DNA from: a virus
DNA: 23,637 bases
IMG/VR virus record: IMGVR_UViG_3300023301_000104
Coordinates: 1 to 23,637 of that record
Strand: one strand, 5' to 3'
Made by a program: the position numbers and the translations under genes. Positions 1 to 23,637 of the stretch are shown piece after piece (the stretch's first letter is position 1; the number at the start of each line of letters is the position of its first letter). A model generated the notes under the pieces. It made no database searches. It was not told the origin of the DNA and saw nothing but the letters and a program-made list of their open reading frames with translations.

Positions 1-46
1 ATGCAGAGGGGGGGTAGAGTGTGCGACCCCCCTCCCCCCCTACACC
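1..46 (-). repeat. G/C-tract inverted repeat after the last gene
   Basis: The plus strand has seven G at 8-14, six C at 27-32 and seven C at 34-40. Positions 7-14 and 34-41 form an 8-bp inverted repeat with a 19-base loop, directly after the stop of the gene at 47-292. On the mRNA strand two adjacent G tracts are separated by one A, so a G-quadruplex is an alternative to the hairpin. There is no T-run, so it is not a standard intrinsic terminator. It may stop or stabilise transcript ends; the role is unproven. Confidence 0.5.
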
Positions 47-292
47 CTATCTCTTCTCTTCTACCATCTTATGCATACCAGAAACGTTCTCTCGAACAAT
101 TTCTTCAATTGCGCGTTCAATTGCAATAGATTGATCAGCTTCTGACAATTCGTTTGACGTGATAGCCACCCTGCCCAGGAGGGAGGGGGTATCATAACCA
201 GATTGGGCGTCGAAATGATACCATTCATCGAAGTGTGTGAATGGATCAAACGGATTGTCCACTGTGGTTAACATGTGTTCTATCATCATCAC
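47..292 (-). CDS. Conserved small phage protein, unknown function (81 aa)
   Basis: Small acidic soluble protein. The N-terminal half holds an aromatic stretch (NPFDPFTHFDEWYHFD) and the middle has a TSNELSEADQ segment followed by a predicted helix. This layout resembles an uncharacterised family I know from many siphophages (DPFT.FDEWY, then TS.ELSE.D), but no function is established. The start has three consecutive ATG codons with an AGAGAGG ribosome site just upstream, so the exact first residue could shift by one or two codons. It is the last gene of the leftward cluster, downstream of the RNA polymerase-like gene and separated from it by 37 bases. No cysteine cluster, signal peptide or membrane segment is visible. 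Confidence 0.8.
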   Translation of the reverse strand: MMMIEHMLTTVDNPFDPFTHFDEWYHFDAQSGYDTPSLLGRVAITSNELSEADQSIAIERAIEEIVRENVSGMHKMVEEKR

Positions 293-329
293 ACCTCTCT
301 GTGATTGGCGTATAGTTTAGATTGTTTTG

Positions 330-2969
330 TCATAGCTCGGCCGTAAGTGTTGAGATGGAGACACCTAAAGCATCTGCAACTTCTGCTTGTGTGTAGCCAG
401 AGGCTAACATACCGCGGGCCCTACTAATCTTAGCTCCCGTCATCAAGGGCTTAGACTTTGGTGTAGCATACTTCTTGACCTTCTCCACGTCGGTGTTGTT
501 TAGTATGGATACCAACTTAGAATTACTGATAGCCCCGGCTTGAATAGCATTCCACTCCTGGGGGGTGATGTCGATCAATTCTTTGCCGGCCCCGGTTCTA
601 AGGCGGGCGGTTACAATCGCCATACCTTTGATCTTCTTTAGCTCTGCTGCATCCATACCAGGGTTTGATTCACGCTTTAGTCTAACCTCTGCACCTGCTA
701 GGATCTGAGCGTTTCTTTCTAGAGGCCGATTCTTTAGGGCTCGATTAAGCTTGTCTACTAGGGACGACACCTCAGACGAGTACGCCACCTTAGCTGATGG
801 AGAGTACTCAAGCGTCTTTGTGTTTACAGAAGCCTTTCTAGCTGTGTTGGCTAAGCTCTTTAGTTTGTTAGAGTGATCAGCATAGACCTTCTCAATTGGA
901 GTCTTAGACGATAGGGTGTGCGCATCTTCTGTCTCAGCTAACTTTTCAGACCGATCTGTTTTGATTATTAACTTACCAGACTTGTCTGTGTATGATGCCC
1001 CAGTCTCAGTAAAGATTTTTTTACCAGTCTTAGGATCTACACGGACTAACTGCTTACGCTCCCTAACCCTCATTGGACTCTTGGCCCTTGAGAACAGGGT
1101 GGATGCGCCGCCTTGTGAACTAGTCTGGTATCTCTCTTTTAATGCTAAGATGGTATGGTCTATAGCCGATTGCTTATAGTTTAAGTTATGTTTTTCTGCA
1201 TCGATTACAACCATGGAATGACGAACTGCTCGAGCTAGCTCCTCATTTGACGCGCCCTTAATCGTCATATCTGTGATTAAGTTCGACACCTGTCCCATTT
1301 GCATACCTTTGGTTCTTGCATCCATCTTAGGCATACCCTCATAACCCTTGTACTCACTCTGTGGGTTAAAGTCTTTTAAGCTTTCCAAGGGTGCTGTTCT
1401 TTTTATTTTTGAGTTGCCGTTTGGGATTACTAACACACTATCGCCGTCAAAGTCTGCACCAGACAGTAGTTCTGCTACTTCGCTATTTATACCCACTGCG
1501 TCTACTGCATTACCCAAAGAACGCTTAGCGGTTGGTTGTTTGTTGTTCACCGTCAATTGGGGGATCTCAAACGTTCCACCATGTGGGTAGCGAACTAGAA
1601 CTACTTGCTCTCCATCTCTAAAGTTTGGTGCATAAATCTCATCCGGCTTCATCGCATTGATTGGGAGGATCACCTGTGTTCTCTGACGAGGTAGGTGCGC
1701 CGCTTTTAGGTGTACTGCCGAAGAATCTACATCATCCGAAAAGGAATCAAGAAGTTTCTTTTTTACAGCTGGGTTGGTGAGACTCATAATTTCGTCGAAC
1801 TCAGCTTGCTTTTGCTCATATGTCATATTAAGTTGATTTTTAGCTAGAGACGGACTCTGCTTTGATAACAATTGAGTGGAAAGATTTCGAGACCAATCGT
1901 CCCAGTCGCCTTCTTCATTAACTATATTCATGGCGGAAGCTACATTGCCGGTTTCTGGATCTGGGATCTGACGAACTATAGATCCAAATGGGTTCTCTTG
2001 ATCTGTTTTTCCAGTTTTTGGATCAACATTCATTTCTTTAAGAGCATCTAACTTATCGCCAGTGTCGCTCTTGTTTGTGTTGAATTGAAGATCTACACCT
2101 TCTGGTAAGCCAGATTTATACATAGCCATACCTTTAATATAGTGTGAACCATCAACAGCAATGCGAACTTGAGCGTACCTAGAGCCACCAAGAGAAAGTT
2201 CGGCTGCTCCCGGACGAACATAAATTACACCGTCTGCCTTGCTGCCACCCTGTTCTGCATACTTAACGTTTAGTCTATTAGAATCCACATTAATTGGTGG
2301 TTGAATGGACGAAAAGCTTTTTCCGTCATCGTTGGAATATGCTTGAATCTGTTTAATTCTAGTTGGGTCTCTGACGATCTCAGACCAAACTTGATCTTTC
2401 TTAGCAAGCACCTTCACAGTCGTCTGCTTACCAGTACCAACCTGAGTTACTTTTACTTGATGCTTAATATAACCCTCATCCTCAAGTACGGCGACAGCAT
2501 TTCCAAGTTTTTCCTTGCTAATTCCAAGTTGGTTTTCAACGCCACCACCAATGTCGATTACTAACTTTTCCTCAACATGATCTCGAAGCATGTTCGATGT
2601 TGTATTGAGAATGGAAAGCTTATCTTGCTGTCCTGGAGCTAACAAAGAGCGAACTGATGACTCATTCAAACCCATCTTTTCACCAATTGCAACATTAGAC
2701 ATACCTTTGTTCTTATATGACTGTGCGTCGTTTATCGCGGATTGCTTCTGTTCATTCTTAGCAATGGATTTTCTTGCACGGAACTGGGTACTTGTCATAC
2801 CCAAACCATCATAGATTTCCTTATCACTAAGACCTTCTCGCTTCAGCTCCTCTATGGTACCAAGGAATGAACGATTTCTATTGTTCTCATCGCCAGAACC
2901 CCAAGGGTATCGACCAGAGTGTCGAGGCGTGCCGTAGTGTGCAAAATATTCCTTATCAGTCATATCCAT
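330..2969 (-). CDS. Two-barrel RNA polymerase-like protein with DFDGD motif and HTH ends
   Basis: 879-residue protein. Near residue 500-515 it carries LLSGADFDGDSVLVIP. The D-F-D-G-D core is the metal-binding motif of the double-psi beta-barrel of multisubunit RNA polymerase beta' (NADFDGD) and of single-chain relatives such as phage YonO and QDE-1-type enzymes. Upstream, VLVRYPHGGTFEIPQ (about 457-471) occupies the place of the beta' NRAPTLHR strand. Two helix-turn-helix-like segments lie at the N-terminus (about 37-65 and 84-110) and one at the C-terminus (about 850-879), suggesting DNA binding. Expected role: phage-encoded RNA synthesis; primer synthesis is another option. The start is inferred from an AAGGAGG box; ATG at 2969 overlaps the previous stop as TAATG, and ATG at 2963 is possible. 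I did not find a convincing second barrel by eye, so polymerase activity is inferred. Confidence 0.75.
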   Translation of the reverse strand: MDMTDKEYFAHYGTPRHSGRYPWGSGDENNRNRSFLGTIEELKREGLSDKEIYDGLGMTSTQFRARKSIAKNEQKQSAINDAQSYKNKGMSNVAIGEKMGLNESSVRSLLAPGQQDKLSILNTTSNMLRDHVEEKLVIDIGGGVENQLGISKEKLGNAVAVLEDEGYIKHQVKVTQVGTGKQTTVKVLAKKDQVWSEIVRDPTRIKQIQAYSNDDGKSFSSIQPPINVDSNRLNVKYAEQGGSKADGVIYVRPGAAELSLGGSRYAQVRIAVDGSHYIKGMAMYKSGLPEGVDLQFNTNKSDTGDKLDALKEMNVDPKTGKTDQENPFGSIVRQIPDPETGNVASAMNIVNEEGDWDDWSRNLSTQLLSKQSPSLAKNQLNMTYEQKQAEFDEIMSLTNPAVKKKLLDSFSDDVDSSAVHLKAAHLPRQRTQVILPINAMKPDEIYAPNFRDGEQVVLVRYPHGGTFEIPQLTVNNKQPTAKRSLGNAVDAVGINSEVAELLSGADFDGDSVLVIPNGNSKIKRTAPLESLKDFNPQSEYKGYEGMPKMDARTKGMQMGQVSNLITDMTIKGASNEELARAVRHSMVVIDAEKHNLNYKQSAIDHTILALKERYQTSSQGGASTLFSRAKSPMRVRERKQLVRVDPKTGKKIFTETGASYTDKSGKLIIKTDRSEKLAETEDAHTLSSKTPIEKVYADHSNKLKSLANTARKASVNTKTLEYSPSAKVAYSSEVSSLVDKLNRALKNRPLERNAQILAGAEVRLKRESNPGMDAAELKKIKGMAIVTARLRTGAGKELIDITPQEWNAIQAGAISNSKLVSILNNTDVEKVKKYATPKSKPLMTGAKISRARGMLASGYTQAEVADALGVSISTLTAEL

Positions 2970-3529
2970 TATAACAACGCCTCCTTCTTGATCTCGTTGA
3001 CTCTCTTGTCTGCCGATATGATCCTATCCATGAAATGAACAATCACGTCTGGGTCTCCGTCATAAACTCTAACCTCATCGTTTTGATAGATTCGCAACTC
3101 AATTTTGATAGTGTGTGGTTTGACCCCATACTCAAGACAGAACATGGCAGCGTAGATCTCTAACTGTGTTTCTTTGGTTTGTGTTACTCCAGTTTTGAGA
3201 TCGTGGATACGAAGCAGATTTTTTCTAAATGAAATTGCATCTGGCGTACCAAAACAATTATCTGAAAATCGTAACACCTGTTCTGGTGCCATCTTATAAC
3301 CGATTGCGTCATTCACATACTGGTTCAGAGTAGTCTTAACTTTGCCCATCTTAATACCTAAGCGAATTGCCTCGTGTGCAAACGCATGAATATCAGTACC
3401 ACGTCTTGCTGCCAGAGCAGAGACATAGGTTCGGTCGATCTTTTCATCATCATAGTTAATCCAATGATAACTACTAGCGGATAGAAACGCGTGACGACCG
3501 ATTAGATTTAAGTGCTCGTTGAAGATCAT
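2969..3529 (-). CDS. Cas4/RecB-like PD-(D/E)XK exonuclease
   Basis: 186 residues with the classic order of the RecB/Cas4 nuclease superfamily: GTDIHAF with His about 48, FGTPDAI with Asp about 97, IHDLKTG with Asp110-x-Lys112, and QLEIYAAMF giving Gln122-xxx-Tyr126. These residues bind the metal and cut single-strand ends of DNA in characterised relatives. The four-cysteine iron-sulfur cluster of Cas4 is not visible, so it is closer to phage RecB-like exonucleases. The start overlaps the preceding nuclease gene by 56 bases and has GAGGAAG upstream; the stop overlaps the RNA polymerase-like gene as TAATG, so the genes are likely co-translated. Role: DNA end processing in replication or recombination. 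Confidence 0.85.
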   Translation of the reverse strand: MIFNEHLNLIGRHAFLSASSYHWINYDDEKIDRTYVSALAARRGTDIHAFAHEAIRLGIKMGKVKTTLNQYVNDAIGYKMAPEQVLRFSDNCFGTPDAISFRKNLLRIHDLKTGVTQTKETQLEIYAAMFCLEYGVKPHTIKIELRIYQNDEVRVYDGDPDVIVHFMDRIISADKRVNEIKKEALL

Positions 3530-3800
3530 CTAATACTTCCTCTTCAATCTCGGGGTAGATGAAAGAGCAGAACGACATCTCGTCGAACATTTCGACAAAA
3601 TATTCCTGATTCGGTTCAGGATCGTTGCGCTCTTTTTCTGATCGCTTCACCTCAAGCATAGCCCATCTTTTTTGCCAAATAATTAGGAGGTCTGGGTATC
3701 CTTGGATGTCGGTCTTAATGATCACACATCCAGGAAACGTGTCATACAGTTTATTTTTTAACTCGAGTTGAAATTTAGATTCCAGCTTTCGTCTACCCAT
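3474..3800 (-). CDS. VRR-NUC-type nuclease
   Basis: 108 residues. The core is KTDIQGYPDLLIIWQKRWAM followed by LEVKRSEKE: Asp37 in the G-x-PDLL strand, Glu50-x-Lys52, and a downstream Gln65 (PNQEYF). This is the PD-(D/E)XK layout of VRR-NUC proteins, small phage nucleases often described as Holliday junction or structure-specific. The ribosome site AAAGGAGGAG sits directly before ATG. It is the first gene after a TATAAT promoter-like sequence and overlaps the Cas4-like gene by 56 bases, suggesting the two nucleases act together in recombination or replication-fork processing. Substrate is inferred from the family. Confidence 0.85.
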   Translation of the reverse strand: MGRRKLESKFQLELKNKLYDTFPGCVIIKTDIQGYPDLLIIWQKRWAMLEVKRSEKERNDPEPNQEYFVEMFDEMSFCSFIYPEIEEEVLDDLQRALKSNRSSRVSIR

Positions 3801-3857
3801 AACTCCTCCTTTTCCAAAAAATATGGTTAAATTAAAATGCTTGGGGGTTCCCCTTCT

Positions 3858-3879
3858 ATTATAGTACGCGTTTTTGCGA
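3858..3879 (-). promoter_or_regulatory. Promoter-like TATAAT before nuclease/RNAP-like operon
   Basis: On the minus strand a perfect TATAAT lies at 3863-3858 with TCGCA 11 bases further upstream. It precedes the VRR-NUC gene by about 60 bases. The leader then contains a GGGGAACCCC palindrome. It resembles the six cassette promoters (TCGYA plus TATAAT) but has a shorter spacer and lacks the GACCCCTACG tail. No TTGACA-like box is present at the standard distance. Confidence 0.5.
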
Positions 3880-3897
3880 CTAAGGGGTATCTATTCA

Positions 3898-4398
3898 CTA
3901 ATATGATCTGAAGGTGTAATCTGTTGGGAACACCACCCTTCCTTGTCCCTCGTTGAGTACCGCCATTACCAAATCTTTCTCTAACACACCCAACGCCTTA
4001 GCACACTCTATAGAATTAGAATATACTTCCCCAGTCTCCACCACCTCAATTGGGAAGTGTAGACGATGTCGATACTCTCTAGAGAATTGACTGTGATAAG
4101 TTTGAGCAAACCAAAGGGGGCGCCAATCTAAGTTTTCCGCACCGTTATCTGTTCGATCTCCATTTAGGTGGATGGGTGTAGTGAATAATTCATGGTACGG
4201 GTAGGCTAGAAACGCATTCGCTACCAATAGAGCAACAGAGCGTTTTGATTGTAGACCATTTACGGTGAACCCAACAAACACGGTTCCGTGCTGATTTTGT
4301 GTTAATGATAGAATGCGCCCAGTATTTACATTCATCACTCTACCCCAAGAACTTACAGCATAACTTGAGTATTCTTTGACTTCTTCCCAGATCTCCAT
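3898..4398 (-). CDS. NUMOD4/HNH homing endonuclease
   Basis: 166 residues. The N-terminus (WEEVKEYSSYAVSSWGRVMN) is a NUMOD4 DNA-binding motif, typical of homing endonucleases. The nuclease core follows at about 50-93: LLVANAFLAYP, then HLNGDRTDNGAENLDW, the H...N...N part of the HNH_3 fold with His77 visible. In many relatives a histidine precedes LVA (VHRLVA); here that position is alanine, so activity should not be assumed. The C-terminal part (VYSNSIECAKALGV) resembles a NUMOD1-like helix-turn-helix. It stands alone between two intergenic regulatory regions and interrupts a helicase/nuclease cluster, as expected for a selfish free-standing element. The start follows a GAGGGTAAAG site. Confidence 0.85.
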   Translation of the reverse strand: MEIWEEVKEYSSYAVSSWGRVMNVNTGRILSLTQNQHGTVFVGFTVNGLQSKRSVALLVANAFLAYPYHELFTTPIHLNGDRTDNGAENLDWRPLWFAQTYHSQFSREYRHRLHFPIEVVETGEVYSNSIECAKALGVLEKDLVMAVLNEGQGRVVFPTDYTFRSY

Positions 4399-4481
4399 CT
4401 TTACCCTCGATTCCTAGTTTTTGCTAGACATGACAAAAACAATGACAATAGTGGTTTTTGAAAAACCCTGTATAGAAACGC

Positions 4482-4510
4482 TATAGGTATCCTTATTATA
4501 GATACCTATA
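4482..4510 (-). promoter_or_regulatory. Dyad operator around a TATAAT box
   Basis: A perfect 10-bp inverted repeat (TATAGGTATC and GATACCTATA) flanks a 9-base spacer that contains TATAAT on the minus strand (4500-4495). A repressor dimer bound here would cover the -10 box. It lies 84 bases upstream of the HNH gene. Nearby at 4452-4466 is a second short palindrome, GGTTTTT-C-AAAAACC on the mRNA strand. The 4399-4637 interval has no gene; besides these, it holds a near-palindrome AAAGGCCTTT at 4577-4586. Confidence 0.55.
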
Positions 4511-4611
4511 CGGTTTACACGTAGGGTTTATGATTACTCAAAAAAGACATTATTTATGACACTATTTGGCTACTCAAAGGCCTTTTGACCCCAAAACAGC
4601 CCTTTTTCACA

Positions 4612-4640
4612 TAGGGGGTATGTTTTTAAAAGATACCCTA
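4612..4640 (-). terminator. Hairpin at the stop of the zinc-finger gene
   Basis: GGGTAT (4616-4621) and ATACCC (4633-4638) form a 6-bp inverted repeat with an A/T-rich loop, starting at the TAG stop of the gene at 4638-4862. On the mRNA no U-run follows the second arm, so termination would be weak. GATACC is also the half-site of the dyad at 4482-4510, so an operator is equally possible. Confidence 0.35.
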
Positions 4641-4862
4641 CGCCCTTTCAGACCTCCGTCTAGCCCCCTTAGAGATCGTATTTAGCCCTTTTACTGCCAC
4701 ACATCTACCATGATTCATTGGTCTTTCATCGAAAACGTCAGAAGAATCGTCACGAAATGTGCTAAATTCACAGAATATACAGGTCCAAATTCGCTTATAC
4801 CTCCACCATTTAACCCTCTCAAAACCATCTTTCATAAACAAATGACGACATTTATAGTACAT
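4638..4862 (-). CDS. Small CxxC protein, unknown (74 aa)
   Basis: 74 residues, basic. It has YKCRHLF near the N-terminus and WTCIFCEFSTF at about 26-36, giving C-x-H and C-x2-C groups that could bind one zinc ion. The C-terminal end is rich in Arg and Lys. The strong GAGGAGGGG ribosome site lies in the end of the upstream helicase gene and the start overlaps its stop as TAATG, which supports a real, translationally coupled gene. Nucleic-acid binding is a reasonable guess from the zinc-like cysteines and charge, but I do not recognise the family. Confidence 0.7.
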   Translation of the reverse strand: MYYKCRHLFMKDGFERVKWWRYKRIWTCIFCEFSTFRDDSSDVFDERPMNHGRCVAVKGLNTISKGARRRSERA

Positions 4863-6043
4863 TACCCCTCCTCAAACGTGGGTGCGTATTCGTTTTCGTT
4901 GAAGTTTTTCTTCATCTTTAAGGCCTTCATGATTACTAAATCAATCCAACTATTAGACCTCAGTACGTAGTAATAGAGGGATATGAATGGGGTGTTAAGT
5001 CGATCGATTCTACCGTGGGCCTGGTAGAAATTTTTGTAAGAATATGTGAGAGAGTAAAAACACATAGTATCAGTTTCAATGCAGTTCCACCCTTCATTTC
5101 CAGCAAGGTATTGGACGAGGTAGACCCATCGGTCCGTGTCAGGGATGCTTTCATGTTTGTGGCCATTCCATTCCGCTACGTGTAAATCAGGAATATCATT
5201 TAATACACGAAGCTGCTCGAGCTCATAATCGAAATTGTAGAATATGATCAGTTTTGGATGTTTCTTTGTTAGACCAATTACCGCAGAAAGTCGTGAGCCA
5301 TCTGAGTTTGCAACGCGTCTCATTACAGAGTACCACTCCGCTGGATTCTTGATCGGTCGTTCTTCGTGTACGTTCCACCTGTCTTTCACCACACGCTTCA
5401 TTAATGTCTCACTATGGGGTAAAACGATCTCAGTCTTCTTGCGTATAGTGTGCCTAACATAAGGCATCTCAACTAAAATATAGTTTTTTAGTTTTATGAG
5501 TTTACCAACATTAAGATATCTTTCAACTTTAGGAAACTTTGACCAGGTACTATACACAACGTGTTCCCGCTTGAACTCAGTACGGTTTTGATAAAACCCG
5601 TTGGCTAAGAAGACTGGAATATAGTCTAGCCACGTATCCCCTGGTGTTGCTGACAACATGATCCAATGGTTTTTCTTTGCGATTTTAACAAAAGATTTAG
5701 ACCACTTACCCGCTCCAACAGCCCTTTGCTCGTCGAATATGAAAAACGCATTTTCTACGTTAAGGTATCTATCTATGTTGTTCCAGCTATCCACGTGGAG
5801 AACTCCAGCCAGAGTTGCGTCCTTAGCTTTTCCAATCTTGAAGCCCAATGCGTCAGCTTCCCAATCGAGTGAGTCACGCTTCTTAGCAGTTGTGATTATG
5901 TAAATATCCCTTGGGCTTTCGTTCTTCATGTAGTATCCAAAAGCTGTGATAGACTTCCCAGTACCCACATCGCCCCAAAGGATCTTACCGTTTTCTAGTT
6001 TGTTTACTGCATCTATCTGATGTTGCTTGAGTACTATCGCCAT
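4862..6043 (-). CDS. SF2 (SNF2/DEAD-like) helicase
   Basis: 393 residues. The motifs appear in order: Walker A GDVGTGKS (24-31), Walker B-like FDEQ (103-106) in place of [17 protein letters not shown] (130-138, motif III), then a C-terminal lobe ending in QAHGRIDR (341-348, motif VI with the arginine finger). This is an ATP-driven DNA translocase or helicase of superfamily 2, of the compact type found in phage replication clusters. The GGAGG site precedes ATG closely. It is followed by the overlapping small CxxC gene. Likely role: fork or recombination-intermediate remodelling together with the two nucleases downstream. Confidence 0.88.
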
Positions 6044-6053
6044 AGTTCACCTC

Positions 6054-6251
6054 CTAGCCAATATATATTACCTCTTTGGTTTTCTCTCCATGCACATCTA
6101 GCTTTACGAAGTAGTGACTAAAGTACTCATCGTCTAGACATCTAACTTTACGATACCTTGCGTCAACTCGTCCACCATATGCATCGTTTGTGATTACTTC
6201 CATCTCCGAGTCTTCATTTTGCAGCAGCTCAATCAGTTCTTTTACTTTCAT
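6054..6251 (-). CDS. Small conserved-looking protein, unknown (65 aa)
   Basis: Starts at MKVKELIELLQ, where ATG overlaps the upstream stop as TAATG and GGGAGAG lies before it; a longer reading from 6338 overlaps the upstream membrane gene and is not supported. The N-terminus resembles the short MxVxELIxxLxxxxxDxEV segment common in small phage proteins that hold a beta-strand core, followed by VITNDAYGG and a final strand VIYIG. No catalytic residues can be named. It sits between a membrane protein and the SF2 helicase. Confidence 0.75.
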   Translation of the reverse strand: MKVKELIELLQNEDSEMEVITNDAYGGRVDARYRKVRCLDDEYFSHYFVKLDVHGEKTKEVIYIG

Positions 6252-6502
6252 TAGTCTCTCCCTAAAGCGGTTTTGATCACAATGGCGCCACTTTTTTGAA
6301 TGGCGAAGACTAACACCCCAAGCACGCCAAAAGGCCACATCGGAGTAATTATAACAAATTGAGCTACAATTTTACGATTGTCCCAGTCATCACGGTGCCC
6401 AATCGTATTTGTGCTTAGAATCGAAGCAAGAAATATCCCCCAAAACATCCCCCAAGAAACAAAGCCAACGATATAAAGTGAAACATACCCATATGTGTCC
6501 AT
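6251..6502 (-). CDS. Two-segment membrane protein, unknown (83 aa)
   Basis: 83 residues with two hydrophobic stretches: about 7-29 (YVSLYIVGFVSWGMFWGIFL) and about 47-70 (VAQFVIITPMWPFGVLGVLV), joined by a charged loop (HRDDWDNRK). The start has AAGGAG eight bases upstream. The stop overlaps the next gene as TAATG. Such small two-span proteins in phages can be holins, but nothing nearby encodes an endolysin, so lysis is not supported here. Topology and function are unassigned. Confidence 0.75.
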   Translation of the reverse strand: MDTYGYVSLYIVGFVSWGMFWGIFLASILSTNTIGHRDDWDNRKIVAQFVIITPMWPFGVLGVLVFAIQKSGAIVIKTALGRD

Positions 6503-6511
6503 TAGTGCTCC

Positions 6512-6850
6512 TTAAACTGAATACCAGCGATTATGATCAACATAACCATGCCATTGGTTAGATCCACCGACTCCTTGCAATACACTATTACTTGACCCGT
6601 CTCCTGGTATCACACTAACTGTGTCGTCGTCATGCTCTCGTACTGTGTGACAAATTAATGTTCCTATACCAGAATCCTCGGGCCCTTTGAACATCCAAAT
6701 AAACCCAGTAAGATTACCTTCATAATCAGTCATCCACGGAGTACCATCATCGTTCAAGCATTTCCAAATATCTCCATCTTTCAAATCATCATACTCTAAT
6801 GGGAATGTGTGTTTTTCTGTATCTGGCAGTCTACGTCCTATTAATTCCAT
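6512..6850 (-). CDS. DUF6527-like phage protein (112 aa)
   Basis: 112 residues. The N-terminal RRLPDTE, the middle KDGDIWKCLNDDGTPW and LICHTVREHDDDTVSVIPG, and the final WHGYVDHNRW match the pattern I know from DUF6527-type phage proteins (GDYWKC..., HxVxEHxDGTITVxPS, WHGYLExGxW). No enzymatic role is established for that family. A conserved Cys and several His suggest possible metal binding. Start: ATTCCAT gives ATG preceded by GGAAAGAG. It is in the same run of small genes as its neighbours with 9-15 base gaps. Confidence 0.75.
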   Translation of the reverse strand: MELIGRRLPDTEKHTFPLEYDDLKDGDIWKCLNDDGTPWMTDYEGNLTGFIWMFKGPEDSGIGTLICHTVREHDDDTVSVIPGDGSSNSVLQGVGGSNQWHGYVDHNRWYSV

Positions 6851-6865
6851 AGTCTTACTCTTTCC

Positions 6866-7144
6866 TTAGTTTGGGTCTATTTCTAGACAAGGTCTATCGG
6901 GTCCCACCGAGATGGGATGCTTGCTACGCTTGTTATGGACACCACAAGTGTAATATATCTCACCGGTGCGCGCTAATCCATGAGCATAGTAATAACAACC
7001 ATCGCCATAAGAGTAAGATATGTATCTTTTTACTTCATCCTTCTTATCCGCCTCTAGCCAGTTGGTCAGAACTTCCATGGACAACCCGACGTTCTCGTGT
7101 ATTTCATTAATTGTGTCGTCATTTAACTCAGTTGTTTTAAGCAT
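6866..7144 (-). CDS. Unknown soluble protein (92 aa)
   Basis: 92 residues. The N-terminal 40 residues are acidic and helical-looking (TINEIHENVGLSMEVLTNW). The centre is aromatic and Cys-containing (DGCYYYAHGLARTGEIYYTC) and the end carries a third cysteine (RPCLEID). The start ATG overlaps the last codons of the DUF3310 gene by 8 bases, indicating translational coupling. I do not recognise the family. Metal binding by Cys and His is possible but unsupported. Confidence 0.7.
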   Translation of the reverse strand: MLKTTELNDDTINEIHENVGLSMEVLTNWLEADKKDEVKRYISYSYGDGCYYYAHGLARTGEIYYTCGVHNKRSKHPISVGPDRPCLEIDPN

Positions 7145-7874
7145 TATCTATCGTTTCTTCGGATTTAGAAATTCTCTTAATTTCTCTTTGAATAAACCAA
7201 ATTGCCTTCTCGAGATCCTCAATCTCTTTCTCTGGGTCTTTAAGACCAGCTCGAGCAATATACTTCACAGCATTACCCTTGTTAAAGTTCATTTGCTCAG
7301 TCAAATCTATGACTTCAATATTTTTGTATGCTGTATAATGTGATGGGTGGTTTACAGGATCGCTCGTCTCAGGTGATATATCTTTGTCAAGTATTATGTG
7401 TAATCTACATTGCACACACGTAACGTCTTCTAGAATAGTCGTTGAGCTGAACTGTTGCTGATTTCGGTCCACTCGCATCCAACAATTTGGTAAGATGCGA
7501 TCCCCAGATAAGACATCTGTTAAATGTACAAGATCATCCGTAAGTATCTCCTTAAGACCATATTCGGGTCCATCGTCCATCGTCTTCAATAAGGTAATGC
7601 AATTCGGGCAGGTCACATTATCAGGTTTACTGGTGGTACTAAATGGTGAGTTTAGATCCCAGTCACCCCAGCACTTTGGAAACAACACATTTTTTCTAAA
7701 TATTCCGGCCATGTGAATTAGGTGTTCATCCTTAATTGCCCCCGTAAACCAAGCTCCAACACCGCCAATAAATGCATGACCACCTTCCACCTTGTGAGTG
7801 ACCGCCTCAGCGACTTCGTTACAAAGTTTACCTTCGATCCACAGGGTGCAATGCTTTCTATTAATTATTTCCAT
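7137..7874 (-). CDS. DUF3310 protein with duplicated CW/CxxC modules
   Basis: 245 residues from ATG at 7874 (AAGGAG eight bases upstream); an upstream in-frame ATG at 7898 lies inside the preceding terminator and is rejected. The C-terminus (about 173-235) is a clear DUF3310 domain: DPVNHPSHYT, then GNAVKYIARAGLK and DLEKAIWFI. This family is common in phages near nucleotide-metabolism and replication genes; function is unresolved. The N-terminal part holds a tandem repeat: LIHMAGIF...FPKCW...FSTT...VTCPNC (about 52-92) and LVHLTDVL...LPNCW...FSSTT...VTCVQC (about 115-156), each with three cysteines. An extra H-C pair lies at 8-9. The repeats look like small zinc-binding modules. It is the first gene after the terminator at 7896-7926. 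Confidence 0.85.
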   Translation of the reverse strand: MEIINRKHCTLWIEGKLCNEVAEAVTHKVEGGHAFIGGVGAWFTGAIKDEHLIHMAGIFRKNVLFPKCWGDWDLNSPFSTTSKPDNVTCPNCITLLKTMDDGPEYGLKEILTDDLVHLTDVLSGDRILPNCWMRVDRNQQQFSSTTILEDVTCVQCRLHIILDKDISPETSDPVNHPSHYTAYKNIEVIDLTEQMNFNKGNAVKYIARAGLKDPEKEIEDLEKAIWFIQREIKRISKSEETIDNA

Positions 7875-7895
7875 AATACTCTCCTTAAATATAGG

Positions 7896-7926
7896 CAAAA
7901 ACTAAAGCCCTTGTTTAGGGCCCTAG
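7896..7926 (-). terminator. Cassette terminator T1
   Basis: On the mRNA CTAGGGCCC pairs with GGGCTTTAG (two G-U pairs) around a 7-base loop, followed by UUUUUG. It lies three bases after the stop of the 78-codon cassette gene. It shares the CTAAA...TTGTT arm and loop with the other five hairpins, while the opposite arm carries matching changes. Confidence 0.8.
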
Positions 7927-7928
7927 CT

Positions 7929-8165
7929 CTATCTGATTGAGATTCTTGTGAATAAGTATTGGTCTTGGTAACCTTCGAATTGGTATTTCTTGTGAAAATT
8001 TCCGTCAGACATCCAGTACCATTGGCCGGGTTTTTGATAATCGGTGATGATGAAGGCGTTTTTAATTTCGTTTTCATCGAGCACAGGCATACCCATACCT
8101 CGGGCAGTGGCTACATAGGTGTGGTAACAGAATTTGCTCTTGATTTGCAATGCGAATAGGGTCAC
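7929..8165 (-). CDS. Cassette gene 1, unknown (78 aa)
   Basis: Starts at GTG (8165) with GAAAGGA 10 bases upstream; no ATG with a ribosome site competes. The protein has an ARGMGMPV-DENEIKNAF segment and a tryptophan/tyrosine-rich end (PGQWYWMSDGNFHKKYQF, then YQDQYLF), suggesting a compact beta-rich fold. No membrane segment or cysteine cluster. Family not recognised. It is enclosed by a promoter element 15-52 bases upstream and a hairpin terminator directly downstream, so it can be made as a single-gene transcript. Confidence 0.72.
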   Translation of the reverse strand: MTLFALQIKSKFCYHTYVATARGMGMPVLDENEIKNAFIITDYQKPGQWYWMSDGNFHKKYQFEGYQDQYLFTRISIR

Positions 8166-8179
8166 GGGAATTGTTCCTT

Positions 8180-8217
8180 TCGTAGGGGTCTCATTATAGT
8201 GATAGTAGATCTTACGA
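8180..8217 (-). promoter_or_regulatory. Cassette promoter P1
   Basis: Minus strand: TCGTA (8217-8213), 14 bases, TATAAT (8198-8193), then GAGACCCCTACGAAAGGA into the ribosome site of the 78-codon gene. TCGTA and TACGA flank the -10 box as inverted half-sites. No TTGACA-like -35 box is present. Confidence 0.75.
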
Positions 8218-8225
8218 TAAGGTAG

Positions 8226-8298
8226 TGCCCGACATGGGACTCGAACCCATACTGGATCGATTTTAAGTCGACTGCCTCTGCCATTGGGCTAGTCGGGC
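8226..8298 (-). tRNA. tRNA with UAA anticodon (reads UUA), class I body
   Basis: 73 bases fold as a cloverleaf: acceptor GCCCGAC/GTCGGGC, D-arm with a three-pair stem, anticodon stem GTCGA/TCGAT with loop CTTAAAA (anticodon UAA), variable loop CCAGT of five bases, T-arm ATGGG-TTCGAGT-CCCAT, discriminator A, no encoded CCA. UAA reads the leucine codon UUA. Bacterial leucine tRNAs normally have a long variable arm; this one does not, so its charging is open. It begins two bases after a hairpin with a U-run and has no promoter of its own visible. Confidence 0.9.
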
Positions 8299-8299
8299 G

Positions 8300-8330
8300 A
8301 AAAACTAAATACCTTGTTTCGGTAAATAGC
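8300..8330 (-). terminator. Cassette terminator T2
   Basis: mRNA arms CTATTTACC and GGTATTTAG with loop GAAACAA and a two-base internal mismatch, followed by UUUUU. It ends two bases before the tRNA and lies 13 bases after the stop of the 65-codon gene. The mismatch makes it the weakest of the set, which may allow read-through into the tRNA. Confidence 0.65.
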
Positions 8331-8342
8331 CTTTTGGTAGAC

Positions 8343-8540
8343 TCAGACAGTTTGGAGATGATCTCGGATGTACTTGTTGATCTCTTCGTTACTCATGAAC
8401 CCAAAGTTACCAGTCAACATGAGAATGTTGTTGTAGGGAATGGCAGCATATAGCTCCGTTCCGCTTGCACTAACATAAACGTGTGTAACTTGATTCTTCA
8501 GGGACTCGAGTACGTCGAGGGACGGCAAGATGCATTGCAT
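8343..8540 (-). CDS. Cassette gene 2, unknown (65 aa)
   Basis: 65 residues from ATG at 8540 with AAAGGA upstream inside the promoter tail. The sequence alternates hydrophobic strands and loops (THVYVSASGTELYAAIPYNNILMLTG) and ends with a helix (NEEINKYIRDHLQ), looking like a small alpha/beta domain. No cysteine pair or membrane segment long enough to span. Not recognised. It has its own promoter element (8552-8588) and terminator (8300-8330). Confidence 0.7.
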   Translation of the reverse strand: MQCILPSLDVLESLKNQVTHVYVSASGTELYAAIPYNNILMLTGNFGFMSNEEINKYIRDHLQTV

Positions 8541-8551
8541 GATGGTTCCTT

Positions 8552-8588
8552 TCGTAGGGGTCTATTATATGCGCTGTAGAACCTGCGA
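8552..8588 (-). promoter_or_regulatory. Cassette promoter P2
   Basis: Minus strand: TCGCA (8588-8584), 14 bases including GGTTCTACAG, TATAAT (8569-8564), then AGACCCCTACGAAAGGA. The half-sites TCGCAGG and CCTACGA flank the -10 box. It directly follows the stop region of the operon gene at 8610-8771. Confidence 0.75.
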
Positions 8589-8609
8589 CAGATGACTCTT
8601 AAATATAGT

Positions 8610-8771
8610 TTAACAACAACCCTTTAAGCATTCCTCGGTATCCAAAGAGAAGACACGAACTGTGTTTTTAGCATAAGATGAATATAGAACCGATGCCACA
8701 GATTCTTGAGACACGCCATAGTGTTTTGCAATTCTTGGTGCAGTCTCTTTTGACAAGTATACAATCTCCAT
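8610..8771 (-). CDS. Small HTH-like protein (53 aa)
   Basis: 53 residues. Residues 6-30 (LSKETAPRIAKHYGVSQESV) have the spacing of a helix-turn-helix: a helix, a turn at YGVS, and a second helix. The C-terminus ends in GCC with a further cysteine four residues before. GGAGGG lies ten bases before ATG. It follows a small CxxC protein and both are in the run that starts at 9211. It is a candidate DNA-binding regulator of this region, but a single short motif is modest evidence. Confidence 0.65.
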   Translation of the reverse strand: MEIVYLSKETAPRIAKHYGVSQESVASVLYSSYAKNTVRVFSLDTEECLKGCC

Positions 8772-8815
8772 TTAAGCGTCACCCTCCACATGTGTCATTA
8801 GTTTTTGTTTCGATC

Positions 8816-8932
8816 TCATGTCCCATTTGAATGCCCTTCAGATTTATAGATCAGTAAACAATTCTGTGAGCAAATATCCTTTTCTGGAGGAGTCATAACT
8901 AAGATCTCGTCTCTACAAATTTTACAAGTCAC
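8816..8932 (-). CDS. 38-residue zinc-ribbon-like protein
   Basis: Starts at GTG (8932) with AGGAG nine bases upstream. It begins MTCKICRDEI and continues PPEKDICSQNCLLIY, giving C-x2-C, 15 residues, C-x3-C, the layout of a minimal treble-clef or zinc ribbon. This four-cysteine arrangement in so short an ORF is unlikely by chance. Function unknown; similar mini zinc proteins in phages often modulate host transcription or nucleases. It lies between the 84-codon gene and the HTH-like gene. Confidence 0.65.
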   Translation of the reverse strand: MTCKICRDEILVMTPPEKDICSQNCLLIYKSEGHSNGT

Positions 8933-8956
8933 GATGGCGCACTCCTATCCTTTCAT

Positions 8957-9211
8957 TCAGAAAAATTCTGAATCATATCTGCTGGGTCTAGAATTTCTCA
9001 GCATTATGAGAGAACTAAGCATTTGACTCTTAGCTAAATATAGATCTGCCATAACGTATCTACCATCTGGGTATCTAAACTCGGCTGGTATAGTTCCTTT
9101 TTCAAATGCATCAGCTTCAATATGAGCAATCTGTTTTGTAATAACATCTAAATGCTGCACTACGTTATCAATCATCTCATCAATCTCAATTGTTAAATCT
9201 TTTTTACCCAT
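8957..9211 (-). CDS. Helical protein, unknown (84 aa)
   Basis: 84 residues, largely helical: LTIEIDEMIDNVVQHLDVITKQIAHIEADAF forms a likely coiled coil, and DLYLAKSQMLSSLIMLRN a second helix, separated by a PAEFRYPDGRYV turn. The ATG is preceded by AAAGGG in a CTACGAAAGG context that matches the tail of the cassette promoters, but the TATAAT box is not conserved here (GATAAG). Possibly oligomeric. Family not recognised. It heads a three-gene run down to 8610. Confidence 0.72.
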   Translation of the reverse strand: MGKKDLTIEIDEMIDNVVQHLDVITKQIAHIEADAFEKGTIPAEFRYPDGRYVMADLYLAKSQMLSSLIMLRNSRPSRYDSEFF

Positions 9212-9280
9212 TTAGGATACCCTTTCGTAGATACCTTATCGCCACATTACGTGCTATTGTTGGCAACTTTTCCACCGAGG

Positions 9281-9315
9281 AAAAACTAAAAGACCGTGTT
9301 TGTGATCTTGTAGTT
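9281..9315 (-). terminator. Cassette terminator T3
   Basis: mRNA arms ACTACAAGATC and GGTCTTTTAGT (one mismatch, one G-U) with an 8-base loop, followed by UUUUU. It lies nine bases after the stop of the 71-codon gene. The arm carries GACC changes matched on the other side, indicating selection for pairing. Confidence 0.75.
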
Positions 9316-9323
9316 TTGAGATG

Positions 9324-9539
9324 TTACTTGCACAGATTGTCCATGATGATGACTTCAAATTCATCTGGGATGATTCCGGTGTCGTTGAGCTTCTTGGCAT
9401 AAATTCCAGTCAACTCGTCAGCGTCTTCGAGGCTTTGTTTGGTGGTCTCGATGACTTTCTGAAGTTTGATGTTGTTTCTAATGTGGTCGGCAACAACGAG
9501 CGTCAGAATCGCGGTGGTGATTTTGTAGTTGATTGTCAT
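9324..9539 (-). CDS. Cassette gene 3, unknown (71 aa)
   Basis: 71 residues. The N-terminal 15 residues (YKITTAILTLVVADHI) are hydrophobic enough for a signal anchor or a membrane-associated helix, followed by a long charged helix (KLQKVIETTKQSLEDADELT) and an acidic end (PDEFEVIIMDN). The end resembles that of the 84-codon protein upstream of the region (FEKGTIPAEFRYP versus NDTGIIPDEFEVI), hinting at a shared short motif. AAGGAG lies eight bases before ATG. It has its own promoter and terminator. Confidence 0.72.
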   Translation of the reverse strand: MTINYKITTAILTLVVADHIRNNIKLQKVIETTKQSLEDADELTGIYAKKLNDTGIIPDEFEVIIMDNLCK

Positions 9540-9555
9540 GGTGATTTCTCCTTAG

Positions 9556-9591
9556 GTAGGGGTCTCATTATAGGACCTGTAAATCCTACGA
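9556..9591 (-). promoter_or_regulatory. Cassette promoter P3
   Basis: Minus strand: TCGTA (9591-9587), 14 bases with GGATTTACAGG, TATAAT (9572-9567), then GAGACCCCTACC and AAGGAG. It begins three bases after terminator T4 of the neighbouring cassette, so two cassettes abut with no spacer. Confidence 0.78.
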
Positions 9592-9593
9592 GG

Positions 9594-9623
9594 AAAAACT
9601 AAATACCTTGTTGGTATCTAGTC
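9594..9623 (-). terminator. Cassette terminator T4
   Basis: Best member of the family: mRNA arms ACTAGATACC and GGTATTTAGT pair over ten positions (one G-U) around loop AACAA, followed by UUUUUCC. It lies 30 bases after the stop of the 55-codon gene and three bases before promoter P3. Confidence 0.88.
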
Positions 9624-9652
9624 TTTTTGATTCTATTGTGGGGCGTTTGAAT

Positions 9653-9820
9653 TCAGCGGCTGAGCTTGTTGTATGCAACACGTCCAACAAAGCCAACGGC
9701 GAATCCTCCAGCAAGCAGGTACGCGTTACGATTGTAACGAGCGACTGCCTTCTTGGATTCTTCGAGGTCGGCCATGATTTTGGCGTTGTGGGCATCAATG
9801 GGGTCAGTGGTGGTATTCAT
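9653..9820 (-). CDS. Cassette gene 4, tail-anchored membrane protein (55 aa)
   Basis: Starts at ATG 9820 with AAAGG seven bases upstream; a longer in-frame start at 9835 lies inside the promoter tail and is rejected. The N-terminal part is charged and helical (DAHNAKIMADLEESKKAVARY), followed by a single hydrophobic glycine-rich segment (AYLLAGGFAVGFVGRVAY) and a basic tail (NKLSR). This is the profile of a small inner-membrane protein with a short C-terminal tail. Function unknown. It has its own promoter and terminator. Confidence 0.72.
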   Translation of the reverse strand: MNTTTDPIDAHNAKIMADLEESKKAVARYNRNAYLLAGGFAVGFVGRVAYNKLSR

Positions 9821-9831
9821 GATGTGGCCTT

Positions 9832-9868
9832 TCATAGGGGTCTATTATACACCATGTTTTTTCTGCGA
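9832..9868 (-). promoter_or_regulatory. Cassette promoter P4
   Basis: Minus strand: TCGCA (9868-9864), 14 bases, TATAAT (9849-9844), then AGACCCCTATGAAAGG. It starts two bases after the stop of the gene at 9870-10121. The spacer is A-rich and lacks the TCTACAGG found in P2 and P5. Confidence 0.7.
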
Positions 9869-9869
9869 G

Positions 9870-10121
9870 CTAAAGAAGATCCATGTCCTCGTTGATTCGA
9901 ACCACTGGGGTCCAACCGGCAGCGCTGGCTCGACCATCAACCCATTTGTAATTCAACTCAAACTCATGTTGATTAATCCACTCCCACGTCTTTGTTACAC
10001 CGTTCTTTAGAATATAGTTGTTGTTGGTTTGAGACCCAGACAAAATCTCCACACCCTCGAGTTCCATGAAGGCAACATACAAGTGGTAGGTCTCTGGTAC
10101 GATTTTTAAACAAGTTAACAT
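9870..10121 (-). CDS. Unknown protein (83 aa)
   Basis: 83 residues with mixed strands: YHLYVAFMELEGVEILSG, KTWEWINQHEFELNYKW and a basic to acidic end (WTPVVRINEDMD). Looks like a small beta-rich domain. AAAGGA is eight bases before ATG. It begins only about 30 bases after terminator T5 and shows no TATAAT box of its own, so its expression needs read-through of T5 or an unrecognised promoter. Family not recognised. Confidence 0.68.
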   Translation of the reverse strand: MLTCLKIVPETYHLYVAFMELEGVEILSGSQTNNNYILKNGVTKTWEWINQHEFELNYKWVDGRASAAGWTPVVRINEDMDLL

Positions 10122-10148
10122 AGGGTATCCTTTTTATTTAAGGTAGGG

Positions 10149-10181
10149 AAAAAACTAAATACCTTGTTGAGGGTATCTAGT
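10149..10181 (-). terminator. Cassette terminator T5
   Basis: mRNA arms ACTAGATACC and GGTATTTAGT pair over ten positions with loop CTCAACAA, followed by UUUUUUCCC. It lies about ten bases after the stop of the 48-codon gene. Confidence 0.87.
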
Positions 10182-10190
10182 TCTTCGATC

Positions 10191-10337
10191 CTAGTGGGTG
10201 GCTTTGTAGCTGTAACCAAAGACAGTTGAACCATCCCAGGAAGAATGCTCAAAGCAATATGGTTCGTCATCAAATGTGACGATCATGTTGCAGTAAAGCA
10301 TCTCACAGGGGTGTGTTTCTGTTTCGATTGTGGTCAT
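10191..10337 (-). CDS. Cassette gene 5, mini zinc-finger-like protein (48 aa)
   Basis: 48 residues from ATG at 10337; it begins MTTIETETHPCEML and has Cys11, Cys16, Cys28 and His31 (CEMLYCN, then YCFEH), a C-x4-C-x11-C-x2-H group able to bind one zinc ion. The end is aromatic and serine/tyrosine rich (WDGSTVFGYSYK). AAAGG lies seven bases upstream. It is flanked by its own promoter P5 and terminator T5, which is the main evidence that this short ORF is real. Family not recognised. Confidence 0.72.
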   Translation of the reverse strand: MTTIETETHPCEMLYCNMIVTFDDEPYCFEHSSWDGSTVFGYSYKATH

Positions 10338-10347
10338 AATAGGCCTT

Positions 10348-10385
10348 TCGTAGGGGTTTCATTATAAGGCCTGTAGAACCTACGA
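10348..10385 (-). promoter_or_regulatory. Cassette promoter P5
   Basis: Minus strand: TCGTA (10385-10381), 14 bases with GGTTCTACAGG, TATAAT (10366-10361), then GAAACCCCTACGAAAGG. Best dyad of the set: TCGTAGG and CCTACGA are a perfect 7-bp inverted repeat whose centres are 31 bases apart, about three helical turns, flanking the -10 box. It begins three bases after the stop of the gene at 10388. Confidence 0.8.
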
Positions 10386-10387
10386 GG

Positions 10388-10606
10388 TTATTTGTGTCTA
10401 CCCGGACCGCGTTTAATGTCTCCATCAAGACCACAATTACAGACGCCATTGCACCAAAAATATTTGTCCTTAGACATCAGGTGCATACTGTGTAGCTGAG
10501 CGCCGCAAGGAGACATACCATCACATTTAGATACTACTTTTAGGATATGTTTATGCCCAGAATGTTCGTCCGGGTTAGCGCAGGAATCGTTAATCATGTC
10601 ACTCAC
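10388..10606 (-). CDS. Cys/His-rich protein, unknown (72 aa)
   Basis: 72 residues with six cysteines and seven histidines in groups: DSCANPDEHSGHKH, VSKCDGMSPCG, HSMHLMS and FWCNGVCNCGL. A CxxxCxC cluster near the end and C-x5-C in the middle suggest one or two metal sites. Start is taken as GTG at 10606, six bases after AGGAG and overlapping the upstream stop by 8 bases; ATG at 10597 is the alternative. It is the last gene of the run from 11987. Family not recognised. Confidence 0.68.
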   Translation of the reverse strand: MSDMINDSCANPDEHSGHKHILKVVSKCDGMSPCGAQLHSMHLMSKDKYFWCNGVCNCGLDGDIKRGPGRHK

Positions 10607-10883
10607 CCTTACTCCTCATGAGCTCGCCAGCAATCTCTAGGCACTTACTGCATGCTGGAAGAGGATCTGGGTCTTTCTTCGGGATAAATACAAGGCCACA
10701 AAGAGCTGTTACTTCAATTTTCTTCTCTCTAGCAATATCAACCAACTCATACATGTCCATGCCTGGAGTCCAAATATGAAGGTTCATTGGTGGGTTAACA
10801 ATGTGCGCCAAGTCCCCGTCTTGATTTTCTTTCTCCGGATCATGCAACATGAAATCTGTCGATGCAGTATCTGTCATAGTCAT
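10599..10883 (-). CDS. DUF3039-like zinc protein (94 aa)
   Basis: Start set at ATG 10883 because it overlaps the preceding stop as ATGA and has AGGTG six bases upstream. The middle and end read EVTALCGLVFIPKKDPDPLPACSKCLEI, matching the DUF3039 pattern ALCGxxWVPxRDPxxxPVCPxCK with Cys-x16-Cys-x2-Cys for metal binding. DUF3039 is known mainly from actinobacteria and their phages, so it is a host hint. The N-terminal part is acidic and Met/Thr rich. Function of the family is not known to me. Followed by the overlapping Cys/His-rich gene. Confidence 0.75.
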   Translation of the reverse strand: MTMTDTASTDFMLHDPEKENQDGDLAHIVNPPMNLHIWTPGMDMYELVDIAREKKIEVTALCGLVFIPKKDPDPLPACSKCLEIAGELMRSKGE

Positions 10884-10990
10884 CTTATACACCTAACGTG
10901 TTCGGTCAAGCAGGATGGTGTTGGGTCCTGCAGGAGGGCGATGGCCACCAAGATGATAATGATGACCATCGCCGCACCTGCTTCTTTCAT
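10880..10990 (-). CDS. 36-residue membrane peptide between hydrolase and DUF3039 gene
   Basis: ATG at 10990 overlaps the stop of the SGNH hydrolase (ATGA) and its own stop overlaps the start of the DUF3039 gene (ATGA). This double coupling is strong evidence for a real gene. The protein has one hydrophobic segment, AGAAMVIIIILVAIALL (about 4-20), followed by a short Pro/Cys-containing tail (QDPTPSC, then HVRC). A single-span membrane peptide; it might hold or modulate the neighbouring secreted hydrolase. No recognised family. Confidence 0.72.
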   Translation of the reverse strand: MKEAGAAMVIIIILVAIALLQDPTPSCLTEHVRCIR

Positions 10991-11673
10991 CGGCACAGAA
11001 GATCTGAGAACTTCAGAACCCGCCGCTTCAATTCAACGTTCCCAGCAAGCGTAGGATGAGTACGATCCACGCTCCACCCGTGTCCATCCTGTAAATATGA
11101 CGTAGGAATCCAAGTGAAGCCAAATCGCTCACCCTCATCCTTAACTACACTACGAATCCACATGTGTGAAGATGCAGCCGCGCCCCAAGGCGACATCATG
11201 TAGACGTCATCTGAGGTGATTCCCATGAGACCGAGCCTTGCGTTCAATGCTCGGAAATATCGGAATGCGTGGTCTCGAACCTTAGCTTCAGACGCATGAG
11301 AAGAGCTAGCGCAATCTCGCCAATCGTTTCGTCCACCTGCAATAATCAGAATATCAGGCTGTTCGGCAATGACCTGCGAGAGCATCCCACCAAAACGAAT
11401 ACCACTACAGTCAGGCTGCTTTCGCATGAATCCGACGCCAGACACTGCGACCTTTACTGGCGTGTATCCCATTTCGTGGCCAACCATACTCCACCAGCCT
11501 TCGTTCGCATCTCCTGAAATATCATTGTATCGCGCCGTGATTGAATCTCCGACAACAACCAACTTCTTTTCTGGCAGATCAGCATTGGCTGAATTGAATG
11601 TCAAAAGCGTTGCTCCGACAGCGATCATAGTTACGAATACAGCGATGAATGTGAAACGGAATCTTTTAAACAT
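10987..11673 (-). CDS. Secreted SGNH/GDSL hydrolase
   Basis: 228 residues. Signal peptide: basic MFKRFRF, hydrophobic core to about residue 26, and ANA|D cleavage near 31. Catalytic blocks of SGNH esterases follow: VVGDSIT (Ser44), GGRND (113-117, oxyanion Asn116), and DRTHP (Asp203, His206). This predicts an exported esterase or lipase-type enzyme acting on cell-envelope or extracellular esters, such as O-acetyl groups on polysaccharide or mycolate-type lipids; the substrate is unknown. AGGAG lies before ATG. It is coupled downstream to a membrane peptide. A secreted enzyme in a phage early region is unusual: it might alter the host surface during infection or lysogeny. Confidence 0.85.
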   Translation of the reverse strand: MFKRFRFTFIAVFVTMIAVGATLLTFNSANADLPEKKLVVVGDSITARYNDISGDANEGWWSMVGHEMGYTPVKVAVSGVGFMRKQPDCSGIRFGGMLSQVIAEQPDILIIAGGRNDWRDCASSSHASEAKVRDHAFRYFRALNARLGLMGITSDDVYMMSPWGAAASSHMWIRSVVKDEGERFGFTWIPTSYLQDGHGWSVDRTHPTLAGNVELKRRVLKFSDLLCR

Positions 11674-11702
11674 TATATCTCCTGTTTTTTGTTATAGATT
11701 AT

Positions 11703-11987
11703 TTAAATCGCTTCAATTTCTGCAAAGCGATCGTTCAAATATAGAACAAGATGTTCGTCTGATAGTCGAAATCGTTTATCGAACTCATACCGAGACATCC
11801 AGCTATTCCCAAGTAAAACTCCTGGACTTCTGTCGTTCGCAACTTGTTCTGCACACATTTTATTAATTATGAGAACACATCCGAGAACTTTATCCATGGG
11901 TATCGTAGAAAACCCACCAGCAAGACATGCAACTGCGATTGGGTATGTGGATTCCGTGATCAAGATTGCCTGTGGTTGTGGGGTCAT
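11703..11987 (-). CDS. Unknown protein (94 aa)
   Basis: 94 residues. The first half is hydrophobic with small residues (AILITESTYPIAVACLAGGF, then VLGCVLIINKMC), the second half is charged (RYEFDKRFRLSDEHLVLYLNDRF). It looks like a small alpha/beta protein, not a clear membrane protein. ATG at 11987 with AAGGA upstream directly follows terminator T6, with CTATATTT between. It heads the run 11987 to 10388. Not recognised. Confidence 0.7.
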   Translation of the reverse strand: MTPQPQAILITESTYPIAVACLAGGFSTIPMDKVLGCVLIINKMCAEQVANDRSPGVLLGNSWMSRYEFDKRFRLSDEHLVLYLNDRFAEIEAI

Positions 11988-12010
11988 TATTGAATTCCTT
12001 AAATATAGTG

Positions 12011-12039
12011 AAAACTAAATACCTTGTTGGCACTTAGTT
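12011..12039 (-). terminator. Cassette terminator T6
   Basis: mRNA arms AACTAAGTGCC and GGTATTTAGTT pair over eleven positions (two G-U) around loop AACAA, followed by a short U-run. It lies 22 bases after the stop of the 53-codon gene. Confidence 0.8.
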
Positions 12040-12061
12040 GTCGAGATGTTTTACTTTTGGG

Positions 12062-12223
12062 TCAGTGACGATTGTGGTAGCGAGGTGTCAGAACAGGCTC
12101 GGTATCTAGCTCTGGGTGACTGTCGTGTTGATGATTAACAATATAGCTAATCATCGCCATGATAGTGACACCGAGTGCAAAATATCCGAACATGATCAAT
12201 ACAGCTTGGGTTGTGTCGTTCAT
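12062..12223 (-). CDS. Cassette gene 6, single-span membrane protein (53 aa)
   Basis: 53 residues from ATG at 12223 with AAGGAG upstream. One hydrophobic segment (AVLIMFGYFALGVTIMAMIS, about 7-26, continuing YIV) is followed by a hydrophilic His-rich tail (NHQHDSH, RYHNRH). Predicted inner-membrane peptide with the tail on the cytoplasmic or outer side. Function unknown. It is enclosed by promoter-like P6 and terminator T6, the same architecture as five other cassettes. Confidence 0.72.
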   Translation of the reverse strand: MNDTTQAVLIMFGYFALGVTIMAMISYIVNHQHDSHPELDTEPVLTPRYHNRH

Positions 12224-12235
12224 AACTTCTCCTTG

Positions 12236-12272
12236 GTTGGGGGTCTCACTACACCACTTGTAAATCGTGCGG
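12236..12272 (-). promoter_or_regulatory. Cassette promoter P6 (degenerate)
   Basis: Aligns base for base with P3: CCGCA (12272-12268), 14 bases with CGATTTACAAG, then TGTAGT (12253-12248) in place of TATAAT, then GAGACCCCC and AAGGAG. The -10 box has two changes, so it should be weaker or need help. It starts five bases after the stop of the 54-codon gene. Confidence 0.55.
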
Positions 12273-12277
12273 TCTCA

Positions 12278-12442
12278 CTAAACGGTGTACGAAGGGTTTG
12301 GGCTAAGAACACCAAGCATTTCAGAAAGATCTTCCTGTCCGAACTTCAACAACGTCCTGTGCGCAGAAGCTCTAGTCTCAGGACTATCAGGTTCAAGGTC
12401 AATTGAAGTTTTTGCCAAATCATGTCCAGATGAGAACTGCAT
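12278..12442 (-). CDS. Unknown small protein (54 aa)
   Basis: 54 residues from ATG at 12442 with AGGAG five bases upstream. The sequence SPETRASAHRTLLKFGQEDLSEML is helical and mixed in charge; the end PNPSYTV is flexible. A TATAAT string (12459-12454) overlaps the ribosome site region but is too close to the start to be its promoter. It follows the RNA ligase gene and precedes cassette promoter P6. Not recognised. Confidence 0.6.
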   Translation of the reverse strand: MQFSSGHDLAKTSIDLEPDSPETRASAHRTLLKFGQEDLSEMLGVLSPNPSYTV

Positions 12443-12472
12443 TGCGTCTCCTATTATATGAATATAGTTGGT

Positions 12473-13015
12473 TTACTTGTAGTCACGAGCTTTTAGTTTT
12501 GCCATACGCCCATCTGGGTGGCGCCAAACAACTCCCTCGATGGTAAGTTTCTGAACAGTGTGCGCAATAAGTTGGGCACTAGCCTCAAACGGGAACCAAA
12601 CCAAATCAGCATTTTCATGTGAGAATAGCTCATGACCCTCAGTGTCTTCTGGATTGCCATTAACTTTTGGGCCACAGAGCTCGTATGTCCCCTTATTCGT
12701 CGGAGTGGAATTAGTCAAAGCCTCCAAGAAAAACTTATAGAAGCTAGAGTCCTCGATTGGTACCCAGCCAACCTGTTTTCCAGTCACCGTATCGTAATCG
12801 ACGCGCATAAACATATATGGTGACTGTTTACCCTTCTTCACCTCACGTCGAGCCCACCATCGGCCAGTGCCATCTAACATAACGCAAGTCCCATCATACT
12901 TTCTGGTCGGAACACCTTCTCCAGAAATAACCCATTCGCAGCCTGGGGTTACTTCTTTGGTGACATGTCGTCTATCGTCTGGGTTTCTTAAGAATAGGGT
13001 TGGGATCTTTTTCAT
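12473..13015 (-). CDS. RNA ligase (DUF5565-type nucleotidyltransferase)
   Basis: 180 residues. Motif I is RKYDGTC with Lys39 as the adenylated lysine; then WWARREVKKGK, YELCGPKVNGNPE, IEGVVWRHPDG (motif IV) and AKLKARDY (motif V). These are the ordered motifs of the covalent nucleotidyltransferase fold, and the short size plus this wording fits the DUF5565 RNA ligase-like family in phages. Expected activity: ATP-dependent joining of RNA ends, for example repair of tRNAs cut by host anticodon nucleases. No polynucleotide kinase-phosphatase is visible in the window. AGGAG lies before ATG in a leader that is duplicated upstream of the next gene at 13042. Confidence 0.85.
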   Translation of the reverse strand: MKKIPTLFLRNPDDRRHVTKEVTPGCEWVISGEGVPTRKYDGTCVMLDGTGRWWARREVKKGKQSPYMFMRVDYDTVTGKQVGWVPIEDSSFYKFFLEALTNSTPTNKGTYELCGPKVNGNPEDTEGHELFSHENADLVWFPFEASAQLIAHTVQKLTIEGVVWRHPDGRMAKLKARDYK

Positions 13016-13041
13016 TTAATTCTCCTGTGTTTGGAATATAG

Positions 13042-13233
13042 CTACTGCGGGTCTACATTAGATCGATGTTTAGGTATAAACTCAGGCCACCCCGGACAAA
13101 AATATGGTCCATAAATTGTATGGCGTCCATCCCAAACGTGTGCTTCGTGATTTACGGGCTCAGATCTGCCGAGTTCGCATCTCATTTTAGACCAGGCTTT
13201 GAATTTCTTTGACCCCACGATAAACGTGTCCAT
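13042..13233 (-). CDS. Unknown His/Cys-containing protein (63 aa)
   Basis: 63 residues. It holds MRCELGRSEPVNHEAHVW and RHTIYGPYFCPGW, giving Cys19, His29, His32 and Cys46, which could form a metal site. AGGAG lies ten bases before ATG. Its 17-base leader (13237-13253) is identical to the one before the RNA ligase gene (13016-13032), so a leader was duplicated or both are under the same constraint. It directly follows tRNA-Lys. Family not recognised. Confidence 0.68.
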   Translation of the reverse strand: MDTFIVGSKKFKAWSKMRCELGRSEPVNHEAHVWDGRHTIYGPYFCPGWPEFIPKHRSNVDPQ

Positions 13234-13269
13234 TGTTTAATTCTCCTGTGTTTAGAATATGATTGTTCG

Positions 13270-13342
13270 TGGACCCCGTCGGGATCGAACCGACGACCCG
13301 CGGATTAAAAGTCCGCTGCTCTGCCAACTGAGCTAGAGGTCC
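13270..13342 (-). tRNA. tRNA-Lys (UUU)
   Basis: 73-base cloverleaf: acceptor GGACCTC/GGGGTCC, D-arm GCTCAGTTGGCAGAGC, anticodon stem GCGGA/TCCGC with loop CTTTTAA (anticodon UUU), variable loop GGGTC, T-arm GTCGG-TTCGATC-CCGAC, discriminator A, no encoded CCA. Reads AAA and AAG. A long ORF across it on the same strand is an artefact. Confidence 0.96.
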
Positions 13343-13391
13343 GCAGAGAAGGCCTCGTGTGAGACCCCCTCCTACATCATTCAAATATAAG

Positions 13392-13440
13392 CTAAAGCGC
13401 TTTAGTCCCTCTTGATCGCTCGCATAAGGACACCTCCTTT
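13392..13440 (-). other. Micro-ORF with perfect ribosome site and hairpin
   Basis: On the mRNA AAAGGAGGTGTCCTT is followed by ATG (13425) opening a seven-codon ORF, MRAIKRD, that ends in TAA at 13402. The stop overlaps a 14-base palindrome CTAAAGCGCTTTAG (13392-13405), which can fold as a hairpin. tRNA-Lys follows about 50 bases later. The ribosome site is among the strongest in the window but serves almost no protein. A leader peptide, a ribosome-stalling signal or a decayed gene are possible. The interval 13343-13473 holds nothing else I can support. Confidence 0.5.
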
Positions 13441-13473
13441 CAAATAAAGTAATTTCTGGACCAGTCAAACTCC

Positions 13474-13698
13474 TTACCGAAGACCGTAGGCCTTAGCTCC
13501 CGCAAGTGCTGAGCTAAGAGCACACATCTCTCCAAATTCCCCCGTCCACCCACCAACCTTCTGATCGCTGCCTCTCGATCCAATTCGAATGAGATCAGAC
13601 AGACGAACTTCACCCAGACGATCAATGACCTTCTGCTCGTTCTCAGTCAGAGTTTCCTTGACGGTGGCAGCATTCTTGTCGATAACTGAAATATTCAT
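13474..13698 (-). CDS. Unknown phage protein (74 aa)
   Basis: 74 residues. ATG at 13698 overlaps the upstream stop (ATGA). The second half reads RLSDLIRIGSRGSDQKVGGWTG and then CALSSALAGAKAYG, a pattern of a loop rich in Gly/Ser followed by a Cys-Ala-Leu-rich helix that I have seen in small uncharacterised phage proteins. No function can be named. It is translationally coupled to the 209-codon gene. Confidence 0.7.
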   Translation of the reverse strand: MNISVIDKNAATVKETLTENEQKVIDRLGEVRLSDLIRIGSRGSDQKVGGWTGEFGEMCALSSALAGAKAYGLR

Positions 13699-14324
13699 AC
13701 TATACTCTTTTCTTTGATGGTTGTGTCTACGAGTTTTTCGTCATGGATTACGTCTAGCCAATCTGCAATTTGTTCTCTAGTCCAATGGTGGACATCATTG
13801 AGGTGCACAATGGCTTTGCTTAGAGTTTGACTAAATACACAAAAGCTGAATTCCTCATCGGAATAGCAAGGCATTAGTATTCTGGTGGATAGTCCAGGAA
13901 TTGCTAGAATACCAACAACCGATTCTGATTCGACTTCTTGAGAGTACTTATTCTGAAAAGCTTGATATCCCGTAGGCTTTTCTGTATTGAATTTTTCAAT
14001 AAGCGCATGGCTAAAAACTTCGCCTCTAGTGACTATGTCGCCATTAAAAAAATCCTTATCAATTGTGTTACATAATTTTTCAAATATCACTTTGTTAATG
14101 TCTCCAGATGTATAATATACAAGGGATGTAGAACATATGGTCAACTTGGCCGCAACGGTTATGAGAAGTGAGGCATCATTGCCTTCTAAATAGGCTTTAA
14201 CCGAAAAGGTAATCGTTTCGAAGTTCGAACCATAGCTCATGATGGGTGTCACGTTAAAAAGCTGGTAGGTATTTTGTTTGTGTTTGAAAAAAATACCGTT
14301 GTAATCCTGTGAAAGCATTTTCAT
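13695..14324 (-). CDS. Unknown phage protein (209 aa)
   Basis: 209 residues. Much of it is unfamiliar, with beta-strand-like hydrophobic stretches. The C-terminus, AIVHLNDVHHWTREQIADWL (about 171-190), is a motif I associate with uncharacterised actinophage proteins (HLND.H.WTREQIADWL), so the C-terminal part is a conserved module. No catalytic motif is visible. GATAGG lies before ATG. Directly upstream is the structured, gene-free interval 14325-14588. Confidence 0.75.
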   Translation of the reverse strand: MKMLSQDYNGIFFKHKQNTYQLFNVTPIMSYGSNFETITFSVKAYLEGNDASLLITVAAKLTICSTSLVYYTSGDINKVIFEKLCNTIDKDFFNGDIVTRGEVFSHALIEKFNTEKPTGYQAFQNKYSQEVESESVVGILAIPGLSTRILMPCYSDEEFSFCVFSQTLSKAIVHLNDVHHWTREQIADWLDVIHDEKLVDTTIKEKSIV

Positions 14325-14374
14325 GATTTGCCTATCAGATAGAGGATATAATTGTATCTTAAGATCAAATTAAA

Positions 14375-14388
14375 ATAGCCTTAATCAC
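14375..14388 (-). repeat. 14-bp direct repeat, copy 1
   Basis: ATAGCCTTAATCAC occurs here and at 14564-14577, 189 bases apart, with further similarity outside (CTAGTG near both). On the minus strand both copies keep the same reading frame (V-I-K-A). In this copy an AAGGAGG ribosome site and a nine-codon ORF (MLVIKAILI) cover it. Confidence 0.7.
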
Positions 14389-14394
14389 TAGCAC

Positions 14395-14410
14395 AACAAC
14401 GCCTCCTTCT
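14395..14410 (-). promoter_or_regulatory. Strong ribosome-site leader shared with RNAP-like gene
   Basis: The 16 bases AGAAGGAGGCGTTGTT on the mRNA strand are identical to those before the RNA polymerase-like gene (2988-2973). Here they lead only to a nine-codon ORF starting at GTG, so either a gene start was copied or the element has another role. Confidence 0.5.
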
Positions 14411-14442
14411 ATAGACAATGGTACTGCTTAAATAAAAGTGGC

Positions 14443-14507
14443 TGACAGTAGTTTAAGAACTTACGCTACCTATACCGGATACCAGAATAGGTGTCTCTAG
14501 ACTGTCA
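14443..14507 (-). other. Nested inverted repeats in non-coding interval
   Basis: TGACAGT (14443-14449) and ACTGTCA (14501-14507) are a perfect outer inverted repeat. Inside, 14468-14492 folds as ACCTAT, one T-T mismatch, CTGG, loop TAT, CCGG, ATAGGT on the mRNA, ten pairs with one mismatch. It may be a structured RNA or an operator array. No U-run follows. Confidence 0.6.
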
Positions 14508-14518
14508 CATTAACGGGT

Positions 14519-14534
14519 AGACGAATATTCGTCT
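14519..14534. repeat. 16-bp perfect palindrome
   Basis: AGACGAATATTCGTCT is a perfect palindrome of 16 bases. As DNA it is a typical symmetric binding site; as RNA it gives a six-pair stem with a four-base loop. It lies between tRNA-Met and the nested repeats. Confidence 0.65.
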
Positions 14535-14563
14535 TGCAGCCCCAATGCCCAATGTCTGTGCTC

Positions 14564-14577
14564 ATAGCCTTAATCAC
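14564..14577 (-). repeat. 14-bp direct repeat, copy 2
   Basis: Second copy of ATAGCCTTAATCAC, 12 bases from the 3' end of tRNA-Met. On the mRNA strand it is followed by a 22-codon ORF (MSTDIGHWGCK...) with only a poor ribosome site, which I do not call as a gene. Confidence 0.7.
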
Positions 14578-14588
14578 AGAACCACTAG

Positions 14589-14662
14589 TGCGCCCGGTGG
14601 GGCTTGAACCCACGACCGAAGGATTATGAGTCCTTTGCTCTAACCAGCTGAGCTACAGGCGC
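14589..14662 (-). tRNA. tRNA-Met (CAU)
   Basis: 74-base cloverleaf: acceptor GCGCCTG/CGGGCGC, D-arm GCTCAGCTGGTTAGAGC, anticodon stem AAGGA/TCCTT with loop CTCATAA (anticodon CAU), variable loop CGGTC, T-arm GTGGG-TTCAAGC-CCCAC, discriminator A, no encoded CCA. The first acceptor pair is G-C, so it is elongator-like; a lysidine-modified tRNA-Ile2 cannot be excluded from sequence alone. Confidence 0.94.
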
Positions 14663-14669
14663 CTTGATG

Positions 14670-14768
14670 TCACTTGTTACTTTCTTTATAAATCAAATAC
14701 AAAGTTGTAAGTAATCCGAATAGGAGGACAAAGTCAACGCCAACCAAAGCCCAAAAAGTATCAGTCAT
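14670..14768 (-). CDS. 32-residue membrane peptide
   Basis: ATG at 14768 with AGGGG upstream. The protein is almost entirely one hydrophobic helix (FWALVGVDFVLLFGLLTTLY, about 5-24) with a short basic end (IYKESNK). It ends eight bases before tRNA-Met. A CTATATTT sequence precedes the ribosome site, as in several other leaders. Real coding is likely but rests on composition and ribosome site only. Function unknown. Confidence 0.58.
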   Translation of the reverse strand: MTDTFWALVGVDFVLLFGLLTTLYLIYKESNK

Positions 14769-14801
14769 TGTAAACCCCTAAATATAGTTTGTTTTTTTAG
14801 A

Positions 14802-15002
14802 TTAAAAGTGTGTGGGTTTTGCGCCGGAGGTACTGTCCCACATCAAAACGCCCCGTGTACCGGGTGGCGTCACATCACTCGTCTCTAGACGCTCCATACA
14901 TCTAGACGTTAGGTCCGCACTTGGAGTAGTGCTCACCCTCCGACCCCTCACGGGAGAAATCCACGAGCTGGTTTTATAACTACCTACTTGATAGGTGATC
15001 AT
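14802..15002 (-). other. 66-codon ORF or structured RNA (ambiguous)
   Basis: An open frame of 66 codons (MITYQVGSYKTSSW... to ...GAKPTHF) exists, with GAGGT about 12 bases before ATG. The sequence is visibly more GC-rich than its neighbours, its translation is low in hydrophobic residues and I recognise no motif. It also holds several stems on the mRNA: GCACT/AGTGC enclosed by GGTC/GACC; CGTC-TAGA-GACG; and ACGC-CA-CCCG, loop GTACA, CGGG-GCGT followed by TTT. This is more like a non-coding RNA next to tRNA genes than an ordinary gene. I leave both options open. Confidence 0.45.
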
Positions 15003-15035
15003 CCACAGAAACCTACCTCAAATATCAAGGCATGC

Positions 15036-15146
15036 TTACTGAGTGGTCCTATCGAGTGTTCGGTCTTTTCCTTGACCGCCGACGATGGCACTAGCAGTAG
15101 CTGAATCTACTAGTTTAAGGAACTCAAAGCTTTTTAAAAAAGCCAT
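15036..15146 (-). CDS. Possible 36-residue protein
   Basis: ATG at 15146 opens MAFLKSFEFLKLVDSATASA, followed by IVGGQGKDRTLDRTTQ. The first half is amphipathic, the second hydrophilic. Upstream GGTGGTG is only a partial ribosome site. The codons alternate reasonably but there is no coupling to neighbours. The first codons coincide with a GCTTTTT/AAAAAGC inverted repeat. Low certainty; it may instead be part of the non-coding stretch that surrounds it (15003-15203). Confidence 0.4.
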   Translation of the reverse strand: MAFLKSFEFLKLVDSATASAIVGGQGKDRTLDRTTQ

Positions 15147-15203
15147 TCAGCGTTCACACCACCCGCTATGAGCCTAACCTCTATTTATGCTCGCTCAGAC
15201 GAG

Positions 15204-15548
15204 TTAAATATCAATTCTGACAGAAAGTCGTCTAAACCCATCTCTTAGAGAGTCAACCTTCTCTATGGCGTCTGAAATCCTCTGCTCAAAAATACTAGTC
15301 TGAAAATTTTGAGCATCACAATCATACGGAGTTTCACATGTAGGGACATTCTCGGGGGGTATCAGAATCGGCTCCAGAGATGACTTAAGGTCCTCACAAA
15401 GTTTCTCAAGACCGTCTAGAGAGTCAGAAAGTCGATCAAACTTACTATCGAAAGCGTTATAATCCATTTCTTTCGAATCCATTTTCTCAGAGTAACCTAC
15501 TCTAAGATTTTTAGGTAAATCTCGATACTCATTCTCAGCTCGTGACAT
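15204..15548 (-). CDS. Coiled-coil protein, unknown (114 aa)
   Basis: 114 residues. A long central helix region (FDSKFDRLSDSLDGLEKLCEDLKSSLEPI) with heptad-like leucines suggests a coiled coil, a proline/cysteine-rich linker (PPENVPTCETPYDCDAQ) separates it from a second helical part (ISDAIEKVDSLRDGFRRL). AGGAG lies seven bases before ATG. No catalytic motif. Could be a scaffold or regulatory subunit; family not recognised. Confidence 0.75.
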   Translation of the reverse strand: MSRAENEYRDLPKNLRVGYSEKMDSKEMDYNAFDSKFDRLSDSLDGLEKLCEDLKSSLEPILIPPENVPTCETPYDCDAQNFQTSIFEQRISDAIEKVDSLRDGFRRLSVRIDI

Positions 15549-15556
15549 ATTTTCTC

Positions 15557-15646
15557 CTAGTATAAATAGAAACTAAATATCTTTATGCGAGAGACAGGCT
15601 TACTCGGTTTACACGACTTAGCCCTGGGTTTTGGGTACCCGTCCAT
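15557..15646 (-). CDS. Possible 29-residue basic peptide
   Basis: ATG at 15646 opens MDGYPKPRAKSCKPSKPVSR, then IKIFSFYLY, a very basic N-terminal part with an aromatic end. The TAG stop overlaps the AGGAG ribosome site of the next gene, as expected for coupled genes. Against it: no clear ribosome site of its own. Kept at low confidence. Confidence 0.35.
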   Translation of the reverse strand: MDGYPKPRAKSCKPSKPVSRIKIFSFYLY

Positions 15647-15662
15647 CACATACAAATATCAA

Positions 15663-15962
15663 TCAGATTTTACCGACATTCGAGAATCGCTTGTTGAAGG
15701 CGGCTAGGTTTTTGACCTGCCAACGATTGTTTGTTCCTGTACAAAACACAAAGTCCCCAGAAACAACAACGATGGTTTTAACCTTATCGTTCACCTTAGT
15801 CTTCAAGTTAATGTGGAAGGTGCCGTCTGAGTGATCATAAAGCTGTCCGCCAAAAGCGGCCGCGGCACCCTTTCGATTACCCTTATTCACTCGAATATAG
15901 TGAACGTCCATGACCTGGTGTGAGTTGTCCTTGAGGGTGATTGTCTTAATCTGTGCTACCAT
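15663..15962 (-). CDS. Unknown beta-rich protein (99 aa)
   Basis: 99 residues with alternating strands: IKTITLKDNSHQVMDVHYIRV, GTFHINLKTKVNDKVKTIVV, and GDFVFCTGTNNRWQVKN. The layout resembles a small phage domain that ends in a GDFV...W/F pattern, somewhat like the two AEWC paralogues nearby, but similarity is weak. AAGGAG precedes ATG. The GATATTTGTAAG string occurs in the leader. Function unknown. Confidence 0.72.
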   Translation of the reverse strand: MVAQIKTITLKDNSHQVMDVHYIRVNKGNRKGAAAAFGGQLYDHSDGTFHINLKTKVNDKVKTIVVVSGDFVFCTGTNNRWQVKNLAAFNKRFSNVGKI

Positions 15963-16000
15963 AGTTTGCTCCTTAGTTAATCTTACAAATATCTTTTTGG

Positions 16001-16723
16001 TCAGATTCGGTCTGGATTGACCTTGTTGAGGGCCTCATACTCAGCCTTTGTATAGGATGTTTTTGGCTCTTCTGCGACCTCGTCTACATATACCTTTGGT
16101 GTCGCTCCAGCAATACGAGATGCCGCTTCAGCAGCCTTCGCACTATTCACGGTGAAGTCGAACTCAAGTCCTTCTTCCGATTCTCGAATGTCGGTAACTT
16201 GGCCAATGATCTGTTCTCCACTCACAGAAAGGTTTGCCTCTTCAATGCGAGTTGCGGTCACGCCAGGGACAATCTCTTGCTCAGTTGCGACATGTACAGC
16301 CACTCCTGGTTCTGGTAGGGTGTCGCTTGGCTGAGGGATCTCAACTGGTCCATCTGCATTCTCCAGAAAAACGCTATCGAACGTCCTATGGAACGCGCCT
16401 TCAGGATATACCTTGAAGCTCTTTCCTCCATAGAGAACAAAGTCACCAACAAATGCCTTAGTCTGCCTTTGACTAATCGGGTGCTGTACACGGACCTTAA
16501 TATACTCAACGTTCTTCACCTTCTCGGTTTCATCGAACGTAAGAATCGTTCCGTTGCACCATTCTGCAACTTCTTTCATGTTTTCTTCGGTGACCAGTGC
16601 GGCATCTACGAAAGATGGCTTGTGAGAGAACTTTGAAGTGAGTGTCATGATACCACTTTCTACTATTTGATGAGCTATGAGTGTGTCGATTAAACGTTCT
16701 GCTGCTTGTGAATTAGTATTCAC
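16001..16723 (-). CDS. AEWC-family protein with extended C-terminus (240 aa)
   Basis: 240 residues from GTG at 16723; ATG at 16648 is an alternative that would start exactly at the conserved domain. That domain (about 30-120) reads KFSHKPSFVDAALVTEENMK, EVAEWCNGTIL, then GDFVLYGGKSFKVYPEGAF and matches the 88-codon protein at 18984-19250 in the same order. This domain is common in uncharacterised actinophage proteins. The rest is acidic and Glu/Pro/Val rich (PQPSDTLPEPGVAVHVATEQ), ending in VNPDRI. Function unknown. It follows a 31-residue membrane peptide. Confidence 0.75.
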   Translation of the reverse strand: MNTNSQAAERLIDTLIAHQIVESGIMTLTSKFSHKPSFVDAALVTEENMKEVAEWCNGTILTFDETEKVKNVEYIKVRVQHPISQRQTKAFVGDFVLYGGKSFKVYPEGAFHRTFDSVFLENADGPVEIPQPSDTLPEPGVAVHVATEQEIVPGVTATRIEEANLSVSGEQIIGQVTDIRESEEGLEFDFTVNSAKAAEAASRIAGATPKVYVDEVAEEPKTSYTKAEYEALNKVNPDRI

Positions 16724-16734
16724 TGCAAGTATAC

Positions 16735-16830
16735 TTACTTTTCCTTATTGTCTGGTTGTTTGATTGAGATGCCTACAGCCACGCCAATAAGAACCGCAAT
16801 CGCGCCAGCTAAAAAGCCTGCAAATATCAT
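16735..16830 (-). CDS. 31-residue glycine-zipper membrane peptide
   Basis: ATG at 16830 overlaps the stop of the upstream gene (ATGA) and AAGGAG lies nine bases upstream, inside that gene. The peptide is one helix of small residues, IFAGFLAGAIAVLIGVAVGI (about 2-21), with Gly/Ala every three to four residues, then a hydrophilic tail (KQPDNKEK). The glycine-zipper pattern suggests oligomerisation in the membrane. Function unknown. The coupling makes a real gene likely despite the size. Confidence 0.72.
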   Translation of the reverse strand: MIFAGFLAGAIAVLIGVAVGISIKQPDNKEK

Positions 16831-17198
16831 TCTGACTCCTTTACTTTTGGCATCGAGTAGTGAATGACTCTCTTTTTCTTACCCGACGTTTCGGATAAGA
16901 GGTAATATGTCTTTCCTCCATTTAAAGAAAAGGCCTCTGAATTTCGCTTGTTTTGCCATAGGGGGTTGTTTCCACTAACCTCAGTGTGGTCGACCCATTC
17001 GTCCGGGTCGCTTGTCAGAGGTTTTAGATTCCCAAAGTTAAGAAGACGACTAATGGTCGGGATCGCAACGGAAGCCGAGCCACCAGAGTGACCCATATCT
17101 GCGAATGCCTGGATGACATTCAAATATCCCTCAATGACTTCTGGGTCTTCGCCAAGTAACTCAAGTTCTGTTTTTGCGTGTTCTACTAGGTTACTCAT
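16827..17198 (-). CDS. Conserved phage protein, unknown (123 aa)
   Basis: 123 residues. N-terminus SNLVEHAKTELELLGEDPE, centre ADMGHSGGSASVAIPTISRL, followed by LKPLTSDPDEWVDH and WQNKRNSEAFS. This wording is that of a very widespread family in phages of actinobacteria and some other bacteria (NLV.HA..EL...G; GHSG.SA; PLT..DEW; WQ..R.S..FS.D). No activity is established. ATG at 17198 overlaps the upstream stop (ATGA), and its own stop overlaps the membrane peptide gene. Confidence 0.82.
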   Translation of the reverse strand: MSNLVEHAKTELELLGEDPEVIEGYLNVIQAFADMGHSGGSASVAIPTISRLLNFGNLKPLTSDPDEWVDHTEVSGNNPLWQNKRNSEAFSLNGGKTYYLLSETSGKKKRVIHYSMPKVKESE

Positions 17199-17557
17199 GT
17201 ATACACCTTAACTCTTCCTTGGTAATCTTCGTGTTCAGTTGACGGGTGGTCTAATCTCTTTACACAATGAGACATACCGCCTTCTAAATCGTCAAGCTTT
17301 GCAACAATTGCATCGCAAGCCTTGTAGTAGTTCTCGCCCTTATGGTTGATCACTCGACCATTGGTAAAGCAGAAAGACCCAAGAACCTCAAACCCAGCCG
17401 GTTTATTATCAAGATTGATCTCGAAACCATCACATAGATATGATTCAAACACTGAAGCAAGCTTCGTTATGGCATATGGATTATCGTAACCCTTTGATAT
17501 AAGATTTGCTTGAGTTAGGGCAAATTCTCGGATGGCTATCTCTTTGTCACTACTCAT
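17195..17557 (-). CDS. Unknown protein (120 aa)
   Basis: 120 residues, mixed alpha/beta. It contains TKLASVFESYLCDGFEINLD, a VLGSFCFTNGRVINHKGENY stretch and a helix (ACDAIVAKLDDL), with cysteines at about 47, 67, 81 and 98 that are too dispersed for an obvious metal site. The start overlaps the end of the SSB-like gene by 8 bases. Family not recognised; position suggests a replication-linked role. Confidence 0.72.
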   Translation of the reverse strand: MSSDKEIAIREFALTQANLISKGYDNPYAITKLASVFESYLCDGFEINLDNKPAGFEVLGSFCFTNGRVINHKGENYYKACDAIVAKLDDLEGGMSHCVKRLDHPSTEHEDYQGRVKVYT

Positions 17558-18104
17558 CGTCGTCTACAATTTCTGCATCGATGATATCTCCATCATCACC
17601 AGATTCAATAGCAAGCTTAGCGCCTTCAATTGCTGGTTGAGCGTTTCGTTCGAGCTCGGGGACCTCAGCATACTTAATATCCAACGCACTCTCATCAACA
17701 GTGACAAAGATGGACTTCAAATATGCCTTTACTCCAGACTTCCCGTTGACAGACCAGTTGTAAGGGCGGATGATTAGGTCTACTCCAGCAATATCGACCC
17801 AGTCAAGAAGCTCTGCTTCATCCTCATCCAATTCAGTCTTTCCTCTAGAAGTGATGAGAACAAGCTTTGGGGGGCGACCCTTGAAACCCACTGCAACCTG
17901 AACATATGGTGTTGGGGTGTCACCTTCTTCACGAGCCTTCAAATACTTGATGTTCCAGCTGTCTGCTGCCATTTCTTCTGCTGGCTTATCATCAAGAATA
18001 ACGCAGAAATTTCTCTGTCCCTCAGCGTTATACATGCCTTCTCGACCGGCAAAGTTTCGAAAAACTACATTGGCGTCTTCGATGATGAGATTTTCGCTAG
18101 CCAT
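17550..18104 (-). CDS. SSB-like phage protein (184 aa)
   Basis: 184 residues. The N-terminal two thirds look like the phage ssDNA-binding fold: ENLIIEDANVVFRNFAGREG, RNFCVILDDKPAEEMA, YVQVAVGFKGRPPKLVLI and IAGVDLIIRPYNWSVNGKSG, where the pattern G-x-Y-x2-x-x-x-R-F-x-V-x-L-D and RPY.W....G is typical of actinophage proteins annotated as single-strand binding. The end is strongly acidic (SGDDGDIIDAEIVDDDE), as in SSB tails that recruit partners. It sits upstream of small replication-region genes and downstream of the polymerase, consistent with coating ssDNA at the fork. Confidence 0.72.
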   Translation of the reverse strand: MASENLIIEDANVVFRNFAGREGMYNAEGQRNFCVILDDKPAEEMAADSWNIKYLKAREEGDTPTPYVQVAVGFKGRPPKLVLITSRGKTELDEDEAELLDWVDIAGVDLIIRPYNWSVNGKSGVKAYLKSIFVTVDESALDIKYAEVPELERNAQPAIEGAKLAIESGDDGDIIDAEIVDDDE

Positions 18105-18105
18105 A

Positions 18106-18348
18106 TCAGACGCCCAACTCTAGAGGCGCAGTTTTAGCTACAGACTTGTGCGCCCACATACTGGCGTTCTCTAGCTCAGTAAACATGACTGATTTTTCTC
18201 TGCCATCTGGAAGAATCTCATCTAGAAAACCAGCAAGGCTTGAGAAGTGAGCACGCAACTGAATATGCTTCGGGAGAGTTGCTTCATCACCTTCCAAGGT
18301 TGCCTTGTGGTGACCAAAACGGTTCTCGATTTCCTCGTGTCCAATCAT
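18106..18348 (-). CDS. Acb2-family (anti-CBASS cyclic-nucleotide sponge) candidate
   Basis: 80 residues. The segment HIQLRAHFSSLAGFLDEILP then DGREKSVMFTELENASMWAH, KSVAK (about 28-72) matches the Acb2/T4 Vs.4 family pattern (LR..F..LA..ld..lPdgREkSLALTkLEeAsmWANkaIA). The N-terminal NRFGHHKATLEGDEAT fits the RF.YH...... start of phage homologues. Characterised Acb2 forms a hexamer that binds cyclic di- and trinucleotides and so blocks CBASS-type immunity. TxLExA-x2-WA is the most conserved block; here TELENASMWAH carries Asn for Glu and His for Asn. The ATG overlaps the upstream stop. It lies one base upstream of the SSB-like gene. Confidence 0.78.
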   Translation of the reverse strand: MIGHEEIENRFGHHKATLEGDEATLPKHIQLRAHFSSLAGFLDEILPDGREKSVMFTELENASMWAHKSVAKTAPLELGV

Positions 18349-18494
18349 TCTTGTGTCTCCATTCTATCTTTCATAATGCGAGCAAAAGCCACAAAGTTTT
18401 CGTTGTAGCTCTTAAGCACGCTTGACATTTCCTTAAGACTTTTGTTTAACGCGTTAACCGACTTCGTTAGCTCAACTGCTTCTCGCTTATCCAT
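18345..18494 (-). CDS. Helical small protein, unknown (49 aa)
   Basis: 49 residues forming one long charged amphipathic helix: MDKREAVELTKSVNALNKSL, then KEMSSVLKSYNENF. Hydrophobic residues recur every three to four positions, suggesting a coiled-coil dimer. Its TGA overlaps the ATG of the Acb2-like gene (ATGA), so translation of the two is coupled. The ribosome site is weak (GAAAG). Possible partner or regulator of the Acb2-like protein; no family recognised. Confidence 0.7.
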   Translation of the reverse strand: MDKREAVELTKSVNALNKSLKEMSSVLKSYNENFVAFARIMKDRMETQE

Positions 18495-18499
18495 GGCTT

Positions 18500-19000
18500 T
18501 CAAATATCCCGAGCAGCGGTGTTGATCTTTTCACGAAGGGTTTCAACAGTGTCGTCTTGGACTGCTTTGTTTGACACCTTACGATAGTGATCGACATATG
18601 TTTCATGTTTGTCACCGTTGTGTGTAATCTCATAGTAGCTGGTATCATCCCAAGCGTCGCTACTAAGTAGAGCCTTCCAGTTACCAAGAGTCTTGCTAAA
18701 CCAGACAACGTAAATGTCGTCGACGGTTAAATCTTTGAAAAGTGATTCGTTCGAATCGACATCCCAATCTTGTAACTTATGTTGCTCAACCACAAGAATC
18801 TTTGCTTTAAGTAAAAGGTCCATTGGTATCTCCTCTAAATTGTCGTAAATATGGGTTTGGTTTCGAAGAAACTCTTGTTCTGCTTTATCTAAACGATGAG
18901 TATAGTACATAGACACGAAGCCAAAAACTATAACCACAAATATGATTGATGCTGTAGCTAGCCAACGAGTTTCATTTCTAGCGTCAACGTACGGGCTCAT
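18500..19000 (-). CDS. Membrane-anchored DUF6275-like protein (fusion with internal start)
   Basis: 166 residues from ATG at 19000 (17-base overlap with the previous gene); a longer reading to 19045 is less likely. The N-terminal part has a transmembrane helix (WLATASIIFVVIVFGFVSMY, about 13-32) and a charged helix. The C-terminal part (from residue 60) reads LLLKAKILVVEQHKL, VDDIYVVWFSKTLGNWKALL, ITHNGDKHETYVDHYRK, the pattern of DUF6275 phage proteins, which usually stand alone. Directly at that junction is a strong AGAGGAG site six bases before an in-frame ATG (18823). So the ORF may encode two products, or two genes have fused. DUF6275 has no known activity. Confidence 0.75.
   Translation of the reverse strand: MSPYVDARNETRWLATASIIFVVIVFGFVSMYYTHRLDKAEQEFLRNQTHIYDNLEEIPMDLLLKAKILVVEQHKLQDWDVDSNESLFKDLTVDDIYVVWFSKTLGNWKALLSSDAWDDTSYYEITHNGDKHETYVDHYRKVSNKAVQDDTVETLREKINTAARDI
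18823..18836 (-). promoter_or_regulatory. In-frame internal ribosome site and start
   Basis: On the mRNA AGAGGAG, six bases, ATG. The ATG begins MDLLLKAKIL, the expected first residues of a stand-alone DUF6275 protein. It is in the same frame as the longer gene with no stop between, so an independent 107-residue product is likely made as well. Confidence 0.65.
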
Positions 19001-19250
19001 AGGCAGTTTCAAAATAGATAGAACCATGAACCTCAAACCTTCCATTTGTTACTTCAACTACATAGTCCCCCTCTCCTGCTCTTCGTCCACCTAGGCGAGT
19101 TGGGGCGTTTAATGATAGGAAAATCTTCGAGTTATCAAAAGGGTCGTGTTCTTCGATAACAACTCCTTGACACCACTCTGCGATCTCGGAAACGTTCTCT
19201 TGGGTTACCTGCCTGGCCTCAACTTCTGAAACTCGATGACTGTACTTCAT
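18984..19250 (-). CDS. AEWC-family protein (88 aa)
   Basis: Starts at ATG 19250 (MKYSHRVSEVEARQV), where the upstream stop overlaps as ATGA; the longer reading from 19259 is rejected. It contains VTQENVSEIAEWCQGVVIEE, then GEGDYVVEVTNGRFEVHGSI and FETAYEPV, matching residues 30-120 of the 240-codon protein at 16001-16723. The single Cys in AEWC, the GD[FY]V strand and the final F..[TF]..[YV] are shared. Such proteins are frequent in actinophages; function unknown. Confidence 0.75.
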   Translation of the reverse strand: MKYSHRVSEVEARQVTQENVSEIAEWCQGVVIEEHDPFDNSKIFLSLNAPTRLGGRRAGEGDYVVEVTNGRFEVHGSIYFETAYEPVR

Positions 19251-19357
19251 TCCAAGCACTCCCCTTCTTGACGATGCTTAGGTATGTAAAACTCCTCACT
19301 AAAGAAACTAATGAAAATATCCATGGATGATTGTGGGTCGGTATTAATATGCTTCAT
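19247..19357 (-). CDS. 36-residue protein, unknown
   Basis: ATG at 19357 has AGGAG six bases upstream, one of the better sites in the window. The protein reads MKHINTDPQSSMDIFISFFS, EEFYIPKHRQEGECLE: a Phe-rich core between polar ends. Its TGA overlaps the ATG of the AEWC gene. It is the first gene after the terminator that follows the polymerase gene. Real by context, function unknown. Confidence 0.68.
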   Translation of the reverse strand: MKHINTDPQSSMDIFISFFSEEFYIPKHRQEGECLE

Positions 19358-19374
19358 TCTTTGCTCCTAAATAT

Positions 19375-19417
19375 AAAAACCTCGGGAGGCGGGACCTACG
19401 ATAAGCAAGCCCCGCCC
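19375..19417 (-). terminator. Terminator-like hairpin after the polymerase gene
   Basis: On the mRNA GGCGGG (19416-19411) pairs with CCCGCC (19393-19388), followed after a short CCT/AGG hairpin by UUUUUAU. It lies about ten bases after the polymerase stop. The distance between the main stem and the U-run is longer than usual, so termination may be partial. Confidence 0.5.
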
Positions 19418-19427
19418 ATCCAATGAT

Positions 19428-22400
19428 CTATTTGACGAATTCTTCAAAGTCCCCAAACTTGTTGATCGTATTAACTGCTTCACTTGCAATATGTTCGAAG
19501 TAGTTGATGTCGATCTTACCATCATCGTCTTTATACAACGACTTAGCCTGTGTGGCTTCCATCCAGAAATATCCCTTAGTTCCAGCGACGGCATACTGCT
19601 TGTCGTCTTTAACTCGCAATAGGATTCCGCCACCACCGCCTTCAACGATAGGCACAAAACGACCTGTCCTACCAACGAACTCTGGTCCCTCAGCCAGATA
19701 CATCGGTCGATTAACACCATCGAAGTCTAAGTACATAGATCCCTGTGTAACTTGCTTGGTCTCACAGAGGTCGTCAAAGGTAATTTCTTCTCCGGTAAAC
19801 AGAGTCTTGTAAATATAGGGATGCTGGAACTCTGGCCCAACTGCGGTCCACTTATCGCCCTCTCGAGCAACATAAACTGCCTTATTGACTAAGCAAAACT
19901 TATCGAACGTGTTCTCATGTTCAAAGTCGTATCCATACTTGGCTCCAAAGTCTGAAATATCCTTGATTTGCTTTTTGGATGCGTTTGCGACCTTAATCGA
20001 GTCGGTCTTTATGTGGATCACTTGCAGACCCAGTGCTTCTTGAACATAATGTTTAAGGTCGATCATAAAGAGAGCGCCACGCTTAGCACAAATGTTATCT
20101 ACGTTACGAACATCTCGGAATGGATTTTCGAACTTAGCACTAGTGAGGCCATACACAATGTTGATTACAATCTTTAGAGCGTATGAGAGGTCTTGTGCTT
20201 CGGCTTCGTCTCCAAGATAAGGTTCGAGTTTGCCGCCAAGAAGTGTCTTTGCCAAGGCGTAGTCTCCACGCTTAATAGCGATTCTAGCTTCCTTAAGTGC
20301 TGCAAACTTTGGCGTGAAGTCGCCGAACATATTGAGCACCTCAATCGTTGTTGGGTGCATCGAAGCGATGTCCAATACGGCGACGTTCTCATATATCCCA
20401 GGTTCCGAGTATACGTAGCCACCCTCACTAGGATCTTCGCCACGGTAGAGCGACTTTCCAAGGTCAAACTCATAACCAGGAAACTCCTTTCTTAGATCGG
20501 TGTATACGAAACTGTCTTGCGGCTTTCGTTCATTTCCAAATATGATCTTTGCAGTGTGATTCTGAGTTGTGTCGTTTAAGGTTAACCCACTTAACTCAGA
20601 GAGGATTTGCCTAGCTACGAAGTCTTGTTTTCTAGAATCAAAGACAACCTCGGTGGAGGTGACGTCGCTTACACAATACTCAACAATTCTTGGAATGTCT
20701 TCCTTGTTGACGGGCTCATCCCAAGGCAAATCCATCTCAACGTGAGGTAAACCCAAGTCAATCTGATACTTCTTAAGGCCCTGTTTCTTTGATGTGAAGT
20801 CGTAAATATCGGCATAAGACAAGCTGTAGGCTGTTCGGAACAACCCATTCTTGTCGTTATTGATGATCTTGCTACTCAACTTATAAATCTGTTCGTTGCT
20901 GTATCCCATAGATGCGGCATACAGAATATGATTATCGTAACGACGGTTATTGAACCCAACCAACTTGAATCTGAATAGAGATTCTATCTCTTGTGCTGTG
21001 GGGTTGATCATTCTAACAACGGTGTCGCTACCTTGATACTTCCAGCAAACAACAAACAAATTTGGATATACTTCAACATCATAAAAGACGATTCGTTCGT
21101 CCTTAGCCTGCGGGGCAACGTGTTCGGCTTCCCAATCGTCAGGGCCCTTAGCCGATGGTTTAAGAATATCCGATCCTTGAAATCTCATTCTTTGAACAGT
21201 CTTTAGTGAGACCATCGCCTGATTGCTACTATTATTTGCGAACGCGGTGATAGGGCCCCGCATGTCTGTGATATCATAGGCCATTCCAGAATCATAAGCA
21301 TCCTGGAGGATTTTTTGAATGAAATCAATAGACGACTTCGTTCCCGGATGAATTTCTTTTTTCAAGTTACGAGTAACCATGGATCTAAGTCCAGCTTCAC
21401 TCTTAATTTGATTTTCACTAAGCATTTTTTTCTCCTTAAGAGGCAACCCTCCGTTTAGATCCGCGACCGGAACATTGTTGCATTTCGTAAGTTTTCTGCG
21501 TAGAGAACTTCCTCCAGTGAAAACTTTGACTTCGATTCCATCGCTGTAAATTGGATTAAGTTGAGTGGAATCTCCAATGTAGGTGTAGTGGAGGTGGACT
21601 CCGGCCCCACTTTTGCTGAACTCTGCGTATGTTGCTGGCCATTGACTCGCTGCTTCAAGGTTTCTCTCAGCCGACTTGACGCCGTTTTCATCCTTAAGGT
21701 CGAAGTCAATGACAATATGTTCAACAGGCACTTGTACAAAGTGAACCATAGAAGTATCAATTTTTGATAAGGTCGACTTAACAAGATCCCACGCCCTTTT
21801 CGGTGTGTCGACTTTGCTGGCAAGTTGAGCCAGATTCGTCCCAAACTCGGCGTCAAATATAGATTCTGTTTCGTCCATGACGAGCGAAAACGTAGTGTCG
21901 TTCTTAGACGCCGTCTTAAATTTGTTGGCGTTGAAGCCCGAATAATAGCTTCTGAGAACAACACCGTCGATGGTGGTTCGATCTTTAAACTCGTCAAAGT
22001 AGTTTCTGAGTTCTTCTCGGACTTTGTATTGCGGAAGAACGCGATCAATGCCAGTATCAGCACAAAACTCTTTATACAGAATATACGCTTGACGAAGCGT
22101 CGTGCTGTTTTGTTCCTTGAATACGTCATAGCTTGCCTCAATATAGTTGAAGAAAACATCTGTCTGAAGCATCATCTCGAGTGGGCGATATGCATTGTAA
22201 TAATTCTTACCCATACTTCTATATGTCTCTAGACAATGCTGTGCAATCGCACCTAGCTCAAAGTCAATCTGATTCATCAAAGCGGCATAGTGCTTCGCTG
22301 GTAGTTTAACTCCAGTGGGGTGTACGTCGATAAGGCGCCGAATGATACCGGATTTAGCATCCGAGATTTTTACCGGTTGGTTTGTTCCCATTAGTAAAAA

Positions 22401-23204
22401 AGCATTTACTTTAGAGGTATAGCTCGGCTTATACTTTTCATTCATGGTCATCTCCTCGTGAGAGATGATAGAATTCAACTTAGTATTATCTTCGATCTTA
22501 GAAAGATCACCATCATGCTGAAGAGCGACAAGGGGGTTATTCTTGAAAGCCTCAGTTGCGAAAGCGTTTCCATTCGCACCCAAAGCTTTTGCTTCGAACG
22601 ATGTGGTGTACCCCTCGAATAGATTTTGAATAATGTTGAGAATAGTTGACTTTCCGGTCCCAGCCGGGCCGTACAGAACGAGAAACTTCTGAATCTTCTT
22701 CGAATCCCCGGACACAATCGCGCCAATGGCCCACTCTAACTTCTCCCTTTCTTCCACAGAATATAGTGTACCAACAAGTTCATCCCACGCACTGTGATCA
22801 CCAGCAACAAGAGAATATGGAAGTCGACGACTGACAAAATCGCCTTTTTTAACTTCACTGTTAGCAAAAGTTAAATGCTCATCGAGTTGATGGCTATTGT
22901 CGCTAATATTTTGCATGTATTTTCGGAATTGACTCCAAGCATTTGTGCTGAATGAGCGCATGTCTTTTATTTGGTATGTTATACCTTTTGCTTTTCCTTC
23001 ATCAGAATATGCGCGCAGTTCTTCGTCGACAAGACGTTGAACATCATACTCGTCCTGAGACCAAACACTATTTGCCTCGTCCCAAATAGCATAGAATCCT
23101 CGTCCTCGAACCATGAGATCTTTTGATCGTCCGACTCTAAAATCTGGAAATAACTCTAGAGTTCCACTTTTCGTTTCCCTCGTGCAAATTTGATAGAAAT
23201 CCAT
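19428..23204 (-). CDS. SF3 helicase - AEP primase-like - exonuclease - family B-like DNA polymerase
   Basis: 1258 residues from ATG at 23204 (a TTG three bases earlier is in frame). Numbers below count from that TTG. Residues 120-330 form an SF3 helicase: Walker A YGPAGTGKST (179-188), Walker B-like ALQHDGD, sensor MGTNQP (273-278) and IIRR arginines (288-291). Residues 485-590 look like an archaeo-eukaryotic primase domain: IVIDFDLKD (D501, D503), SGAGVHLHY (533-541) and IEVKVF (E559). Residues 705-860 form the proofreading exonuclease: FYDVEVYP (D710, E712), FNNRRYDNHIL (N754, D758) and YCVSDVTSTE (Y844, D848). The polymerase follows with motif A LDIASMHP (D946), motif B KIVINIVYG and motif C HIKTDS (D1069). 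The order helicase-primase-polymerase in one chain is unusual. An internal ribosome site at 21425 could yield a separate polymerase. Confidence 0.9.
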   Translation of the reverse strand: MDFYQICTRETKSGTLELFPDFRVGRSKDLMVRGRGFYAIWDEANSVWSQDEYDVQRLVDEELRAYSDEGKAKGITYQIKDMRSFSTNAWSQFRKYMQNISDNSHQLDEHLTFANSEVKKGDFVSRRLPYSLVAGDHSAWDELVGTLYSVEEREKLEWAIGAIVSGDSKKIQKFLVLYGPAGTGKSTILNIIQNLFEGYTTSFEAKALGANGNAFATEAFKNNPLVALQHDGDLSKIEDNTKLNSIISHEEMTMNEKYKPSYTSKVNAFLLMGTNQPVKISDAKSGIIRRLIDVHPTGVKLPAKHYAALMNQIDFELGAIAQHCLETYRSMGKNYYNAYRPLEMMLQTDVFFNYIEASYDVFKEQNSTTLRQAYILYKEFCADTGIDRVLPQYKVREELRNYFDEFKDRTTIDGVVLRSYYSGFNANKFKTASKNDTTFSLVMDETESIFDAEFGTNLAQLASKVDTPKRAWDLVKSTLSKIDTSMVHFVQVPVEHIVIDFDLKDENGVKSAERNLEAASQWPATYAEFSKSGAGVHLHYTYIGDSTQLNPIYSDGIEVKVFTGGSSLRRKLTKCNNVPVADLNGGLPLKEKKMLSENQIKSEAGLRSMVTRNLKKEIHPGTKSSIDFIQKILQDAYDSGMAYDITDMRGPITAFANNSSNQAMVSLKTVQRMRFQGSDILKPSAKGPDDWEAEHVAPQAKDERIVFYDVEVYPNLFVVCWKYQGSDTVVRMINPTAQEIESLFRFKLVGFNNRRYDNHILYAASMGYSNEQIYKLSSKIINNDKNGLFRTAYSLSYADIYDFTSKKQGLKKYQIDLGLPHVEMDLPWDEPVNKEDIPRIVEYCVSDVTSTEVVFDSRKQDFVARQILSELSGLTLNDTTQNHTAKIIFGNERKPQDSFVYTDLRKEFPGYEFDLGKSLYRGEDPSEGGYVYSEPGIYENVAVLDIASMHPTTIEVLNMFGDFTPKFAALKEARIAIKRGDYALAKTLLGGKLEPYLGDEAEAQDLSYALKIVINIVYGLTSAKFENPFRDVRNVDNICAKRGALFMIDLKHYVQEALGLQVIHIKTDSIKVANASKKQIKDISDFGAKYGYDFEHENTFDKFCLVNKAVYVAREGDKWTAVGPEFQHPYIYKTLFTGEEITFDDLCETKQVTQGSMYLDFDGVNRPMYLAEGPEFVGRTGRFVPIVEGGGGGILLRVKDDKQYAVAGTKGYFWMEATQAKSLYKDDDGKIDINYFEHIASEAVNTINKFGDFEEFVK
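21423..21438 (-). promoter_or_regulatory. In-frame internal ribosome site before polymerase half
   Basis: On the mRNA AAGGAGAAAAAA precedes ATG (21425) in the reading frame of the large gene, at residue 595. The ATG would start MLSENQIKSEAG, giving a 665-residue protein with the full exonuclease and polymerase, while the helicase-primase half ends naturally just before. It marks the likely old gene border or a second translation start. Confidence 0.65.
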
Positions 23205-23637
23205 CAACCCTCCTCTCGTTCAATAACATAACTAGCAAGTTGATACCAGAGCTCGACCTTCCTCTGATCTTCGCCAGCATAGTCCAATGGAAACAAACCA
23301 CCAAGTCCATCTTTTTTGTACCTTCTATTCAAAAGACGATCTATTGCTTTGTTAATATAGTCTTGATTGTCGTACTCTTTGTCGTTGTAATGAGTCAGCT
23401 CAAGATTTTCAAGTAAGTGCCAAAACCACCATCGTGTCTCACCCTCAGCTTCGAAAGAGAGACGACGAGATAGAGCAACGAGCATCTCAAGAACAGAGCA
23501 TTCGAGATCTCTCCAATCCGGATCAACTTCAAATATGCTCTCGTCAAGAAAGAATTCCTTCCTTAACTCTTTCCCATCTTCTGCTCGATTGTCGTCGTTC
23601 GGAACAAACCAGACAAACTCTGTTGTATAGAGCTGCC
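23204..23637 (-). CDS. Conserved phage protein, partial (5' end outside window)
   Basis: The frame stays open to the window edge, so the N-terminus is missing; 143 residues are visible. It begins QLYTTEFVWFVPNDDNRAED, continues VDPDWRDLECSVLEMLVALS, RRLSFEAEGETRWWFWHLLE, and ends in GGLFPLDYAGEDQRKVELWY, QLASYVIEREEG. This wording belongs to a conserved but uncharacterised phage family (TEFVWF.PNDDNR; LSRRL.FEA.GE...WFWHLLENL; GGLFPL...DQRKVE.WYQ). Its stop overlaps the start of the large replication gene (TGATG). A replication-region role is inferred from this link only. Confidence 0.85.
   Translation of the reverse strand, partial: QLYTTEFVWFVPNDDNRAEDGKELRKEFFLDESIFEVDPDWRDLECSVLEMLVALSRRLSFEAEGETRWWFWHLLENLELTHYNDKEYDNQDYINKAIDRLLNRRYKKDGLGGLFPLDYAGEDQRKVELWYQLASYVIEREEG

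Follow-up and report, generated by a model that had tools for sequence, protein, structure and literature searches.

Morons of lambdoid phages are single genes with their own promoter and terminator that are exchangeable between phages; they depend on a variety of host sigma70 promoters, and their expression typically occurs from the prophage. In cluster K mycobacteriophages, many small genes are preceded by Start-Associated Sequences, 13-bp elements (GGGATAGGAGCCC) proposed to act in translation, about half of them with 17-bp inverted repeats (PMC3203893). Phages may also encode single-chain RNA polymerases of the two-barrel class. YonO of prophage SPbeta transcribes late genes as one operon, from a promoter that the 2017 study left open (PMC5467207). 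The virion RNA polymerase of Thermus phage P23-45 uses AT-rich promoters that are conserved, as is a 26-nt terminator motif (PMC10770324). Lastly, Vardy and Conley are Gordonia phages of cluster DJ whose announcements describe an intergenic motif (50 bp or 43 bases), present five times in each phage and interpreted as a host sigma70 promoter (PMC9671010, PMC10868162).

Here we analyzed a 23,637-nt stretch of viral DNA (the window), corresponding to the right arm of a siphophage whose relatives include ReqiPepy6 and Tanis. It contains six one-gene cassettes that resemble these systems only in part. The likeness to morons is one of analogy, and unlike morons the cassettes all carry one private promoter. 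As in cluster K, many copies of a conserved element stand just upstream of small unrelated genes; however, sequence and layout differ, the description of the Start-Associated Sequences includes no −10-like hexamer, and their 13-bp sequence was not found upstream of the starts of module genes. The repeats of Vardy and Conley, judged by their description, match ours in being intergenic, TATAAT-bearing, located before small genes and found in the same phage group. The motif was already noted in those two announcements, as a sigma70 promoter. Their passages on it also mention nearby terminators and transmembrane genes, whereas a one-gene rule, RNA cargo, a link to a polymerase and spread beyond the cluster do not appear in those passages. 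A literature search on the motif letters found no paper.

Six cassettes with a shared promoter and terminator

With a weight matrix derived mostly from other phages, exactly six promoters were found in the window, all on the minus strand, with scores from 24.5 to 51.6 (Table 1). Three Markov copies of the window scanned with the same matrix gave nothing at or above 10. Generic scans for sigma70 promoters and terminators missed the module, with promoter matches at chance level and the terminators undetected. The six promoters are those picked out earlier in a sequence-only reading of this DNA, which was also correct that each leads into one short open reading frame (78, 65, 71, 55, 48 and 53 codons) and then a hairpin with a T-run, and that other genes are located among the cassettes. 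An extended record of this phage (23628 of 23636 positions identical) contains 14 promoters in total, of which the window's six are a subset.

Table 1. Positions of the cassette parts and of the proposed polymerase gene in the window.
Feature	Position	Strand	Details
Cassette 1 promoter and leader	8174..8217	-	TCGTA..CTA..TATAAT GAGACCCCTACGAAAGGA; hexamer 8198-8193; score 44.4
Cassette 1 gene	7929..8165	-	78 aa; GTG start
Cassette 1 terminator	7897..7929	-	AACAAGG loop; -17.4 kcal/mol
Cassette 2 promoter and leader	8546..8588	-	hexamer 8569-8564; score 50.2
Cassette 2 gene	8343..8540	-	65 aa
Cassette 2 terminator	8300..8333	-	AACAAGG loop; -9.9 kcal/mol; abuts tRNA-Leu
Cassette 3 promoter and leader	9549..9591	-	hexamer 9572-9567; score 51.6
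Cassette 3 gene	9324..9539	-	71 aa; hydrophobic N-terminus
Cassette 3 terminator	9281..9317	-	variant loop AACACGG; -10.2 kcal/mol
Cassette 4 promoter and leader	9827..9868	-	hexamer 9849-9844; score 48.9
Cassette 4 gene	9653..9820	-	55 aa; single-span membrane protein
Cassette 4 terminator	9593..9626	-	AACAAGG loop; -14.4 kcal/mol
Cassette 5 promoter and leader	10343..10385	-	hexamer 10366-10361; score 50.4
Cassette 5 gene	10191..10337	-	48 aa; Cys/His mini-protein
Cassette 5 terminator	10148..10186	-	AACAAGG loop; -15.4 kcal/mol
Cassette 6 promoter and leader	12229..12272	-	degenerate hexamer TGTAGT, 12253-12248; score 24.5
Cassette 6 gene	12062..12223	-	53 aa; single-span membrane protein
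Cassette 6 terminator	12011..12039	-	AACAAGG loop; -11.5 kcal/mol
Proposed reader	330..2969	-	two-barrel (DFDGD) phage RNA polymerase; 879 aa; phrog_4291

All six cassette genes ended in a strong terminator (−9.9 to −17.4 kcal/mol), and no comparable clean hairpin was seen at the 32 other gene ends examined; the nearest non-cassette hairpin (−9.7) overlaps a Pistol ribozyme. The terminators had been assigned to one family, which described five of them well (AACAAGG...TTTAGTTTT), cassette 3 having a variant (AACACGG...TTTTAGTTTT). A tRNA-Leu begins directly after the terminator of cassette 2.

The encoded proteins had been said to share no sequence, and within the window they do not. However, other phages carry module cassettes whose proteins are related to that of cassette 2 (best E 4e-5), the cassette 5 protein has a homologue in a module cassette of another phage (53% identity, E 4e-14), and that of cassette 4 is weakly similar to Gordonia-phage cassette proteins (E 7e-4). 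The cassette 1 protein had no match in Pfam or PHROG at a cut-off of 0.1.

Distribution and cargo of the module

The same module was found around different genes in other phages, comprising 1105 places in at least 198 GenBank phages as well as many IMG/VR contigs, where the exact motif occurred at 203 sites in 119 stretches. A stringent scan of ~85,000 bacterial genomes for the exact motif returned 0 matches. The left arms of Pepy6 (30 kb) and Tanis (18 kb) likewise had 0 matches, and in that same scan the reverse strands had 0, the motif lying on the gene strand only. Equal frequency of the motif at unrelated positions would speak against a module, and these zero counts on left arms and reverse strands indicate that this is not the case. 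The promoter is private to this phage group.

Across about 335 loci, we counted 710 distinct promoter copies. The small proteins under their control comprise 584 distinct ones, which fall into 194 sequence clusters and are mostly single-span membrane proteins. The cargo also includes tRNAs and unclassified structured RNAs; in the loci tested, an Rfam search of the driven RNAs returned no family apart from tRNA. A terminator was located within 98 nt of 456 of the 574 cassette genes across the group, versus 52 of 574 random windows. The arrangement of a moron, in which a single gene has a promoter and a factor-independent terminator to itself, is thus found in all six window cassettes and in 456/574 in the group. 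These data strongly support the earlier proposal that a regulatory module recurs here, that its copies share a dedicated promoter and terminator, and that it takes up different cargo.

Promoter layout, hexamer variants and probable start site

The module promoter has the consensus TCGCR-N6-ACA-N5-TATAAT-GAGACCCC, with conserved elements at −19 and −8 from the start of the hexamer. No TTGACA-like −35 element was found 16–18 bp upstream of the hexamer, and no conserved element at −23. An upstream TTnACA was considered as a −35 box and dropped because it is only 5 bp from the hexamer.

The hexamer was lineage-specific among module-bearing phages. Two phages that both infect L. lactis differed, Lactococcus phage 1706 having TATAGT at 11 sites and P078 having TATAAT at 9. 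Faecalibacterium phage FP_oengus had CTTTAT (11 sites), and the roughly 7 sites of Curtobacterium phage Pippin15 included TTTAAT three times and TTTAGT once. At sites where the hexamer was left unconstrained, position 3 (T) was 96% conserved versus 86% for position 2 (A).

In the driven RNAs, a stem opens at the first base past the hexamer, suggesting that transcription starts there. Across 87 module-driven RNAs, the first six post-hexamer bases paired with the RNA's own 3' end beyond what swapped ends gave: 30 RNAs formed a helix of at least 6 versus 15.2 for swaps, and 0 of 1000 swaps reached 30, although some of the RNAs are related and the test therefore overstates their independence.

These promoters could instead be host sigmaA promoters of an extended or −35-less type, shared by descent, at which a DNA-binding protein of the phage possibly exerts control through TCGCR-N6-ACA (an operator or activator site), with the cassettes being ordinary moron-like units. 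Most actinophage hexamers are indeed perfect TATAAT, with the A at position 2 present, and would be usable by host sigmaA; the window promoters that bear TATAAT score as full consensus, and in the published passages the authors of the Vardy and Conley announcements named the motif a sigma70 −10 (PMC9671010, PMC10868162). We nevertheless consider this explanation unlikely. The −35 element is absent, 14% of unbiased sites lack the A at position 2, and the CTTTAT of FP_oengus, the TTTAAT of several Pippin15 sites and the use of TATAGT versus TATAAT in one host are hard to fit. In addition, a sigma70/sigmaA promoter would start about 7 nt past the hexamer, and the pairing of the first six post-hexamer bases with RNA 3' ends, which implies their transcription, is indirect evidence against such a start. 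Because the hexamer is lineage-specific and the start would lie next to it, the promoter is probably not of sigmaA type, and TATAAT resembles a sigma70 element but probably is not one.

A two-barrel polymerase as the candidate reader

Sequence comparisons suggest that the promoter is probably read by a virus-encoded RNA polymerase rather than that of the host. The proposed reader (Table 1) has helix-turn-helix (HTH) regions near the N-terminus and at the C-terminus, and D506, D508, D510 and G509 of its DFDGD motif were invariant in 42 homologues. A PDB sequence search found nothing, and structural relatives surfaced by fold comparison only. The best structure matches of its AF2 model (pLDDT 80.6) were QDE-1, plant RDR2 and phage RNA polymerases of the P74-26/P23-45 type (Foldseek 1e-10 to 1e-6; Z 12–16 over ~350–370 residues, within ~222–715). 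The modeled protein thus has the two-barrel fold, and RNA synthesis is predicted. In Lactococcus phage 1706, the homologue is annotated as 'structural protein', the sole hint that the enzyme may be packaged in the virion and injected.

A homologue was found in 250 of 50,697 phage records, and the Conley polymerase was among the relatives. Polymerase and motif counts were equal for Gordonia (55), Streptomyces (54), Siphovirus contig89 (12), Rhodococcus (4), Microbacterium (4) and Caudovirus (2), and 49 of the 50 motif-bearing contigs of at least 40 kb encoded the polymerase. One FP_oengus-type contig of 57 kb had three sites and no detectable phrog_4291. For this variant the polymerase was present in 7 of the 20 contigs found, several of them fragments, a tally that is weak evidence either way because the 16-base pattern gives chance matches. 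Because its distribution matches that of the motif, the two-barrel polymerase is the likely reader, although co-occurrence cannot single it out from another phage-encoded reader because the polymerase, the DNA polymerase and the backbone are co-inherited.

Such a reader might be a sigma-like factor or activator that redirects the host core RNA polymerase. The two-barrel polymerase would then serve different genes, such as late ones, like YonO in SPbeta (PMC5467207). Lineage-specific hexamers would demand only that the reader be phage-encoded, not that it be the polymerase itself. This possibility appears quite unlikely, since the structural (left) arms tested lacked the motif and no sigma homologue was recognized among the window proteins scanned, which covered part of the ORFs.

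The single-chain DFDGD virion and non-virion polymerases of P23-45 have the same fold as the window polymerase, and that phage, likened here by general promoter features, also has many short units with AT-rich promoters that are strongly conserved, and a conserved terminator motif, the promoter being missing from relatives without the polymerase (PMC10770324). Unlike the P23-45 enzymes, the window polymerase, as known from its sequence and model, is not fused to a tape measure protein and carries HTH regions. YonO is likened by class, as a single-chain phage polymerase, and its late genes form one operon, in contrast to the one-gene units described here.

Proposed mechanism and implications

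We propose, at a probability of roughly 0.6, that the cassettes form a phage-private regulon, read by the single-chain two-barrel RNA polymerase that the phage itself encodes and not by the host sigmaA holoenzyme. The HTH regions of the polymerase could contact the TCGCR and ACA elements, and transcription would begin at or beside the first base past the hexamer (GAGA...). An optional mRNA leader (GAGACCCCTAYGAAAGGA) would supply the Shine-Dalgarno sequence, followed by one small gene, a tRNA or a structured RNA, and by a terminator, often with a loop of the UAACA(A/C) type. Each unit would thus yield short independent transcripts, either of an RNA or of a small protein with an accessory role, in most cases one with a single membrane span, and units could therefore be gained, lost and exchanged singly. 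The cassettes may be expressed early after entry and act at the host envelope.

A broader proposition, on which we are evenly divided, is that this is an unrecognized promoter class of phage two-barrel RNA polymerases: a contiguous TCGCR-N6-ACA-N5-(TATAAT-like hexamer) with its start at the very next base. This promoter would have diverged together with its polymerase in phages of both Actinomycetota and Bacillota, and it would control dozens of exchangeable units with one product each, among them a set of structured small RNAs that is as yet undescribed. The geometry of a contiguous promoter with an adjacent start is reminiscent of T7-type promoters.

A main role of the conserved block in translation, as proposed for the Start-Associated Sequences, or as an RNA-processing site instead of a promoter is very improbable, for although its GACCCCTAYGAAAGGA part directly precedes start codons and holds a Shine-Dalgarno sequence, its upstream part stands without the leader before untranslated tRNAs and structured RNAs, and a terminator closes each unit.

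Regulation by the two-barrel polymerase would provide a specific candidate promoter–polymerase pair for a class whose YonO-type promoter had been left open (PMC5467207). The pair is directly testable because it is carried by hundreds of culturable phages, with well-studied hosts including Gordonia, Streptomyces, Arthrobacter and Lactococcus. It would also correct a likely misreading of TATAAT repeats in these genomes as host sigma70 promoters. If the proposal is true, the module would be a compact orthogonal transcription system and a marker for accessory genes and small RNAs with poor annotation, of which it would reveal hundreds. It would also explain in simple terms how phages can add one gene at a time while leaving neighboring operons undisturbed.

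CTATATTY was considered as a second promoter class, and the extended record added no copy clearly before a gene; in the window, this second motif is located ahead of six non-cassette genes.

Six cassettes in the window

The sequence-only reading had described six units at 7896–12272 in which one promoter and one terminator family surround unrelated single genes; all six promoters, single ORFs and hairpins were found where it had placed them. A weight matrix, with training sites largely from other phages, recovered these six sites (scores 24.5–51.6) and no others in the window, and no site of 10 or more in three Markov copies of it. The promoter of cassette 6 is degenerate (hexamer TGTAGT). Hairpin-plus-T-run terminators followed all six cassette genes (−9.9 to −17.4 kcal/mol). 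No terminator of cassette quality occurred among 32 other window gene ends checked, the closest hairpin (−9.7) being imperfect and overlapping a Pistol ribozyme match. AACAAGG...TTTAGTTTT is common to five of the terminators; that of cassette 3 reads AACACGG...TTTTAGTTTT instead. Cassettes 2 and 5, and weakly cassette 4, had relatives among module cassettes of other phages; six neighbouring non-cassette window proteins had none there. We concluded that the original observation was right, and that its interpretation as a repeated regulatory module with varied cargo was largely so. For the tRNA-Leu gene, which begins directly after the cassette 2 terminator, no separate module promoter was detected, so its transcription may rely on read-through.

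The window is an entire IMG/VR record (23.6 kb), and its recognised genes all lie on the minus strand. It represents the right arm of a siphophage whose relatives include the Rhodococcus phages ReqiPepy6/ReqiPoco6 and the Gordonia phage Tanis. Its DNA primase/polymerase is 64–66% identical to those of these relatives, and they share the gene order DNA polymerase ... helicase, VRR-Nuc, Cas4-like nuclease, RNA polymerase, small last gene. G001, a second IMG/VR record of the same phage (34,631 bp), matched the window's reverse complement at 23,628 of 23,636 bases and adds 10,995 bp beyond it.

Features of the window and of related records
Feature	Position	Strand	Remarks
Candidate polymerase	330-2969	-	879 aa, phrog_4291
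tRNA-Leu	8225-8298	-	
GDSL-type hydrolase	10987-11673	-	Likely signal peptide; between cassettes 5 and 6
Pistol self-cleaving ribozyme match	15139-15204	-	RF02679; directly after gene 15204-15548
CTATATTY	7894, 8608, 12008, 12467, 13041, 14787	-	Gaps ahead of non-cassette genes
ORF-less module promoters / structured RNAs	G001: 5531, 5640		Also in collected loci L155, L165, L194, L196, L197, L219 and others

Distribution and cargo of the module

The IMG/VR query pattern TATAATN{0,3}ACCCCTANNNAAGG matched at least 203 sites in at least 119 stretches. TCGC(A/G) at −19 and ACA at −8, both outside the query pattern, were present in about 80–100% of 62 non-redundant sites. By blastn the consensus was found at 1105 places in 198 GenBank phage records (Arthrobacter 64, Gordonia 55, Streptomyces 54, Siphovirus contig89 12, Rhodococcus 4, Microbacterium 4, Curtobacterium 3, Caudovirus 2), and a stringent exact form had no match among genomes of 84,980 bacterial and archaeal species. 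At an 18-bit threshold, sites were confined to the gene strand in every phage genome scanned; the 30-kb Pepy6 left arm and the initial 18 kb of Tanis contained none.

The core promoter is TCGCR-N6-ACA-N5-TATAAT-GA, followed in protein-coding units by a leader, GACCCCTAYGAAAGGA, and the start codon. The leader is separate from the promoter proper, because only the core is present at Pepy6/Poco6 tRNA genes and at many non-coding units. Downstream of 710 distinct promoters, gathered from about 335 loci, were 584 distinct ORFs with a median length of 76 aa, and 348 of them include a membrane-span-like stretch; the 584 ORFs formed 194 clusters, 138 of them singletons. A terminator-like hairpin lay within 98 nt after 456 of 574 cassette genes versus 52 of 574 random windows, the commonest loops being CTAACAC, CACAA, TACAT and CTAACAA.

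No ORF followed 107 module promoters, many of which drive short structured RNAs (about 55–150 nt) whose GAGAGG-type 5' end pairs with the 3' end ahead of the T-run. Rfam gave no family match for these RNAs in the loci tested; some contain a T-arm-like GGTTCGAATCC. In the Faecalibacterium phage FP_oengus, about half of 13 predicted transcripts have a small hairpin from the first base after the hexamer (for example GGAG-GAGA-CTCC), possibly a 5' stabiliser.

The promoter reader

The most likely mechanism, with a probability of about 0.6, is a regulon in which the phage's own two-barrel RNA polymerase would read the module promoters. Helix-turn-helix matches lie at the C-terminus and close to the N-terminus of the candidate, which also has a weak RdRP match and a DFDGD motif; the three aspartates of that motif are unchanged across 42 homologues. 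Its AlphaFold2 model (pLDDT 80.6, pTM 0.68) resembles QDE-1, plant RDR2 and the P74-26/P23-45 phage RNA polymerases. Of 50,697 phage records, 250 had a homologue, and these came from the genera in which the motif occurs; record counts for the two were equal in six groups, an agreement of counts rather than matched record lists, with 13 phages read individually. Among motif-bearing contigs of at least 40 kb, 49 of 50 encode the polymerase. This is association and not proof of the reader, because the whole backbone is co-inherited. The best precedent is P23-45: its two-barrel virion polymerase has been proposed to rely on a strongly conserved AT-rich promoter, absent from relatives that lack the enzyme, and on a conserved terminator motif (PMC10770324). 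The YonO study left that enzyme's promoter undetermined (PMC5467207).

The main rivals are the host sigmaA system, either unaltered or modified by the phage. Two announcements of Gordonia cluster DJ phages describe an intergenic TATAAT-bearing motif (50 bp in one, 43 bases in the other) in five copies and interpret it as a sigma70 promoter; terminators and transmembrane genes were noted close by (PMC9671010, PMC10868162). The repeat itself has thus already been noticed within one cluster; the retrieved text makes no mention of its spread, one-product rule, RNA cargo, lineage-specific hexamer or polymerase link.

Three lines of evidence weigh against host sigmaA. First, a −35 element is missing from the usual spacing, and over 214 sites at which the hexamer had been left unconstrained its conservation was T93 A86 T96 A89 A81 T97; in sigma70-type hexamers A2 and T6 are usually the strictest positions and T3 the loosest. 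Second, the hexamer varies by phage lineage: Lactococcus phages 1706 and P078 share a host species and have TATAGT at 11 sites and TATAAT at 9, respectively; FP_oengus has CTTTAT at 11 of 13–14, and of about seven sites in the Curtobacterium phage Pippin15 three have TTTAAT and one has TTTAGT. All four keep the ACA-like geometry. Third, the six bases directly downstream of the hexamer pair with the RNA's 3' end: among 87 module-driven non-coding RNAs, which include related ones and are less independent than they appear, 30 had helices of at least 6 bp from the first base versus 15.2 after exchange of the six bases among the RNAs, a value of 30 being reached in 0 of 1000 swaps. Because those bases would be untranscribed under a sigma70 start, the pairing speaks against one, and from it we infer a start at or next to the first base after the hexamer.

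Other observations

The Pistol match scored 35.4 bits against a gathering score of 34.5 (E 1.5e-4 in a local search). CTATATTY also lies ahead of promoter 2, and in some cases directly after a cassette terminator.
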